Shown here: positions 1 through 64,000 of the stretch, piece by piece
Position numbering within the stretch: the first letter of the stretch is position 1
Layout of the letters: the number at the start of each line of letters is the position of its first letter
NCBI RefSeq assembly: GCF_038595065.1
Contig: NZ_CP152003.1
Span: forward strand, 1,964,001-2,028,000
Direction: 5' to 3'
Source of the DNA: Sutcliffiella sp. FSL R7-0096
GTDB lineage: Bacteria > Bacillota > Bacilli > Bacillales > Bacillaceae_I
DNA length: 64,000 nt
The notes under the pieces: generated by a model
Seen by the model: only the letters and a program-made list of their open reading frames with translations
Told to the model about the DNA's origin: nothing
Database searches by the model: none
Translations under genes and position numbers: made by a program

Positions 1-100
1 TACTTGCTTTTACCGGACCGTTTCAGTAATCTAAGACATACATAACTCGAATTTCAGTTGAAATGGGAAATTTAATTGGTGCAGAAGGGCAGGAGACGAC

Positions 101-898
101 ATGAAGTGGCGGGAAATAGATGAAAACGCAAAAAAATGGACAAGAGAAGCTGGTGAAAGGATCCGTGCTTCGTTCAGCAACGAGCTGATGATAGATACGA
201 AAAGCTCTGCTGACGATCTTGTAACCAATATTGATCGAGAAACAGAGCAATTTTTTATAGAGCGCATCAGGGAGACATATCCAGAACATCAGATTCTTGG
301 AGAAGAAGGATTCGGCGATGAATTGGATAAACTAGATGGCACAGTATGGATTATCGATCCAATTGATGGGACCATGAACTTTGTTCATCAACAGCGCAAC
401 TTTGCTATTTCCGTTGCCGTTTACGAAGACGGTGTCGGGAAGGTTGGCTTGATTTATGATGTGGTACATGACGAACTTTATCATGCTAAGTTGGGAGAAG
501 GCGCCTATCTTAATGATACAAAACTGCCTGACTTGGAAGAGGTCACGGTGGAGCGTGCTGTCATCGCATTGAATGCTACCTGGATTACGGAGAATAAACG
601 CATAGATCCTACCATTTTGGCTCCCCTCGTGAAAAAAGTAAGAGGAACTCGCTCTTATGGATCTGCGGCACTTGAGATGGCTTATGTGGCAACGGGGCGT
701 ATAGATGCATATATTACTCTGAGACTTTCCCCATGGGATTTTGCAGCGGGACTAATACTTGTAAACGAGCTTGGAGGAAAAGTAACGACACTTCATGGCG
801 AACCTTTGGATTTGCTGGGACAGAACAGTGTGTTTGTCAGTAAACCGGGTTTGCATGAAGTTATCATGAATGACTATTTATATAAGTTGAAAAAATGA
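101..898 (+). CDS. Inositol monophosphatase family protein (SuhB/YktC-like)
   Basis: This 265-residue protein belongs to the Mg2+-dependent inositol monophosphatase superfamily of cytoplasmic sugar-phosphate or inositol-phosphate phosphatases. The metal-binding signatures are visible: GEE at residues 67-69, DPIDGT at 86-91 and the second motif WDFAAG at 212-217. The length is normal for the family. The ATG follows an AGGAG site by about 6 bases. The gene stands alone and ends directly in a strong terminator. B. subtilis YktC is the likely counterpart and lies in the same chromosomal area. The substrate cannot be read from the sequence. Confidence 0.9.
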   Translation: MKWREIDENAKKWTREAGERIRASFSNELMIDTKSSADDLVTNIDRETEQFFIERIRETYPEHQILGEEGFGDELDKLDGTVWIIDPIDGTMNFVHQQRNFAISVAVYEDGVGKVGLIYDVVHDELYHAKLGEGAYLNDTKLPDLEEVTVERAVIALNATWITENKRIDPTILAPLVKKVRGTRSYGSAALEMAYVATGRIDAYITLRLSPWDFAAGLILVNELGGKVTTLHGEPLDLLGQNSVFVSKPGLHEVIMNDYLYKLKK

Positions 899-900
899 GT

Positions 901-935
901 AAAAACCCACGGATTTCATGTAGCCGTGGGTTTTT
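901..935 (+). terminator. Intrinsic terminator after the inositol monophosphatase gene
   Basis: Arms CCCACGG and CCGTGGG flank an 11-base loop and run into a T5 tract, starting two bases after the stop codon. The A-rich left flank would also allow termination on the other strand, downstream of ylaF. Confidence 0.85.
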
Positions 936-1048
936 GCAATTTAGGTGTGATATTGTTTTGATTTTCCTGTAGATTTCCCTTCCAGGGTATCGCTTGTCCT
1001 AAGGATGTAGTAATAAAAGGTAAATTATAGCAATATCATGTCTTTTGT

Positions 1049-1234
1049 TTATAATTGGCCATTTTCACGCATTTTTCTTTTTGTTTTGAATCCAAGTCCC
1101 ATTACGACCCCGAATAAAACAAACGCCAATACCATACCCATGGTGTTTCGCTCTCCAATGGCAATTCCGACCAAGCCCAAAGAAACCGCTGCCAAAATGG
1201 CATATACCATAAAAATCCACTTGATATTTTTCAT
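1049..1234 (-). CDS. ylaF: Small membrane protein YlaF (DUF5325 family)
   Basis: This 61-residue protein has two hydrophobic segments (about residues 5-23 and 32-48) and a basic C-terminus, so it is predicted to be a small inner-membrane protein. It matches the YlaF/DUF5325 family in size and pattern, and it lies next to typA on the opposite strand, as ylaF does in B. subtilis. The minus-strand ATG has a strong AGGAGG site about 7 bases upstream. Its function is unknown. Confidence 0.75.
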   Translation of the reverse strand: MKNIKWIFMVYAILAAVSLGLVGIAIGERNTMGMVLAFVLFGVVMGLGFKTKRKMRENGQL

Positions 1235-1317
1235 AAAATCAACTCCTCCTGATGAAGCTAAGAACGTATAACTTATATTTTACATAAGTCCCTTTCTCTT
1301 TTCTACCATGTTTGTGG

Positions 1318-1323
1318 TATAAT
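1318..1323 (+). promoter_or_regulatory. Candidate SigA -10 box for typA
   Basis: A perfect TATAAT lies 40 bases before the typA start. No good -35 box is seen 16-18 bases upstream. A second TATAAT occurs at 1342-1347, so the exact promoter is uncertain. Confidence 0.45.
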
Positions 1324-1362
1324 ACTAAAGTTATTAAGTTGTATAATTAGGGAGATGAAATA

Positions 1363-3198
1363 GTGAACATCCGCAATGATATTAGAAACATCGCAATTAT
1401 CGCTCACGTTGACCATGGTAAAACGACGTTAGTTGACAAGTTGCTACACCAAGCTGGGACGTTTAGAACGAACGAGCAGGTAGCAGAACGTGCCATGGAC
1501 TCCAATGATTTAGAAAGAGAACGTGGGATTACCATATTAGCTAAAAATACGGCAATTAACTATAAAGATACGCGCATCAACATCATGGACACACCTGGAC
1601 ATGCCGACTTTGGTGGAGAAGTGGAACGTATTATGAAAATGGTTGATGGTGTACTTTTAGTAGTAGATGCTTATGAAGGCTGTATGCCTCAAACACGCTT
1701 TGTATTGAAAAAAGCGTTAGAGCAAAACCTGACACCGATTGTCGTTGTTAACAAAATTGACCGTGACTTTGCTCGTCCGACAGAAGTAGTCGACGAAGTA
1801 ATCGATCTATTCATTGAATTGGGTGCAAATGAAGAACAATTGGAATTCCCGGTTGTATATGCATCTGCAATCAACGGGACAGCAAGTACTGATCCTGAAA
1901 AGCAAGATGAGAACATGGAAGCAATTTATGAGTCCATTGTAGAACATATCCCAGCACCAGTTGATAATAGTGACGAGCCGCTTCAATTCCAAGTAGCCCT
2001 TCTTGATTACAATGACTATGTTGGACGTATCGGAGTAGGACGTATCTTCCGTGGAACAATGAAAGTAGGTCAACAGGTTGCACTAATGAAGCTTGATGGA
2101 TCTGTTAAGCAATTCCGTGTGACGAAATTATTCGGTTTCATCGGACTTAAGCGAGTGGAAATCGAAGAAGCGAAAGCTGGAGACCTTGTTGCCGTTTCAG
2201 GAATGGAAGACATAAACGTAGGGGAAACAGTATGTCCGGTTGACCAACAGGATGCACTACCGGTTCTTCGTATTGATGAGCCAACTCTACAAATGACGTT
2301 CTTGGTAAACAACAGTCCGTTTGCTGGGAAAGAAGGAAAATTCGTTACTTCCCGTAAAATTGAAGAACGTTTAGAAGCACAATTGGAGACAGATGTAAGT
2401 CTACGTGTTGACCCAACTGATTCTCCTGATGCATGGGTTGTATCTGGTCGTGGAGAGCTTCATCTTTCCATTCTTATCGAGAACATGCGCCGTGAAGGTT
2501 TCGAGCTTCAAGTATCTAAGCCGGAAGTTATCATCAGGAATATCGATGGTGTTAAATCTGAGCCGGTTGAGCGTGTACAAATTGACGTACCAGAAGACTA
2601 TACTGGTGCGATCATGGAATCCATCGGAGCCCGTAAAGGTGAAATGGTAGACATGATCAATAATGGTAATGGTCAGGTTCGTCTGATTTTCATGGTACCA
2701 TCTCGTGGTTTGATTGGTTATACAACGGAATTCCTTTCCCTTACTCGCGGATACGGAATCATCAACCATACATTTGACAGCTACCAGCCTATGGCAGCAG
2801 GTCAAGTAGGTGGACGTCGCCAAGGTGTTCTTGTTTCCATGGAAACAGGTAAAGCATCTACTTACGGTATCATGGGTATTGAAGACCGTGGAGTTATTTT
2901 CGTTGAGCCAGGAACAGAAGTTTACGAAGGAATGATCGTTGGGGAGCATAACCGTGAGAATGATCTTGTGGTTAACGTTTGTAAAATGAAGCAGGCAACT
3001 AACGTTCGTTCTGCAACAAAGGATCAAACGGTAAGCATGAAGAAACCTCGTTTAATGACATTAGAGGAGTCTTTAGAATACTTGAACGACGATGAGTATT
3101 GTGAAATCACGCCACAATCCATCCGTTTACGTAAAAAACTTCTTGATAAGAACGAACGTGAAAGAGCAGCGAAAAAGAAAAAATACGCTGAGGCTTAA
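1363..3198 (+). CDS. typA: Ribosome-associated translational GTPase TypA/BipA
   Basis: This 611-residue GTPase is of full length for TypA/BipA, a ribosome-binding translation factor linked to stress and cold adaptation and to 50S assembly. The G motifs are intact: AHVDHGKT at 14-21 (P loop), DTPGH at 76-80 and NKID at 130-133. Elongation-factor domains II, III and V and the BipA-specific C-terminal domain follow, ending in a basic tail. The start is GTG with GGGAGATG upstream. It corresponds to B. subtilis ylaG and is probably monocistronic. Confidence 0.97.
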
Positions 3199-3237
3199 GT
3201 ATTAATTTAAGAAGGAGGCAGGGTTGCTTTTATGTCT

Positions 3238-3263
3238 ATAGCGACCCTCGCTATCCTTTTTTT
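3238..3263 (+). terminator. Probable terminator of typA
   Basis: ATAGCG and CGCTAT pair around a 5-base loop and are followed by CC and a T7 run. An overlapping alternative hairpin pairs AGGGTTGC (3220-3227) with GCGACCCT (3241-3248). Confidence 0.6.
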
Positions 3264-3290
3264 CTAAGGGTCTGTTAGGAAGCTTTTGAA

Positions 3291-3413
3291 ATTGATTGGA
3301 GCACAGGGCGTAGACTCCAGAGGGAGGTAGCGAATAGGGGAGACCCCGTAAGGCAAAGCCGAGGAGCCTCCACAGGTGCCCTTTGGATAAGCGAAGTCTG
3401 TGTGGAAATCAAT
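3291..3413 (+). repeat. GC-rich intergenic repeat (family R), full copy
   Basis: This is one copy of a dispersed element found about ten times in the window. Its landmarks are TAGACTCC, GGGAGG, GAGACCCCG, GCCGAGGAGCC and GATAAGCGAAG, between ATTGATT and AATCAAT ends. Outside these, GTCTGTTA (3270-3277) and TAACAGAC (3423-3430) form a further inverted pair. It contains no ORF. Confidence 0.75.
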
Positions 3414-3463
3414 AGTAGCGCTTAACAGACTCTATAAAAAAAGTTAGAAATGGGGAGTAGGCA

Positions 3464-3778
3464 ATGGATGTTACACAAAGACTATCCTTTTTTGCTAGTC
3501 TATACCGTGTCGATGAAAACCCTGACTTAGGCATGTGGATGCTATACTTAACTATTTTGGGTCTATCCATATTAGTGTACAAGCTTGGCTTCGCCTTGAA
3601 GCTGCCTCTATTAAAATCGGTGGTTATTTATCTCTTCCTCGCATTTGGAAGTACAGTCCTGACTTTTCTGGGAATCTTCCTTCCAGTTGCAGAAGGATTG
3701 GTGGTTGCCGCTTTAATATTGATAATCTATAAGATTCGACTTCATCGTTCCAAGCAAGCGGAAAGTACAGAATCTTAA
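3464..3778 (+). CDS. ylaH: YlaH-like membrane protein
   Basis: This 104-residue protein has three hydrophobic segments (about residues 25-42, 48-68 and 72-92) with short polar ends. It matches the YlaH-like family of Bacillaceae membrane proteins and lies directly downstream of typA, as in B. subtilis. The ATG follows GGGGAG by about 7 bases. The next gene begins 13 bases after its stop, so the two probably share a transcript. Function is unknown. Confidence 0.8.
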
Positions 3779-3791
3779 AGGGGCGTGCGAT

Positions 3792-4076
3792 ATGAGGTCC
3801 TTACAAGATACATTATACAATTGGCTGACTATAAAAGTTGTGGCCGAAGCAAGACCTGACGATAAGTCCGCCCAAGATACAAAAGAACTTTTTGAAGGGA
3901 TTCTCCTTGAGGACCACAAGCTGACAAACATTGTCGTTTCCAAAGAGGATCCGATGTATTATGTGGAATACGATAAAGATGGGGTGCGCCATAAGGCTAG
4001 ATTTCCAATCGAACTCATCGACGTGATGCTTGAACAAATTCAAAACGAACCTGATAAGTATCATAATTATGAATAG
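3792..4076 (+). CDS. Conserved small cytoplasmic protein of unknown function
   Basis: This 94-residue soluble protein is acidic towards its C-terminus and has no signal or membrane segment. Its composition suggests a small mixed alpha/beta fold, with a strand-rich middle (residues 44-70) followed by a helix. It is translated 13 bases after ylaH from an ATG preceded by GGGGCG, and it ends in a shared terminator, so it forms a two-gene unit with ylaH. I do not recognise the family with certainty, and no function is assigned. Confidence 0.75.
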   Translation: MRSLQDTLYNWLTIKVVAEARPDDKSAQDTKELFEGILLEDHKLTNIVVSKEDPMYYVEYDKDGVRHKARFPIELIDVMLEQIQNEPDKYHNYE

Positions 4077-4077
4077 A

Positions 4078-4131
4078 AAAAGGATAGCTCCTTCCCGAGT
4101 GCTTGACACTTGCGAGGGAGCTATCCTTTTT
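4078..4131. terminator. Bidirectional terminator between convergent genes
   Basis: GGATAGCTCC and GGGAGCTATCC form a long stem, with A4 on the left and T5 on the right. It serves the ylaH unit on the plus strand and the membrane-protein gene on the minus strand, whose stop codon it nearly touches. Confidence 0.85.
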
Positions 4132-4555
4132 GCTTTGTTGTTTTATAAAATATAGGAAGGAATAAAGCAAATGCTATGTGCCCTATAGACCATAAGAAGA
4201 CTGCTATCTCATCGGAAGGAGCGGGTGTTTCTTTAATAGCCAGAATAGTTAATGGAAAATACAGTAAAATGGTAGGGAGGGTGATGCCTATTGCCACCAG
4301 ATACTGCCTTCTTTTATCATCCAAATGGAAACGTTCTACTAAGAAAGCAAAAATGATACCGATAAGAATGGCAACTATTAGATGGAAGGTGAATTCAGTC
4401 AGTTCCGAAAAACTCGCATTTTTGAAACCTGGAATAAAATCGACATTTAACAGAAGTACGTATATCTTCTTTCCTGAAACTATTTCCAGTACCTTGATAA
4501 ACAAGCCCATCAGGATCCCACTTATTAAGCCTGGAAATGCCCCTCTAAGTATCAA
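4121..4555 (-). CDS. Multi-pass membrane protein of unknown function
   Basis: This 144-residue protein has about four transmembrane segments (roughly residues 5-25, 55-77, 85-105 and 118-138). It starts with TTG one base outside the ylaI stop codon, so it is very probably translated together with ylaI. No catalytic motif is visible and I do not recognise the family. The TTG has only a weak GGATGAG site upstream, which also fits translational coupling. Confidence 0.7.
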   Translation of the reverse strand: MILRGAFPGLISGILMGLFIKVLEIVSGKKIYVLLLNVDFIPGFKNASFSELTEFTFHLIVAILIGIIFAFLVERFHLDDKRRQYLVAIGITLPTILLYFPLTILAIKETPAPSDEIAVFLWSIGHIAFALFLPIFYKTTKQKG

Positions 4556-4558
4556 GTT

Positions 4559-4759
4559 CTACCACTCATCCTGATTTTGTTTTTGTTCAAACAGTTTGAA
4601 ATTACCTGAAGCTTTTCTCTCGTTGGTTCTTTTTTCAATTCTCTCAGCACATTCATCGCACATATATGTATGTATTGGTCTGTTGCGAAGTCTTTTCGCT
4701 ACTAGTGTTTCATCATTTATACTTTCAATTTTATCGCAAATTACACACTTGACTCTCAT
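4559..4759 (-). CDS. ylaI: Zinc-ribbon protein YlaI (DUF2197)
   Basis: This 66-residue protein has paired CxxC motifs (CVIC near the N-terminus and CDEC about 30 residues later), typical of a small structural zinc ribbon. The conserved core RLRNRPIHTYMC matches YlaI. The start is placed at the second in-frame ATG (4759), because GAGGTGG lies just upstream and the product then begins MRVKCVICD as in relatives; an earlier ATG exists at 4771. It heads a two-gene minus-strand unit. Function is unknown. Confidence 0.82.
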   Translation of the reverse strand: MRVKCVICDKIESINDETLVAKRLRNRPIHTYMCDECAERIEKRTNERKASGNFKLFEQKQNQDEW

Positions 4760-4925
4760 GGTCCACCTCATTTATTCAATCTTTATCAATAGTATAGCAT
4801 AAAGGGGAATAATTAAGAATTAATTGGTAAACAGGCTAATATAGGGTATTAATTAACCATTTCTTTCTATGGAAATGGGGATGTGGTAAGATAAGATAAA
4901 TAAAAATACAGTGGGGGGATGAACA

Positions 4926-5384
4926 ATGCCAAACTTGGTAGAATATGTTCTTGTGGAACCGCTTAAAGCCGCACTGCAAAAAGAAACACTTGTGACAATA
5001 AGCACTGTAGATCATGAAACAGGCGGACCGAATGTCAGTGCTATCTCCTGGCTATATGCCACTGGTGAGAAATCCGTTCTACTTGCTGTCAATTCGGAAT
5101 CTCGCATAGTGAAAAATGTGATACATAACAGCGAACTAGTGGTAAACCTTATGGCCAATGATTCCGTTTATGCCATTCATACTAATGCAACTGTAAAAGT
5201 GGAGAAAATGGAAGAGGTTCCATTGAAATTGGCCTTATTGCATCTTGAGGTAAAAGAAGTGCGGGATGTCATGTTTTATGGAGCTAAAATAAGCGTTGAG
5301 CCAAAGTTTGAAAAAACCTACGATATAGAAGCGGCAAAAAAGCTGGATGATCAGGTGATGACGGCAATTCGTAAACATGCATAA
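4926..5384 (+). CDS. Pyridoxamine 5'-phosphate oxidase-like flavin-binding protein
   Basis: This 152-residue protein looks like a single flavin split-barrel domain of the pyridoxamine phosphate oxidase-like superfamily. Members bind FMN, F420 or heme. The family pattern is present: a strand TLVTISTVD, then NVSAISWLYA, LAVNSESRIVKNV and a central region VVNLMAND. It does not have the length or C-terminal motif of true PdxH, so the vitamin B6 activity should not be assumed. It is a lone gene with a GGGGG site before the ATG and a terminator after the stop. Confidence 0.75.
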   Translation: MPNLVEYVLVEPLKAALQKETLVTISTVDHETGGPNVSAISWLYATGEKSVLLAVNSESRIVKNVIHNSELVVNLMANDSVYAIHTNATVKVEKMEEVPLKLALLHLEVKEVRDVMFYGAKISVEPKFEKTYDIEAAKKLDDQVMTAIRKHA

Positions 5385-5400
5385 GTGTTGCTTAAATTGT

Positions 5401-5426
5401 AGCAGGTGGCAACCTGCTATTTTTTT
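5401..5426 (+). terminator. Intrinsic terminator
   Basis: AGCAGGT and ACCTGCT pair around a 4-base loop, then A and a T7 run follow. It closes the flavin-protein gene just before the tandem repeat. Confidence 0.9.
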
Positions 5427-5460
5427 GGTGATGTACTGAGCGATCTGAGGGTGGGGGAGG

Positions 5461-6380
5461 CCAAAAATTCCGGATATAACTCGAGATTTCAAGATATATT
5501 TCGGAAATTCCGGATATAACTCGGGATTTCAAGATATAATCCGCAAATTCCGGATATAACTCGAGATTTCAAGATATAATCCGCAAATTCCGGATATAAC
5601 TCGAGATTGCAAGATATAATCCGCAAATTCCGGATATAACTCGAGATTTCAAGATATAATCCGCAAATTCCGGATATAACTCGAGATTGCAAGATATAAT
5701 CCGCAAATTCCGGATATAACTCGAGATTTCAAGATATAATCCGCAAATTCCGGATATAACTCGAGATTTCAAGATATATGCCGCAAATTCCGGATATAAC
5801 TCGAGATTTCAAGATATAATCCGCAAATTCCGGATATAACTCGAGATTTCAAGATATATTCCCAAAATTCCGGATATAACTCGAGATTTCAAGATATATT
5901 CCGCAAATTCCGGATATAACTCGAGATTTCAAGATAAATTCCCAAAATTCCGGATATAACCCGAGATTTCAAGATATAATCCCACAATTCCGGATATAAC
6001 GCGAGATTTCAAGATATATTCCCAAAATTCCGGATATAACGCGAGATTTCAAGATATTTTCCAAAAATTCCGGATATAACTCGAGATTTCAAGATATATT
6101 CCGCAAATTCCGGATATAACCCGAGATTTCAAGATATATTCCGCAAATTCCGGATATAACTCGAGATTTCAAGATATAATCCCAAAATTCCGGATATAAC
6201 TCGAGATTTCAAGATATATTCCGCAAATTCCGTATATAACTCGAGATTTCAAGATATATTCCCAAAATTCCGGATATAACTCGAGATTTCAAGATATAAT
6301 CCGCAAATTCCGGATATAACTCGAGATTTCAAGATAAATCCCAAAAATTCCGGATATACCCCGAGAATTTTCATGATATT
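5461..6380. repeat. 40-bp tandem repeat (minisatellite), about 23 copies
   Basis: An exact 40-bp period runs for about 920 bp between two convergent genes. I count 23 occurrences of the core ATTCCGG(A)TATA. Each unit holds CGGATATA and, about 17 bases on, TATAATCCG or a variant, which pair imperfectly; the centre carries CTCGAG. Variation is limited to a few positions (AATCCG, ATTCCG or ATTCCC; GATTTC or GATTGC; CTCGAG, CCCGAG or GCGAG). The last copies decay. There are no unique spacers, so it is not CRISPR. Confidence 0.95.
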
Positions 6381-6428
6381 CCCCAAAATCTCATGAAGTC
6401 CGGCCCACTCCCATACTATTCCCCCAAT

Positions 6429-6468
6429 TAAAAAGCTGTCCAGATGGAATTTCCCTTCTGGACAGCTA
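6429..6468 (-). terminator. Terminator of ylaJ
   Basis: AGCTGTCCAGA and TCTGGACAGCT form an 11-bp stem. On the minus strand it runs into a T5 tract, 7 bases downstream of the ylaJ stop codon. Confidence 0.85.
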
Positions 6469-6474
6469 TCAGCG

Positions 6475-7104
6475 TTAATCCTGCTTCACTTTCTTATTTC
6501 GTTCTTCATCCTTATAATGATTGGACTGATTTTGTTGTTTCTGTTCGAGTTGCTTTTGTTGATCCTCCGGAAGTTGAGGGTTGTTTTGTTCGGTCGGATT
6601 TGGTGCTGTAGGCTCTTTTAAGTCAATTGGAATCTCCGGCATAACCCGTCCAACGATTTCTGCAAGTTCTTCCATGATCCCCGTCACTGGCCTGCCATTC
6701 TGGATATCCCTTCCCATCTCCTGTAACCTTACAAAGGAATCTGCATCTGCAAGGATGACAGCAGTTGCCCCATATGGATCACTCTTTAAGCTTTCTGCAA
6801 CAGAGTATTTTATGGTACTTACCCTTTCCCGATTTAAATCGGAGTTCACATCGATTCCAACTACCGCATATGGACCTAATACTACAGCAGTCGCATCATT
6901 TACATTTGGTACCCTCGTAGCCAATTCCACAAGATGGGCAGAAACTTCTTGTCCAGTTTTTCTATCTACCTGTACATCTGCAGAGTCCCTTACGTGGATG
7001 ACCTGTGTGTTTTCTTTGTCGTTGGAAATATTCCGCGGTTGATTGTTCATACAGCCGGTAAGTGCCAATGACACAATGGCAGTTACTACTAAATATCTTT
7101 TCAA
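6475..7104 (-). CDS. ylaJ: YhcN/YlaJ family sporulation lipoprotein
   Basis: This 209-residue exported lipoprotein has a signal peptide with the lipobox LALTGC (Cys18). A YhcN/YlaJ domain follows, with conserved stretches such as VPNVNDATAVV and GPYAVVGIDVN, and then a low-complexity Gln/Glu/Lys-rich tail from about residue 165. Members are made during sporulation or found in spores, some in the inner spore membrane. The ATG has GGAG about 10 bases upstream. It is probably monocistronic and converges on the minisatellite. Confidence 0.88.
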   Translation of the reverse strand: MKRYLVVTAIVSLALTGCMNNQPRNISNDKENTQVIHVRDSADVQVDRKTGQEVSAHLVELATRVPNVNDATAVVLGPYAVVGIDVNSDLNRERVSTIKYSVAESLKSDPYGATAVILADADSFVRLQEMGRDIQNGRPVTGIMEELAEIVGRVMPEIPIDLKEPTAPNPTEQNNPQLPEDQQKQLEQKQQNQSNHYKDEERNKKVKQD

Positions 7105-7331
7105 TGTATTTCACTCCTTCTCTAGGATGATCCCATTTTCATCTGTCTTGATTTTATTGTTTATTTGTTCTTCTATCTTTATTCATTCCGACATATATTT
7201 TAACAACGGTCCGTCCCTCTTTATGGTCAAGTAGTAACACACTAATTGTATTGGGGCCATATACTGAAAGGGAGGATGCCTTGATTCACTCCAGAAAGAC
7301 AAAAGAAGGGCTGAGAGTAGGAGGCGGCAGG

Positions 7332-8660
7332 TTGGGTAAAATTTATGTATTAGATACGAATGTACTGTTACAGGATCCATATGCAATTTATTCCTTTGCA
7401 GATAATGAGGTAGTTATTCCTGCGGTGGTATTGGAAGAAGTGGATTCGAAAAAAAGATATATGGATGAAATAGGAAGGAATGCAAGGCAGGTTTCGAAGA
7501 TTATTGATTCCCTAAGAGCAACAGGGAAGCTACATGAAAAGATTCCCTTGCACAATGGAGGGGCACTTCGCATTGAATTGAATCATCGTAGCTTTCATCA
7601 GCTGCAAGAAATATTTGTGGAAAAGACAAATGATAATAGGATTCTTGCAGTGGCGAAGAATCTTTCTTTGGAGGAACAAACCAAAGAGGATGGCCGTTTA
7701 GTCATTTTGGTGAGCAAGGATGCGCTTGTCCGTGTGAAGGCAGATGCAATCGGATTGATTTCCGAAGACTTCCTTAACGACCGGGTTGTGGAAGTGGACC
7801 ACATTTACAAAGGGTTTCTAGAGGTTTATGTACAGGCTGATACACTTAACGCTTTTTATCTTAAAGGGGAAATTGCTGTATCGGAGCTTGCCAACCAACC
7901 TTTTTATCCGAATCAGTTTATTATAATGAAGGATGCACTCGGAGGTTCTGCTTCAGCCTTGGGCATAATTGATGCAACAGCGAATAAAGTAAAAAAGCTG
8001 ATTTTTGATCAGGACCATATATGGGGGATCAGGCCCCGGAATGTACAACAAACAATGGCATTTGAAATGCTCCTTCGAACCGATATTCCACTGGTTACCT
8101 TGACAGGTAAGGCAGGAACGGGAAAAACGCTTTTGGCATTGGCTGCAGGGCTTATGCAAACGGAAGACTTGAACCGTTATAAAAAACTGCTAGTTGCTCG
8201 GCCGATCGTGCCGGTTGGAAAAGATATTGGATTTCTCCCAGGTGAAAAAGAGGAAAAATTACGACCTTGGATGCAACCAATATATGATAACTTGGAATAT
8301 CTTTTCAATACAAAAAAGCCAGGAGAACTTGATGCGATTTTGGCAGGGATGGGTTCCATCGAAGTGGAAGCACTGACCTATATACGGGGAAGAAGCATAC
8401 CGGAACAATTCATCATCATAGATGAAGCACAAAACCTGACAAAGCATGAGGTCAAGACGATCCTGACAAGAGTGGGGGAACGGAGTAAGATTGTCCTTAT
8501 GGGAGATCCGGAACAGATCGATCATCCTTACCTTGATGAATATAACAATGGGTTAACTTATGTTGTGGAACGCTTCAAAGACCAGAAGCTCGCTGGGCAT
8601 GTAAAGTTTGTTAAAGGCGAACGCTCCATGCTCGCGAAACTTGCTGCAGATCTATTATAA
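7332..8660 (+). CDS. ylaK: PhoH family protein with N-terminal PIN domain (YlaK)
   Basis: This 442-residue protein fuses a PIN-type RNase domain (starts KIYVLDTNVLL, acidic Asp near residue 8) to a PhoH P-loop ATPase. The Walker A motif is GKAGTGKT at 259-266 and the Walker B region is DEAQ at 364-367. Such fusions are thought to act as RNA helicase/nucleases. The start is placed at TTG 7332: AGGAGG lies 7 bases upstream, and the product then equals B. subtilis YlaK in length and N-terminus. In-frame alternatives lie upstream at TTG 7281 (GGGAGG site) and ATG 7251. Confidence 0.9.
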   Translation: MGKIYVLDTNVLLQDPYAIYSFADNEVVIPAVVLEEVDSKKRYMDEIGRNARQVSKIIDSLRATGKLHEKIPLHNGGALRIELNHRSFHQLQEIFVEKTNDNRILAVAKNLSLEEQTKEDGRLVILVSKDALVRVKADAIGLISEDFLNDRVVEVDHIYKGFLEVYVQADTLNAFYLKGEIAVSELANQPFYPNQFIIMKDALGGSASALGIIDATANKVKKLIFDQDHIWGIRPRNVQQTMAFEMLLRTDIPLVTLTGKAGTGKTLLALAAGLMQTEDLNRYKKLLVARPIVPVGKDIGFLPGEKEEKLRPWMQPIYDNLEYLFNTKKPGELDAILAGMGSIEVEALTYIRGRSIPEQFIIIDEAQNLTKHEVKTILTRVGERSKIVLMGDPEQIDHPYLDEYNNGLTYVVERFKDQKLAGHVKFVKGERSMLAKLAADLL

Positions 8661-8676
8661 TAAACCTCAATCAAAA

Positions 8677-8706
8677 AATAGTGCCGCAGTTATTTGCGGC
8701 ACTATT
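8677..8706 (-). terminator. Terminator between ylaK and ylaL
   Basis: AATAGTGCCGCA and TGCGGCACTATT form a perfect 12-bp stem with a 6-base loop. The T6 tract lies on the minus strand, so it mainly serves ylaL, but it could also slow transcripts leaving ylaK. Confidence 0.85.
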
Positions 8707-8725
8707 GCGGAGACTTTAGAAGCAA

Positions 8726-9226
8726 TTACTTTACAATAATTCTATGAACATGTGTCAAAGGGGCATCCTGGTTGGATCCATCCTCAAAGTAAGCATGAAC
8801 TGGCCCATTTTCCTTTAGCGGTTTTCCGTTTTTGGAAAAGGCCAATATCATTTCTTGAGCTGTGGGGATATCCACTTCCAATTCCCTTTCTTGACCGACA
8901 AACACTACCTTGGAAGAATCTGATTGAGGTTCGGCATTATGAAGGAATGGACCAAACTTAATCCCGAAGGTCCCGTTTAAAAGTTTTTCCTTTTCGAACT
9001 TTCGCTCCGACTTCAATGTTGGTGGGTAGATGGCTCCTTCTCTGATCTCTCGTTCCCAATGCTTGGATACTGCTTTTGTATATTCCTCAAGTTCGTCCTT
9101 TTTTTCGTGCGTTTCTTCTGCGAAATATGTATCTAAATCAATCCTTCTATCATCAAAGATCCATACACCTGGATCAAGCGTTATTGAAAAATTGACCTTG
9201 CCTTCTATTCCGATGATATTTTCCAT
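8726..9226 (-). CDS. ylaL: YlaL-like conserved protein
   Basis: This 166-residue soluble acidic protein lies divergently upstream of glsA and downstream of ylaK, the position of ylaL in B. subtilis. I recognise it mainly by this synteny. It has no signal peptide or catalytic motif that I can name, although relatives are sometimes annotated as peptidyl-prolyl isomerase-like. The start is set at the ATG giving MENIIG, which has GAGGGGG about 7 bases upstream; an in-frame ATG 20 codons earlier lacks such a site. Confidence 0.72.
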   Translation of the reverse strand: MENIIGIEGKVNFSITLDPGVWIFDDRRIDLDTYFAEETHEKKDELEEYTKAVSKHWEREIREGAIYPPTLKSERKFEKEKLLNGTFGIKFGPFLHNAEPQSDSSKVVFVGQERELEVDIPTAQEMILAFSKNGKPLKENGPVHAYFEDGSNQDAPLTHVHRIIVK

Positions 9227-9359
9227 GTTGTCCCCCTCTTGTGTAATCCTTTTCATTATTATATAACTTGTATGTTTTTTTGTCATGTTCTCGGGGAATC
9301 TATTGGTAGATTATATCATCAAAGGATGAATGACCCTTGATAAAGAAGGATGTGGGAGA

Positions 9360-10289
9360 ATGGCATGCAGAAGTGAGGAAATATTGGATGCATTGGTCAA
9401 GGAAGCGAGAAAGGTCTCATTTGAAGGGAAAGTGGCAAATTACATACCTGCACTACAGAAAGAAAGTCCCGATCATTTGTCTTGTGCATTAGTTTACCCG
9501 GATGGGGACTGCTTTTCTGCTGGGGATATACAACGGAAATTCACACTCCAAAGCATATCCAAAATAATTACACTTGCAATAGTGCTCATGGATTATGGTC
9601 CAGAGCATGTTTTTCATAGAGTTGGGATGGAACCAACAGGAGACCCCTTTAATTCCATCATTAAGCTTGAAACTTCTTCAAAGGCCAAACCATTAAATCC
9701 GATGATAAATGCTGGAGCACTTGCTGTTACATCGATGATCAAAGGAACTAATGCAGAGGATAAAGTGGAATACATAATGGATTTTGTGAGAAAGCTCACC
9801 AATGAACCAGAAATAGACTATTGTGAAGAGGTGGCAATATCCGAATTCACGACATCCTTTTTAAATAGATCTCTATGTTTTTACATGAAAGGGGATGGAG
9901 TGATACATGGTAATGTGGAAGAAATCATGGAGGTCTACACGAAACAGTGTGCCATCCGGATGAATTGCCTTCAATTAGCAAGAATGGGGGTGGTCTTTGC
10001 GATGGACGGGCTGAATCCTTTAACGAACGAGCAGGTCATGCCGAAAGAAGTAGCAAGGATCTGTAAGACGTTTATGGTAACATGCGGGATGTATAATGCC
10101 TCTGGGGAATTTGCAATAAGGATTGGAATTCCAGCCAAAAGTGGAGTTTCAGGGGGGATTATGGGATCTGTTCCGGGTAGAATGGGTATTGGCATATTCG
10201 GACCGGCTCTCAATGAAGTAGGAAACAGCCATACAGGGCTTAAACTCCTAAAATTGCTACAGGATAAATATGATTTGAGCATGTTTTAA
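9360..10289 (+). CDS. glsA: Glutaminase GlsA
   Basis: This 309-residue serine-dependent beta-lactamase-like glutaminase hydrolyses L-glutamine to glutamate and ammonia in the cytoplasm. The catalytic SISK motif (SxxK) is at about residues 65-68. Other family blocks are present: EPTGDPFNSI, PLNPMINAGAL, CKTFMVTCGMYNASG and the glycine-rich GVSGGIMG. The start at 9360 gives the same length as B. subtilis YlaM (GlsA2); an in-frame ATG 10 codons upstream is possible. It is transcribed divergently from ylaL. Confidence 0.95.
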   Translation: MACRSEEILDALVKEARKVSFEGKVANYIPALQKESPDHLSCALVYPDGDCFSAGDIQRKFTLQSISKIITLAIVLMDYGPEHVFHRVGMEPTGDPFNSIIKLETSSKAKPLNPMINAGALAVTSMIKGTNAEDKVEYIMDFVRKLTNEPEIDYCEEVAISEFTTSFLNRSLCFYMKGDGVIHGNVEEIMEVYTKQCAIRMNCLQLARMGVVFAMDGLNPLTNEQVMPKEVARICKTFMVTCGMYNASGEFAIRIGIPAKSGVSGGIMGSVPGRMGIGIFGPALNEVGNSHTGLKLLKLLQDKYDLSMF

Positions 10290-10381
10290 TATACGAAACG
10301 GATCCTCCTTGCAATTTTTTTAAAATAACGATAAAATTTATAGATAAGATAGGCATTTGTACGTAAACGGAGGGATCGATA

Positions 10382-10663
10382 TTGGCATCAGATATCGTGG
10401 TCGATCATCGTGATAAAGCTATTTCGCTTTTAAAAGCTGATTCAGATAAAATACTGAAACTTATTCAAGTCCAAATGGACAATCTTACCATGCCGCAATG
10501 TCCATTGTACGAGGAAGTGCTGGACACGCAAATGTTCGGATTGTCCCGCGAAATGGATTTTGCCGTTCGCTTAGGCTTGATTAGCGAAAAAGAGGGAAAA
10601 GATATCCTTTCCAAGCTGGAAAAGGAACTTTCTGCACTTTATGAGGCCTGGGAAAAAAATTAA
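10382..10663 (+). CDS. ylaN: YlaN family protein (iron homeostasis)
   Basis: This 93-residue, mostly helical cytoplasmic protein matches YlaN from end to end. YlaN is essential in B. subtilis under standard conditions and has been linked to iron homeostasis and the regulator Fur. The start is TTG with GGAGGG about 7 bases upstream. It follows glsA as in B. subtilis. The next gene there, ftsW, is absent here; a terminator and a MITE-like element follow instead. Confidence 0.95.
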
Positions 10664-10667
10664 TGAT

Positions 10668-10710
10668 AAAAACGCTCAATCAACTTTTAAAAAGTTGATT
10701 GAGCGTTTTT
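10668..10710 (+). terminator. Strong intrinsic terminator of ylaN
   Basis: AACGCTCAATCAACTTTT and its complement form an almost perfect stem of about 20 bp, flanked by A5 and T5. Confidence 0.92.
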
Positions 10711-10716
10711 ATTAAA

Positions 10717-10892
10717 AGCTCTTTTCGTATAGTTGCTTTTGCGTTTGTTTAAATGACCTTTATATTCCTAACTCGCGTGCTCTTTTCCTGCAATACTGAA
10801 TATGCTACGTGCATATCTAGAGTAAGTTAGCAGTATAAAGTCCAATTACCGACTTTTTACTAGTGAATAGCCCCGATCTTTAGAAAAGAGCC
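10717..10892. mobile_element. MITE-like element, copy 1 (176 bp)
   Basis: The left end AGCTCTTTTCGTATAG and right end TTTAGAAAAGAGCC are imperfect terminal inverted repeats of the family consensus GGCTCTTTTC. It is flanked by TTATTAAA on the left and TTTTTAAA on the right, a 7/8 match that fits an 8-bp target duplication. An imperfect internal hairpin ending GACTTTTTAC lies near the right end. No ORF is present, so it is non-autonomous. Confidence 0.8.
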
Positions 10893-11005
10893 TTTTTAAA
10901 TCTTTTCAATTAATCATGCAGTAAATTCTTACGTAAGAAAATCGCATAATTCTACATAATTTACCTGAGTAATAAGAAAAAGAGGAAAGTTATCGAAAAA
11001 TAATG

Positions 11006-11011
11006 TATAAT
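11006..11011 (+). promoter_or_regulatory. Candidate -10 box for pyc
   Basis: TATAAT preceded directly by TG lies 69 bases before the pyc start. No clear -35 box stands at the expected distance. Confidence 0.35.
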
Positions 11012-11079
11012 GGCATATATAATTGATAAAATATTCTAAACTTTTCCAATGTGAGAAGTAGCTACTAGGGGGAGACAAT

Positions 11080-14000
11080 ATGACAAGAAAAATTAATAAG
11101 GTCCTTGTTGCGAATCGCGGCGAGATCGCAATTCGTGTTTTTCGAGCATGTACAGAATTAAACATTCGCACAGTTGCTATTTACTCAAATGAAGATATCG
11201 GATCTTTTCATCGATACAAAGCAGATGAAGCGTATCTGGTAGGAGAAGGAAAAAAACCGATAGATGCCTATCTGGATATTGATGGCATCATTGAAATTGC
11301 AAAAGCAAACGAAGTAGATGCCATACATCCTGGGTATGGATTCCTTTCTGAAAACATTCATTTTGCCAAGAAGTGTGAAGAAGAAGGTATCATCTTTATC
11401 GGCCCAACTTCCAAGCACCTCGATATGTTTGGTGACAAGGTGAAGGCAAGAACACAGGCCCAACTTGCCAACATTCCGGTAATACCGGGTACGGATGGAC
11501 CTGTCCATTCATTAGATGAAGTGATGGATTTCGCGGCTACATATGGCTATCCATTGATGATCAAAGCTGCCTTAGGTGGTGGAGGGCGTGGTATGCGGAT
11601 TGTCCGCAGCAAGTCCGAGTTACGAGATTCATTTGATAGAGCAAAATCGGAAGCGAAGGCCGCTTTTGGAAACGATGATGTTTATGTCGAGAAGTTAATT
11701 GAAAACCCAAAACATATCGAAGTCCAAATTCTTGGCGATCAGCACGGTGAAATCATTCATTTATTTGAGCGTGATTGCTCCATTCAAAGACGTCATCAAA
11801 AAGTCGTGGAAATCGCTCCAAGCGTATCCCTATCGGATGACTTGCGTGATCGGATTTGTCAGGCTGCAGTAGAATTAATGAAGAATGTGGATTATATTAA
11901 TGCGGGAACAGTTGAATTCCTAGTGGCTGGGGAAGAATTTTATTTCATTGAAGTAAATCCACGTGTCCAGGTGGAACACACTATCACCGAAATGGTCACT
12001 GGAGTGGATATCGTTCAATCCCAAATCATGATTGCAGAAGGACATGCCCTACATAGCAGCAAACTTGGGATTCCTAAGCAAGAAGACATACGCGTACATG
12101 GTTTTGCCATCCAGTCCCGTGTAACCACGGAAGATCCTTTGAATGGATTCATGCCTGATACCGGAAAAATTATGGCTTACCGGTCCGGTGGTGGATTCGG
12201 AGTCCGCTTGGATGCAGGGAATGGTTATCAAGGAGCAGTCATCACGCCTTATTACGACTCATTACTTGTGAAGCTTTCAACCTGGGCCCTAACTTTTGAA
12301 CAGGCAGCATCCAAAATGGAGCGTAACCTGAAAGAGTTCCGTATTCGTGGAATCAAGACGAATATCCCGTTCTTGGAAAACGTAGTGAAGCATCCGCAGT
12401 TTATGAATGGGGAATATGATACGTCCTTTATAGATACCACACCTGAACTTTTCGTGTTCCCGAAAAGAAAAGACCGTGGAACGAAGATGCTCTCTTATAT
12501 CGGAACCGTGACCGTTAACGGGTTCCCTGGGGTTGAAAAGAGGAAAAAACCTATTTTCACAAATCCAAGAATGCCTGATGTGGCAGGAATCGATGAGGTA
12601 CCAAGAGGTACTAAACAAATCCTGGACGAGCGTGGAGCGGACGGATTGGTTAAATGGGTGAACGATCAGAAAGAAGTGTTATTGACAGATACAACGTTCA
12701 GGGACGCACACCAATCATTACTAGCTACTCGTCTCCGTACGAACGATATGAAACAGATTGCGGAACCTACTGCAAAGTTATTACCTAATCTTTTTTCCAT
12801 GGAGATGTGGGGAGGGGCTACATTTGATGTTGCATACCGCTTCTTGAGTGAAAATCCGTGGGACCGACTTCTAACTCTGCGTGAAAAGGCGCCGAATGTC
12901 CTATTCCAGATGCTGCTTCGTGCTTCCAATGCAGTTGGTTATAAAAACTACCCTGATAACCTGATTAAGGAGTTCGTGGAAAAATCAGCCTATGCAGGAA
13001 TCGATGTCTTCCGTATCTTTGACAGCCTAAACTGGGTGAAAGGCATGACATTAGCCATTGATGCAGTACGCGATTCGGGGAAATTGGCGGAAGCAGCAAT
13101 TTGTTATACTGGAGACATCAATGATCCGAGCAGAACAAAGTATGATCTGCAATATTATTGTGATATGGCGAAAGAGTTAGAGCGAAGCGGAGCACATATC
13201 CTTGCAATCAAAGATATGGCAGGTCTTTTGAAGCCGCAATCGGCATATCGTTTGATTTCTACATTAAAAGAGACGGTTGATATTCCAATCCATCTTCATA
13301 CCCATGATACAAGTGGCAATGGGATTTACATGTATGCGAAAGCAATCGAGGCTGGTGTAGATATTGTCGATGTTGCCGTCAGCTCCATGGCCGGACTGAC
13401 ATCACAGCCAAGTGCCAACTCCCTTTACTATGCACTAGAAGAAACGGACCGTAAGCCGGATGTTTCTGTCAAAGCTCTGGAACAGCTCTCTCACTATTGG
13501 GAGGATGTCAGAAAATACTACAGCGACTTCGAAAGCGGCATGAATAGTCCTCACTCTGAAGTATATATGCATGAAATGCCTGGAGGTCAATACAGTAATC
13601 TGCAACAGCAGGCAAAAGCGGTAGGGTTAGGAGCTCGTTGGGAAGATGTGAAAGAGATGTATCGCCGAGTTAATGATATGTTCGGTGATATTGTCAAAGT
13701 GACTCCATCTTCCAAAGTGGTAGGGGATATGGCATTGTTCATGGTTCAAAACAACCTTTCCGAACAGGATGTGCTTGAAAAGGGTGAATCTATCGATTTC
13801 CCGGACTCTGTCATCGAACTGTTTGAAGGGTATCTTGGCCAACCGCACGGTGGTTTCCCTGAAGACCTTCAAAGAGTCATCCTGAAAGGAAAGTCACCTA
13901 TCACAGTTAGACCAGGTGAGCTGTTGGACGATGTAAACTTTGAAGAAATCCGTAAGAAGCTTTTCGAAACACTTAATCGACAAGTGACAAGCCATGAGAT

Positions 14001-14523
14001 GATTGCTTATGCGCTTTATCCGAAAGTATTCCTTGATTATCAGAAGAAATATGAACAGTACGGAAATGTATCTGTTCTGGACACGCCGACCTTCTTCTTC
14101 GGTATGAGATTAGGAGAAGAAATTCAAGTAGAAATTGAACAAGGAAAAACCTTGATGGTAAAGCTCGTATCAATTGGCCAACCACAAAAGGATGGTACCC
14201 GCGTTGTTTACTTTGAGTTAAATGGCCAACCTCGTGAAGTGAACATCAAAGACGAGAGTGTTAAATCGGATGTAGTGTCGAAGCCTAAGATGGATGCAAC
14301 CAACCCTACACATATTGGAGCAACCATGCCTGGAACCGTCATAAAAGTTCTGGTGGAAAAAGGCGAAAAAGTGTCTAAAGGAGATCACTTGATGATCACC
14401 GAAGCCATGAAAATGGAAACTACGGTACAAGCGCCATTCAGTGGTACTGTAAAAGAGATCTACGCAGCGGCCGGTGAAGGCATAGCAACGGGAGATCTAT
14501 TGATTGAAGTAGATAAAGTTTAA
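11080..14523 (+). CDS. pyc: Pyruvate carboxylase
   Basis: This 1147-residue enzyme carboxylates pyruvate to oxaloacetate with ATP and bicarbonate, refilling the TCA cycle in the cytoplasm. The order is biotin carboxylase (from VLVANRGEIAIR, with the ATP-grasp loop KAALGGGGRGM), carboxyltransferase (from about residue 534, LLTDTTFRDAHQSL) and a C-terminal biotin carrier domain whose EAMKMETT motif carries the biotinylated Lys at about 1111. The length equals B. subtilis PycA. GGGGGAG precedes the ATG. It is monocistronic with its own terminator. Confidence 0.98.
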   Translation: MTRKINKVLVANRGEIAIRVFRACTELNIRTVAIYSNEDIGSFHRYKADEAYLVGEGKKPIDAYLDIDGIIEIAKANEVDAIHPGYGFLSENIHFAKKCEEEGIIFIGPTSKHLDMFGDKVKARTQAQLANIPVIPGTDGPVHSLDEVMDFAATYGYPLMIKAALGGGGRGMRIVRSKSELRDSFDRAKSEAKAAFGNDDVYVEKLIENPKHIEVQILGDQHGEIIHLFERDCSIQRRHQKVVEIAPSVSLSDDLRDRICQAAVELMKNVDYINAGTVEFLVAGEEFYFIEVNPRVQVEHTITEMVTGVDIVQSQIMIAEGHALHSSKLGIPKQEDIRVHGFAIQSRVTTEDPLNGFMPDTGKIMAYRSGGGFGVRLDAGNGYQGAVITPYYDSLLVKLSTWALTFEQAASKMERNLKEFRIRGIKTNIPFLENVVKHPQFMNGEYDTSFIDTTPELFVFPKRKDRGTKMLSYIGTVTVNGFPGVEKRKKPIFTNPRMPDVAGIDEVPRGTKQILDERGADGLVKWVNDQKEVLLTDTTFRDAHQSLLATRLRTNDMKQIAEPTAKLLPNLFSMEMWGGATFDVAYRFLSENPWDRLLTLREKAPNVLFQMLLRASNAVGYKNYPDNLIKEFVEKSAYAGIDVFRIFDSLNWVKGMTLAIDAVRDSGKLAEAAICYTGDINDPSRTKYDLQYYCDMAKELERSGAHILAIKDMAGLLKPQSAYRLISTLKETVDIPIHLHTHDTSGNGIYMYAKAIEAGVDIVDVAVSSMAGLTSQPSANSLYYALEETDRKPDVSVKALEQLSHYWEDVRKYYSDFESGMNSPHSEVYMHEMPGGQYSNLQQQAKAVGLGARWEDVKEMYRRVNDMFGDIVKVTPSSKVVGDMALFMVQNNLSEQDVLEKGESIDFPDSVIELFEGYLGQPHGGFPEDLQRVILKGKSPITVRPGELLDDVNFEEIRKKLFETLNRQVTSHEMIAYALYPKVFLDYQKKYEQYGNVSVLDTPTFFFGMRLGEEIQVEIEQGKTLMVKLVSIGQPQKDGTRVVYFELNGQPREVNIKDESVKSDVVSKPKMDATNPTHIGATMPGTVIKVLVEKGEKVSKGDHLMITEAMKMETTVQAPFSGTVKEIYAAAGEGIATGDLLIEVDKV

Positions 14524-14542
14524 GAGTTGAATACTACTGCTT

Positions 14543-14585
14543 GCAAACCCGAGAGCGATCCTGACTCTCGGGTTTGCTTGTTTTG
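14543..14585 (+). terminator. Terminator of pyc
   Basis: GCAAACCCGAGAG and CTCTCGGGTTTGC form a perfect 13-bp stem with a 9-base loop, followed by TTGTTTT. Confidence 0.93.
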
Positions 14586-14790
14586 TGATTCTAAGGAAGG
14601 GGAGTGGATGATTCAATACCTGAATTCGTTTTAAAAATAAAAACAGATAGTGCATCTCAATGCCCGAAGACCTTCCTAAAATACATAAAAGGTAACAGAG
14701 GAAGACCTTTATTTTTCTTGTTCCTTCAGCCCATCTAAACTTTTCTTTATAACAAAGCGACACTATAATAATGGACGAGGTGACGTATTT
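14586..14790. other. Intergenic gap before the photolyase gene
   Basis: No gene or repeat is seen in these 205 bases. A TATAAT at 14764-14769 is a possible -10 box for the photolyase gene, with only a weak TTTTCT at -35; the leader would be about 20 bases long. Confidence 0.4.
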
Positions 14791-16218
14791 ATGACCTTAT
14801 CTGTGATGTGGTTTCGAAGGGATTTCCGGCTACAGGACAACACAGCCTTATACCACGCGGTAAAGGAAGCGCAAAAAAGAAAAGAACCTATATTGTTTAT
14901 GTATCATCTAGACCCGAAATTCACCAGCAAGGATACACCGAATCATCGGTTCTTCTTTACTGCCTTACAAGAATTTATTAAGCATTGTGAAGCAAAGGGG
15001 ATCTTTGTCCACGTAATAGTGGGGACCTGGAAAGATGCGTTCTCAAAATTATTAGATCACTTTCCGGATATGACTTCTTTATATTTTAATAAGGACGAAG
15101 TAGGAGAAGGGCATAAAAGGGATAATGAACTAGAGAGATTCTTAAATCAAAAGAATATTAGGGTTCGTTCATTTGATGACTACAACATTCATCATGCGAA
15201 TGAAGTGAAAAAGGCAGACAACAGCATATATAAAGTGTTTACGCCTTATTTTAAAAAATGGAACTCTCTACCTAAAAAGGCTCCTGTAACTGTTAATGAT
15301 CAAAAGATCAAAAATAACTCAGTCAAAGATGATGGGTTGTACAACAAGGGTGTGGAAACTTTATCCAAGACAATAAAAAAGTTGCCTGCACAAGTGGAAA
15401 TTTCACAGGAAGAACAAGCATTCAAGCTGCTTCAAAGCTTTCTGAAGGACAAGGTTGATCATTACGACCGGTTCAGGGACCTGCCTGCAGCAAATGGAAC
15501 TTCTAAACTGTCTGTATTTTTAAGGACAGGTGCCATATCTGCCAGGACCATCCTCTATCTTATCCAGGAAAAACAACTGACATCTTACAGCACTGGGATG
15601 GATACTTTTGTGAAAGAGCTCGCCTGGCGTGACTTTTACAATATGATTTATCATCATTATCCTAATAGTAAATCAGAAGAAATCGAAGTGAAATATCATC
15701 AGCTTGACTGGAGTAAGGATGAAAACCTTCTCCAAAAATGGAAAGAGGGAAACACGGGCTTTCCGATAGTTGATGCTGGAATGAGACAATTGAAGCAGGA
15801 AGGCTGGATGCACAACCGCCTCAGAATGATTACCGCCTCCTTTCTAACGAAAGATTTGCTGATGGATTGGAGAATTGGAGAATTATATTTTGAGGAGATG
15901 TTGCATGATTATGATGAGTCGTCCAATATCGGAGGCTGGCAATGGGCAGCATCAGTAGGTACGGATGCAGTGCCATATTTTCGAATTTTTAATCCTATCA
16001 CCCAGTCAATACGATTTGATCATAGAGGGGAGTATATCAAAAAATACGTCCCTGAATTGAGCCGAGTCCCGGAAGCATTCATACATGAACCATCGAATAT
16101 GAATAAGACAGATCAAAAGAAAGCAAACTGCATCATTGGCAAAGACTACCCTGAACCTATCGTGGACCATAGCCTGCAAAGAAAAAGTGCGATTCAAATG
16201 TTTAAAGATTTAACATAA
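14791..16218 (+). CDS. phr: Deoxyribodipyrimidine photo-lyase (class I CPD photolyase)
   Basis: This 475-residue flavoprotein repairs UV-induced cyclobutane pyrimidine dimers using blue light. The N-terminal antenna-binding photolyase domain opens with VMWFRRDFRLQDN. The C-terminal FAD domain shows SKLSVFLRTG, KELAWRDFY, TGFPIVDAGMRQL, GWMHNRLRM, and NIGGWQWAASVGTDA with the Trp residues of the electron-transfer region. Length is typical. The ATG follows GAGGTG by about 8 bases. It lies between pyc and ctaA, which are adjacent in B. subtilis, so it is probably an insertion relative to that genome. Cryptochrome function is less likely. Confidence 0.95.
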   Translation: MTLSVMWFRRDFRLQDNTALYHAVKEAQKRKEPILFMYHLDPKFTSKDTPNHRFFFTALQEFIKHCEAKGIFVHVIVGTWKDAFSKLLDHFPDMTSLYFNKDEVGEGHKRDNELERFLNQKNIRVRSFDDYNIHHANEVKKADNSIYKVFTPYFKKWNSLPKKAPVTVNDQKIKNNSVKDDGLYNKGVETLSKTIKKLPAQVEISQEEQAFKLLQSFLKDKVDHYDRFRDLPAANGTSKLSVFLRTGAISARTILYLIQEKQLTSYSTGMDTFVKELAWRDFYNMIYHHYPNSKSEEIEVKYHQLDWSKDENLLQKWKEGNTGFPIVDAGMRQLKQEGWMHNRLRMITASFLTKDLLMDWRIGELYFEEMLHDYDESSNIGGWQWAASVGTDAVPYFRIFNPITQSIRFDHRGEYIKKYVPELSRVPEAFIHEPSNMNKTDQKKANCIIGKDYPEPIVDHSLQRKSAIQMFKDLT

Positions 16219-16262
16219 CCAAAGGATTGTGTTAATCATTAAAAAGGATAAGCAAATACCAA

Positions 16263-16349
16263 GTTGATCGCAGTGGAAGGGACGGAGATTCCTACAAGGA
16301 GGCTCACGGATCGCCGTGGTAAGCGAAATAAATGAATATGAAGATCAAC
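16263..16349 (+). repeat. Family R repeat, internally deleted copy
   Basis: It has GTTGATCGCAGTGGAAGG at the left, GGAGGCTCACGG in the middle and AAGCGAAAT near the right, with GATCAAC at the end. It is shorter (87 bp) than the full copies. Confidence 0.65.
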
Positions 16350-16399
16350 AGAGCTAAAGGCAATACAATCAATCTGGGGTAGTTGCTTTACAAAGTTGC

Positions 16400-16436
16400 A
16401 AAAAAAAGAGTGGGCACATGCGCCCACTCTTTTTTA
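16400..16436. terminator. Bidirectional terminator between the photolyase gene and ctaA
   Basis: AAAGAGTGGGC and GCCCACTCTTT form the stem, with A and T runs on either side. It overlaps the ctaA stop codon. Confidence 0.9.
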
Positions 16437-17372
16437 CATTGATTTAGTTGTGTCATTTCCCAATTTAATACGGTTGCTTTTATTTCGTGTCACAAGCATA
16501 AAGAAGTAACTTAGAACTCCAAATAAACACGAGATGATAAGTGCATGAAGCAATGCTACAAAGATATTAAGATTGGTTACGACAATTAGAGCGCCTGTTG
16601 TTGCCTGTAATAGGACAAGGATGGAACAGATCACCCAACCGATATGAATGACAGGCTGATGCTTGTATTTTTTTATGGCTAGAATGGTGACATAGACGAT
16701 CCACACCACAATCAGTCCAGCAGCAGCTCGGTGTCCCATTTGAATCCATTCATGCATTTGGGTTGGAATTCCCAGTCCGTTCCGTGTACAGCTTGGCCAG
16801 CTTGGGCAAGCTAAACTTGCACCTACATGTCTTACTAAAGCACCACTATAAACAACCATATAACAATAAACGATAATTCCGATGATATGGAAGGACATTC
16901 GGCGGTCTACTATCAATGTTTCTGCATCGAACTTCTTATCTACTTCAAAAATCAGGAGGGTAAGAAGGAATACAGAAGCAAAGGACACCAAAGAAATACC
17001 GAAGTGAAGTGCCAGCACTGCGGAGGATTGTCCCCACATAACAGCTGCAGCACCAATAAGTGCCTGTAAGATTAATACCAGAAATGATAATAGAGCCAAG
17101 AATTTTGATTCTCTTTTATGTCCGATGGCTCTCCAAGCCCAAATTGCCAGAGTTAATACCATAAGACCGGCAACCCCAGAGACTATACGATGACTTAACT
17201 CAACAATAAGAGCAAAGTCGATATTGCTTGGAATAAGTTCACCATGACATAAAGGCCAAGATTTCCCGCACCCCATACCGGAACCAGTTTTTGTAACAAG
17301 TGCTCCCCCGATAAGAACAAATAGCATGACAATAGACGTGCAAACGGCGAACCATTTTAATAATTTGTACAC
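16434..17372 (-). CDS. ctaA: Heme A synthase
   Basis: This 312-residue membrane enzyme oxidises the C8 methyl of heme O to a formyl group, making heme A for cytochrome oxidase. Eight transmembrane segments are expected. Conserved blocks are [11 protein letters not shown] with CHG near the first periplasmic loop, a second cysteine-bearing loop [10 protein letters not shown], and the paired heme-ligand His regions (ELSHR, ALHFGIS, MGHRAAA, LLHAL). The start is put at GTG 17372, 7 bases after AAGAAGGTG; the GTG three codons earlier would overlap that site. It is divergent from ctaB. Confidence 0.93.
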
Positions 17373-17863
17373 TTGATTCACCTTCTTAGAAAGATTTTCT
17401 ATCTCCCTTATATTAAAAAAAGAGCAAAAATGTTAAAATAGTAAACGTCCTCCCAATACTACACAATCTGACGGTAATTGACAACATCCCCATGCAGTTC
17501 AGAACGAGGAAATTATTATCGTGAAAAAGGTTGAATAATGGTGTGGAGTTTGCTAGAAATATATAAGGGAAGTGTGTGAAAAGCTTCTTCACTAATGTGA
17601 ACAGCTTCAACAAATCTTATTATATACCGTTTTATAAAGTGCGGGTGCTATTCTTTCTAGGTGACACAAATTAGTCATATTTTCTTCAAATATAATTCAC
17701 AAAGTATTTAGCAAATATGATTTAATATACAGAGAGAATGTAACGTAAGCACCTGTTGCTTCATACATGCAAAGAACTACTTTAAACTGCGATGGTGAAA
17801 ACGCATTCACTTCATCCTTTTTAGAGTTGAAAGTTTGCATCAAGGTTCAAAGGAGGAATATAA
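17373..17863. other. Divergent ctaA/ctaB intergenic region
   Basis: These 491 bases are AT-rich and lie between divergent heme A synthesis genes, so they must hold both promoters. In B. subtilis this area is a target of ResD and CcpA. I see no perfect SigA promoter and no repeat here; AT-rich stretches such as TTCTTCAAATATAATTC (about 17681-17697) are possible regulator sites, which is inference only. Confidence 0.4.
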
Positions 17864-18805
17864 ATGGCAGATTTGAGGACTTTGGACCAAGCGCCTGCTT
17901 CATTATCAGATGAACGTCCTCAAGGTATGGAAGTTGCTCCTTCTAAATGGAAAGACTTCTTAGCGCTAATAAAAATTGGGATCGTGAATTCCAATTTCAT
18001 CACTACGTTTACCGGCCTCTGGTTAGCTATATATTTTACCCAGACAGATGGTTTTATCGCTAATTTGGATATTGTATTCCTTACAATGATTGGCTCATCT
18101 CTTGTTGTAGCAGGTTCCTGTAGTTTAAATAACTATATAGACCGGGACATCGATCATCTAATGTCGAGAACGAAAAACCGGCCGACTGTAACCGGTAGGA
18201 TGGATCCGAAAGGTGCTCTTTACTTAGGCCTGATCCTTACAGCTGTCGGGACGGTAGTATTGGCTTTTACTACGATTATGGCTGCAGTAATCGGACTTAT
18301 TGGGGCTTTCACCTATGTGGTTTTATATACAATGTGGTCTAAAAGGAAAAACACCCTTAATACGGTCATCGGAAGTATATCAGGAGCGGTTCCGCCTTTG
18401 ATAGGGTGGGCAGCTGTCGATCCGAGCCTTTCTCTGATTGCATGGATATTATTTTTCATCATGTTTGTATGGCAGATTCCACATTTCCTTGCAATTGCCA
18501 TTAGAAGGTGTGAAGAATATCGGAATGCTGGCATACCGATGCTACCTGTTGTGCATGGCTTTGATATTACTAGAAGGCAAATGCTTGTATGGGTTGCCTG
18601 TCTCTTGCCACTTCCTTTCTGGCTTTTCGAACTTGGAGGGGCATTGATTGTATTGGCAACTTTATTGAATCTGGGCTGGCTTGCTTTAAGCATTGCCGGA
18701 TTCAAGATGAAAGATGGGATGAAATGGGCAACGCTAATGTTTGTCTACTCATTGAATTATTTGACCATTCTATTTGTCTCTATGATTATTGTGACAATCT
18801 TTTAA
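17864..18805 (+). CDS. ctaB: Protoheme IX farnesyltransferase (heme O synthase)
   Basis: This 313-residue UbiA-family membrane prenyltransferase adds a farnesyl group to protoheme IX to make heme O, the substrate of CtaA. The first Asp-rich motif NNYIDRDID and the downstream MSRTKNRPT are clear, and the second loop motif DFFR/DITRR type appears as GFDITRRQM. About nine transmembrane segments are expected. AAAGGAGG lies 8 bases before the ATG. A terminator-like hairpin and a leader separate it from ctaC. Confidence 0.96.
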
Positions 18806-18830
18806 TCAGGTACAACCAAGAACTGAGCAT

Positions 18831-18866
18831 GACAGCTATTGCTTACAAAGAGTGGCTGTCTGTTTT
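18831..18866 (+). terminator. Terminator-like hairpin after ctaB
   Basis: GACAGCTA and TGGCTGTC pair with one G-T wobble and are followed by TGTTTTC. The weak T run suggests incomplete termination. Confidence 0.55.
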
Positions 18867-18912
18867 CACGCTATTCCCTCAAAATTAAAGGGTGAAATAA
18901 CGCAAGCTGTGG

Positions 18913-18918
18913 TATAGT
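18913..18918 (+). promoter_or_regulatory. Candidate -10 box for ctaCDEF
   Basis: TATAGT lies 170 bases upstream of ctaC, after the ctaB terminator. The -35 region is poor, so an activator would be needed. The 170-base leader includes a good Shine-Dalgarno site (TTGAGGTG, about 18945) followed by ATG-TGA. Confidence 0.35.
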
Positions 18919-19087
18919 AAACAATGAGTGCGAATTTTGTCCTATTGAGGTGATAGCATGTGAGGGTCCGGTGACGAATCGGATCTACATCTAACTTCGT
19001 GATTAGATTCTTTCTAAAAGCTTTGAAGGAATTTATCAATACATTCTACTTCACTCACTAAATATGAAAGAGGGGTTTGATTAGGCT

Positions 19088-20152
19088 ATGAAGAAATGGC
19101 TACCTAATTGGCGTATAGTATCACTTTTCAGTGTAATGGCGCTATTCTTATCAGGCTGTGGTAAACCATTCTTATCTGCACTTCAGCCGGTAGGTGAAGT
19201 GGCAGATATGCAAAAATCACTGATTTTGTTAAGCACAGCAATTATGACTCTTGTAGTAGTTGTGGTTTCTATTATCTTCATTTACGTTGTAGTAAAATTC
19301 CGTCAGCGTAAAGGCGATAAAGAAATTATTCCAAAGCAAGTGGAGGGAAGCCACAAGCTTGAAATCACCTGGACTGTTATTCCGATTTTATTACTATTAA
19401 TCTTAGCAGTTCCAACTGTATCTTACACTTTCCACCTTGCTGATGTAAGCAAAATGGATGAGGAAGAAACTGATGCACTGATAGTAAATGTTACAGCACA
19501 TCTATACTGGTGGGAGTTTGAATACCCAGAGTATGGAGTAGTGACAAGTCAAGATTTATATGTTCCAACAGATGAGAATATTTACTTCAACTTGGAAGCA
19601 AGTCAAGTAAAACACTCCTTCTGGATTCCTTCTGCTGGAGGGAAAATGGATACAAACACGGACAATGTTAACCGTTTCTGGTTAAACTTTGATTCAGAGC
19701 GTGTAGGACAGGCAGAAAACCTATTCCACGGAAAATGTGCCGAGTTATGCGGACCTTCCCATGCATTGATGGACTTCAAAGTTAAGACAATGTCTCGTGA
19801 AGAGTTTGATCAGTGGATCGAAGACATGCAAGGAACAGAGCATGCAGCTGATGATACGGAACTTGCACAAGCTGGGGAAGAAATTTTCGCTCAAAGCTGT
19901 ATTGCGTGTCACGCAATCGGAGCAGATCCACAGGCCGATGCAAACGTAGGTCCAAACTTAACAAACTTCGGAGATAGAACTAAAATCGCTGGTATTTTGG
20001 ATCATACCCCTGAAGAATTGGAAAGATGGATTAAAGATCCTGAAGAAATCAAGCCTGGTAACCTGATGACAGGAAAATACGGGGACTTGAAACAGGAAGA
20101 AGTAGACGCTCTTGTTGAATACTTAATGTCATTAAAAGTGGACGAAGAATAG
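19088..20152 (+). CDS. ctaC: Cytochrome c oxidase subunit II (caa3 type, fused cytochrome c)
   Basis: This 354-residue subunit accepts electrons from cytochrome c. It is a lipoprotein precursor (lipobox FLSGC, Cys about 24) with two transmembrane helices. A cupredoxin domain with the CuA centre follows (HGKCAELCGPSHALM, Cys217 and Cys221), then a C-terminal cytochrome c domain with heme-binding CIACH at 271-275. The fused heme domain marks a caa3-type oxidase. It opens the ctaCDEF operon. Confidence 0.97.
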   Translation: MKKWLPNWRIVSLFSVMALFLSGCGKPFLSALQPVGEVADMQKSLILLSTAIMTLVVVVVSIIFIYVVVKFRQRKGDKEIIPKQVEGSHKLEITWTVIPILLLLILAVPTVSYTFHLADVSKMDEEETDALIVNVTAHLYWWEFEYPEYGVVTSQDLYVPTDENIYFNLEASQVKHSFWIPSAGGKMDTNTDNVNRFWLNFDSERVGQAENLFHGKCAELCGPSHALMDFKVKTMSREEFDQWIEDMQGTEHAADDTELAQAGEEIFAQSCIACHAIGADPQADANVGPNLTNFGDRTKIAGILDHTPEELERWIKDPEEIKPGNLMTGKYGDLKQEEVDALVEYLMSLKVDEE

Positions 20153-20177
20153 ATTTTTAAGAAAGGGAGGTTACATT

Positions 20178-22049
20178 GTGAGTACGTTAGCACAGAAAAA
20201 AGGCTTTGGCGCGACGGTTTGGGACTACCTGACAACGGTTGACCATAAGAAAATCGCCATCCTTTACCTTATTGCCGGCGGATTCTTCTTTATCGTTGGC
20301 GGCCTGGAAGCGATGTTCATTCGTATCCAGTTGGCTGTACCTAATAACGATTTTTTAGCTGCAGGCCTTTATAATGAAATACTTACTATGCACGGAACAA
20401 CAATGATTTTCCTGGCAGCGATGCCATTATTGTTTGCGTTCATGAACGCAGCTGTTCCTTTACAAATCGGAGCACGTGACGTTGCATTCCCATTTATCAA
20501 CGCTTTGGGATTTTGGTTATTCTTCTTTGGAGGAGTTTTCCTTAACCTTAGTTGGTTTCTAGGTGGGGCACCTGATGCTGGTTGGACTTCTTATGCCTCT
20601 CTGTCTTTGGCATCTGAAAGTCACGGTATTGATTTTTACGCTTTAGGACTCCAGATTTCGGGTATTGGTACCCTTATCGGGGGAATTAACTTCCTTGTTA
20701 CAATCATTAATATGCGTGCACCTGGTATGACATATATGCGTATGCCATTGTTCACTTGGTCCACGTTTGTGGCATCTGCACTAATTCTTTTCGCTTTCCC
20801 TCCATTAACTGTAGGGTTGGCATTGTTAATGTTCGACCGTTTATTCGGTACAGCATTCTTTGATCCGAATCTGGGTGGTAACACAGTAATTTGGGAACAT
20901 CTATTCTGGATCTTTGGACATCCTGAGGTATACATATTGATCTTACCTGCATTCGGTATTTTCTCTGATGTATTCTCAACTTTCTCTAAGAAACGCTTAT
21001 TCGGATACTCTTCCATGGTATTCGCAACAGTATTAATCGGTTTCTTAGGATTCATGGTATGGGCTCACCACATGTTCACAACAGGTCTTGGACCAATTGC
21101 GAACGCAATCTTCGCTGTTGCAACAATGGCGATTGCCGTACCAACAGGGATTAAAATTTTCAACTGGATGTTCACAATGTGGGGCGGACAGTTACAAATC
21201 AATACTGCGATGCTTTGGTCCATTGCTTTCATTCCAAGTTTCGTACTTGGTGGAGTGACAGGGGTAATGTTAGCATCGGCAGCAGCTGACTATCAGTACC
21301 ATGACTCTTATTTTGTAGTAGCTCACTTCCATTACGTAATCGTTGGTGGGGTAGTATTCGGTTTATTTGCCGGTCTACATTACTGGTGGCCGAAAATTTT
21401 CGGTAAGATTTTAGATGAGACCTTAGGAAAGATTACTTTCTGGCTGTTCTTCATTGGTTTCCATTTAACTTTCTTCATCCAGCATTTCCTTGGCCTAATG
21501 GGTATGCCACGTCGTGTATTTACATTTGGTAAGGATTTAGGATGGGATTTTGCCAATCTGATCAGTTCCGTTGGTGCTATTTTCATGGCACTTGCAACAA
21601 TAGTATTATTCGTTAATATCGTAAAAACTTCTTTAAGCAAGCAGACAGTTGCTGGGGATGCTTGGGGTTATGGCCGTACGTTAGAATGGTCCATTCCTTC
21701 ACCACCACCAGAGCACAACTTTACACAAACTCCACTCGTTCGTGGACTTGATCCATTATGGGTTGAGAAAATGGAAGGCAAAAAAGGCATGACGCCTGCA
21801 GAGCCAATTGGTGATATCCACATGCCAAACGGTTCCATTCTTCCGTTTATCATTTCATTTGGATTGTTCATAGCAGCATTTGGTGTACTATTCAAAAATG
21901 ATTACGCTTGGGGTATCCCAGTAATGATCATTGGATTATTAGTAACTTTTGGTGCCATGTTCTTCCGTTCTATAATTGACGATCATGGATATCATATTCA
22001 TAAAGAAGATCTTCTTGGTGAAGATGATGACAAGGGGGCGAAGCTATAA
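20178..22049 (+). CDS. ctaD: Cytochrome c oxidase subunit I
   Basis: This 623-residue catalytic subunit reduces oxygen to water and pumps protons. It holds heme a and the heme a3-CuB centre. Visible ligands are TMHGTTM (heme a His), the crosslinked His-Tyr region GHPEVYI (His248), WAHHMFT (CuB His pair) and VAHFHYV (heme a3 and heme a His). About 14 transmembrane helices fit the length. The start is GTG with GGGAGG upstream, 25 bases after ctaC. Confidence 0.98.
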   Translation: MSTLAQKKGFGATVWDYLTTVDHKKIAILYLIAGGFFFIVGGLEAMFIRIQLAVPNNDFLAAGLYNEILTMHGTTMIFLAAMPLLFAFMNAAVPLQIGARDVAFPFINALGFWLFFFGGVFLNLSWFLGGAPDAGWTSYASLSLASESHGIDFYALGLQISGIGTLIGGINFLVTIINMRAPGMTYMRMPLFTWSTFVASALILFAFPPLTVGLALLMFDRLFGTAFFDPNLGGNTVIWEHLFWIFGHPEVYILILPAFGIFSDVFSTFSKKRLFGYSSMVFATVLIGFLGFMVWAHHMFTTGLGPIANAIFAVATMAIAVPTGIKIFNWMFTMWGGQLQINTAMLWSIAFIPSFVLGGVTGVMLASAAADYQYHDSYFVVAHFHYVIVGGVVFGLFAGLHYWWPKIFGKILDETLGKITFWLFFIGFHLTFFIQHFLGLMGMPRRVFTFGKDLGWDFANLISSVGAIFMALATIVLFVNIVKTSLSKQTVAGDAWGYGRTLEWSIPSPPPEHNFTQTPLVRGLDPLWVEKMEGKKGMTPAEPIGDIHMPNGSILPFIISFGLFIAAFGVLFKNDYAWGIPVMIIGLLVTFGAMFFRSIIDDHGYHIHKEDLLGEDDDKGAKL

Positions 22050-22672
22050 TGCATACAGAAGAAAAACTAACAGCAGAAACTTTCCCAGCTTCGCCTGAAA
22101 AGGCGACCCTTGAAGGCAAAAACAAGTTCTTAGGTTTCTGGTTATTTCTAGGCGGAGAGACTGTTTTATTTGCTTCATTGTTTGCAACTTATTTAGCTCT
22201 TAGTGGACCAGATTCCATTGTTTCCGGTCCAAACCAAAAAGAATTATTCGACCTTGGCCTTGTATTTGCCGCAACGATGATTCTTTTGACAAGTTCATTA
22301 ACAAGTGTGTACGCTATGTACCACATGAAAAACTTTAACTTCAAAAAGATGCAATTATGGATGGGTATCACATGGCTTCTAGGATTAGCGTTCTTAATCC
22401 TAGAGATTTATGAGTTCAATCATTATATCCATTTAGGCCATACGATTACTAGTAGTGCATTTGGATCTGCATTCTATGTATTAGTTGGTACTCACGGTGC
22501 CCACGTATTCTTCGGATTATTATGGATCGGTACACTATTGATCCGTAACATGAGACGTGGATTGGATCTGTACAATGCTCCTAAGTTCTATGTAGCATCA
22601 CTATACTGGCACTTTATCGACGTTGTATGGTTATTCATCTTTACTGTAGTATATTTAATGGGATTGGTGTGA
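22049..22672 (+). CDS. ctaE: Cytochrome c oxidase subunit III
   Basis: This 207-residue membrane subunit of the caa3 oxidase has five predicted transmembrane helices, as usual for the short bacterial form. Typical blocks are FLGFWLFLGGETVLFASLFA and GTHGAHVFFGLLW, and it ends with the conserved YWHFIDVVWLFIF. Its ATG shares one base with the ctaD stop (TAATG), so the two are translationally coupled. Confidence 0.97.
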   Translation: MHTEEKLTAETFPASPEKATLEGKNKFLGFWLFLGGETVLFASLFATYLALSGPDSIVSGPNQKELFDLGLVFAATMILLTSSLTSVYAMYHMKNFNFKKMQLWMGITWLLGLAFLILEIYEFNHYIHLGHTITSSAFGSAFYVLVGTHGAHVFFGLLWIGTLLIRNMRRGLDLYNAPKFYVASLYWHFIDVVWLFIFTVVYLMGLV

Positions 22673-22678
22673 TGACTG

Positions 22679-23011
22679 ATGGCAAATACTCAATCAAATA
22701 CAGGTAACCCAAAAGTAGATTTAGAATACCGTCGTAAAAAGAATAAGGAAGAAATGAAATACCAGGTTGTTTCCTTCGTATTAATGATTTTCCTTACTCT
22801 GCTTGCTTTCTTGGCGGTTGGTGCAGAGATGTCCAAGTACTTTATCGTACCATTCATCATCTTGCTTGCAATCGTACAATGTATTTTCCAGCTCTACTAT
22901 TTCATGCACATGAACCACAAAGGGCATGAAACGCCGGCGATGTTCTTATACTCCGGTTTGGCAGTTGGATTGATTACAATCTTAGCATTCACGACTATCA
23001 TTTGGTGGTAA
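22679..23011 (+). CDS. ctaF: Cytochrome c oxidase subunit IV (CtaF)
   Basis: This 110-residue small membrane subunit has three transmembrane segments and the family block QLYYFMHMNHKGHE. It begins 6 bases after ctaE and closes the ctaCDEF operon before a terminator. Its Shine-Dalgarno site is weak, which suggests coupling to ctaE. Confidence 0.95.
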   Translation: MANTQSNTGNPKVDLEYRRKKNKEEMKYQVVSFVLMIFLTLLAFLAVGAEMSKYFIVPFIILLAIVQCIFQLYYFMHMNHKGHETPAMFLYSGLAVGLITILAFTTIIWW

Positions 23012-23021
23012 TATCAAATGG

Positions 23022-23050
23022 AAAAGGCAGCCTTAATTGGCTGTCTTTTT
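23022..23050 (+). terminator. Terminator of ctaCDEF
   Basis: AAAGGCAGCC and GGCTGTCTTT pair around a 6-base loop and run into T5. Confidence 0.88.
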
Positions 23051-23082
23051 GCTTTTTAAAATATGTGAAACTGTAAAATCCG

Positions 23083-23142
23083 GTTGATTTCCGTTCCAGG
23101 CGCTTCGCTTTCCGCGGGGCGACCTTGAGCCACCTCAGGCTA
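23083..23142 (-). repeat. Family R repeat, partial copy, reverse orientation
   Basis: It reads TTGATTTCCGTTCCAGG, then GCTTCGCTTTCCGCGGGGCG, then GAGCCACCTCAGGCTA. About half of a full element is present. Confidence 0.7.
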
Positions 23143-23262
23143 AGTAATTATCCAGCTTTATAAGGACCAGCCGTTATTGCTTATTATTTTTAGTAAACAA
23201 AATGGAACCTTGTCTAAATAATGACACTTACTGTTTATGGAACCATCCTTTTTCACACTTCA

Positions 23263-23292
23263 TTGAATGGGCTTATCCTTGTATAGTATAAT
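23263..23292 (+). promoter_or_regulatory. Probable SigA promoter of ctaG
   Basis: TTGAAT (23263-23268) is followed after 18 bases by a perfect TATAAT (23287-23292), 54 bases before the ctaG start. Confidence 0.6.
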
Positions 23293-23345
23293 GTGTATGT
23301 AAAGTGAAAGTGGTGAAGCTTTCAAAAAATTGAGGTGACAGCATA

Positions 23346-24254
23346 ATGATTGGTAACTTGGATATGTTTGGATTTCAAGCGTTATGGAGTCCATATTTAT
23401 TGGCTACAACCATACTTATAACTATTCTGTATTTTTATATTACTGGAAAAGGTCGACACCGCTTCAAGGATTCTGAAGAAATATCCAATAAGCAACGTGC
23501 GTTTTTTCTAAGCAGTATGATCTTGTTCTATCTGATAAAAGGATCACCGGTGGATCTATTAAGTCACTTGATGCTTAGTGCACATATGACACAAATGGCC
23601 ATACTCTATCTGGTCATACCACCTATCTTATTGATGGGAATGCCGGCGTGGGTATTAAGAAAAGTCATCAATCTTCCGGTTGTTAAGCCGGTATTCAGAT
23701 TTATCTCCAAGCCACTGATAGCATTATTGGTGTTTAATGTGCTTTTCTCTCTGTACCATATACCTGTTGTATTTGATACGATAAAAGTGGACATGGTCTA
23801 TCATACAACATATACAACCGTTATGTTCGTGGGAGCATTTATCATGTGGTGGCCACTTGTCAATCCACTGCCTGAGGAGCAACGTTTATCCGGAATTAAA
23901 AAAATCGGGTATATCATGGCTGATGGAATGCTTCTTACGCCTGCGTGTGCGCTGATCATTTTCGCGGATCAGCCTTTATATGCAACCTATTCAGAGATGA
24001 CGGCTTGGCTTGCGGCTCTTGAATTATGTGTACCTGCGGGTACTTTGGCCGGCCTTGACCTTGGAGGCCCTGAGTTATTTAATGCGTTGCCACTAGTGGA
24101 AGATCAACAGCTCGGCGGTGTCATCATGAAGATCATTCAGGAAATCATGTATGGAAGCATACTTGCCTATGTTTTCTTTGGATGGGCCAGACGTGAGCGT
24201 GAAAAGGACGAAATGGACCTGAACAAGGCAATGCATCCAAAAGTAGCAGAATGA
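23346..24254 (+). CDS. ctaG: Cytochrome c oxidase assembly factor CtaG
   Basis: This 302-residue membrane protein of the caa3_CtaG family has about seven transmembrane segments. In B. subtilis CtaG is needed for an active caa3 oxidase, probably in copper insertion. Conserved His-bearing stretches such as HLMLSAHMTQM and the region FSLYHIPVVFD are visible. GAGGTG lies upstream of the ATG. It follows ctaCDEF with its own promoter and probably shares a transcript with the DUF420 gene. Confidence 0.95.
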   Translation: MIGNLDMFGFQALWSPYLLATTILITILYFYITGKGRHRFKDSEEISNKQRAFFLSSMILFYLIKGSPVDLLSHLMLSAHMTQMAILYLVIPPILLMGMPAWVLRKVINLPVVKPVFRFISKPLIALLVFNVLFSLYHIPVVFDTIKVDMVYHTTYTTVMFVGAFIMWWPLVNPLPEEQRLSGIKKIGYIMADGMLLTPACALIIFADQPLYATYSEMTAWLAALELCVPAGTLAGLDLGGPELFNALPLVEDQQLGGVIMKIIQEIMYGSILAYVFFGWARREREKDEMDLNKAMHPKVAE

Positions 24255-24294
24255 TTGGATAGATAGCAACAAGTTAGAACGAGGGGAGAAAGAA

Positions 24295-24762
24295 ATGGAT
24301 TATTCAATTCCGATAATGCCAACAATCAGTACGTTTTTTATCGTATTGAGCGCAATTTTTGTTGCGATAGGCTGGTATCTGATTAGTAAAAGAAAGATTG
24401 AAGCGCATAAAAAAGTGATGTTTCTTGCAGCAATCTTTGCTATCATCTTTTTTATTATTTATGCTTCAAGGACCATTTTTGTCGGCAACACAAGCTTTGG
24501 CGGACCTGATGACATTAAAGTGTACTATACAATTTTTCTTCTGTTCCATATTACACTTGCGACTATAGGTGCTGTGATGGGAATCATTACATTATGGACA
24601 GGATATAAAAATCGACTTGATAGGCACAGAAAGCTTGGGCCTATTACAAGTATTGTATGGTTTACAACAGCTATCACAGGAGTGGCCGTATACTTATTGT
24701 TATACGTTATCTATCAAGGTGGAGAAACCACCTCTGTTTTCAAAGCCATACTGGGACTATAA
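24295..24762 (+). CDS. DUF420 membrane protein (CtaM/YozB family)
   Basis: This 155-residue protein has four transmembrane segments and the DUF420 pattern, with HKKVMFLA, YASRTIFVG and LLFHITLA bearing conserved His residues, and HRKLGPITSIVWFTTAITGV. The Staphylococcus aureus relative CtaM is needed for an active aa3-type oxidase, and B. subtilis has YozB. Its place 40 bases after ctaG supports a role in oxidase assembly, which is inference. A GAGGGGAG site precedes the ATG and a strong terminator follows. Confidence 0.88.
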   Translation: MDYSIPIMPTISTFFIVLSAIFVAIGWYLISKRKIEAHKKVMFLAAIFAIIFFIIYASRTIFVGNTSFGGPDDIKVYYTIFLLFHITLATIGAVMGIITLWTGYKNRLDRHRKLGPITSIVWFTTAITGVAVYLLLYVIYQGGETTSVFKAILGL

Positions 24763-24799
24763 AAAAAGGTGTTTGGACAATTGTCCAAACACCTTTTTT
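24762..24799. terminator. Bidirectional terminator, perfect palindrome
   Basis: A perfect 38-bp palindrome is centred on GGACAATTGTCC with A6 and T6 ends. It serves the DUF420 gene on the plus strand and the permease gene on the minus strand. Confidence 0.93.
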
Positions 24800-24802
24800 G
24801 AG

Positions 24803-25861
24803 CTATATCTTAAAGTTCAATTTGATGATTCCTGCCTCACGAGCCGAGTTGAACGCAATCAACAAGAGTGGACCGACAATGAATCCTAAGATACCAATCA
24901 GCTTTAATCCTAAATACATGGCGATCAGTGTAGCTAATGGAGAAAGACCGATATGGCTTCCCATCACTTTCGGTTCAACTGTCCTTCTGATGATTAGCAA
25001 TACAACTGCTAATATAGCCAACTGCGTTCCGAGACTGATATCACCAGTTATAAGGTGGAACAATGCCCATGGCCCCAGTATGACGATCGAGCCGATGATT
25101 GGAATGAAATCGATGACCCAGATTATGAAGGCCATGATTAAAGCAACCTCTGGGGCGATGAATAGTAAACCAATAAGTGTAATGAAAAATATGATGATGC
25201 TCACTAAAAACTGGGCTTTAAAAAATCCGAAAATTACATAAGATAATCTTGAACTCATAAAATGGACCTTATCTGCCGTTTCTTCTTTCAAGTGTGAATA
25301 GAGGCCGGCTTTCAAGCGAGGCATATCCAGTAGAAACAGGAACAAGGCTATCAAGTAGACAATGAAACTGACGAGATAATTCGGTATGTTGGTAAAAATA
25401 TTTTTTACATTTTGGATATTGAAAAGGTCTGTTAAATAAATCCTCAAATCATAAAGCAATTTATCTACCTGCAGACTAATTTCACTGACAAATTCAGGTG
25501 GAAGATCTTCGGAAGCATTAGTTAGGTCGGCCTGGAAATCCCGCCATACCCGATTCACTTCATTTATGTAGGAAGGTGCATTTTCTACCAGGTTGATTGC
25601 TTCTGTAATCACTTTAGTTGTCAGGAAGTAGCCCATGATCCCAATGCTTGTGACAAACATCAAAAATACGATAAAAACGGAAAGGTTCCTTTTCAGTTTG
25701 GCACGTTCTTGAATCAGCCTTACAAGAGGTTCAAGAAAAAGCGCAGTAATTAAAGCGATGATAATGGGAATGGAAACAGGCAATATGAAAAAAGCAATTA
25801 CGGCTATTACCGCAATAATGATCAGAATAAAAAGTGTTCGAATACTAAACAGCGTTGACAA
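24803..25861 (-). CDS. AI-2E family transporter (YtvI-like permease)
   Basis: This 352-residue integral membrane protein fits the AI-2 exporter/YtvI-type family: an N-terminal pair of helices, a soluble middle part (about residues 90-140) and a C-terminal cluster of helices. The family-like stretch FIIWVIDFIPIIGSIVILGP and the ending RRTVEPKVMGSHIGLSPLATL are visible. The substrate is unknown; some Bacillus members are sporulation proteins. The start is set at TTG 25861, 7 bases after AAAGGAGA; the in-frame ATG at 25885 lies upstream of that site. Confidence 0.82.
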   Translation of the reverse strand: MSTLFSIRTLFILIIIAVIAVIAFFILPVSIPIIIALITALFLEPLVRLIQERAKLKRNLSVFIVFLMFVTSIGIMGYFLTTKVITEAINLVENAPSYINEVNRVWRDFQADLTNASEDLPPEFVSEISLQVDKLLYDLRIYLTDLFNIQNVKNIFTNIPNYLVSFIVYLIALFLFLLDMPRLKAGLYSHLKEETADKVHFMSSRLSYVIFGFFKAQFLVSIIIFFITLIGLLFIAPEVALIMAFIIWVIDFIPIIGSIVILGPWALFHLITGDISLGTQLAILAVVLLIIRRTVEPKVMGSHIGLSPLATLIAMYLGLKLIGILGFIVGPLLLIAFNSAREAGIIKLNFKI

Positions 25862-25980
25862 TGGATGTCTCCTTTCTAATACCATACTCCTATATTAATT
25901 ATAGTACGGATTTTATTGAAATAACAGTATGTAAGAAAATAAATATGTGTACAGATAGTAATTATGATTTTTTTTGATAA

Positions 25981-26162
25981 GGCGGTTTTCGTAAACTTTG
26001 TTGTTTTTGGGATTTTGGAATCATCCTTTATCTTCCTTACTGACCTACTCTTTTCCCTGTTGTACTTAACTTATTACAAGCATATTTTCAGATATATAAG
26101 CAGTAAAAACTCCTATATTGACTTTTTACTGGCGAATTGCAACACTCTTTGAGAAAAGAGCC
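25981..26162. mobile_element. MITE-like element, copy 2 (182 bp)
   Basis: The left end GGCGGTTTTCGTAAAC and right end TTTGAGAAAAGAGCC are family terminal repeats. Perfect 8-bp copies of TTTGATAA flank it (25973-25980 and 26163-26170). An internal hairpin-like stretch GTAAAAACTCC...GACTTTTTAC lies near the right end. It lies upstream of the Gls24-like gene. Confidence 0.9.
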
Positions 26163-26260
26163 TTTGATAAAGAAAGGGAATTGGGAAAGATAAGTTATAC
26201 AGGCACCATGTTTAGTGTGTACACATAAAATAATAAAACCACAAAAAGGAGGTTTATCCT

Positions 26261-26602
26261 ATGTTGGAGCTTAAGAAAAGTCAAACAGACATGAGTAATA
26301 TGTTGCTCCAAACAGTCATATCCATATGTGTCACTGATATCGGTGGAATAAAAACTCTTCCTCCAAGGTTGCTGGGAAAATTTTATTCCATACTTAGCAA
26401 GGACCAATTGAATAACGCGGTCATCCAATATGACATGGAAAATAATATTAACATTGATATCTTTATTGAAGTTGAATATAGCCAATGTATACCGATGAAG
26501 GTTCAGGAACTCCAGAAGTTAATTAAACAAGAAATTGAAGTAATTACAGGGTACACTGTAAAAGCAGTGAACGTGTACGTAGATGGTATTTGGGTGAAAT
26601 AA
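26261..26602 (+). CDS. Asp23/Gls24-like small protein
   Basis: This 113-residue protein has the C-terminal pattern of the Asp23/Gls24 (alkaline shock protein-like) family: an alternating beta region INIDIFIEVEY, a helix, then TGYTVKAVNVYVDGI. The N-terminal part is diverged, so the assignment is probable and not certain. The family includes membrane-anchored stress proteins and division-related factors. AAAAGGAGG lies 8 bases before the ATG. It is a lone gene between a MITE-like element and ylbA. Confidence 0.65.
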   Translation: MLELKKSQTDMSNMLLQTVISICVTDIGGIKTLPPRLLGKFYSILSKDQLNNAVIQYDMENNINIDIFIEVEYSQCIPMKVQELQKLIKQEIEVITGYTVKAVNVYVDGIWVK

Positions 26603-26604
26603 TA

Positions 26605-26643
26605 AAAAAGGTGACAGCAGGTTTTACACCAGCAAATCACCTT
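26605..26643 (-). terminator. Terminator of ylbA
   Basis: AAGGTGA and TCACCTT arms enclose a 22-base loop, and on the minus strand the hairpin runs into TTTTTTATT. It lies in the convergent gap with the Gls24-like gene. Confidence 0.65.
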
Positions 26644-26658
26644 CATTCGTATCTTGTA

Positions 26659-27015
26659 TTATTTTAATGCATCCATGCGTTCTTTGGCTTGTTTTAACAA
26701 TGATTTAGATGTGGAAACTACATTGGATGGGAATGTTTCACCTTCACCGTATTCCACACCATGTGGGTAGTAATGTTTGCCTAAAAGTGGTGTAAGCAAA
26801 TTGATCATAGCATGAGAACCACCAACATCACCTTCAACTGCAAACCCTTGGACACGAAGGTAGAATACACCTTCTTTTGTTTCAAATTTTCGATCGAATG
26901 TAACTCGCTCGTAATCCCACTGACCAGCAAGGTCAAAGCCTAAATCCTCAAAAATGTCCGTTAGACGGGATAATTCTACTTTTTCATTTTCAAACCCTGT
27001 ATTTTCAATTTTCAT
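26659..27015 (-). CDS. ylbA: YugN-like family protein YlbA
   Basis: This 118-residue soluble protein matches the YugN-like family (blocks QWDYERVTFDRKFE, GVFYLRVQGFAV and LLGKHYYPHGVEYG). It lies divergently upstream of the CBS-domain gene, the position of ylbA in B. subtilis. The ATG has AAAAGGAG about 8 bases upstream. The role of the family is unknown. Confidence 0.78.
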   Translation of the reverse strand: MKIENTGFENEKVELSRLTDIFEDLGFDLAGQWDYERVTFDRKFETKEGVFYLRVQGFAVEGDVGGSHAMINLLTPLLGKHYYPHGVEYGEGETFPSNVVSTSKSLLKQAKERMDALK

Positions 27016-27252
27016 GTATGTACACTCCTTTTTCTATCTCTACATCTCGAAATAAGTATGCTCCTTGTTAATAATAGTACGAAAGAGGATAACTTTCAAT
27101 AAGGAATAGAATAACTATCCATGTCATAGAAAGTTTTTTAAAAAAAGTCATGATTTTGTAGAAAATGGTGAACCTAAGGATGTGAGAAGGGATACTCTTA
27201 TCCTCCTCTATTTAATGCACGGCTATGTATGAAAATTAATGGAGGTCAGAAT

Positions 27253-27666
27253 ATGCAAACTGTACGTGAAGTCATGACAACGAATGTTGATTTTTGCACA
27301 CCGCTTGATAATGTCTTTGAGGTCGCAACAAAAATGAAAGACCTGGATGTTGGAGCAATTCCGATTGTTGAAAACAATGAGCTACTTGGTATGATCACGG
27401 ATAGAGACCTTGTTGTAAGAGGGATTGCTGAAAAGCATCCCGGTTCAAATCCTGTAACCAATATCATGAGTGATCACTTAATTACCATCGGACCTGATGC
27501 TTCTATCGAAGAAGCCGCTCATAAGATGGCTGAGCATCAGATAAGAAGATTGCCCGTAGTCGAGAATGGCGCACTTATCGGAATTGTTTCACTGGGTGAT
27601 TTAGCAATCCGTGACTATTCTGATGATCAGGCAGGAGAAGCGCTTAGTGAAATATCAGAACAATAG
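27253..27666 (+). CDS. ylbB: CBS-domain protein YlbB
   Basis: This 137-residue protein consists of two CBS domains in tandem (about residues 1-60 and 68-125), a module that senses adenosyl ligands. Repeated signatures IPIVENNELLGMITDRDL and RRLPVVENGALIGIVSLGDL are visible. There is no attached catalytic domain, so it is a stand-alone CBS pair. The start is the ATG 7 bases after GGAGGT; an ATG eight codons earlier lacks a site. A terminator follows. Confidence 0.88.
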   Translation: MQTVREVMTTNVDFCTPLDNVFEVATKMKDLDVGAIPIVENNELLGMITDRDLVVRGIAEKHPGSNPVTNIMSDHLITIGPDASIEEAAHKMAEHQIRRLPVVENGALIGIVSLGDLAIRDYSDDQAGEALSEISEQ

Positions 27667-27679
27667 CATCTAATGAAAG

Positions 27680-27710
27680 ACTGGATTTCAAAAGAATCCA
27701 GTTTTTTTTT
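27680..27710 (+). terminator. Terminator of ylbB
   Basis: ACTGGATT and AATCCAGT pair around a 7-base loop and are followed by a long T run. Confidence 0.92.
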
Positions 27711-27750
27711 ATGTTCTGTGAGGCATTTGAATGGTTAAAGAGGAATCTAG

Positions 27751-27878
27751 CTGTTGATTGTTGCAATGGGCGTAAGACTCCATCGGGAGGTAGCATTTAG
27801 AGGAGAACCCGCAGGCATGCCGAGGAGGGTCCGCAAGCGCCACGTGGAAAGCGAAGCCCGTTGCGGAAATCAACAGTG
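27751..27878 (+). repeat. Family R repeat, full copy
   Basis: The ends are CTGTTGATT and AATCAACAG, an exact 9-bp inverted pair. Internal landmarks are TAAGACTCC, CGGGAGGTAGC, GAGAACCCGCAGG, GCCGAGGAGG, GTGGAAAGCGAAGC and GTTGCGGAAATCAAC. Confidence 0.85.
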
Positions 27879-28037
27879 GTGGATTAACTAACCTTTAATT
27901 TATTTAAGCTTGTGAAGTATTCATTTTTTTCAATAAGGGTATACATAGGATAACTCTACTAGTGTCTAGTAAAACGTAAAAGTGGAATGAAAAGGTCACT
28001 ATTAAATATAATGATAGAAAAGGGAGGGAAACAGTGG

Positions 28038-29099
28038 ATGAGAGGTTTATTCTTCTTGCTATTTATTGCTTTTTGTTTGTATTTATTCGTAAATGTTGAA
28101 CCTCATGAAATAGAGAGTTTCATAAAGGAACAACCTCTTAGCGGACAGATTACTCCGGAAAAAAGAGAATCCGAGGAAAAAGCATTTGTTCAATCGGAAA
28201 TTCAGATGAATGATAACATAGAAGGTTTGGCTTCTTTTGTAGGTAAAGATGTGAACGAACTGCTGGATACTTTTGGTGACCCTGACCGCAAAGATTTATC
28301 TTCTTATGATTATGAATGGTGGATATATAACAAGAATCTAGCGAATTACATGCAATTTGGTGTGAGTGATGGGAAAATAGTGACCGTTTTTGGGACAGGA
28401 AATGAGAGCAAACATGAATTGTTTGAAGTAGGACAATCCTATGAATCCCTAAACGAAAAATATAATTTTCCTGATAGTGTAACAGTGGATCATAAGGAGG
28501 GATCCTATCAATTTCAGCTGAAGCCTGATGAAATGAAGACCCGCCCCTTAATTAAGGTGGAGGATATTTATGTACAACTATATTTTGACGATTTTGAACA
28601 ACAGTTGTCGAGTGTACGGTATATGAATGATGAAACATTAATCAAACAACGGCCTTACGAGCTTGTGTATAGAGGTCCTTTACTTGATGCCAAAGAGCTG
28701 ACAGACGAGGAGTGGACAAGGGTTGAGGAAGGCAATGCACAGCAAATCATTGATTTTACCAACATCATCAGAGCCCGTTTTGACCTTGATGCAGTGGAGT
28801 GGGATGGAAATACAGCTGAAGTCGCCTACTTACATAGCAAGGACATGAGGGAGGGCAATTACTTTTCTCATACCTCTCCAACAAGAGGAACGTTGACGGA
28901 TAGGTTAATGGAAGGGGAGATAACATTCCGCCTTGCCGGGGAGAACATTGCTGCAAAGTATGTGGATGGGGTTGCTGCTGTTGAAGGTTGGCTGAATAGT
29001 GAAGGTCACAGAAACACGTTGCTTAATTCAAGGTTTACGCATTTGGGTGTCGGTGTGAATGAGAAATATTATACCCAAAATTTTATTGAAACCTGGTAA
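28038..29099 (+). CDS. ylbC: CAP-domain (SCP-like) exported protein YlbC
   Basis: This 353-residue protein has an N-terminal membrane anchor or signal (about residues 3-20), a central CAP-associated domain with the WWIY region, and a C-terminal CAP/SCP domain (from about residue 240) with HSKDMREGNYFSH, GENIA and WLNSEGHRNTLLN. CAP proteins act outside the cell, with varied and often unknown roles. The start at 28038 has GGGAGG 10 bases upstream and keeps a compact signal; an in-frame ATG exists at 27987. Confidence 0.85.
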   Translation: MRGLFFLLFIAFCLYLFVNVEPHEIESFIKEQPLSGQITPEKRESEEKAFVQSEIQMNDNIEGLASFVGKDVNELLDTFGDPDRKDLSSYDYEWWIYNKNLANYMQFGVSDGKIVTVFGTGNESKHELFEVGQSYESLNEKYNFPDSVTVDHKEGSYQFQLKPDEMKTRPLIKVEDIYVQLYFDDFEQQLSSVRYMNDETLIKQRPYELVYRGPLLDAKELTDEEWTRVEEGNAQQIIDFTNIIRARFDLDAVEWDGNTAEVAYLHSKDMREGNYFSHTSPTRGTLTDRLMEGEITFRLAGENIAAKYVDGVAAVEGWLNSEGHRNTLLNSRFTHLGVGVNEKYYTQNFIETW

Positions 29100-29110
29100 A
29101 TAGATGGATA

Positions 29111-29143
29111 AAAAAGACAGCCTTATTCCCCATGGCTGTCTTT
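29111..29143. terminator. Bidirectional terminator between ylbC and a convergent operon
   Basis: AAAGACAGCC and GGCTGTCTTT pair, with an A run on the left. The stop codon of the minus-strand gene lies in the loop. Confidence 0.82.
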
Positions 29144-29500
29144 GCTCTTGATTGTAAGGATTTCTCCTGCCCGAAACAAGTCATCCTCCCACATGCCATG
29201 TATCATTAGCTCATCTCCAGGCATTAGGGAAGGGGGGCTATTGGACTCTGTATAGGGTTGCTTGTAGACAATGGTGATGGTCTTATTAATATTCTGTATC
29301 CGGATAGTGGTGTCCAGGGTAAAAAGTTGATGGTAAAAATGCTTCTTTTCCGTATGCAAATCTACCACTTTCCCTTCCACCCTCGATTCAAGGGGAATGT
29401 CGCAAAGGTTCTCCCAACGTGCCTTCTGTTTGGCTGCCTCTTTTCTTGTTATCCAGTAAAAATATAAAATCAGAACAGGAATAACAATAGCAGTAACCAT
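29123..29500 (-). CDS. Small membrane-anchored protein of unknown function
   Basis: This 125-residue protein has one N-terminal transmembrane helix (about residues 2-17) and a soluble, strand-rich domain. The region around SLMPGDELMIHGMW resembles an OB-like or NfeD-like beta barrel, but this is only an impression. AAGGAG lies 6 bases before the ATG. It begins 15 bases after the thioesterase gene and is in an operon with it. Confidence 0.7.
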   Translation of the reverse strand: MVTAIVIPVLILYFYWITRKEAAKQKARWENLCDIPLESRVEGKVVDLHTEKKHFYHQLFTLDTTIRIQNINKTITIVYKQPYTESNSPPSLMPGDELMIHGMWEDDLFRAGEILTIKSKDSHGE

Positions 29501-29515
29501 TATTCTCCTTCCTTT

Positions 29516-30001
29516 CTAACTTCTTTTGGGAATGACAAAGAAGCTTCCAGTAGCATGTGCGATTAGAGTACCGTCACTACGATAGACTTTCCCTTCCATT
29601 ACGAGCAGCTTGGAGCCCTTGTGTATCACTGTGGCCACACAGGTAAAATGCTCGCCTACTCCTTTTGCTACATAATTCACCTTCATTTCGGTGGTAACAG
29701 CTGCCTTATCCTCCGGAATCAACTTGAATGCGAGTGTTCCCATTGCGGAATCAAGCAAAGTCGCCGTCAAGCCCCCATGCAATATGTCCAGAGAGTTTTG
29801 CAATAGTGCTGTATTCGGGATTTCCATTGTTAAAGTGTCGGGTTCTTGAAACTCACTTTTAATTTCCATAAGTGCCCCGATATGAGTACCGTTGACTCCA
29901 TCTCTTTTCCTTTTTAGACTATGAAGGAATAAAGAAGCCACATCGCGCTCCTCTTCGGTTGCATCTGTTAAAAAATCTTCCCATTGCTGACTGATATCCA
30001 T
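29516..30001 (-). CDS. PaaI-type hotdog thioesterase
   Basis: This 161-residue protein has a hotdog fold with the PaaI/YdiI motif HGGLTATLLDSAMG, where the Asp and His region forms the catalytic site for acyl-CoA thioester hydrolysis. TTEMKVNYV and the later strands fit the family. An N-terminal helical extension of about 45 residues precedes the domain. The start is the ATG 7 bases after AAGAAGGA; a TTG eight codons earlier is less likely. The substrate is unknown. Confidence 0.85.
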   Translation of the reverse strand: MDISQQWEDFLTDATEEERDVASLFLHSLKRKRDGVNGTHIGALMEIKSEFQEPDTLTMEIPNTALLQNSLDILHGGLTATLLDSAMGTLAFKLIPEDKAAVTTEMKVNYVAKGVGEHFTCVATVIHKGSKLLVMEGKVYRSDGTLIAHATGSFFVIPKRS

Positions 30002-30139
30002 TCTCTTGTCCTTCTTTCTACTCAAAAGTCTATCTACATCTTAACAATGGAGAGCACGGAAGAAAAGAAAAATAGGCGAACGCTTTTTCTTTTTTACAAT
30101 AAAATAAACTAGGCATATATGCAGAAAAGAGGTGAGAGA

Positions 30140-30541
30140 ATGGCAACAAAACAAAAACATCCAAGTATCGAAAAGTTCAAGGAGTTTGTAAAAAGGCACC
30201 CTAAGCTGTCAGAGGAAGTAAGAAACAAGAAAAAGACATGGCAGGATTTGTTCGAGGAATGGTATCTGCTAGGGGAAGAGGATGAGAGTTGGAAGAGCTT
30301 CCGACAGGACGGCGCGGCCCAAGATGATAATGCTGACAAAGGAGCAAAATCTGATGTTATTCCTCAATTGCTGCAATCATTGAAGAAGATGGATATGAAC
30401 CAAATGCAATATCATTTAACAAATGTCAATTCAGCTATCGGAAATATTCAACAACTGATCCAACAGTTCATCCCCAATGCAACAAAAGGAAGTTCTCCTA
30501 CTCAAGGAGCAAAGAATCCGTTTTCGTTTCGAAAAGATTAG
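30140..30541 (+). CDS. ylbD: Putative spore coat protein YlbD
   Basis: This 133-residue, charged, mainly helical protein matches the YlbD family (N-terminal HPSIEKFKEFVKRHPKLSEE and WQDLFEEWYLLGEED). YlbD is described as a putative coat protein in B. subtilis. The start is the ATG after AGAGGTGAG; an upstream ATG at 30119 lacks a site. ylbE follows 15 bases later, so they form one unit. Confidence 0.88.
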   Translation: MATKQKHPSIEKFKEFVKRHPKLSEEVRNKKKTWQDLFEEWYLLGEEDESWKSFRQDGAAQDDNADKGAKSDVIPQLLQSLKKMDMNQMQYHLTNVNSAIGNIQQLIQQFIPNATKGSSPTQGAKNPFSFRKD

Positions 30542-30556
30542 GAATGGATGAGATAC

Positions 30557-30796
30557 ATGCGAAAAGATATCTATGAATACATTCAAAAGAAGAAGTCGTT
30601 AAAAAGCTACTTAAGGGAACAGCCTCTGTGGTATCGGACATTGACAAGGAACCCTGAGAAACTGAATGACTTTGAATTATCTTCTATGCATTATTACAAG
30701 CAGACAATCCCTCATAAAGTGGAGAAATTTCAAAACTCCGTTCAAATGGCTTCCATGATGGTTCATATGTTTCAAACAATGAAAAACATGGATTAA
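30557..30796 (+). CDS. ylbE: YlbE-like protein
   Basis: This 79-residue basic helical protein matches the YlbE-like family (RKDIYEYIQ, EQPLWYRTLTRNP). Function is unknown. The start is the ATG about 6 bases after GGATGAG, giving MRKD at the N-terminus as in relatives; an ATG three codons earlier (30548) is an alternative. It is the second gene of the ylbDE unit. Confidence 0.83.
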   Translation: MRKDIYEYIQKKKSLKSYLREQPLWYRTLTRNPEKLNDFELSSMHYYKQTIPHKVEKFQNSVQMASMMVHMFQTMKNMD

Positions 30797-30806
30797 TTGC
30801 ATTACT

Positions 30807-30838
30807 ACGCTCCCATATTTAGTGGGGGCGTTTAATTT
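30807..30838 (+). terminator. Probable terminator of ylbDE
   Basis: ACGCTCCC and GGGGGCGT pair with one wobble around a 9-base loop, then TTTAATTTT. Confidence 0.65.
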
Positions 30839-30914
30839 TGAAATCCATTCGAATAGAATGATACCTCCTTTCTCAAACTAAAGCTAAATCAAGTAAAAGG
30901 AAGGAGATTACGCT

Positions 30915-31340
30915 GTGAAAAAAACGGCAATTTTTTTTATCTGTCTATTTATGTCGGTCCTAGGTGGGTGCAAGGAAGAGCAGCAAAAACCAGAGAGTGA
31001 AGTAGGTGCCAAAAGAGAAGTGATGGAGGTACTATCCCATTCAACCTTACCCAAACAAAATTCTTTGTCCATGATTGTTCATCATCAGATTAGAGGTTCT
31101 AACATCTATATGGAATGCATCGTTACACCTGATTTCCACTTCCAGTCTACAGCTAGCGGAAAGAAACATGGAGAGGGACAGGTGGCAGTTTATCTTAATA
31201 ATAAACAATGGGACACTTTTTCAAGTGGGGCTTTCATACTAAAGGAAGTTCCGAAAGGCAGGCATGAGATCAAGGTGAAGCTGCTCCATAATGATAGTTC
31301 TGAGTATGGCATAGAAGAAACCTTCCAAGTAGAAATCTGA
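30915..31340 (+). CDS. Hypothetical lipoprotein
   Basis: This 141-residue precursor has a hydrophobic signal peptide and the lipobox VLGGC (Cys about 19), so it is predicted to be anchored to the outer face of the membrane. The mature part contains a beta-rich domain ending in KGRHEIKVKLLH, which suggests an Ig-like or similar fold. The start is GTG with AAGGAAGGAG upstream. It lies between ylbE and ylbF, where B. subtilis has no such gene that I recall. No function can be assigned. Confidence 0.75.
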   Translation: MKKTAIFFICLFMSVLGGCKEEQQKPESEVGAKREVMEVLSHSTLPKQNSLSMIVHHQIRGSNIYMECIVTPDFHFQSTASGKKHGEGQVAVYLNNKQWDTFSSGAFILKEVPKGRHEIKVKLLHNDSSEYGIEETFQVEI

Positions 31341-31408
31341 TACTCCAATAAATAGAGCATTACACTTCCGTAGTAAAACATGGTATGATGGTCTTGGAGG
31401 TGTATTCC

Positions 31409-31861
31409 ATGATGATTGCTACTTTTGAGCATGTTCAAATGGTCGAAAAAGCGGAAGAATTAGCGAAGATGATTTGGCAGTCCGAACTTGCTGAAGACTA
31501 TCATCGCTGTCTATATAATTTACAACATGACCCAGAAGCACAAGAGCTTATACGTGCTTTTGATTCTATAAAAGAAAGATATGAGGAAGTACAGAGATTC
31601 GGGAAGTATCATCCTGATTATCGTAAAGTAACCCTCGAAACCCGTGAGTTGAAGCGGAAAGTGGATCTCCACGAGACCATTCACGCATTCAAGCAAGCAG
31701 AGGATGCCATCCAAAAAACCTTGGATGAAATAAGTGTCATGATTGGAAAAGCTGTTTCCGAGAACGTAAAGGTGCCTACAGGTAATCCGTTTTTCGATAG
31801 CATGACCAGCTGCGGCGGTGGCTGCGGTTCCGGTGGCGGATGTGGCTGCAAAGCAAGCTAG
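31409..31861 (+). CDS. ylbF: RicF/YlbF, component of the RicAFT complex
   Basis: This 150-residue protein matches YlbF (RicF) of B. subtilis, which joins RicA (YmcA) and RicT (YaaT) in a complex with iron-sulfur clusters. The complex affects competence, biofilm formation, sporulation and RNase Y-dependent mRNA maturation. The helical body is followed by VKVPTGNPFFDS and the Cys/Gly tail CGGGCGSGGGCGC, whose cysteines bind the cluster. The start is the ATG 8 bases after GGAGG; the next codon is also ATG. Confidence 0.95.
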   Translation: MMIATFEHVQMVEKAEELAKMIWQSELAEDYHRCLYNLQHDPEAQELIRAFDSIKERYEEVQRFGKYHPDYRKVTLETRELKRKVDLHETIHAFKQAEDAIQKTLDEISVMIGKAVSENVKVPTGNPFFDSMTSCGGGCGSGGGCGCKAS

Positions 31862-31874
31862 ATTTATTCCGAAG

Positions 31875-31902
31875 AAGCTGCACATTCGCAGCTTCTTTTT
31901 TC
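31875..31902. terminator. Terminator of ylbF
   Basis: GAAGCTGC and GCAGCTTC pair around a 6-base loop and run into T6. The convergent minus-strand gene ends at its edge. Confidence 0.93.
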
Positions 31903-32236
31903 AAACTTTTTTCTTCAAGCGGATACAATCTTCACATAGGTTACCACAGCAGAACATCTTTTCCTGAGGTACATAGAACCGATGCCGGTACACAAAAAGA
32001 TTATCCTGACGTCGAAAGAAATGAGTCTCAACCGTCACCTTTTTCTTAAACATTGCTTTTTTAGAGCAAACCTGAATAAAAGATTGCCCCTTCTCTTCCC
32101 AGCCGAAAATATGGTCAGAATCGATTTGCACATATAAAAAAGGAATGCCGGTTACTTTTTTACGAAAGCAATGAATTACTAGATCATTTTTATTTAGTTC
32201 TTCCAGAAATGTATCCCAGATCTGCTCGAGTTCCAC
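31901..32236 (-). CDS. Hypothetical cysteine-containing protein
   Basis: This 111-residue basic protein has a C-terminal cluster CCGNLCEDCIRLKKK that could bind a metal, and a strand-rich middle part. It is convergent with ylbF. The start is GTG 6 bases after AGGAAAGGGTG; another GTG three codons earlier overlaps that site. I do not recognise the family and assign no function. Confidence 0.6.
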   Translation of the reverse strand: MELEQIWDTFLEELNKNDLVIHCFRKKVTGIPFLYVQIDSDHIFGWEEKGQSFIQVCSKKAMFKKKVTVETHFFRRQDNLFVYRHRFYVPQEKMFCCGNLCEDCIRLKKKV

Positions 32237-32382
32237 AAAAAACACCCTTTCCTAAACATTAGTGAGGGAATATTCTCATATTTCGGTTGCTTTAACTATG
32301 TCATAATATTTCCATTCATGCTAAACTATAAAATAATACGTTTGTATAAAAGTGAAAGATTCATTATAAAGGGGTAAATTCT

Positions 32383-32658
32383 ATGCTATCACAAAGACAA
32401 GGCATTGTCGTATGGCTTCATTCTCTAAAACAAGCCAAATTATTAAGACGCTATGGAAATGTCATATATATATCCAAGAAATTAAAGTATGTCCTGTTCT
32501 ATTGTAACAGCGAAGATACAGAATCACTTGTGGAAAAGTTGAACAGGCAATCCTATGTAAAAAAAGTGGAGGTATCCCATAAACCTTCCATTAAAACGCA
32601 TTATGAAAATTCAAGACCGGATAAAGCGAAGGAATACGATTATAAAATGGGTCTATAG
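32383..32658 (+). CDS. ylbG: YlbG family protein (DUF2129)
   Basis: This 91-residue cytoplasmic protein matches the YlbG/DUF2129 family: QRQGIVVWLHSLKQAKLLRRYGN is its hallmark N-terminal half, followed by YISKKLKYVLFYCN. Function is unknown. Its synteny downstream of ylbF agrees with B. subtilis. The ATG follows AAAGGGG by 9 bases. Confidence 0.9.
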   Translation: MLSQRQGIVVWLHSLKQAKLLRRYGNVIYISKKLKYVLFYCNSEDTESLVEKLNRQSYVKKVEVSHKPSIKTHYENSRPDKAKEYDYKMGL

Positions 32659-32678
32659 AAAAAATTTGTTAAACGACG

Positions 32679-32803
32679 CTGTTGCTTTCCTCAAAAGACT
32701 TCGCTTTCCATGGGGCGACCTTGTGCCGCCACGCAACAATTGAGGTGTGTCAAGTTGACGATTCTCTCCCGCTGGAATCCACATCTTTAGCTTCAATCAA
32801 CAG
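32679..32803 (-). repeat. Family R repeat, diverged copy, reverse orientation
   Basis: The ends are CTGTTGC and CAATCAACAG. It contains GACTTCGCTTTCCATGGGGC and GACCTTGTGCCGCC, but its right half is diverged. Confidence 0.7.
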
Positions 32804-32823
32804 CTAGAACAGGTAAAATAATA

Positions 32824-32868
32824 AAAAAGCAGTACAACCTTAAGAAATAGGTTTTGTACTGCTTTTTA
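32824..32868. terminator. Bidirectional terminator
   Basis: AAAGCAGTACAA and TTGTACTGCTTT pair, with A and T runs outside. It separates ylbG from the convergent DUF7147-like gene. Confidence 0.9.
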
Positions 32869-32878
32869 TGTTTCATGA

Positions 32879-33268
32879 TTATCTTAATGCGGGAATATAA
32901 TGGTTTAACCGTAGTATCCCAATTAAATAATGAAAATATAGCTCCTTTTCTGCAAAGGTTTCTGTCGGTTTTACATCGAACTGTATGATTTCCTTGCCTA
33001 GTTCTTTTGCGACCTCTTGAAATAGTTCGGCCCGCTTATTCGGTTTAAACTTGTGATTGGGAATCCCCTCCAAACAGATATAAAGGGCTTGGAAATCCCC
33101 AGGGTGTGTTGGTTTCATTACTGCCACAAAGGAAGACATATCCCTTCCGTTTTTTACAGTATGTAGCATGATAAGGTGTTGCAGACGTTCCTTATTGCTT
33201 CTTGTCAACTCCATGAGTTCATATATATCAGAATAACCTTCACCAAGTTCTATAAAGCGTTGTATCAT
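32879..33268 (-). CDS. DUF7147-like conserved protein
   Basis: This 129-residue soluble protein (begins MIQRFIELGEGYSD, ends LIGILRLNHYIPALR) belongs to a Bacillaceae family found between ylbG and rsmD. Relatives were once called methylthioribose kinase, but at this length a kinase is not credible. The start is the ATG 7 bases after GAGAGGAGA; the longer open frame upstream lacks a site. Function is unknown. Confidence 0.75.
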   Translation of the reverse strand: MIQRFIELGEGYSDIYELMELTRSNKERLQHLIMLHTVKNGRDMSSFVAVMKPTHPGDFQALYICLEGIPNHKFKPNKRAELFQEVAKELGKEIIQFDVKPTETFAEKELYFHYLIGILRLNHYIPALR

Positions 33269-33376
33269 TTTTCTTCTCCTCTCAAAGCAGCTCTTACTCT
33301 TACTATTACTCACACATACTTTACCATGTAACCTTGGAAAATTGAAGAGAATCCAAATGAAGAAGGAGGTTTGCCA

Positions 33377-33697
33377 ATGATGTGGTTTACCCTGATACTC
33401 ATTGCAAGCATGATTATAATGTATGTCTATGATCATTTCTATGGTGAAAAGTCTACAGATAAGAATCATAGGTTGCCGATCAAAGGGATGCTTGTAACCG
33501 GCATTCTATATTATCTGGTATCAAAAGGGTTACTCTCAAAAGAAGAGGAGAAGCTATTGGAAGATAAGAGCATAGAAGAAATTGAAACCTATGTATCGGC
33601 AAAGGGCGTAATGAATGAACTGGAATGGAGCGAGCTATGCTTGAACCTTTGTGAGGCACAACAGGATGGTGGCTTCGATATTGACAGCCTGGCATAA
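33377..33697 (+). CDS. Small membrane-anchored protein of unknown function
   Basis: This 106-residue protein has one N-terminal transmembrane helix (about residues 3-20) and a charged helical cytoplasmic domain with many Glu and Lys residues. AAGGAGG lies 7 bases before the ATG, and a TTG two codons earlier is an alternative. It is divergent from the DUF7147-like gene and is followed 19 bases later by MITE-like element A. I do not recognise the family. Confidence 0.68.
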   Translation: MMWFTLILIASMIIMYVYDHFYGEKSTDKNHRLPIKGMLVTGILYYLVSKGLLSKEEEKLLEDKSIEEIETYVSAKGVMNELEWSELCLNLCEAQQDGGFDIDSLA

Positions 33698-33716
33698 TAT
33701 ATATTTGGAACAAAAA

Positions 33717-34090
33717 GGCTCTTTTCGTAAAATTTGTTGCTTCTACGTACTTATGAACCAACCGTTATATACCTTATTGTCGTGCTCTTTTCCCTGCAAT
33801 ACAAAATTCACTGCTGCTTTTTTTATGTATCTAAGCAGTAAAAAGTCCAACTGCCGACTTTTTACTATTGAATAGCAAAAATCTTTGAGAAAGGCTCTTT
33901 TCGTAAACTTTGTTGCTTTTACGAATTTTTAAACCGTCCGTTATCTTCCCTACTGTCGTGCTCTTTTCCCGGCTGTACTGAAGAAACTACTTGCACTTTA
34001 TAGAGTCTGATAGCAGTAAAAAGTCCAATTGCCGACTTTTTACAAGTAAATAGCAACAATCTTTGAGAAAAGAGCCTTGAGAAAAGAGCC
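33717..34090. mobile_element. MITE-like element A (182 bp, split by element B)
   Basis: The left end GGCTCTTTTCGTAAAATTTG begins at 33717. The right terminal repeat is interrupted after TTGAGAAA (33885-33892) by element B and resumes at 34077 as TTGAGAAAAGAGCC, ending at 34090. Removing B and one 8-bp copy restores a 182-bp element. Its own flanks, AACAAAAA and CAAAAAAA, match at 6/8 positions. Confidence 0.88.
33893..34076. mobile_element. MITE-like element B (184 bp), nested in element A
   Basis: The ends GGCTCTTTTCGTAAAC and TTTGAGAAAAGAGCC are family terminal repeats. The perfect 8-bp duplication TTGAGAAA lies on both sides (33885-33892 and 34077-34084). An internal perfect 10-bp hairpin GTAAAAAGTC/GACTTTTTAC lies near the right end. 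There is no ORF. Confidence 0.92.
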
Positions 34091-34097
34091 CAAAAAA

Positions 34098-34249
34098 ACC
34101 CTGCTCGGATGTCCGGGCAGGGTCCTTCCATCCCTTGACATAATCAAGGTTAAGAAGGCAAAGGGAGAGGAGAAACCGGAGGAAGAACTTATGGGGAAAC
34201 GTAAGTCTTCTCCGCGGTTGGCAACAACATCACACGAAAGGATGTTGTT
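34098..34249 (+). ncRNA. Structured leader upstream of rsmD (probable ylbH leader)
   Basis: Several stems lie in a row. ACCCTGC/GCAGGGT is at 34098-34122 and CCTTGA/TCAAGG follows at about 34133-34149. A long stem at 34174-34219 pairs AACCG with CGGTT, GGAGGAAGA with TCTTCTCC and ACTTATG with CGTAAGT. A perfect 9-bp stem AACAACATC/GATGTTGTT lies at 34223-34249. A conserved leader RNA named ylbH has been reported upstream of this gene in Bacillus. Identity with it is inferred from position and structure; the region lies more than 320 bases before rsmD and has no clear T run. Confidence 0.55.
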
Positions 34250-34349
34250 ATAACTTAGTATGAACAGAATTAGAGAATGCTATACACATTAGTTTAATCT
34301 TATAGAATTTGATTTAACCCTTACTTAGTGATTGGGAGTCTCCCTGTGG

Positions 34350-34455
34350 ATTGTAATGCAAGGTGTAAGACTCCGGCGGGAGATAGCGGTAGGTTGCCGA
34401 CCGTTGTGAGGAGGCTCAAGCAGCGCCCTCTGGATAAGCGAACACCTGGAACAAA
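34350..34455 (+). repeat. Family R repeat, diverged copy
   Basis: Landmarks are TAAGACTCCGGCGGGAGATA, GTGAGGAGGCTCAAGC, GGATAAGCGAAC and ACCTGGAACAA. Both ends are degraded. It lies between the structured leader and rsmD. Confidence 0.7.
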
Positions 34456-34572
34456 AATTTACAGGAGTAAGTTAAGCTCCTTTCATGTAGCTTGAGAAAT
34501 ACTTTTGAATTTCTTGTCGAATATGATAGGATATTGATGATTGACAATCTAGAAATAAAGTATGGTGATACA

Positions 34573-35632
<1,060 letters not shown>

Positions 35633-35643
35633 GAAAGAACGTT

Positions 35644-35678
35644 ACCAGCACTGTTTAATATATCAGTGCTGGTTTTTT
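35644..35678 (+). terminator. Terminator of rsmD-coaD
   Basis: ACCAGCACTG and CAGTGCTGGT pair around a 10-base loop and run into T6. It overlaps the last codons of the convergent ylbJ. Confidence 0.9.
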
Positions 35679-36904
35679 ACATTTCTCCTCTTTTTAAATA
35701 ACAGAAAAAGGTAAATCCATAACATCGATAAGGTGAAAAGAGGGCCATACAATTGAAAAAGGTTCAGCATGTTTTCCCAAAAACCATCAGGTACCAACGG
35801 GGAAAAAACGGGTATATCCCCGCTCGCAGTCTCAAATCCCTCCAGCTTCCGGTCCAGGGGATGCCATAGGATAAAAGTAATGAAAGCTGCAAATGTCCCG
35901 TGCAGGATACGGGCAAAGAAAAAGGGTTTAAATCGGATATCGGACTCTGCCAATATACTTGCAACCTGTGCTTGAACAGAGAATCCGCTGAAGGCAAGGA
36001 AGAAGCTTGTCACAATAATCTGTTCCATCAAGGTTACACCTTTCACCTCACTTGTCAGTTTTCCTCCAAGCGTAATTTCGAAAAGGCCTGAAATGAGCGG
36101 ATAGCTGAGATCTTTTGAAATATCAAACAATGTCAGCAATAAACTGATGATGCCCGCAAGTATGGCGGTAACAGATATGAGAGACAGCATACTGTTCAGA
36201 ACGGAAAACAGGATAAGGAAGCCTCCGACCATGAGCAAAGTTTGTACAGACGACAAAACTGCATCCCCCAGTAGTTTACCTAAGGGTTTATTGTTCTTTA
36301 AACGTGTACTATGAAGCTCGGAGAATGCCTTCCTTATAGATACTTTCTGAATGGTTCTTGATAATTCATCCTGCCGTTTGGACTTGTAATAGGGTCCATA
36401 AAACCTCATGACTAATCCAACACATATATTCCCGATATAATGAGCAGCTGCCAGAATGATTCCCACCTTGGGATTATGAAAAAAGCCCACTGCAATTGCA
36501 CCGAATATAAAAAGGGGATTTGATGAGTTGGTAAAAGACACAAGTCTTTCCCCCTCCACCTGAGTGATCTGATTTTCCTGCCGTAGTCTTACAGTGAGTT
36601 TTGCCCCGGAAGGATAGCCAGATGCCATTCCCATCGCCCAAACAAAGCCTCCTACTCCCGGTACCCGGAAAAGGGGACGCATAAATGGCTCGAGAAGGAC
36701 CCCGATAAATGCCACTACCCCGAAACCAATCAGTAGTTCACTGATGATCAAGAAAGGGAGAAGGGAAGGGAATACAATATCCCACCACATATTAAGTCCT
36801 CTAACACTCGCTTGAAAAGAAGCTTGAGGGTTAAGAATAAGAGATAGTGTAAGTAGGGAAATAATAATAGCAAAAAACAGCGTTTTCCATTTTGAAGAAT
36901 CCAA
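35663..36904 (-). CDS. ylbJ: Sporulation integral membrane protein YlbJ
   Basis: This 413-residue polytopic protein has two nucleoside-recognition (Gate-like) halves and matches YlbJ, a mother-cell membrane protein needed for spore cortex formation. Features include WWDIVFPSLLPFLIISELLIG and VWAMGMASGYPSGAKLTVRL near the N-terminus. The start is TTG 36904, 8 bases after AAGGGGG; the in-frame ATG 10 codons upstream would place that site inside the gene. Control by SigE is expected from B. subtilis, but no clear box was seen. Confidence 0.9.
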   Translation of the reverse strand: MDSSKWKTLFFAIIISLLTLSLILNPQASFQASVRGLNMWWDIVFPSLLPFLIISELLIGFGVVAFIGVLLEPFMRPLFRVPGVGGFVWAMGMASGYPSGAKLTVRLRQENQITQVEGERLVSFTNSSNPLFIFGAIAVGFFHNPKVGIILAAAHYIGNICVGLVMRFYGPYYKSKRQDELSRTIQKVSIRKAFSELHSTRLKNNKPLGKLLGDAVLSSVQTLLMVGGFLILFSVLNSMLSLISVTAILAGIISLLLTLFDISKDLSYPLISGLFEITLGGKLTSEVKGVTLMEQIIVTSFFLAFSGFSVQAQVASILAESDIRFKPFFFARILHGTFAAFITFILWHPLDRKLEGFETASGDIPVFSPLVPDGFWENMLNLFQLYGPLFTLSMLWIYLFLLFKKRRNVKNQH

Positions 36905-37243
36905 GCTGTTAACCCCCTTCGTAGAATGTTGCATGAAAAATAAAAGGTTCGTGCTCCTGTAGAAGACGTTCGGATTTCTTTTTTGTACAAGAATGATTAG
37001 GTTTTTGTTAGAATAATATTAATTACCCATACAGTGGCAACTAGGTTGTCCAGCTACCTTACCTTTCAATATACGTGGATGGGACAGGGAATTAGAACCT
37101 AAAATGACCCAAGTCTTCACAGTTTGTTCACCAAGAAAAAGGAAAAGCGTATGATAAATAGAAAGAGGTTATCAAACGATAACCATATAAGACTTTGGTT
37201 GCTGTCCAGCACTAGGTGGCTGTAAACAGCTTGAGGTGATGAC
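36905..37243. other. Divergent ylbJ/ylbK intergenic region
   Basis: These 339 bases contain no gene. A perfect inverted repeat GGTTATC-AAAC-GATAACC lies at 37167-37184, about 60 bases before ylbK; it could be an operator or a small hairpin. TGTCCAGC occurs twice (about 37049 and 37203). No clear SigA or SigE promoter is seen. Confidence 0.45.
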
Positions 37244-38041
37244 TTGAAGGAACCTAGAATAGGAATTGCATTGGGATCTGGTGGTGCGCGTGGATTCGCT
37301 CATCTTGGTGCACTTAAAGTATTGGAAGAAGAGAATATCCCCATTGACCTTATTGCGGGTAGCAGCATGGGGGCGCTTGTCGGAAGCTTTTATGCCATGG
37401 GTCATGATATGGACCGCCTCTATAAAATAGCGACTGCATTCAAACGGAAATATTATTTGGATTTTACAGTTCCAAAAATGGGATTCGTGAGTGGAAACCG
37501 CGTCAAGGAACTTATCCGCATGTTTACTCAAAATAAAAATATTGAAGAATTGGACATTCCGCTTTCCATTGTCACAACCGATTTGGAAAGAGCGGAAAAA
37601 GTGGTATTTAATAGTGGTCCCATTTCCGATGCTGTCAGGGCAAGCATATCTATTCCAGGAATCTTTGTGCCGGAAAAGGTAAATGGCCGCCTGTTGGTAG
37701 ACGGAGGGGTCGTAGATCGAGTTCCTGTCAGTGTGGCAAAGGAAATGGGGGCGGATATTGTCATTGCCATTGATGTGTCACAAGTAAAAACAAATGAACC
37801 CGTGGATTCGATATTTGATGTGATTATGCAGACTATTGATATAATGCAGAATGAATTGGTGAAACGAAGTGAATTGGAAGCGGATATTATGATAAGGCCT
37901 TCTGTGGCTCATTACAGTTCTAGGGCATTCACCAATATTGAAGAAATAATCCGAATCGGGGAAGAAGCAACAAGATTACAAATACCTTATATCAGAAAGT
38001 TGCTAGAGGAGTGGAAGGAGAAACATCAACATGAAAAGTAG
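37244..38041 (+). CDS. ylbK: Patatin-like phospholipase family protein YlbK
   Basis: This 265-residue esterase of the patatin/RssA type shows the oxyanion loop GSGGARGFAHLG, the nucleophile motif GSSMG (GxSxG) at about residue 47, and the catalytic Asp in VDGGV. It is predicted to hydrolyse lipid acyl esters in the cytoplasm or at the membrane. The start is TTG after TTGAGGTG. Its end overlaps the ylbL start by 11 bases, so the two are translated together. Confidence 0.92.
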   Translation: MKEPRIGIALGSGGARGFAHLGALKVLEEENIPIDLIAGSSMGALVGSFYAMGHDMDRLYKIATAFKRKYYLDFTVPKMGFVSGNRVKELIRMFTQNKNIEELDIPLSIVTTDLERAEKVVFNSGPISDAVRASISIPGIFVPEKVNGRLLVDGGVVDRVPVSVAKEMGADIVIAIDVSQVKTNEPVDSIFDVIMQTIDIMQNELVKRSELEADIMIRPSVAHYSSRAFTNIEEIIRIGEEATRLQIPYIRKLLEEWKEKHQHEK

Positions 38042-39056
38042 ATATGTAATGAGATCCCTACTAATTGGGATATTGCTCGCGGTAGTCCTCAATTTTATAA
38101 CATTGCCCTATTATGTGACTCGACCTGGAGATGCACAAGAATTGAGGCCGCTTGTTTCTGTTGAAGGTGGGTATGAAGACGAAGGAAGCTTCATGCTGAC
38201 TACCGTTAAGATGGGGAAGGCAAATATATTCACCTATGCTCTTGCAAAAGTCAGTGAATATCAAAATATCTTTCCTATCAATCAAATCCGTGCTGAAGAC
38301 GAATCAGATGAAGAATATTCCTATCGTCAGTTACATATGATGGAAAGCTCTAAAGAGACTGCCATTAAGATAGCCTATGAGAAAGCCGGGAAAGAAGTGG
38401 AACTTATTTCTAAAGGCGTTTATGTGTTTAGCGTGAAAGAAGGCTTGGCAGCGGAAGGGAAGCTCAAAATAGGGGATCGCATCACACATATTGATGGAGA
38501 GCCTACAGCCACTGCAGAGAATTTGATGGAGCGGGTGGGAGACAAGTCAATCGGTGATGAAATAGTTCTTACATTCGACAGGAATCAAAAAGAAGAAACT
38601 ACTTCGATTACGCTTGGTCAACATCCGGAAGACCCTAATCGTGCAGGACTTGGGATCAGCTTGCTGACCGATTATGAAATAACGATGGATCCACCTATCA
38701 CAATAAACACTGCACAAATTGGTGGACCTTCTGCAGGGTTGATGTTTTCGTTAGAAATATACAATCAGCTATTAGAAGAAGATATTGCAAAAGGATATCA
38801 AATAGCTGGTACTGGTGCCATCAATGAAAATGGAGAAGTACAAAGAATTGGTGGAATTGCACAGAAGATTGTGGCGGCTGATAAATCTGGCGTGGATATA
38901 TTTTTCGCACCGAACGAAAAAGGGGCTGAGGGTTCTAATTATCAGGAGGCCCTTATTGCAGCAGAAGATATAAAGACATCGATGAAAATCGTGCCTGTTG
39001 ATACATTTGAAGATGCAATTGAGTATTTGGAGCAATTGGATTCTAAATCTGAATAA
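38031..39056 (+). CDS. ylbL: PDZ-domain Lon-like serine protease YlbL
   Basis: This 341-residue protein has an N-terminal transmembrane anchor (about residues 8-25), a PDZ domain (about 120-190, with GVYVFSVKEGLAAEG) and a C-terminal Lon-type protease domain. The catalytic dyad is Ser234 in GGPSAG and Lys279 in IGGIAQK, 45 residues apart as expected. YlbL of B. subtilis degrades the DNA-damage checkpoint inhibitor YneA together with CtpA. It overlaps ylbK. Confidence 0.94.
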   Translation: MKSRYVMRSLLIGILLAVVLNFITLPYYVTRPGDAQELRPLVSVEGGYEDEGSFMLTTVKMGKANIFTYALAKVSEYQNIFPINQIRAEDESDEEYSYRQLHMMESSKETAIKIAYEKAGKEVELISKGVYVFSVKEGLAAEGKLKIGDRITHIDGEPTATAENLMERVGDKSIGDEIVLTFDRNQKEETTSITLGQHPEDPNRAGLGISLLTDYEITMDPPITINTAQIGGPSAGLMFSLEIYNQLLEEDIAKGYQIAGTGAINENGEVQRIGGIAQKIVAADKSGVDIFFAPNEKGAEGSNYQEALIAAEDIKTSMKIVPVDTFEDAIEYLEQLDSKSE

Positions 39057-39059
39057 ATG

Positions 39060-39089
39060 AAAAACGCCTCACGATGGTTGTGAGGCGTT
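39060..39089 (+). terminator. Terminator of ylbL
   Basis: AAACGCCTCAC and GTGAGGCGTTT pair around a 7-base loop. A near-identical hairpin in inverted orientation ends ylbM at about 39531-39560. Confidence 0.85.
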
Positions 39090-39128
39090 TCAGTTTGTAG
39101 ACAAAGCTTAAAATAATGAAATTTTCAA

Positions 39129-39205
39129 GTTGATCGCAGTGGAAGGAGCGAAGACTCCTGCGGGAGGAAAGGACATGGAAGACCCCGCAGGGCGAAGCCG
39201 TAGCC
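39129..39205 (+). repeat. Family R repeat, 5' half
   Basis: It runs from GTTGATCGCAGTGGAAGG through GCGAAGACTCCTGCGGGAGG to GACCCCGCAGGGCGAAGCC, then breaks at GCCACTGAAAAA. The matching 3' half lies at 39407-39484. Confidence 0.75.
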
Positions 39206-39245
39206 ACTGAAAAAGTAATGAACTTTAATAATCTGGTTACCACCG

Positions 39246-39374
39246 CTGTTGATTTCCGCAAACGGCTTCGCTTTCCGCGGGGCGACCTTGAGCCTCCTCA
39301 GGCTACGCCCTGCGGGGTCTCAAGATTGTCGCTATCCCCCCGCAGGAGTCTTCGCCTATTGCTCCAAGCAACAG
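39246..39374 (-). repeat. Family R repeat, full copy, reverse orientation
   Basis: The ends are CTGTTGATTTCCGC and CAAGCAACAG. It contains GGCTTCGCTTTCCGCGGGGC, GAGCCTCCTCAGGC, CCCTGCGGGGTCTC and CCGCAGGAGTCTTCGCC, the best-kept reverse copy in the window. Confidence 0.85.
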
Positions 39375-39404
39375 CTAGAAACCATAAAAAAGATAAGTTA
39401 TTAG

Positions 39405-39484
39405 GTTTTTCAGTGGCCTTGGCGTAGCCCGAGGAGGCTTCCGGAGTGCCCGCGGAAAGCGAAGCTCCTGCAACGAAGATCAAC
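39405..39484 (+). repeat. Family R repeat, 3' half
   Basis: It starts at TTTTTCAGTGGC, the exact complement of GCCACTGAAAAA at the end of the 5' half, then has CCCGAGGAGGCTTCC, GCGGAAAGCGAAGCTCC and GATCAAC. Confidence 0.75.
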
Positions 39485-39530
39485 TCTTCCAACAGGTACC
39501 TAACTAGTTTATAGTTTGCCAACAGTCTGA

Positions 39531-39560
39531 AACGCCTCAATTGGTTGTGAGGCGTTTTTA
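39531..39560 (-). terminator. Terminator of tmcAL (ylbM)
   Basis: AAACGCCTCA and TGAGGCGTTT pair and are followed on the minus strand by TCAG. With its A/T flanks it is an inverted near-copy of the ylbL terminator. Confidence 0.8.
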
Positions 39561-39571
39561 TGTATCAAGTT

Positions 39572-40816
39572 TTAAAGGAAATTTTCCTCTTCTTCATCGT
39601 ATCTGATCGGAGGTTTGGAAAATTCTTGTTGCATCCATTCGCTGCGTGCAGGTTCATTGAACTTCATTGCATATGTACTGGTAGCGCGGATATCCATGTC
39701 AAGCATAGGGCTTTCCACTCCAGAAACCTTAGATAGGATAGGAATATCTACATCTTTTTTTATTTGTTTAAGATAATGCTGGCCTCGTCTACTCATACCA
39801 AGCAACCGGATATATTCGCTTCTCTTGGATGAAGAAACATCCAACATGACATCTTTTTTGGTGTTGGTAAGGAGGTGTGTACACATACGCTGCAGCCTAG
39901 TCCACGTATATCTCTTTGTTTTCAGCTTTGTCATGAATTCATGGAAGGTCATACTATCTTTCATTGTATGGATCAAGCGATGCTCAAGCCCTTCCTCCAC
40001 TTCGTAGATTTCAGAAAGCTCTTTCGGGGTGCTGCAAAGAATTCGATATTTCAAAAGGGTAAAATAGTCCTCCCACTGGTGAAAACTGCCGACCTTGTGG
40101 AGATAGTGACCTAAAAGGTCATATGTTTTTTCAGGTACAAAGCGCTGGACCTTTTCAATATTGCCATTGTTATCGAAAAGATGTTTTCTTATACTGGTGG
40201 CACTTGCGATTGGTGTATCATTGAACTCGGGATCATGATAACCTGCGGCTGTCCGCTCGATAGTAAAAGCCTGCATAGAGCTTTGCTGCTCTTGGATTGC
40301 CTTTACATAATGATATCCAAGAATATTGTTTGGCTTGGTTAAATCCAAAATGTCATCTTTATTTTCCGTCAACTTTAAAAAAGCAAGGGAGGATGCTTTT
40401 GGAAAACTGTATCCTTGTCCAAGGAATGTTTGTACAAGAAGGTCATGTTGTTCTTTTTCATTATCCATAAGTGATATTGTTCTCTTAAAATCCTCCATGT
40501 TACCTTGTTCACTTCCGAAGCAAACAGAATTACACATTAAGCCTGAAAGAATAGAAATAGAACCACTGGCGAATACTTCCGCTTTCTGTGTGGCAAAAGC
40601 ATAAGGCAACTCCACCACGATATCTATTCCATTGGCTAGGGCCATTTTCGTACGGGTCCATTTTGAAACAAGTGCAGGTTCGCCGCGCTGAAGGAATTGT
40701 CCGCTCATTACGGCTATGACAACTTCAGCACCTGTTGTTCTTTTTGATTCTGCCAAATGAAACAAATGCCCATTATGAAAAGGGTTGTATTCCACAATCA
40801 CACCTAATGATTTCAT
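39572..40816 (-). CDS. tmcAL: tRNA(Met) cytidine acetate ligase TmcAL (YlbM)
   Basis: This 414-residue nucleotidyltransferase-fold enzyme acetylates the wobble cytidine of elongator tRNA-Met (ac4C34) using acetate and ATP. The N-terminal GVIVEYNPFHNGHLFHL carries the HxGH adenylation site, and the family motif GSEQGNMEDF and a conserved SATSIRKHL follow. Length is normal. The minus-strand ATG gives MKSLGVIV; only a weak site precedes it. It is convergent with ylbL and divergent from ylbN. Confidence 0.95.
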   Translation of the reverse strand: MKSLGVIVEYNPFHNGHLFHLAESKRTTGAEVVIAVMSGQFLQRGEPALVSKWTRTKMALANGIDIVVELPYAFATQKAEVFASGSISILSGLMCNSVCFGSEQGNMEDFKRTISLMDNEKEQHDLLVQTFLGQGYSFPKASSLAFLKLTENKDDILDLTKPNNILGYHYVKAIQEQQSSMQAFTIERTAAGYHDPEFNDTPIASATSIRKHLFDNNGNIEKVQRFVPEKTYDLLGHYLHKVGSFHQWEDYFTLLKYRILCSTPKELSEIYEVEEGLEHRLIHTMKDSMTFHEFMTKLKTKRYTWTRLQRMCTHLLTNTKKDVMLDVSSSKRSEYIRLLGMSRRGQHYLKQIKKDVDIPILSKVSGVESPMLDMDIRATSTYAMKFNEPARSEWMQQEFSKPPIRYDEEEENFL

Positions 40817-40917
40817 CGTTCACCCACCCGATCATTTTTCAGATTAGCGTCATTTTTATTTGGATACTTGTTCAAATTACGTTATTATGTCTATAATTAT
40901 AGTGTAAAGAAAAAATA

Positions 40918-40946
40918 TTGACAAATAAACATGCGAAAGCTATAAT
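40918..40946 (+). promoter_or_regulatory. Consensus SigA promoter of ylbN-rpmF
   Basis: A perfect TTGACA (40918-40923) and a perfect TATAAT (40941-40946) are separated by 17 bases, 31 bases before the ylbN start. It is the best promoter in the window and fits high expression of a ribosomal protein gene. Confidence 0.92.
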
Positions 40947-40976
40947 TACTTTTGTTGCCTTGAGGTGAATATCTTG

Positions 40977-41492
40977 TTGAAATGGACATTATTCCAGTTA
41001 AATCAGTTACAACATAAAGGTTTAGAAATCGATGAAACAGTTGATGTAAGTGAAATTACGGCACATAGTGAAATTCGATCTGTCAAACCAGTTCATGTAA
41101 CTGGAAGAGCTGATTTAAGTTCAAAAAAAGCTACGTTTCATCTAACTGTGGAAGGTAGTATGGTTTTACCATGTTCACGTACGTTGGTTGATGTGGACTA
41201 TCCTTTTACGATAAAAACAACTGAAACTTATCTTTTTCAGCCTGACGAGTATGAAACCGATGAAGAAGAATTGCATACGGTTGAAGGGGATGTGGTCGAT
41301 TTACTTCCGGTTATTCGAGAAGCGATCATCCTTGAAGTGCCGATGCAGGTATTCAGCGAATCTCCTGACAAGGAAGAGGCTGCTCCCCAATCAGGAAAAG
41401 ACTGGGGCGTCATTTCAGAAAAGGAAACACAGGAAAAAGTGGATCCTAGACTTGCAGGACTGGCTAAGTTTTTTGAGAAAGACAAAGAGTAG
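40977..41492 (+). CDS. ylbN: YceD family protein YlbN (DUF177)
   Basis: This 171-residue acidic protein belongs to the DUF177/YceD family, almost always encoded just before rpmF; in bacteria and plastids the family is linked to 23S rRNA accumulation and large-subunit assembly. The conserved part includes HVTGRADLSSKKATFHLTVEGS, LPCSRTLVDV and DVVDLLPVIREAIILEVP. The start is TTG giving MKWTLFQL, after GAGGTG; TTG at 40974 and GTG at 40965 are alternatives. It forms an operon with rpmF. Confidence 0.9.
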   Translation: MKWTLFQLNQLQHKGLEIDETVDVSEITAHSEIRSVKPVHVTGRADLSSKKATFHLTVEGSMVLPCSRTLVDVDYPFTIKTTETYLFQPDEYETDEEELHTVEGDVVDLLPVIREAIILEVPMQVFSESPDKEEAAPQSGKDWGVISEKETQEKVDPRLAGLAKFFEKDKE

Positions 41493-41539
41493 AAATTACA
41501 TGATGTAGTAGATGCTCATTTTTTAAGGAGGTGGGAAGA

Positions 41540-41713
41540 ATGGCTGTACCTTTCAGAAGAACGTCTAAAACTGTAAAAAGAAAGCGTCGTACACACTTTA
41601 AACTACAAGTTCCTGGTATGGTAGAATGCCCAAGCTGCGGTGAACAGAAATTATCACACCGTGTATGCCCGGCATGCGGTACTTACAAAGGGAAAGAAGT
41701 AGTAAGCAAATAA
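41540..41713 (+). CDS. rpmF: 50S ribosomal protein L32
   Basis: This 57-residue basic protein of the large ribosomal subunit begins [10 protein letters not shown] and carries an intact zinc ribbon with two CxxC pairs (CPSC and CPAC). It is therefore the zinc-binding form of L32. The start is the ATG after AAGGAGGTGGG; the longer frame from 41531 is not needed. It lies 47 bases after ylbN. Confidence 0.98.
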
Positions 41714-41721
41714 ATGATAAG

Positions 41722-41755
41722 AAAAGCATGAGGCCAATTGCCTTATGCTTTTTTT
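41722..41755 (+). terminator. Terminator of ylbN-rpmF
   Basis: AAAGCATGAGGC and GCCTTATGCTTT pair with one wobble around a 5-base loop, followed by a T run. Confidence 0.92.
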
Positions 41756-41763
41756 ATGTTAGC

Positions 41764-41836
41764 TTCGGACAAAGTATTAGGGTGTTCGGGCAATTTTTAA
41801 AATGTGTTCGGACAAGAATTTAAAAACTTCGGACAT
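41764..41836 (+). repeat. Four TTCGGACA-type boxes at 21-22 bp spacing
   Basis: TTCGGACAA (41764), TTCGGGCAA (41785), TTCGGACAA (41807) and TTCGGACAT (41828) stand 21, 22 and 21 bases apart, with AT-rich bases between them. They lie in a 294-base gap with no gene between rpmF and the crotonase gene. A short decayed tandem repeat and an operator array are both possible. Confidence 0.7.
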
Positions 41837-42007
41837 TTGAACTGAGTAATCCCGGTCCCAACATCAATACCAACTTCTCTGGTATATTAATAAATCCTAA
41901 TGGTAATCCCCCCATCCTCCCATGTAAACCCGCTAAAAAATCACATTTACCACCAAAAATAAGTTAAAATAAACACAATGATTAAAGAAAAGGTGGTCCA
42001 TTAAAAA

Positions 42008-42766
42008 ATGAACGAATCAAAAGTCCATACATACATAGATGATAATCACTTCTACTGGTTTACCATCAACCGCCCTGAGAAGCGTAATGCAATCGATTAT
42101 GATGTGATGAACGAGCTGGAAAAAGGGCTCAATGAAATTCGTGAGAATATTGCCATCCGAGGGGTTATCATAACTGGTAGCGGCCAGCATTCCTTCTGTT
42201 CAGGAGGTGACCTCTCCGTGTTTCATGCTTTACATACGAAAGAGGATGCATACGCCATGCTCTCTAAAATGGGTAAGGTGCTTCACAACCTAATGACATT
42301 GCCGGTTCCAACTTTTGCATGGATAAATGGCACTGCCATAGGCGGTGGATGTGAGATTGCCTCTGCATGCGACCAACGATGGGCAGTACCACATGCAAAA
42401 CTGGGATTTGTGCAGGGGAATTTGGGTATCACGACAGGATGGGGCGGAGCTAGCATGCTGATGGAAAAGGTACCACATGCAAGCGCCATAAAAATGCTGT
42501 CCTCAGCCAAAACATTTACAGCCAGTGAAGCAATGGAGCTAGGGTTTATACAAAAAGTAGTTCCATCCTTCGATCCACAGTACGTTGAAGAAGAAATCGC
42601 AGTTTCTTCCACAGTGTTAAGAAGCTATAAAAAGACATTCATCTCCAAGTGGGAACAAACAGCTTTAAAAGAAAGAATGATAGCAGAAATAGAGCAATGT
42701 TCCATTCTTTGGGAACAGGATGAGCATCATGAAGCGGTAAATGCGTTTCTAAAACACAAGAAATAA
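42008..42766 (+). CDS. Enoyl-CoA hydratase/isomerase family protein
   Basis: This 252-residue crotonase-fold protein shows the N-terminal FTINRPEKRNAID, the oxyanion-hole strands HSFCSGGDL and INGTAIGGGCEIA, and the helix LGFVQGNLGITTGWGG. The second catalytic Glu position of classical hydratases is not obvious, so it may act on another acyl-CoA (isomerase, or a 3-hydroxyisobutyryl-CoA hydrolase-like enzyme). AAAGGTGG lies upstream of the ATG. It is a lone gene between rpmF and rsfA. Confidence 0.88.
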   Translation: MNESKVHTYIDDNHFYWFTINRPEKRNAIDYDVMNELEKGLNEIRENIAIRGVIITGSGQHSFCSGGDLSVFHALHTKEDAYAMLSKMGKVLHNLMTLPVPTFAWINGTAIGGGCEIASACDQRWAVPHAKLGFVQGNLGITTGWGGASMLMEKVPHASAIKMLSSAKTFTASEAMELGFIQKVVPSFDPQYVEEEIAVSSTVLRSYKKTFISKWEQTALKERMIAEIEQCSILWEQDEHHEAVNAFLKHKK

Positions 42767-42861
42767 TAAGAGAATGCAGAGCATTTTACTCAATACTTAG
42801 TCTATCTTTTCTATTACACGCATATGTATAGGTTAAAAAAGTGTGTGGGGGGGATAGCGAT

Positions 42862-43479
42862 ATGTCTACCGTTCGTCAAGATGCTTGGACTCAAGATGAA
42901 GACCTATTGTTGGCGGAAGTGGTTTTACGATATATAAGAGATGGAGGAACGCAATTGACTGCGTTTGAGGAAGTGGGGAAAAAACTTTCTCGGACATCAG
43001 CAGCATGTGGATTCAGATGGAACTCCTATGTAAGGAAACAATATGCTACTGGAATTGAACTGGCAAAAAAACAGAGGAAAGAATTAAAGAAAGAGCAGGC
43101 TGCACCTCAGCCGGTGGAAGCCCAGAACAGTTATAATGCACTCAATAATAAATTGTATGCGGGAGATAACCTGACCATATCGGCTGTGATCAGTTATTTG
43201 AACCATCTGGAGCAATTGGAGAATGAATATACAAAAATCAAGGAAGAGAATCATAGTTTAAAAAAGAAAGTAGAGCAGTTGGAAAATGACCTGAAACATT
43301 TAGCAGAGGCTAAATTGGAACTGGAATCCTCCATGAATCTGGTAGAAGAGGATTATAGGGCTTTGATTGAAATAATGGAGCGTGCGCGTAAAATGGTTGT
43401 TTTACAGGATGATGAAAAGAATAAAAAGGTAAAGTTCCAGATGGACCGAAACGGAAATTTAGAGAGAGTGGAGAAATAG
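42862..43479 (+). CDS. rsfA: RsfA family prespore-specific regulator (YlbO)
   Basis: This 205-residue DNA-binding protein has an N-terminal Myb/SANT-like domain (about residues 1-60, RQDAWTQDEDLLLAEVVLRY and the Trp-bearing GFRWNSYVRKQY), a linker, and a long coiled coil (about residues 105-175). RsfA is made in the forespore under SigF and adjusts that regulon. The start is the ATG after GGGGGGG; GTG 42841 is an alternative. A terminator follows. Confidence 0.92.
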   Translation: MSTVRQDAWTQDEDLLLAEVVLRYIRDGGTQLTAFEEVGKKLSRTSAACGFRWNSYVRKQYATGIELAKKQRKELKKEQAAPQPVEAQNSYNALNNKLYAGDNLTISAVISYLNHLEQLENEYTKIKEENHSLKKKVEQLENDLKHLAEAKLELESSMNLVEEDYRALIEIMERARKMVVLQDDEKNKKVKFQMDRNGNLERVEK

Positions 43480-43495
43480 CATACTTATCACCAGG

Positions 43496-43519
43496 CCATC
43501 CTTTTGAAGGGTGGTTTTT
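43496..43519 (+). terminator. Terminator of rsfA
   Basis: CCATCCTT and AAGGGTGG pair with one wobble around TTG, followed by T5. Confidence 0.82.
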
Positions 43520-43658
43520 CCATGCCCAGGAACGACCTCTCCGGCCTGCAATATGAGGAAAAAGAAAGAAACAGTTAAAAACGATACATTAAGAAGAATA
43601 AGCTGTATAATGAAGAAGAGATGGAATGATCTGTATGGTTCTCGAAAGGAGAGATATC

Positions 43659-44069
43659 ATGCCTGAAACTGCTAAAAAGCATCCTATTCTTCTTTTTGAT
43701 GGAGTATGTAATTTATGCAATTCAATGGTGACGTTTGTAATTAAACGTGATAAAAAAGCAACATTTAAATTTGCTTCTCTACAATCTGATGTTGGACAAA
43801 ACATACTCAAGGAGCATTCTCTCCCTATGACAGAGTTTGATAGCTTCTATTATGTAGAGGGCAAAAGGATTTTTACTAAGTCGAGTGCGGCATTAAAAGT
43901 GGCCAAAGAACTGGATGGTGCGTGGAAGCTTTTTTATCCACTCATCCTTATCCCTAAACCATTAAGAGATATAGTTTATTCCTATGTTGCTAAAAACAGA
44001 TATAGATGGTTTGGAAAGAAAGATCAATGCATGTTGCCAAATCCTGAGATGCAAAAAAGATTTCTTTAG
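43659..44069 (+). CDS. DCC family thiol-disulfide oxidoreductase-like protein (YuxK-like)
   Basis: This 136-residue protein of the DUF393/DCC family begins PILLFDGVCNLCNSMVTFV, with the DxxCxxC motif that names the family, and has the typical region DSFYYVEGKRIFTKSSAAL. A thioredoxin-like fold and redox role are proposed for the family. The start is the ATG 9 bases after GAAAGGAG; the longer frame from 43626 lacks a site. It is 16 bases ahead of the next gene, so the two form a unit. Confidence 0.88.
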   Translation: MPETAKKHPILLFDGVCNLCNSMVTFVIKRDKKATFKFASLQSDVGQNILKEHSLPMTEFDSFYYVEGKRIFTKSSAALKVAKELDGAWKLFYPLILIPKPLRDIVYSYVAKNRYRWFGKKDQCMLPNPEMQKRFL

Positions 44070-44085
44070 GAGAGAAGGGGAATAA

Positions 44086-44727
44086 ATGACCACTAAAACA
44101 AGCTTGACTGGCTCGGTATTTCTTTCAAAATTAATCACTCAATATGCATTCATCCATGAAAAGACAGTGGGGAAAACAGCTGGTGAGTATATCCGTCAAA
44201 TTGGATTAAGAACTGGAGAATGGATTGAGGATTTTTATGGCAATAGAGAAGATGAATGGTCCGTAGATAAGTATGCAGAAGTGATTGTGGATTTGAAGAA
44301 TGCCATTGGTGGAGAATTTTATATCTCATCCATTAATCCAGATTATGTGGTTGTGAAATCAAATCATTGTCCATTTGGTGAAATGGTGAAAGACGCTCCG
44401 CATCTCTGTAAAATGACTTCAAGTGTTTTTGGGGGAATAGCTTCTAGGAAGTTTGGCTATAGCAAGGTTGACTTGAGGAAGAGAATCGCTGTGGGAGACC
44501 TAGGTTGTGAAGTGGTAATTTATTTCCAGTCTGATTCTGATGTCAATGGAGATGTTTATGATAATCTTCCTCGAACGCCGGAGAGCATGGATCCGTTTCA
44601 ATGGGAAAGTGAAACAATCTTGCTTCTAAATGAAGAACTACGCAAAAGTGATGAGCTTGTGGTTAAGCTTTTAGACGAGCTAGATTCTCTGAAAAGGCAG
44701 GTCCAACAGGGGCAAGTGGGAAGTTAG
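44086..44727 (+). CDS. Cysteine-containing output-domain protein (MetOD1/V4R-like)
   Basis: This 213-residue soluble protein has a helical N-terminus, a domain with conserved cysteines (NHCPFGEMVKDAPHLCKM and VGDLGCEVVIYF) and a C-terminal coiled coil (about residues 180-206). The cysteine pattern resembles the V4R-type fold and the methanogen output domain 1 family found as a stand-alone protein in Bacillus. It may sense a small ligand or bind a metal. The assignment is tentative. GGAGAGAAGGGG precedes the ATG. Confidence 0.7.
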   Translation: MTTKTSLTGSVFLSKLITQYAFIHEKTVGKTAGEYIRQIGLRTGEWIEDFYGNREDEWSVDKYAEVIVDLKNAIGGEFYISSINPDYVVVKSNHCPFGEMVKDAPHLCKMTSSVFGGIASRKFGYSKVDLRKRIAVGDLGCEVVIYFQSDSDVNGDVYDNLPRTPESMDPFQWESETILLLNEELRKSDELVVKLLDELDSLKRQVQQGQVGS

Positions 44728-44730
44728 GAA

Positions 44731-44770
44731 AAAAAGGTGATTATTCGCATTGCGAGCAATCACCTTTTCC
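44731..44770. terminator. Bidirectional terminator between the output-domain gene and ylbP
   Basis: AAAGGTGATT and AATCACCTTT pair around a 16-base loop that itself holds TCGC/GCGA. A and T runs flank it. Confidence 0.88.
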
Positions 44771-44790
44771 TGTTTTAAAAATCATGCAGT

Positions 44791-45291
44791 TTAAACTGAT
44801 TCGTCAGTGTTTATGGATTGTGAGGCCCTCTCTTGCGCGGTTACACCTTCTGGATACCAAACCAGTGGGTTTTCCCCAAGATCCCGCTCTACATCATAAT
44901 GAACGGAAGTGAAGCCCATTCTATTCCAGAATTCAGCAGATTTGATTCTTGGGTTTGTCTTGATTGGAAGGCCGAATCCTTTGGCGAAATCTACTAGCTC
45001 TTTCCCAAATCCTTTGCGTTGGTAATTGGACAAAACCTCTAACTTCCAAAGTTCTAAATAATCTTGACGTGGTTCGAAATATTTATCGAGGTCTTTTGAT
45101 ACGCGGTAAAGGCTCATTCTTGCAACTAATTTTTCACCATAATAAATACCGTAGAAAGGTGACTCGCTATCATTTTCAATGATATTGTCCTGAAGGTCTT
45201 CGAGCATGGAAAGTTCCTGCATGCCATACTCCCTGAACTGCTTGAACTCTTCCAATGTTTTATAGTTAATGGATAGTTTTTTGACTGTCAT
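44791..45291 (-). CDS. ylbP: GNAT family N-acetyltransferase YlbP
   Basis: This 166-residue acetyltransferase has the acetyl-CoA binding loop NYQRKGFGKELVDFA (Q/RxxGxG) preceded by the strand LELWKLEVL. The C-terminal region with AEFWNRMGFTSVHYD is typical of GNAT enzymes. The substrate is unknown. Position and sequence pattern fit YlbP. The minus-strand ATG follows AAGGGGGAAAT. Confidence 0.88.
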   Translation of the reverse strand: MTVKKLSINYKTLEEFKQFREYGMQELSMLEDLQDNIIENDSESPFYGIYYGEKLVARMSLYRVSKDLDKYFEPRQDYLELWKLEVLSNYQRKGFGKELVDFAKGFGLPIKTNPRIKSAEFWNRMGFTSVHYDVERDLGENPLVWYPEGVTAQERASQSINTDESV

Positions 45292-45318
45292 CTTAAATTT
45301 CCCCCTTGTATATCTCTT

Positions 45319-45332
45319 TTAAAGCGCTTACC
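45319..45332. promoter_or_regulatory. Candidate cre (CcpA) site upstream of ylbP
   Basis: TTAAAGCGCTTACC matches the cre consensus TGWNANCGNTNWCA at all but two fixed positions. It lies 28 bases upstream of the ylbP start, in the region between ylbP and the carboxylase cassette. Confidence 0.4.
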
Positions 45333-45409
45333 ACTATACATATTAAGTAAAATGGTTTATTTTAATATTAATTATATAACAAAAAAACAAAAAATTCTGC
45401 AATAAATTT

Positions 45410-45423
45410 AGAAAGCGTTTGCA
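45410..45423. promoter_or_regulatory. Candidate cre (CcpA) site upstream of the acyl-CoA carboxylase cassette
   Basis: AGAAAGCGTTTGCA matches the cre consensus except at two positions and lies 86 bases before the biotin carboxylase start. Together with the site at 45319 it suggests carbon catabolite repression of this cassette. Confidence 0.5.
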
Positions 45424-45508
45424 AAAAAAGAAGGAATACAAGGAATTATGTAGAAATAGTAGTTTGTTAGAGATTTATTATGCAAGTTGTTTAGAAAGGG
45501 GAAACTCC

Positions 45509-46852
45509 ATGCAGAAAATACTGATTGCTAATCGAGGGGAAATTGCAGAACGGATCATACGAACATGTCAACGATTAGGCGTAGAAACGGTTGCTATATA
45601 TTCAGACGCTGATAAAGATATGCCATATGTTCAACAAGCTACTGTAGCAAGACATGTAGGGGAGGCCCCGCCTCAAAAATCCTACTTGAATGTAGAGCGA
45701 ATTTTAGAAATTGCCAAAGAGGAGAAAGTAAATGGCATCCACCCGGGATATGGTTTTCTTTCTGAGAATGGGGAATTCTCGGAAGCACTTCAAGAGGCCG
45801 GTTTAACCTTTATCGGACCATCTGTAGATGTTATCAAATTGATGGGGGATAAATTATCTTCCCGAAGAGCGATGATAAAAGCTGGTGTACCTGTAGTTCC
45901 TGGTTCAGAACATCCTGTTGAAACATTGGAGGAAGCATGTGCCCTTGCAGAAGAGATAGGGTTTCCTGTTATGTTGAAGGCCAGTGGTGGTGGCGGTGGA
46001 ATTGGCATGCATCTCTGTGAGAGCAGGAAGGATATTGAAAATACATTTGAACAAACCAAAAAGCGCGCAAAAGCATATTTCAAAAATGAAGATATGTTCG
46101 TTGAAAAATATGTGGGTAACGCCAAGCATATAGAAGTGCAGATCTTCGGGGATGCCCATGGGAATGTTGTACATATGTTTGAAAGAAACTGCTCTGTCCA
46201 GAGACGTAATCAAAAAGTGATCGAGGAAGCGCAAAGCCCTGCAATGAGTGAAGAAACGAGAAGGAAAATCTGTGAAGCTGCCGTTTTGGCTGCGAAAGAA
46301 GTGAAGTACAAGAATGCAGGAACAGTGGAATTCATCATGGATGAAGAAGAAAATTTCTACTTCCTTGAAATGAATACAAGACTGCAGGTTGAACATCCGA
46401 TAACAGAAAGCATCACTGGGCTTGATCTTGTCGAATGGCAGTTATTGGTTGCGAGTGGTAAAGATCTTCCGTTAAAACAGGATGAAATAACAAGCTCCGG
46501 TCATGCCATAGAATTTCGTCTATATGCGGAAGACCCAGTGAAATTCTTTCCTTCACCGGGACTGATTACAAAATGGCATCTACCTGTTGAAGAAGGGGTG
46601 CGGGTGGACAGCGGCTACGGCCCAGATTTAAAAGTCACACCATTCTATGACCCGATGATCGCAAAGATAGTAGTCTCAGGTGATACGAGGGAAGAAGCGA
46701 TAGAGAGAGCCTTAAATTATTTGAGGAATGCTTCTGTGGCAGGAATCAAAACGAACCTACCGTTTTTAATTCATGCTCTTGAAACCGAAGAATTTATTTC
46801 GGGGAATTATCATACAGGCTTCATACAAAACATGAAACCTATTACAATCTAA
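45509..46852 (+). CDS. Biotin carboxylase subunit of an acyl-CoA carboxylase (AccC/YngH-like)
   Basis: This 447-residue ATP-grasp enzyme carboxylates biotin on its partner carrier protein. It opens QKILIANRGEIAERI, has the glycine-rich ATP loop KASGGGGGIGM and the signature EMNTRLQVEHPITE. It is a paralogue of the AccC of fatty-acid synthesis; its neighbours (a 70-residue biotinyl protein and a PccB-type carboxyltransferase) point to propionyl-, methylcrotonyl- or a related acyl-CoA carboxylase. The start is the ATG after GAAAGGGG; the frame extends upstream without a site. Confidence 0.93.
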   Translation: MQKILIANRGEIAERIIRTCQRLGVETVAIYSDADKDMPYVQQATVARHVGEAPPQKSYLNVERILEIAKEEKVNGIHPGYGFLSENGEFSEALQEAGLTFIGPSVDVIKLMGDKLSSRRAMIKAGVPVVPGSEHPVETLEEACALAEEIGFPVMLKASGGGGGIGMHLCESRKDIENTFEQTKKRAKAYFKNEDMFVEKYVGNAKHIEVQIFGDAHGNVVHMFERNCSVQRRNQKVIEEAQSPAMSEETRRKICEAAVLAAKEVKYKNAGTVEFIMDEEENFYFLEMNTRLQVEHPITESITGLDLVEWQLLVASGKDLPLKQDEITSSGHAIEFRLYAEDPVKFFPSPGLITKWHLPVEEGVRVDSGYGPDLKVTPFYDPMIAKIVVSGDTREEAIERALNYLRNASVAGIKTNLPFLIHALETEEFISGNYHTGFIQNMKPITI

Positions 46853-46886
46853 CAATATTACAACAAGAAAACAGGAGGAAAAAATC

Positions 46887-47099
46887 ATGAAAAAAATTGA
46901 AGCGTCCATGGCAGGAACAGTTTGGAAGGTATTAGTGGAAGTGGGAGAAGAGGTAAAAGCTGGTCAGACAGTCATCATATTGGAATCCATGAAAATGGAA
47001 ATCCCAGTAGAAGTGATGGTGGGTGGCAAAGTCTCAGCTCTTCATACGGCAGAAGGCGAGTTTGTAAATGATGGAGATGTGCTGCTGGAACTGGAATAG
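46887..47099 (+). CDS. Biotinyl carrier protein (biotin/lipoyl attachment domain)
   Basis: This 70-residue protein is a bare biotinyl domain with the attachment site ESMKMEIPV (Lys36) between two symmetrical beta hairpins. It resembles the small B. subtilis protein YngHB (BLAP). It carries carboxybiotin between the two flanking enzyme subunits. GGAGG lies 8 bases before the ATG, 34 bases after the biotin carboxylase gene. Confidence 0.95.
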   Translation: MKKIEASMAGTVWKVLVEVGEEVKAGQTVIILESMKMEIPVEVMVGGKVSALHTAEGEFVNDGDVLLELE

Positions 47100-47135
47100 T
47101 CTTTTACAACGTTGAGAAGAAAGCGGGGGAATAAG

Positions 47136-48680
47136 ATGATTAAAACAACAAATGATCTTGATCAAGAATTTCAAGAAACGGTTGATACGATAAAACGTGG
47201 TGGCAGCGAGAAATATCATGAAAAATTAAAGGAACAGAACAAGCTGTTTGTACGTGATAGACTGGCATTATTATTTGATAATGGTCAGTACGAGGAGGAT
47301 GGTCTTTTTGCCAATAACAAGGCAAAGGGACTTCCGGCTGATGGTGTGGTTACTGCAATCGGAAAAATTAATGGCCAGAAAGTTTGCGTAATGGCTAATG
47401 ACTCTACTGTCAAGGCCGGTTCATGGGGAGCGAGAACCGTAGAAAAAATCATCCGCATCCAAGAAACAGCGGAAAAGCTAATGGTGCCAATCCTATACTT
47501 GGTTGATTCTGCTGGAGCAAGGATCACTGATCAGCTTGATATGTTCCCGAACCGACGTGGAGCTGGGAAAATATTTTACAATCAAGTAAAACTATCCGGG
47601 ATGGTTCCACAGGTATGTCTATTATTCGGTCCTTCTGCTGCAGGTGGTGCTTATATTCCTGCCTTCTGTGACATCGTCGTGATGGTGGATGGAAATGCAT
47701 CCATGTACTTAGGGTCCCCACGTATGGCGGAGAAGGTAATCGGTGAAAAGGTTACCCTTGAGGAAATGGGTGGAGCAAGAATGCACTGTTCAGTAAGTGG
47801 CTGTGGCGATGTTCTTGCTGCTACCGAAGAAGAGGCAATTCAGCATGCCCGCAAATATCTTGAGTACTTTCCGGGGAGCTATCAGGAGAAAACCAAAGTG
47901 GTGGACGCTATCAGCCCGAAAGAGGGAAGAACGCTTACTGATATCATCCCTGTAAACCAGAATGCGCCTTTTGATATGTATGAAGCAATCGATCAACTGA
48001 TTGATGCCAACAGTTTTTTTGAAATCAAAAAGCTTTTCGCACCTGAACTTATTACTGGCTTTGCACGAATGGACGGCAAGGTGGTAGGCATCATTGCTAA
48101 CCAGCCGAAAGTAAAAGGCGGAGTCCTGTTCGTCGATTCGGCCGATAAGGGAGCCAAATTCATTCAGCTGTGTGACGCTTATCATATACCATTACTTTTC
48201 CTTGCGGATGTTCCAGGGTTTATGATTGGCACAAAAGTGGAACGTGCCGGAATCATCCGTCATGGCGCCAAGCTCATTGCGGCGATGAGCTCTGCAACAG
48301 TGCCAAAGATCTCAGTATTGGTGAGGAAAGCATACGGTGCAGGTCTTTATGCCATGGCAGGCCCTGCGTTCGAACCAGATTGCTGTATTGCACTACCTAC
48401 TGCGCAAATAGCAGTTATGGGACCGGAAGCGGCAGTGAATGCGGTCTATTCGAATAAAATTAATGAGATTGAAGACCCAAAAGAACGCATTGCCTTTGTT
48501 CAAGAGAAACATCAGGAATACAAAGAACACATTGATATTTATAAGCTTGCTTCGGAAATGATTGTAGATGATATCGTTCCTGCTAAAGATTTGCGTGAAG
48601 TGCTAATCAGCCGTTTCCATTATTATTCAGGTAAGCAGATGACATTCAGTCACCGTAAGCATCCTGTGTATCCTGTATAA
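47136..48680 (+). CDS. Acyl-CoA carboxylase carboxyltransferase (beta) subunit
   Basis: This 514-residue crotonase-superfamily carboxyltransferase moves the carboxyl group from biotin to an acyl-CoA. Visible motifs are VDSAGARI, FGPSAAGGAYIPAF with the oxyanion-hole glycines, VDGNASMYLGSPRM, and in the C-terminal half DVPGFMIGTKVERAGIIRHGAK and RKAYGAGLYAMAG. Length fits the propionyl- or methylcrotonyl-CoA carboxylase class (YngE-like). The start is the ATG after GGGGG; the longer frame from 47112 is less likely. It is the last gene of the cassette. Confidence 0.94.
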   Translation: MIKTTNDLDQEFQETVDTIKRGGSEKYHEKLKEQNKLFVRDRLALLFDNGQYEEDGLFANNKAKGLPADGVVTAIGKINGQKVCVMANDSTVKAGSWGARTVEKIIRIQETAEKLMVPILYLVDSAGARITDQLDMFPNRRGAGKIFYNQVKLSGMVPQVCLLFGPSAAGGAYIPAFCDIVVMVDGNASMYLGSPRMAEKVIGEKVTLEEMGGARMHCSVSGCGDVLAATEEEAIQHARKYLEYFPGSYQEKTKVVDAISPKEGRTLTDIIPVNQNAPFDMYEAIDQLIDANSFFEIKKLFAPELITGFARMDGKVVGIIANQPKVKGGVLFVDSADKGAKFIQLCDAYHIPLLFLADVPGFMIGTKVERAGIIRHGAKLIAAMSSATVPKISVLVRKAYGAGLYAMAGPAFEPDCCIALPTAQIAVMGPEAAVNAVYSNKINEIEDPKERIAFVQEKHQEYKEHIDIYKLASEMIVDDIVPAKDLREVLISRFHYYSGKQMTFSHRKHPVYPV

Positions 48681-48686
48681 AAAATC

Positions 48687-48729
48687 AAAACTGCTCAGGT
48701 CTCGCCAAGGGATTCTGAGTAGTTTTTTA
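48687..48729 (+). terminator. Terminator of the acyl-CoA carboxylase cassette
   Basis: AAAACTGCTCAG and CTGAGTAGTTTT pair with one wobble around a 16-base loop, then a T run. Confidence 0.85.
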
Positions 48730-48734
48730 TTATA

Positions 48735-48916
48735 GGCTGTTTTCGTAAACTTTGATGCTATTTCGTAAATTCAATCATCCGTTATATTACTTACTGTCGT
48801 GCTCTTTGCCCGGTTTACTTAGAATACTACTTGCAATTTCTGGAGTATTAAAGCAGTAAAAAGTCAAAATGCCGACTTTTTACAAGTAAAAAGCAACAAT
48901 CTGTGAGAAAAGAGCT
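48735..48916. mobile_element. MITE-like element, copy 5 (182 bp)
   Basis: The ends GGCTGTTTTCGTAAAC and GTGAGAAAAGAGCT are slightly diverged family terminal repeats. It is flanked by TTATTATA and TTATTATT (7/8 match). The internal hairpin GTAAAAAGTC/GACTTTTTAC is intact. It sits between the carboxylase terminator and panE. Confidence 0.88.
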
Positions 48917-49020
48917 TTATTATTTGACACCATGCAGACTGTAAATTGCATAAACAGTAGTACAATCAAAACGAATTAATTGGTACAATAAGAAAAAATA
49001 GGTATAAAGAAGGGGTCCGT

Positions 49021-49923
49021 ATGAAAGTTGGGATTATCGGTGGAGGCGCAATCGGCCTCCTATATGCTTTCCAATTATCCAAAGCCTTTCCAGTCACTCT
49101 ATACATTAATAGGAAAGAGCAGTTGCAGCTGCTAGAAACTTACGGTATTTCCATATCTGAAGAAGTGGCGGAAAGGGAGATTAACTTCCGACTATGGAAC
49201 ACAAAAGTTCGACCAACTGAAGACGTTATTATGGTTGCAGTAAAACAATATGCCCTCCAAGTCATTCTTCCCACACTCGAAGAATGCACGAAGGAGCAAA
49301 CGGTCTTGTTTCTACAAAATGGGATGTCTCATTTAGAATTCCTAGGCAAAATAAACAATCCCTCTATTTTATTGGGAGTCGTGGAGCATGGTGTGAAAAA
49401 AAATAATGACCATCGTATCAATTGGACTGGCAAAGGTCGAACGAAAATAGCATGCTACGATAAACCGCTTCATTCATATCCGACAGAATTCATAGATCAT
49501 TGGGTAGAGCGCCTTGGCGACTGTTTTCCAGTAGAAATTTGCGATGACTATCACTCCATGATGACAGAGAAATTATTGGTAAATGCCGTCATCAATCCAC
49601 TCACCGCCATTTACCATGTCAGAAACGGGGCACTCTTGTCAAACCCTTACTATAAAAAAACCATGAAAATCTTGTATGAAGAGATTAGCTTTCTAATTGA
49701 GGAAGATTCAAGAGAAGAAATGTGGAAACATATATGCACCATATGTGAAAGAACGGCAGAAAACTGGTCTTCCATGGAGCGGGATATAACCGAAGGCAGA
49801 CAGACAGAAATAGAATCCATACTGGGATATATAAGAAAAATGGCAAATCGTAAAGGAAAATCGGTCCCTGTAACAGAATTTATTTATCAAGCTGTTAAAG
49901 GACTACAGATTCATCCAAAATAA
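49021..49923 (+). CDS. panE: 2-dehydropantoate 2-reductase (ketopantoate reductase)
   Basis: This 300-residue NADPH-dependent enzyme reduces ketopantoate to pantoate for pantothenate and coenzyme A synthesis. It starts with the Rossmann motif VGIIGGGAIGLLYA and has the ApbA/PanE C-terminal domain with KLLVNAVINPLTAIY containing the catalytic Lys region. It corresponds to B. subtilis YlbQ. AAGGGG precedes the ATG. The next gene starts about 27 bases after its stop. Confidence 0.93.
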   Translation: MKVGIIGGGAIGLLYAFQLSKAFPVTLYINRKEQLQLLETYGISISEEVAEREINFRLWNTKVRPTEDVIMVAVKQYALQVILPTLEECTKEQTVLFLQNGMSHLEFLGKINNPSILLGVVEHGVKKNNDHRINWTGKGRTKIACYDKPLHSYPTEFIDHWVERLGDCFPVEICDDYHSMMTEKLLVNAVINPLTAIYHVRNGALLSNPYYKKTMKILYEEISFLIEEDSREEMWKHICTICERTAENWSSMERDITEGRQTEIESILGYIRKMANRKGKSVPVTEFIYQAVKGLQIHPK

Positions 49924-49950
49924 TCAGGTATGCGAAAGAGGTAGATGAAA

Positions 49951-50340
49951 ATGACTGGATTTTTCGTTGGGACGCTCGCCACAATCGTGACCGTACCAAT
50001 TTTAGCACTGATCATGTTCTACATCATTGCGCGGTTCGTAACTAAAAATAATAAAAGATCTTTCCACGTTGCCATCGACACCTCCACCTTTTTCTTTATA
50101 TTAGCGGTGCACTTTCTCATCATCATCATTTGGGAGCAATCCCTCTTATGGGTGATATTAACAGTGCTACTGGCAATTGCCACCCTTATGGTTCTGTTGC
50201 ATTATAAAATGAAAGAAGAGATACATTTTTTTAAGGTGCTGAAAGGGTTTTGGCGATGTAATTTTCTGCTCTTTTCTTTCGCCTATTTTTGCCTGGCGGT
50301 CTTTGGTGTCCTTAAAAGAGTTTTTGAAACATTTGTGTAA
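49951..50340 (+). CDS. DUF3397 family membrane protein
   Basis: This 129-residue protein has four transmembrane segments (about residues 5-25, 42-60, 63-82 and 100-120). It matches the DUF3397 family usually found between panE and bshC in Bacillaceae. Function is unknown. The start is taken as the ATG 7 bases after GAGGTAG; an ATG two codons earlier is too close to that site. Confidence 0.75.
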   Translation: MTGFFVGTLATIVTVPILALIMFYIIARFVTKNNKRSFHVAIDTSTFFFILAVHFLIIIIWEQSLLWVILTVLLAIATLMVLLHYKMKEEIHFFKVLKGFWRCNFLLFSFAYFCLAVFGVLKRVFETFV

Positions 50341-50424
50341 GCAAGTTTTTTTGAATCAATGGAAATCAATGCTATACTCATGAAGATATATACATATATG
50401 AACGATTCAGAAAGGAAGTACTTT

Positions 50425-52053
50425 ATGAATGTAGTAGAATTAATGCTCCCTACTATCAATAAATTTTCATCCGCTTATTTACACCAAAAGGAAAGCATAC
50501 TCCCCTTTTTTACATATAATCCGTTTTCCCAGTCTTCGTTCACCGAAAGAAAGAAGAGATTGGAAGCTAGGAACTTCAGAAGGAAAGAGCTTGCGGATCA
50601 TCTGTTGGAATTTAATAAAAAATATGATGCGGACAGCCAAACTCTACATAATATTGAAAAATTGAAAGATAAGGAATCTCTCGTCGTAATCGGTGGGCAA
50701 CAGGCTGGTTTGTTGACCGGACCAGTCTACACTATTTCTAAAATAGTAAGTATTATCAAGCTTGCGCAAGAACAGGAATCGATATTGGGTGTCCCGGTTA
50801 TCCCGGTATTTTGGATTGCCGGAGAAGATCATGACTTTCAAGAAATAAACCATGTGAATTTCCCAAAAGGAAATAATATTGAAAAGCATGTTTTCCGTCT
50901 GAAGGAAGCCGGCAAAAAAATGGTGTCAGAACTTAAATATGACAAAGAAAATATGAAATTTTGGATGCTTGAAGTTATCAACTCATTAGGTGAGACGTCA
51001 TTTACAACAGATCTCAAAAATGCTCTGGAGCGGGATATTCAGTCATCATCCACCTTTGTGGATGCATTTGCTAACATGATTACCCATCTCTTCAAGGGAA
51101 CAGGGCTTGTGTTGGTGAATGCTTCTGATTCTTCCTTAAGACAATTGGAGACACCTTATCTTCAGAAGATCTTAATCAATCATGAACTGATCAGCAAGGG
51201 AATTCTTCAAACGCAAAAAGAACTGGAAGAGATGGAATTTTCAACGATGTTGGAAGTGGACAAAGAATCCATGAACCTTTTTTATCATCATGATGGGGAG
51301 CGCCAACTCCTATACTGGGATGAAAAGAAGCAGATGGCTTATTCAAAGGATACTCACCGCGAGTTCACGATGGAACAGTTAGAAAAACACTTGGAAGAAG
51401 AGCCTTGGAATTTCTCCAATAATGTAGTAACTAGACCATTGATGCAAGAGTTCCTTTTTCCTACCCTCGCCTTTATTGGTGGACCGGGGGAAATTAGTTA
51501 TTGGGCAGAGTTGGGCCGATGTTTCCATTCAGTCGAATTGGAAATGCCACCTGTTATTCCGAGGATTTCCTTGACTTTGTTAGAGCGGCATATCGAAAGC
51601 ACGATGGAAGAGCTTGGGGAACCAGTTCAGGAAGTATTGGAAAGTGGACTGGAAGAAAAGCGTAAAGCGTGGCTCTATAAGCAGGAACTGCAGTCACTTG
51701 AGGAGACCATGTCATCTTTTATGGAGCAGTATAAAGATGTACACGGGAAGTTCCGTGAAGTAGGGAACGAGACTATGCCTCATATGAAACCGGCATTTGA
51801 AAAGAATTGGAACCTTATTGATAAGCAGTTTACCTACATCCATCGATTAATAGAAAGATCTGCCTATGAGAAGCATGAAACGATAATGAAAAAATATGAA
51901 CGGGTCGAGCTTGCTTTGCTGCCAAAAGGCATGCCACAGGAAAGGATATGGAATATATGTTACTTCCTAAACAAATACGGGTTGGATTTCGTTCAACGCC
52001 TATGCGAGCTCCCATTAAAGCACAATGGAAAACATAAAGTAATAAAACTTTAA
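50425..52053 (+). CDS. bshC: Putative bacillithiol synthase BshC
   Basis: This 542-residue protein matches BshC (YllA), thought to add cysteine to glucosaminyl-malate as the last step of bacillithiol synthesis. Hallmarks are VVIGGQQAGLLTGPVYTISK, PVFWIAGEDHDFQEIN and, later, NVVTRPLMQEFLFPTLAFIGGPGEISYW. A coiled coil occupies about residues 420-470, as in the known structure. The start is the ATG after AAAGGAAG, giving a length close to the B. subtilis protein; the frame is open upstream to 50359. Confidence 0.96.
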   Translation: MNVVELMLPTINKFSSAYLHQKESILPFFTYNPFSQSSFTERKKRLEARNFRRKELADHLLEFNKKYDADSQTLHNIEKLKDKESLVVIGGQQAGLLTGPVYTISKIVSIIKLAQEQESILGVPVIPVFWIAGEDHDFQEINHVNFPKGNNIEKHVFRLKEAGKKMVSELKYDKENMKFWMLEVINSLGETSFTTDLKNALERDIQSSSTFVDAFANMITHLFKGTGLVLVNASDSSLRQLETPYLQKILINHELISKGILQTQKELEEMEFSTMLEVDKESMNLFYHHDGERQLLYWDEKKQMAYSKDTHREFTMEQLEKHLEEEPWNFSNNVVTRPLMQEFLFPTLAFIGGPGEISYWAELGRCFHSVELEMPPVIPRISLTLLERHIESTMEELGEPVQEVLESGLEEKRKAWLYKQELQSLEETMSSFMEQYKDVHGKFREVGNETMPHMKPAFEKNWNLIDKQFTYIHRLIERSAYEKHETIMKKYERVELALLPKGMPQERIWNICYFLNKYGLDFVQRLCELPLKHNGKHKVIKL

Positions 52054-52099
52054 AAATGAAGGACAAAAAGTAGTCTTAACTTTAAAAACATGTAACCAT

Positions 52100-52270
52100 G
52101 TTGATCCTGGTGAAAGACGCGCAGACACCTCGAAAATTCTAATGCGTTTTCTTCGTGCAATGTAACGCTGTCGTAGCCTTCCGTGTCCTTAGGGCCATGG
52201 GAGACCCGAAAACGTTAGGAGGTGGTCCCGGACCGCCGCGGTAAGCGAAGCGCCTGGAACGGAGATCAAC
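52100..52270 (+). repeat. Family R repeat, diverged long copy (171 bp)
   Basis: The ends are GTTGATCCTGG and GGAGATCAAC. The right part has GGAGACCCGAAAACG, TTAGGAGGTGG, GCGGTAAGCGAAGCGCC and TGGAACGG; the left part is diverged or carries an insertion (about 52140-52190). Confidence 0.65.
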
Positions 52271-52313
52271 TGTAAGTACAATTAGATATGAATGATGGGT
52301 AATCATTAGTTTG

Positions 52314-52344
52314 AAACAGTGGAAATTTTTCCACTGTTTTTTTT
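52314..52344 (+). terminator. Intrinsic terminator upstream of mraZ
   Basis: AAACAGTGGAAA and TTTCCACTGTTT pair around a short loop and run into T8. It isolates mraZ from the bshC side. Confidence 0.9.
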
Positions 52345-52610
52345 AATTCTTTTTCTGACATTGCGAAAACAAACCGGGGTCGTAAACATACAAACCATGA
52401 AGAAAGATAGCTAAATGTGTTTAAGCCTGGTCAAAAAAAGCCACGTTTGAACGAAATTCGTCCTTTTGTCAAAAAATGTTGTAAAAAGATGAAAAACGAA
52501 AAAAAAGTAGGCTTAAAGGATTTTCTTTTAGGGAAGAGAATAGTACAATAAAGTAAGTGGAGAGAAGTGGGGGATTGTGGGGGAAAGTAGAAGAAAGGTG
52601 GGAGAGCCAA
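52345..52610. other. Upstream region of mraZ and the dcw cluster
   Basis: No gene is seen in these 266 bases. TACAAT at 52544-52549 is a possible -10 box, with no good -35. G-rich runs (GTGGGGGATTGTGGGGGAAAG, about 52566-52585) lie in the mRNA leader just before mraZ. GTGG(G)-type repeats in this place are known MraZ binding sites in other bacteria, so autoregulation is plausible but inferred. Confidence 0.4.
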
Positions 52611-53042
52611 ATGTTCATGGGGGAATATAATCATACAATCGATACAAAAGGGCGTATGATTGTGCCTGCGAAATTCCGTGATCATTTAGGTGAAACCTTT
52701 GTTCTGACCAGAGGCCTCGATAAATGCCTATTTGGCTATCCTCTCTCTGAATGGAAAACAGTTGAAGAAAAACTGAAACAGCTACCACTTACTAAAAAGG
52801 ATGCCCGTGCATTTACACGATTTTTCTTTTCAGGGGCTTCAGAGTGTGAGTTGGATAAACAGGGCCGTGTGAATATCGCCACTCCGCTTGTCCAATATGC
52901 ACAACTTGAAAAGGAATGTGTCGTGATCGGAGTATCTAATAGAATAGAAATCTGGAGCAAGGATAACTGGAATACGTTTGTGGAGGATTCAGAAGACTCC
53001 TTCGCAGAAATTGCAGAAAACCTCGTGGATTTTGACTTATAA
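52611..53042 (+). CDS. mraZ: Transcriptional regulator MraZ
   Basis: This 143-residue protein has two AbrB-like SpoVT/MraZ halves, each with the DxKGR/DxxGR signature ([15 protein letters not shown] and [14 protein letters not shown]). It binds DNA upstream of its own dcw cluster and acts as a repressor in many bacteria. The start is the ATG after AAAGGTGGGAG, giving MFMGEYNH; the frame continues upstream without a site. It begins the division and cell-wall cluster. Confidence 0.96.
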
Positions 53043-53169
53043 AAGGGATTACATTACAACGAATACTAGGACAGCCTGGATAAAACAAAATGGTCGGTGA
53101 GAAAATACCGATAGAAAAGAATTTGCAGCACCTAAGAAAAACAGCTAAGAGCTAGAAAGGCGGTGGAAT

Positions 53170-54108
53170 ATGTTTCACCACGTTACCGTTTTATTAAACG
53201 AAGCAGTTGATGGCCTTCAGATCAAGGAAGATGGGACGTATGTGGATTGTACCCTTGGGGGAGCAGGACATAGTTCCGAAATTGTGAAACAGCTATCCGA
53301 CAATGGGAGATTAATTGCTTTTGACCAGGATGACCATGCCTTAGAACATGCAAAAAGTGTGTTACATAACTATCTGGACCGGGTCATTTTCATTAAGAGC
53401 AACTTCAAGCACTTGAAAGAGAAATTGTACGAGCAGGGAATTACAAAGGTCGATGGTGTATTGTTCGACCTTGGGGTATCCTCTCCACAACTGGATACTC
53501 CAGAAAGAGGGTTCAGTTATCACCACGAAGCACCACTTGACATGAGAATGGATACCGACAGTCCGCTTAGTGCCTATGATGTTGTCAATGAGTGGCCATA
53601 CGAAAAATTAGTTCGCATTTTCTTTCAATATGGAGAAGAAAAGTTTTCCAAGCAAATAGCGAGAAAAATTGAAGAATACCGTAAAACAAAGCCGATTGAG
53701 ACAACTCTGGAATTAGTGGAAATCATCAAAGACGGGATACCCGCTCCCGCAAGAAGAACAGGCGGACACCCGGCTAAACGGGTATTTCAAGCAATTCGTA
53801 TCGCGGTCAATGATGAATTGGGTGTTTTCGAAGATGCCATTCATCAGGCCATTGACGTCCTGAGGCCTGGAGGAAGGGTTTGTGTCATTACCTTCCATTC
53901 ACTTGAAGACAGAATGTGTAAAGTTGCCTTTAAGGAAAAAAGCCAATTGCCCCAGCTTCCACCTGGGCTTCCGGTCATACCAAAGGAATTTGAACCGACA
54001 CTAAAACTTATCACACGCAAACCGATAATACCTAGTGAGGAAGAACTAGAAGCCAACAATCGTGCAAGGTCGGCAAAGCTTAGAATCGCGGAAAAAGCGA
54101 AAGACTAA
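53170..54108 (+). CDS. rsmH: 16S rRNA (cytosine(1402)-N(4))-methyltransferase RsmH
   Basis: This 312-residue SAM-dependent enzyme (MraW) methylates C1402 in the ribosomal P site. SAM-binding blocks are [15 protein letters not shown] and [11 protein letters not shown], with [16 protein letters not shown] and [19 protein letters not shown] further on and [11 protein letters not shown] near the C-terminus. Length is typical. GGCGGTGG precedes the ATG. ftsL follows 34 bases later. Confidence 0.97.
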
Positions 54109-54142
54109 ATAAAAATAAAATGTAGACTAGGGGGAAAGGGAA

Positions 54143-54502
54143 ATGAGTAATTTAGCTCATAAAATTCAGCGGCAACATGAAGAGCGTAAACAGCAGACAC
54201 CAAAAAAGCAATTAGTTGTTAAAAAGCGTGCTAAAATCACGCTTGGGGAAAAAGTGCTTGGTTGCATGTTTATCGGAATGCTCGCTTTCGGTTCCATCCA
54301 TGTTGTATCAAATCATGTGAGTATTTACCATGTTAACAGTGAAATCCAATCGCTTGAAGGATCAGTAGAATCTCAATTAAAGAAAAACCGTGAGTTGGAG
54401 CTTCGTGTTGCAGAAGAAAGCAGCTATGAAGTCATCCTGGAAAAAGCAAAAAACCTAGGCCTTACATTAAACGAAAATAATGTGAAGAACATAGGGAACT
54501 AA
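54143..54502 (+). CDS. ftsL: Cell division protein FtsL
   Basis: This 119-residue bitopic protein has a basic cytoplasmic N-terminus (residues 1-38), one transmembrane helix (about 40-60) and an extracellular leucine-zipper-like coiled coil (about 65-105). It forms the divisome subcomplex with DivIC and DivIB and acts with PbpB. The ATG follows GGGGGAAAGGG. Its stop overlaps the pbpB start (TAATG). Confidence 0.92.
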   Translation: MSNLAHKIQRQHEERKQQTPKKQLVVKKRAKITLGEKVLGCMFIGMLAFGSIHVVSNHVSIYHVNSEIQSLEGSVESQLKKNRELELRVAEESSYEVILEKAKNLGLTLNENNVKNIGN

Positions 54503-56742
54503 TGAGTACACACAATATCGTTCAAAAAAAGAGAATTCACTTGGGAGCAGCAATCTTACTGGGATTTTTTGCGTTGCTCTTTTTTCTATTGATTGGGCGT
54601 TTCTTCTACCTTCAAGCGACAGGAGAGGCACACGGACATAACCTTTCTGAAGAAGCAAGCGAGAGATACAATGTTAATAAGACAATCAGTGCAACACGAG
54701 GGGCTATCTACGACAGAAGTGGTGATCCAATAGCAGAGGATACGCCTTCTTTCAATCTAGTTGCAGTGTTGGACGAATCGTTGACAACCAATGAAGAGAA
54801 GCCGCGGCATGTGGTCAATCCAGAAGAAACCGCTACAAAACTAGCCGATGTCTTGGAGGCAGATCGAAGCGAGATCCTCGAAAGATTGATGCGAAACAGT
54901 AAACAGGTGGAATTCGGGTCAATAGGGAGAGATCTACCCTTATCTGTCAAACAGGAAATCGAAGATATGAAATTACCTGGAATCGGCTTCATCGAGGGAT
55001 CCAAACGATTTTATTTCAATGGAAAATTCTCTAGTCATGTGGTCGGTTTTGCAAGGGCAAATGATGATGGCGTCGTAAGCGGCGTTACAGGAATTGAGAA
55101 AATGCTCGAGGAAGAATTGAAGGAACAGGACGGTTCCTTGGCTGTAAAAACAGACAATAAGGGAATCAAGCTATCCATGAATTCAGATGTATCCTATGTC
55201 CCAGCGATAAACGGGAAAAATGTTCATCTGACATTGGATAAAACCATCCAAACTTTTCTGGAAGAAGCGATGAACACTGTAGCGAAGGAATATAAACCGG
55301 AAAGAATCATTGCAATTGTAGCAGATCCCAAAACGGGTCAAATACTTGCGATGGGATCGAGGCCAACTTTTGATTTGAATACAAGAGAAGGGCTGACAGA
55401 CAACTGGAACAATGACGCAATCTCATATAGATATGAACCAGGTTCCACCATGAAAATCTTCTCCTTGGCCGCTGCCATTGAAGAAGGAGTTTACAATGGA
55501 TCTGAAATGTATCAATCCGGCTCCTATTCATTGCCGAACGACCCTGTTCCGGTTTATGACCATAACAGGTCTGGGTGGGGAATGATAAGCTTTGAGGAAG
55601 GGGTACAACGATCTTCAAACGTTGCATTTGCCCTGCTTGCGGATAGAATGGGAACGGACACGTTACTGGAATATATCCAGGCATTTGGGATGGATAAGCC
55701 TACAGGGATTGATCTGCCAGATGAGACGACTAGTAATATTAACTACAATTACTATCGTGACAGGATTTCTACAGCATTCGGTCAAGGATCAGCTTTTACA
55801 CCCATCCAACAAATTCAGGCAGCCACTGCGATTGCAAATGGCGGCAAGATGATGCAACCATATGTGATTGATAAGATAGTGGATCCGAACACAAATGAAG
55901 TGGTGCTGGAAAACAAACCAAAGCAAAAAGGCAAGCCTATTTCCGAGGATACGGCAAATAAAGTCCTGGATGTCATGGAGTCAGTGGTCAGCTCGGAAAA
56001 TGGTACAGGTCGACCTTATAGTATCGAGGGCTACAGTGTGGCAGCCAAGACAGGGACTGCACAAATACCTGGTCCTGGGGGTTATTTGTCCGGCCATGGA
56101 GAGTACATCTACTCCATCACTGGGATGGCACCTGCTGATGATCCGGAACTTTTGATGTATGTCGCTGTGGAAAAACCCAAAATTGCGCAACACGAAAATG
56201 GTGCAGGACCGGTATCGGGGGTCTTCAATTCAGTTATGAGACGGAGTTTGCAATACATGAGCATTCAACCTGATGAAACACAACAATCGGCCCCCAAGAA
56301 GAAAAACGTAGGCGTGAAGGTTCCTAATCTTGTAGGAAAATCAGTTCAAGAAATCACCACTGGGACACAGGCTCCGGATTATGTCGTGGTTGGAGAAGGT
56401 TCTAAAATACTGAAGCAAACCCCAAAGGCTGGCAGGGAAGTCATAAAAGGGGAAAAGGTGATATTGCTGACTGAAGAGGCACCTCCAATCCCTGACATGA
56501 CAGGATGGAGCTTGAGAGACGTCCGGAAAATTGCCAACCTTCTTGGACTTCAAACAGACATAAGCGGCAATGGGTATGTGCAAAAACAGAACATCATGCC
56601 GGGAACACCTGTGGAAGATGGGAACAGCCTTGTGGTGGAATTAGGGTCCAACAGATCTTTGCCAGAAACTGAAGAACCTGAACCAGAAGAGGAAACCGGT
56701 GAAGAGCAAGATGAGGAAGCGACAGAAGAAGACGATAGTTAA
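54502..56742 (+). CDS. pbpB: Penicillin-binding protein 2B (septal transpeptidase)
   Basis: This 746-residue class B PBP cross-links septal peptidoglycan. Order: N-terminal anchor helix (about residues 14-36), dimerisation domain, transpeptidase domain with the active-site STMK at 315-318, SSN at 371-373 and KTGT at 516-519, then two PASTA domains (about 595-720). The protein ends in a tail of about 25 residues rich in Glu and Asp. Its start overlaps ftsL by one base. A terminator separates it from spoVD. Confidence 0.97.
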   Translation: MSTHNIVQKKRIHLGAAILLGFFALLFFLLIGRFFYLQATGEAHGHNLSEEASERYNVNKTISATRGAIYDRSGDPIAEDTPSFNLVAVLDESLTTNEEKPRHVVNPEETATKLADVLEADRSEILERLMRNSKQVEFGSIGRDLPLSVKQEIEDMKLPGIGFIEGSKRFYFNGKFSSHVVGFARANDDGVVSGVTGIEKMLEEELKEQDGSLAVKTDNKGIKLSMNSDVSYVPAINGKNVHLTLDKTIQTFLEEAMNTVAKEYKPERIIAIVADPKTGQILAMGSRPTFDLNTREGLTDNWNNDAISYRYEPGSTMKIFSLAAAIEEGVYNGSEMYQSGSYSLPNDPVPVYDHNRSGWGMISFEEGVQRSSNVAFALLADRMGTDTLLEYIQAFGMDKPTGIDLPDETTSNINYNYYRDRISTAFGQGSAFTPIQQIQAATAIANGGKMMQPYVIDKIVDPNTNEVVLENKPKQKGKPISEDTANKVLDVMESVVSSENGTGRPYSIEGYSVAAKTGTAQIPGPGGYLSGHGEYIYSITGMAPADDPELLMYVAVEKPKIAQHENGAGPVSGVFNSVMRRSLQYMSIQPDETQQSAPKKKNVGVKVPNLVGKSVQEITTGTQAPDYVVVGEGSKILKQTPKAGREVIKGEKVILLTEEAPPIPDMTGWSLRDVRKIANLLGLQTDISGNGYVQKQNIMPGTPVEDGNSLVVELGSNRSLPETEEPEPEEETGEEQDEEATEEDDS

Positions 56743-56750
56743 TGATTATG

Positions 56751-56799
56751 AAGTTGCATTGTGGAAGGGGCTTTCCCCTTTTTACAGTGCAACTTTTTT
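56751..56799 (+). terminator. Terminator of mraZ-pbpB
   Basis: AAGTTGCATTGT and ACAGTGCAACTT pair, with an inner GGAAGGGG/CCCCTTT stem, then a T run. Confidence 0.9.
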
Positions 56800-56866
56800 A
56801 TTTACTCGGTAACTATTCAGGTTTTATGAAAGGGACTTTCAAAAGTTCTAACCCCCTTCGTACAAG

Positions 56867-56874
56867 CATATATT
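56867..56874 (+). promoter_or_regulatory. Possible SigE -10 element of spoVD
   Basis: CATATATT, 31 bases before the spoVD start, resembles the SigE -10 consensus CATACANT. The expected -35 box is not convincing. SigE control of spoVD is known in B. subtilis. Confidence 0.3.
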
Positions 56875-56904
56875 ACTACGAATATTAAAGGGGGTTCATA
56901 TGAC

Positions 56905-58842
56905 ATGCGTGTTTCTCATGTGACTGTTCGGAGAAGGTTGACCATCGTACTTCTTGTAGGCATTCTACTTTTTAGCATCATAGATCTGCGTCTTGGCTAT
57001 GTCCAATTTGCACTGGGGAATATGTTGACAGATCGTGCAAAAGATTCCTGGAGCAGAAACATACCGTTTGAGCCAGAACGCGGTGAAATTCTTGATCGAA
57101 ACGGAGTTCCTCTTGCAACGAACATGAGTGCTCCAACTGTCCTTGTTGTACCAAGACAAATTAAAGATCCCAATGAAACTTCTGAAAAATTAGCAGCAGT
57201 CCTGAATATGTCCAAGGAGAAGGTGTACAAGCTTGTTACCAAGAGCTCTTCCATGGAAAGAATCAATCCGGAAGGAAGGAAGATTTCTCACGAAAAAGCA
57301 AAGGAAATCAGAGCGCTGGGATTAAAGGGCGTCTATATTGCCGAGGATTCCAAGCGTCACTATCCATTCGGAAGCTACCTTTCCCATGTACTCGGATTTG
57401 CCGGTATTGATAATCAAGGATTGATGGGACTCGAACTCTATTATGATGAACAGTTAAAAGGGGAAAAAGGTTATGTGCAATTCTATTCTGATGCTAAAGG
57501 AAGGAGAATGCCTGATATCCCAGATGATTACGAAGCCCCGCAAGATGGCTTGGACCTAAAGCTGACCATTGATTCAAAAGTTCAGACGATCATAGAGAGG
57601 GAGTTGGATCTTGCACAGGAATTGTATAGTCCAGATGGTATCATTGCCATCGCAATGGATCCAAAAACAGGTGAAATCCTGGCAATGTCGAGCAGACCGG
57701 ATTTTGATCCTGCACAATTCCAAGATGTAGCTCCTGAAATTTATAATAGGAACCTGCCTGTATGGAGTACATATGAGCCTGGTTCCACATTTAAAATCAT
57801 TACCCTTGCGGCGGCCTTAGAAGAAAACAAGGTCAACTTGCAGAATGACACCTTCAATGATAGCGGTGCGGCTATGGTTGATGGGGCAAGGCTGCGTTGT
57901 TGGAAAAAAGGAGGACATGGACATCAGACGTTTCTCGAAGTTGTCCAGAACTCTTGTAACCCAGGCTTTGTCGAGCTTGGTCAGCGTTTAGGGACGGATA
58001 CACTTTTTGATTATATTAAATCTTTTGGTTTTGGAGAGAAAACCGGGATCGACTTGGCTGGTGAAGGAAAAGGAATTCTATTTAAACCAGAGCGTGTTGG
58101 TCCCGTGGAATTGGCTACGACCGCATTCGGCCAGGGGGTATCTGTCACTCCGATCCAACAAGTGGCAGCAGTCGCAGCCGCGGTGAATGGCGGCATCCTC
58201 TACACACCTTATATCGCTAAAGAGTTTGTGGACCCGGTAACGGGTGAGGTGGTGTCAAGAAAGACTCCTGTAGAAAAAAGAAGAGTTATATCGGAAGATA
58301 CATCTGCCCAGGTTCGGTATGCATTGGAGAGTGTGGTCGCTAAAGGATCGGGTAGACATGCTTTTGTGGAAGGTTACAGAGTTGGAGGTAAAACAGGAAC
58401 TGCACAAAAAGTTAAGGATGGCAGATATATGGAAAACAATCATATCGTTTCCTTTATAGGCGTCGCTCCGGCGGACGACCCACAACTTGTGGTGTATTTA
58501 GCAGTAGATAACCCCAAGGGGACCATTCAATTCGGAGGGGTTGTAGCAGCACCGATTGTCGGGAATATAATGGAAGATAGCCTAAATGCACTAGGGATAG
58601 AAAAGAGAAAAGGGCAAATTGAAAAAGAATTGAAATGGCCGGATGTCCCGCTTGTGGAGGTTCCTGACCTTAAAGGGATGACAAGAAAAGAACTTCTCCA
58701 GCAGCTGGTAACTCTTAAGCTTGATATTAGTGGTGAGGGAGATACAGTTGTGCAACAGACGCCTGCCCCTGGCACAAAAGTGGAGGAGGGGTCCACTGTC
58801 AGGGTATATATGGCTGGTAAAAGCGGTACGGATGGTGAGTGA
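56905..58842 (+). CDS. spoVD: Stage V sporulation protein D (cortex transpeptidase)
   Basis: This 645-residue class B PBP is made in the mother cell to cross-link the spore cortex, working with SpoVE. After the N-terminal anchor helix come the dimerisation domain and the transpeptidase domain, with STFK at 294-297, SCN at 350-352 and KTGT at 496-499. One PASTA domain ends the protein, against two in PbpB. The SCN in place of SSN is seen in SpoVD proteins. AAAGGGGG lies 10 bases before the ATG. Confidence 0.96.
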   Translation: MRVSHVTVRRRLTIVLLVGILLFSIIDLRLGYVQFALGNMLTDRAKDSWSRNIPFEPERGEILDRNGVPLATNMSAPTVLVVPRQIKDPNETSEKLAAVLNMSKEKVYKLVTKSSSMERINPEGRKISHEKAKEIRALGLKGVYIAEDSKRHYPFGSYLSHVLGFAGIDNQGLMGLELYYDEQLKGEKGYVQFYSDAKGRRMPDIPDDYEAPQDGLDLKLTIDSKVQTIIERELDLAQELYSPDGIIAIAMDPKTGEILAMSSRPDFDPAQFQDVAPEIYNRNLPVWSTYEPGSTFKIITLAAALEENKVNLQNDTFNDSGAAMVDGARLRCWKKGGHGHQTFLEVVQNSCNPGFVELGQRLGTDTLFDYIKSFGFGEKTGIDLAGEGKGILFKPERVGPVELATTAFGQGVSVTPIQQVAAVAAAVNGGILYTPYIAKEFVDPVTGEVVSRKTPVEKRRVISEDTSAQVRYALESVVAKGSGRHAFVEGYRVGGKTGTAQKVKDGRYMENNHIVSFIGVAPADDPQLVVYLAVDNPKGTIQFGGVVAAPIVGNIMEDSLNALGIEKRKGQIEKELKWPDVPLVEVPDLKGMTRKELLQQLVTLKLDISGEGDTVVQQTPAPGTKVEEGSTVRVYMAGKSGTDGE

Positions 58843-58861
58843 TTCTGTTCTGATCACAATC

Positions 58862-58906
58862 GGTTTTCCTGAAGAAGAAAAGCCATTTTTTCTTCTTCAG
58901 AAAACC
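58862..58906. terminator. Long inverted repeat after spoVD (probable terminator)
   Basis: GGTTTTC-TGAAGAAGAAAA and its complement form a stem of about 18 bp with one bulge and a short loop (CCATTT region), followed by TGTTTTGA. It separates spoVD from murE. Confidence 0.75.
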
Positions 58907-59083
58907 TGTTTTGACTAGGCGAAAAGAGTTTATTCTTATGTCGGCTTGGTTTAATTTTCCTAAATAGGATAGAATGGTGATAAGGCATCTTTATGTACTG
59001 TTCACAACTTTTTAGGATAGTAGCCTTTTCTCTTATGACATCAGGCATTTAGTCTCCAAGTATGCCAAAGGGGTTTGATTCGC

Positions 59084-60553
59084 ATGAAACTTCAGCAACT
59101 TATTCAACATCTTCATCGATATGAAGTATCCTCTGAGTATGATCTTGAAATATCTTCGATTGTTATGGATTCCCGTAAGGTCATCGAAGGGAGTTTATTT
59201 TTTTGTATCAAAGGGTACACGGTAGATGGGCATCAATTTGCCAAAGATGCTGTGTCCAAAGGTGCCGTAGCCATCATTTCTGAGAAAACGATGGACCTTC
59301 CTGTTCCCGTGATAGTTGTACCAGATACCATGAGGGCAATGGCAATATTAGCAGATGTCTTTTTTGACCAGCCTACTCATAAGCTTCACTTGATTGGAGT
59401 CACAGGTACAAATGGAAAGACCACTACCACGCACATCATAGAATCCATTTTTCAAAGTCATCAGCAGAAGACCGGCATGATTGGCACCATTAATATGAAA
59501 ATAGGAAATAAAACGTACCCTGTGAAGAATACCACTCCTGATGCGTTGACCCTTCAGGAATCCTTTCACCAAATGGTGGAAAACAAGGTGGACACGGTGG
59601 TGATGGAGGTCTCCTCCCACGCACTCCATATGGGAAGGGTGTTTGGGTGTGACTTTGATGTAGCGGTATTCACCAATCTTACACAGGATCATTTGGATTA
59701 TCATAAAACAATGGAGGAATATCAGTTTGCTAAGTCCCTGTTATTCTCTTCTTTAGGTAACACCTATAACCTTACAAAACCGAAATATGCTGTATTGAAT
59801 GCTGATGATGCTTCAAGTGATTTTTTTAAGCGTGCAACAGCAGCCCAGGTTATCACATATGGCATACATGAAAAAAGTGACATGATGGCAAAGAATGTGG
59901 TGACAACTGCAAAGGGAACTTCCTTTGATTTAATGTATGATGATAAATGTATTCCCGTCCAATTGAAAATGGTTGGCCATTTCAGTGTGTATAATGTTCT
60001 TGCTGCCGTTGCTGCCAGTTATGTGTCCAATATTCCCATCGAAACCATCATTCCGGTAGTGGAACAGATGACTGGTGTCCCGGGTAGGTTTGAGGCCATC
60101 GAAGGGGGGCAGGACTTTACAGTCATAGTGGATTATGCCCATACACCGGATAGTTTGGAAAATGTATTGAAGACCACCAAGCAGCTTTCTAAAAACGATA
60201 TTTATTGCATAGTCGGTTGCGGTGGGGATAGGGACCGGACAAAACGCCCATTAATGGCTGCTGTTGCGGTGAATTATGCTTACAAGGCAATCTTCACTTC
60301 GGATAACCCGCGTTCAGAAGACCCGATACAAATCTTTAATGACATGAAATCCGGGGTGCCTGATCTTGCTTATGAAATTGTGGAGGATCGTAAGAAGGCG
60401 ATCTTCAAGGCGATTGGACTGGCAAAAACAGGGGATATCGTCCTTATTGCTGGAAAGGGACATGAAACTTACCAAGTCATCGGCGACAAGGTGCTGGAAT
60501 TTGATGATAGAAAAATTGCTTTGGAAGCCATACAAGCAAAGAAAAGCTCATAG
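59084..60553 (+). CDS. murE: UDP-N-acetylmuramoyl-tripeptide synthetase MurE (mDAP-adding)
   Basis: This 489-residue Mur ligase adds meso-diaminopimelate to UDP-MurNAc-L-Ala-D-Glu in the cytoplasm. The ATP loop GTNGKT is at 108-113, the carbamylated-Lys region follows, and the substrate-selecting SDNPRSEDP motif marks the diaminopimelate form. The start is the ATG giving MKLQQL, like B. subtilis; a TTG three codons upstream (59075) is too close to the AAAGGGG site. A 313-base gap separates it from mraY. Confidence 0.96.
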
Positions 60554-60866
60554 ACTGTTAAGGTGTGTATCCACATAATTAACTATTTCTTTTGTCACCC
60601 GTTATCCCAATTAATGAGTAAAAGGCATTAAAATAGTTTCGATTTCATAAGAAAATTTAAAAAGATGAAAAAAAGTATTTTCATGTGGGTGAAAAACCTA
60701 TAAAATTTACTTTTGGTATATCTTTTAATTTTTCTAATCAGAAAGAATTCCAAAGTCCTAATAAAGGTATTATCATTCTCCATTACAGGGCTCCAAAGTT
60801 CGTGGAGTTCATGTTTGGTCTGTGATAATACCTATAATCATGAAATGAAGAGAGGAGGGAATAACG
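60554..60866. other. murE-mraY gap with a structured inverted repeat
   Basis: This 313-base gap has no supported gene. AGGTATTATCA (60765-60775) and TGATAATACCT (60823-60833) form a perfect 11-bp inverted repeat. The loop holds a second small stem CTCCA/TGGAG (60791-60807). A TATAAT (60833-60838) overlaps the right arm, and the mraY Shine-Dalgarno site AGAGAGGAGG begins about 20 bases later. It could be an operator over a mraY promoter or a leader structure. Confidence 0.6.
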
Positions 60867-61841
60867 ATGGAACAACAGGTTGTTTTATTTGCTATCGTTA
60901 TGTCTTTTTTAATTACTGTACTAGTATCACCAATTTTTATTCCCTTCCTGCGCAGACTGAAGTTCGGTCAAAGTATCAGGGAAGAGGGACCGCAATCCCA
61001 CCAAAAGAAAACAGGCACCCCGACTATGGGTGGAATCATGATCCTGCTTTCTGTTGCGATTACGACACTCGTTATCACAGGCCAGTTTGCAGAAACTTCT
61101 GTAGAAACTTATTTATTGCTTTTTGTAATGGTAGGGTATGGTCTCCTTGGATTCTTGGATGACTTTATCAAGGTAGTTTTAAAGAGAAATCTTGGGTTGA
61201 CGTCCTTGCAAAAATTGATTGGTCAAATAGTCATTGCAGTAGTATTCTATTTTGTTTTTGTACAGTTTGAGTTTTCCACTGCGGTATCTGTTCCCGGAAC
61301 AAGCATCTCTATTGAATTGGGATTCTTTTATGTTTTATTTCTTATTTTCTGGTTGGTTGGGTTCTCTAATGCCGTCAACTTGACCGACGGGCTTGATGGA
61401 TTGGTGTCAGGTACAGCAGCAGTAGCTTTTGGGGCGTTTGCCGTATTGGCATGGTTTCAATCACAGTTTGAGGTATCCATCTTTGCTGTAGCTGTTGTAG
61501 GCGCATTACTAGGTTTCCTTGTGTTCAATGCACATCCAGCAAAAGTGTTTATGGGAGATACAGGTTCCCTCGCACTAGGTGGTGCCATCGCAACGGTTGC
61601 AGTATTGCTGAAACTGGAAATCATCCTGATTATAATAGGTGGAGTTTTCGTTATCGAGACACTATCCGTCATCATTCAAGTCATTTCCTTTAAAGCGACA
61701 GGGAGAAGGGTCTTCAAAATGAGTCCGCTTCATCATCATTATGAACTTGTGGGCTGGTCCGAATGGAGAGTGGTCGTAACCTTCTGGACGGTTGGACTAT
61801 TATGCGCAATGCTCGGAATTTATTTAGAGGTGTGGATCTAA
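60867..61841 (+). CDS. mraY: Phospho-N-acetylmuramoyl-pentapeptide-transferase MraY
   Basis: This 324-residue integral membrane enzyme transfers phospho-MurNAc-pentapeptide to undecaprenyl phosphate, making lipid I. About ten transmembrane segments are expected. Signatures are [17 protein letters not shown] with the paired Asp residues, [24 protein letters not shown] and the His loop [18 protein letters not shown] precedes the ATG. murD starts one base after its stop codon. Confidence 0.97.
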
Positions 61842-61842
61842 T

Positions 61843-63192
61843 ATGAGACAAATCAACCATTACAAAGGTAAAAATGTCCTTGTCCTTGGATTAGCCAAAA
61901 GTGGAACGGCAACTGCTAATCTATTACATAAACTAGGTGCAAATGTAATTGTGAACGACAGAAGCCCATTGGAAGGAAATGAGCAGGCTCAGTATTTACA
62001 ATCCAAAGGAATGGAAGTTGTATGCGGGGGGCATCCTGCAAGCATTTTTGACAAAAGGATAGATGTTGTGTTTAAAAACCCCGGCATTCCTTATAGTAAT
62101 CCGTTAGTGGAACTTGCAATCCAAAAGGGCATATCCGTTTTAACAGAAGTGGAACTTGCTTATCAAATCAGTGAAGCTCCTTTTATTGGTATCACCGGTT
62201 CCAATGGAAAAACGACAACCACTACGTTGATTGATGAAATGCTTGCTGCGGATCAAAAATTCCCTCTAATTGCAGGTAATATCGGAAAAGTATCCGTCGA
62301 GGTAGCGCAGGAAGCATCAGGAAAAAATGTAATGGTTACGGAATTGTCCTCCTTTCAATTGATGGGAATTGACACTTTCCGTCCAAAGATATCCGTTCTG
62401 TTGAACATTTTCGAAGCGCATCTGGATTATCACGGAACACTTGATGAGTATGCTAAAGCAAAAGCAAGGATCTTCAAGAATCAAACCAGTGATGATTTGG
62501 CAGTGGTCAATGCAGATGATACGCAAGTGATGAGACTAGCTGAAGGGATCAAACCGTCACTTGTACCATTCTCTACTACGACTAAAGTGGATGGAGCGTA
62601 TCTAGAAGATGGATACGTATGCTTTAAAGAGGAGAAAGTGATGGCTATTGAGGATATCGTGCTTCCGGGGAAGCATAATCTGGAAAATATCTTAGCCGCA
62701 GTTGCTGCTGTGAAACTTATAGGTACCAGCGATAGTGCCATCCATAATGTGCTTTCCAACTTTTCAGGTGTAAAGCATCGACTACAGTTCATTGGGGAAA
62801 TAGAGGGAAGGCGCTTCTATAATGATTCAAAAGCAACAAACATACTGGCAACACAAAAAGCACTTTCGGCCTTTGGCGAAAATGTCATCCTGCTTGCAGG
62901 AGGACTTGATCGGGGAAATGATTTTGATGATCTCCTTCCATTCCTTGCAAATGTCAAAGTGCTTGTGACCTTTGGTGAAACTGCGGAGAAATTGAAGAGA
63001 ACAGCTACTTCAGCTGGAATAAAACAAATAAAACATGTCGATAATGTGGAAAAAGCCGTAACGGTTGCCTATGAGATGTCTGAAAGCGGAGATGTTATTC
63101 TATTGTCACCTGCTTGTGCAAGTTGGGATCAATATAAAACATTTGAGCAACGAGGAGACATTTTTATAGACGCCGTGCATAAGCTTAAATAA
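61843..63192 (+). CDS. murD: UDP-N-acetylmuramoylalanine-D-glutamate ligase MurD
   Basis: This 449-residue cytoplasmic Mur ligase adds D-glutamate to UDP-MurNAc-L-Ala. The N-terminal nucleotide-sugar domain starts [19 protein letters not shown], the ATP loop is [12 protein letters not shown], and the central and C-terminal domains carry [24 protein letters not shown] and the Lys/Asp region NDSKATN. It follows mraY by one base, so the two are co-translated. A terminator-like structure comes before spoVE. Confidence 0.97.
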
Positions 63193-63275
63193 GGGCTTGG
63201 CCACATGTTCAAGAGGCTTTGTTCTGATAGCTCCCCCCTATAAGGCGGGCTGCATACGGACAAGGCCTTTTTTTG
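63193..63275 (+). terminator. Terminator-like structure after murD
   Basis: AAGGGCTTGGCC pairs imperfectly with GGACAAGGCCTT, enclosing a long loop, and a T7 run follows. The long loop might fold further; a simple intrinsic terminator is the plainest reading. Confidence 0.6.
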
Positions 63276-63348
63276 GCTAACATTTTGAGGATGTAGTTTA
63301 TACGTGCACATCTAACTGCCCTAATATTTGTAGTAGAGGTGTTTCACG

Positions 63349-64000
63349 TTGGCAAATAAGCGATCAACCCCGGACATAATATTAATCTTAACCACCTTGA
63401 CCCTGCTCGCGGTCGGACTTATCATGGTGTACAGTGCAAGTGCGGTATGGGCTGATTACAAGTTCCAGGACACTTTCTTCTTTGCCAAACGGCAGCTGCT
63501 CTTTGCCGGATTAGGTGTGGTGGCGATGTTCTTTATCATGAATGTGGACTATTGGACATGGAGAACTTGGGCAAAGCTCATTATACTTGTTTGCTTCTTC
63601 CTTCTAGTCGTTGTATTAATTCCAGGCATAGGGATGGAACGAAATGGTTCGCGAAGTTGGATCGGGGTGGGTGCCTTCTCCGTTCAACCATCGGAATTTA
63701 TGAAAATTGCGATGATCACCTTTCTTGCCAAATATCTAAGTGAAAATCAAAAGAAAATCACCTCCTTTAAAAAAGGATTGGTTCCAAGTCTTTCGCTTGT
63801 CTTTTTGGCTTTTGGGATGATCATGTTGCAGCCCGACCTAGGAACCGGAACTGTAATGGTGGGTACTTGTATTGTCATGATTTATGTTGCTGGTGCAAGA
63901 ATCAGTCATTTCGTGGGGCTTGGGCTTATTGGTGTGGCTGGATTCGTTGTTCTTGTGTTATCCGCTCCATATCGAATAAAACGGATCACCTCTTTTTTAA
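63349..64000 (+). CDS. spoVE: Stage V sporulation protein E (SEDS glycosyltransferase), 5' part
   Basis: The reading frame from TTG 63349 (GAGGTG 7 bases upstream) continues to the right edge, giving 217 codons of a SEDS-family membrane protein. It contains GLIMVYSASAVWADYKF, FFIMNVDYWTWRTW, NGSRSWIGVGAFSVQPSEF and MLQPDLGTGTVM, which match SpoVE of B. subtilis closely. SpoVE polymerises cortex glycan with SpoVD. FtsW and RodA are relatives, but the position after murD and the sequence favour SpoVE. The 3' part is outside the window. Confidence 0.93.
   Translation, partial: MANKRSTPDIILILTTLTLLAVGLIMVYSASAVWADYKFQDTFFFAKRQLLFAGLGVVAMFFIMNVDYWTWRTWAKLIILVCFFLLVVVLIPGIGMERNGSRSWIGVGAFSVQPSEFMKIAMITFLAKYLSENQKKITSFKKGLVPSLSLVFLAFGMIMLQPDLGTGTVMVGTCIVMIYVAGARISHFVGLGLIGVAGFVVLVLSAPYRIKRITSFL

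Follow-up and report, generated by a model that had tools for sequence, protein, structure and literature searches.

In the 64,000-nucleotide stretch analyzed here (the window; positions 1964001–2028000 of a 4.91-Mb one-contig genome), positions 33717–34090 hold two copies of a non-autonomous transposon (MITE). The younger copy, element B, is inserted in the right terminal repeat of the older one, element A, at a site that resembles the family's own preferred target. We give a probability of about 0.93 to the whole account, in which the MITE would be moved by an IS1595-family transposase, A arrived before B, and the target-like repeat end would have served as a hot spot. A chance origin of the nesting and the accompanying duplication is excluded. 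The initial annotation of this region mentioned neither the IS1595 partner nor the repeated nesting at one site, nor the location immediately ahead of the ylbH leader RNA.

Element A is interrupted after 176 bp (33717–33892; forward strand, as for all features of the window described below), a part recognized by the family profile. Its last eight bases, TTGAGAAA (33885–33892), are the first copy of the target duplication; they are followed by the complete 184-bp element B (33893–34076), the second copy of the 8-mer (34077–34084), and the terminal 6 bp of A, AGAGCC (34085–34090), as placed by the profile alignment. Both copies of the 8-mer are read directly in the sequence. Conserved hairpin cores were located by pattern match at 33840–33863 in A and at 34018–34041 in B. 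The initial annotation had B splitting A inside its right terminal repeat, with the same eight bases on both sides, and its coordinates and lengths proved exact to the base. It had also held that deletion of B and one 8-mer rebuilds a 182-bp element like the rest of the family: rejoined A (33717–33892 plus 34085–34090) has this length and aligns continuously across the junction with positions 1–184 of the family profile (145 bits), and the alignment of the copies breaks exactly at the two TTGAGAAA points. A's own duplication has decayed, the left flank AACAAAAA (33709–33716) and the right flank CAAAAAAA (34091–34098, likewise read in the sequence) being equal at 6/8 positions.

Identity between A and B is only 81%, so B did not arise as a recent duplicate of A. 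The copy nearest to B, at genome position 3047698, is identical to it at 183/184 positions and stands without A, within its own TTATCAAT duplication. This sister copy, together with the A-only allele of a related genome described below, bears out the claim of mobility, and A+B was not found as one conserved unit. One could suppose instead that no insertion took place and that neighboring copies gave rise to the block through tandem duplication or unequal recombination, as is likely for the closely similar copies at 926074 and 926263 in the same genome. We consider such an origin extremely improbable for A and B given their low identity, the complete ends of B, the presence of the 8-mer on both sides of B with the last 6 bp of A continuing afterwards, and an uninterrupted A in the related genome, which already refutes it.

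The pair lies in the ylb cluster, with the order YlbF/YmcA-family gene, DUF2129 gene, DUF7147 gene, short gene, A/B, ylbH leader, rsmD, coaD, and ylbJ. The ylbH leader RNA (RF00516; 34089–34217; 100.8 bits, gathering score 50) stands directly 3' of A and starts within 2 bp of its end. The first 13 bases of the leader (AAAAAAACCCTGC) are identical in 16/16 genus genomes, with the MITE present or not, and the leader–rsmD–coaD region is present in all 16. Another repeat, G+C-rich and about 133 bp long, with CTCC on each side, occupies 34343–34477 between the leader and rsmD; it has many other matches across the genus and is missing at this place in genome G009.

We compared the orthologous site in 15 other genus genomes, one genome per species. 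The closest of them at the locus, G009 (95% identity over the coding part), has a single uninterrupted 182-bp element upstream of the leader, identical to A at 169/182 positions. The retrieved flanks upstream of the leader in the other 14 genomes gave no family match at E ≤ 0.001. With a lenient threshold applied to 500 bp upstream, a 27-bp right-end-like stretch (E 0.5) was seen in the short intergenic region of G010, where it may perhaps represent a decayed relative. This stretch sits about 20–50 bases before the leader, in the same intergenic place as A. Because G010 is only 78% identical, far more distant than the genomes that lack such a stretch, an independent event would be the simplest reading of it; as a possible decayed end, it blurs the empty-site picture slightly. 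The tally for the 15 genomes is thus A alone in one (G009), no recognizable copy in 13, and a doubtful decayed end in one. By eye, the pre-leader sequence of G007, G012, and G001 is of a different kind, so these are weaker empty sites. B is found at the locus only in its own genome among the 16 compared. Since A stands alone in G009 and B is confined to one genome, A came first, as the nesting had suggested to the initial annotation; its proposed check for A-only and empty-site alleles found A alone in G009. Within the genomes compared, the succession is from an empty site to A and then to B.

The window contains further family copies, recognized by sequence match, at 10718–10892, at about 25981–26162 (the start being 25986 in another search), and at 48735–48915. 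The hairpin core has 144 matches in the genome and the right end 131, compared with none for either in the reversed control; some copies hold two or three cores. Copy counts cover the retrieved stretches, i.e., the best 100 of the 144 core places and the best 100 of the 131 right-end places, and one copy scoring took the best 40 of 191 candidates. The stretches retrieved gave 143 profile hits, comprising copies, fragments, and some split hits, of which 103 are full length. Cores in tandem, repeated two to three times with a step of about 28 bp, were seen in 15/143 hits, e.g., at genome positions 880622, 1131358, 1252887, 1809568, 2791661, and 3126534; the hit at 1134942 is excluded as an internal deletion.

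The claimed 8-bp target duplication holds for the family at large. Over the 103 full-length copies, mean flank identity is 0.84 at a length of eight bases and 0.39–0.49 at the other lengths from 4 to 12. The 8-bp flanks are equal at all positions in 41 copies, compared with a mean of 0.5 in 1000 re-pairings of the flanks, and at seven or eight positions in 72 copies (1000 re-pairings: mean 2.9, maximum 9). The remaining features are also those of a MITE. The two elements, at 182 and 184 bp, could encode at most 61 codons and have no room for a transposase, the ends of B are 84% complementary over 31 positions, and copies are dispersed not only over this genome: B was matched in 16/16 genomes of the genus. 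This genus is probably Sutcliffiella, since one retrieved stretch (L072) shares 93.8% identity over 1,467 bp with a record from Sutcliffiella horikoshii.

Exact matches to the 24-base left end were found in at least 120 stretches from named genomes; among the 80 matches listed, its carriers are Bacillus, Rossellomorea, Mesobacillus, Sutcliffiella, Robertmurraya, Litchfieldia, Pseudoneobacillus, Sporosarcina, and Paenibacillus. The interior was recognized at E ≤ 1e-5 in 24/179 loci of other genomes, and the ends are therefore more widely spread than the interior. No match to the whole 184-bp element was found in the plasmids or phages searched, nor to the 24-base end pattern in the viral contigs searched. 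Elements of about 216–633 bp with similar ends and a different, G+C-rich interior were observed at loci L214 (3901–4533), L175 (3286–3894), and L149 (genome 954554–958676).

The likely mobilizer, judging from its ends and duplications, is an IS1595-family insertion sequence. A 30-nt query from the MITE end, run against plasmids, led to an element on a Niallia plasmid (L302, 529–2293). It has ends GGCTCTTTTCGTAAGAATTGTTGC and GGCTGTTTTCGCATAGATTGTTGC, closely similar to those of the MITE, an 8/8 duplication TTTAAAAA, and genes for a transposase of the IS1595 family (WP_127739870.1) and for a passenger protein of the DinB family. A tblastn search gave 134 plasmid records with IS1595 matches, six of which were examined. 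Similar ends were also found in IS1595 elements on a second Niallia plasmid (duplication 8/8; L320, 2422–4107, with a hypothetical gene beside the transposase), in Priestia flexa (7/8), and in Cytobacillus solani (8/8), and a more distant one with GGCT ends in Pontibacillus (8/8); the same script found no ends in an Alicyclobacillus plasmid record. Since the transposase matches of P. flexa and C. solani are broken into two and three pieces, respectively, with no annotated gene, those copies may be dead. Within the genus, IS1595 is present in G002 as two identical copies, whose ends are GCCTGTTTTC...ATTGTGG and which are flanked by the duplications TAAAAGAA and TTTTTATT; the second base of their ends deviates, GCCT compared with GGCT in the MITE. 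The 8-bp duplications of the Niallia, Priestia, Cytobacillus, and G002 elements are A+T-rich. Both IS1595 ends thus resemble, without being identical to, those of the MITE over about 24 bp, and the duplication length is equal. The DDE_Tnp_IS1595 domain scored above cut-off in 3/3 transposases scanned and the zinc-ribbon model below it; A and B are too short to encode such a transposase and hence are not autonomous IS1595 elements. A 1105-bp element of Bacillus sp. AFS055030 (L190, 3481–4585) seems to stand midway between an insertion sequence and a MITE. Its ends are MITE-like and its duplication agrees at 7/8 positions; it contains a gene for a nucleotidyltransferase (PF06042) and, when read by eye against the Niallia protein, the C-terminal portion of an IS1595 transposase.

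An intact IS1595 transposase was not found in the genome itself, which counts against IS1595-driven movement. A search of this genome for the PF12762 domain gave no match, and the only trace detected by protein search is a decayed remnant with stops at 2467510–2467760. Following other MITE-like ends without a core in this genome brought up fragments of the MITE or unrelated genes, and no insertion sequence. As B is nearly identical to its sister copy, its movement looks recent, and the enzyme may either be gone or sit on DNA outside the one-contig assembly. The mobilizer could instead belong to a different family that combines GGCTCTTT ends with 8-bp duplications, e.g., ISL3, the members of which produce 8-bp duplications and have similar outer bases, in keeping with the MITE. 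ISL3 matches occur in 2/18 genomes of the family, G005 and G010, but no MITE-like ends were seen in the retrieved flanks of these genes, the ISL3 domain search of the MITE's own genome gave no match, and it is the IS1595 elements whose two ends and duplication length agree with the MITE. We therefore regard a mobilizer of this other kind as very unlikely; the domain search behind this comparison covered IS1595 and ISL3, two of several families with 8-bp duplications (IS256, IS6, and IS4 being others).

Nesting of this kind has recurred at one site. A join test of the 103 full-length copies presupposed no site and took as clear those cases in which the junction falls inside another copy at E < 0.001. 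It yielded three clear nestings in this genome (the window, 3445319, and 1409894), all at the identical eight bases of the right terminal repeat. Two weak results were left out of the clear cases: 4896012 (E 0.25) at the same site in inverted orientation, and 970571 (E 0.033) at a different position, which, if nested, would speak against a unique site. The pair at 926074/926263 was rejected as nested, being a tandem arrangement, as was a hit beside 1921048, where the match does not span the junction. A second search, in which the site was presupposed, applied the junction pattern to the 16 genus genomes and gave 30 matches in 10 of them, compared with three in the reversed control. Beyond the insert, the host repeat continues in 8/30 matches, three in the genome of the window, three in G003, and one each in G004, where the host is poorly preserved, and G012. 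It does not resume in the remaining matches, including one with a repeat-like left side (L347).

The site hit lies in the inner part of the right repeat, TCT-TTGAGAAA-AGA (target site sequence TCTTTGAGAAAAGA). Under the 8-mer preference alone, it has a median of only 3% of the target weight within the element. This low share would fit a transposase tethered at the terminal repeats, or selection against insertions at other positions, as the cause of same-site nesting rather than target sequence. When four flanking bases on each side were added, the share rose considerably. The resulting 16-bp profile, built from 68 insertions with the four nested ones left out, ranks the site first in 80/103 copies with a median share of 59%. 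After removal of 10 insertions with AGAG or CTCT in the target, as possible hidden nestings, the remaining 58 rank it first in 76/103 copies (40%), or in 72/103 (29%) without symmetrizing. Given median shares of 29–59%, sequence preference is largely enough to explain the nesting at one site, and we consider tethering or selection rather unlikely, with the reservation that the profile and the tested elements come from one and the same genome. The site scores 7.18, a value attained by 0.05% of 91,854 flanking positions and standing at the upper quartile of the real targets (quartiles 3.12, 5.15, and 7.2, with self-exclusion applied in scoring to the first 12 of the 58 targets only). Hence, the right-repeat site is a strong but not unique target.

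These results suggest the following scenario. The MITE, with ends that resemble those of IS1595-family insertion sequences in Bacillaceae, would be mobilized in trans by an IS1595 transposase acting on the GGCT...AGCC ends. Its targets would be A+T-rich and roughly palindromic, and the 8-bp stagger made at insertion would be filled in to give the duplication. A entered the stretch that separates the upstream gene from the ylbH leader in an ancestor shared by the strain and G009, and B entered the right terminal repeat of A later, in the strain's own lineage. The site was probably chosen because TCT-TTGAGAAA-AGA resembles the preferred target, and we infer that the enzyme's own preference made it a hot spot. 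As a further, speculative extension, the right repeat might also serve the same transposase as a strong target, through which the family inserts into itself, truncates the copy that is hit, and so brakes its copy number. The resemblance to the target and the repeated hits are observed; the braking effect is conjecture, and we hold the extension as a whole to be doubtful.

Some relatives of this system are known. The ISHwa6 row of Table 4 in PMC3852290 gives, for Haloquadratum walsbyi, an IS1595-assigned MITE of 165 bp with a 25-bp inverted repeat, an 8-bp duplication, and seven copies; by its description, it has the IS1595 assignment and the duplication length in common with our family, its host being an archaeon. 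Duplications in the IS1595 family are usually 8 bp, and terminal GG is stated for the related Merlin elements (PMC8101967). The ends of A and B are closely similar to those of Bacillaceae members of this family, whereas A and B encode no transposase. The bcr repeats and the IS231 mobile insertion cassettes of Bacillus cereus are likewise non-autonomous Bacillaceae repeats moved in trans, but their ends and duplication lengths probably differ from those of A and B. A terminal repeat as an insertion hot spot also has a parallel, as IS231A reportedly inserts into the terminal repeats of Tn4430; there, two unrelated elements are involved, whereas here a MITE family hits its own repeat. Our literature search found no publication with the MITE end or core strings and no description of such a Bacillaceae family.

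IS1595-type MITEs with 8-bp duplications were already known, and what is new is a terminal repeat that resembles the element's own target. The mechanism of self-nesting is unusually clear here. The locus provides an internally dated pair of transpositions, the older allele of which is kept in a sister species. An abundant Bacillaceae repeat family, a description of which was not found in the literature searched, is now linked to IS1595, probably as its mobilizer, and offers a simple, testable example of a transposon end that is like its own target site.
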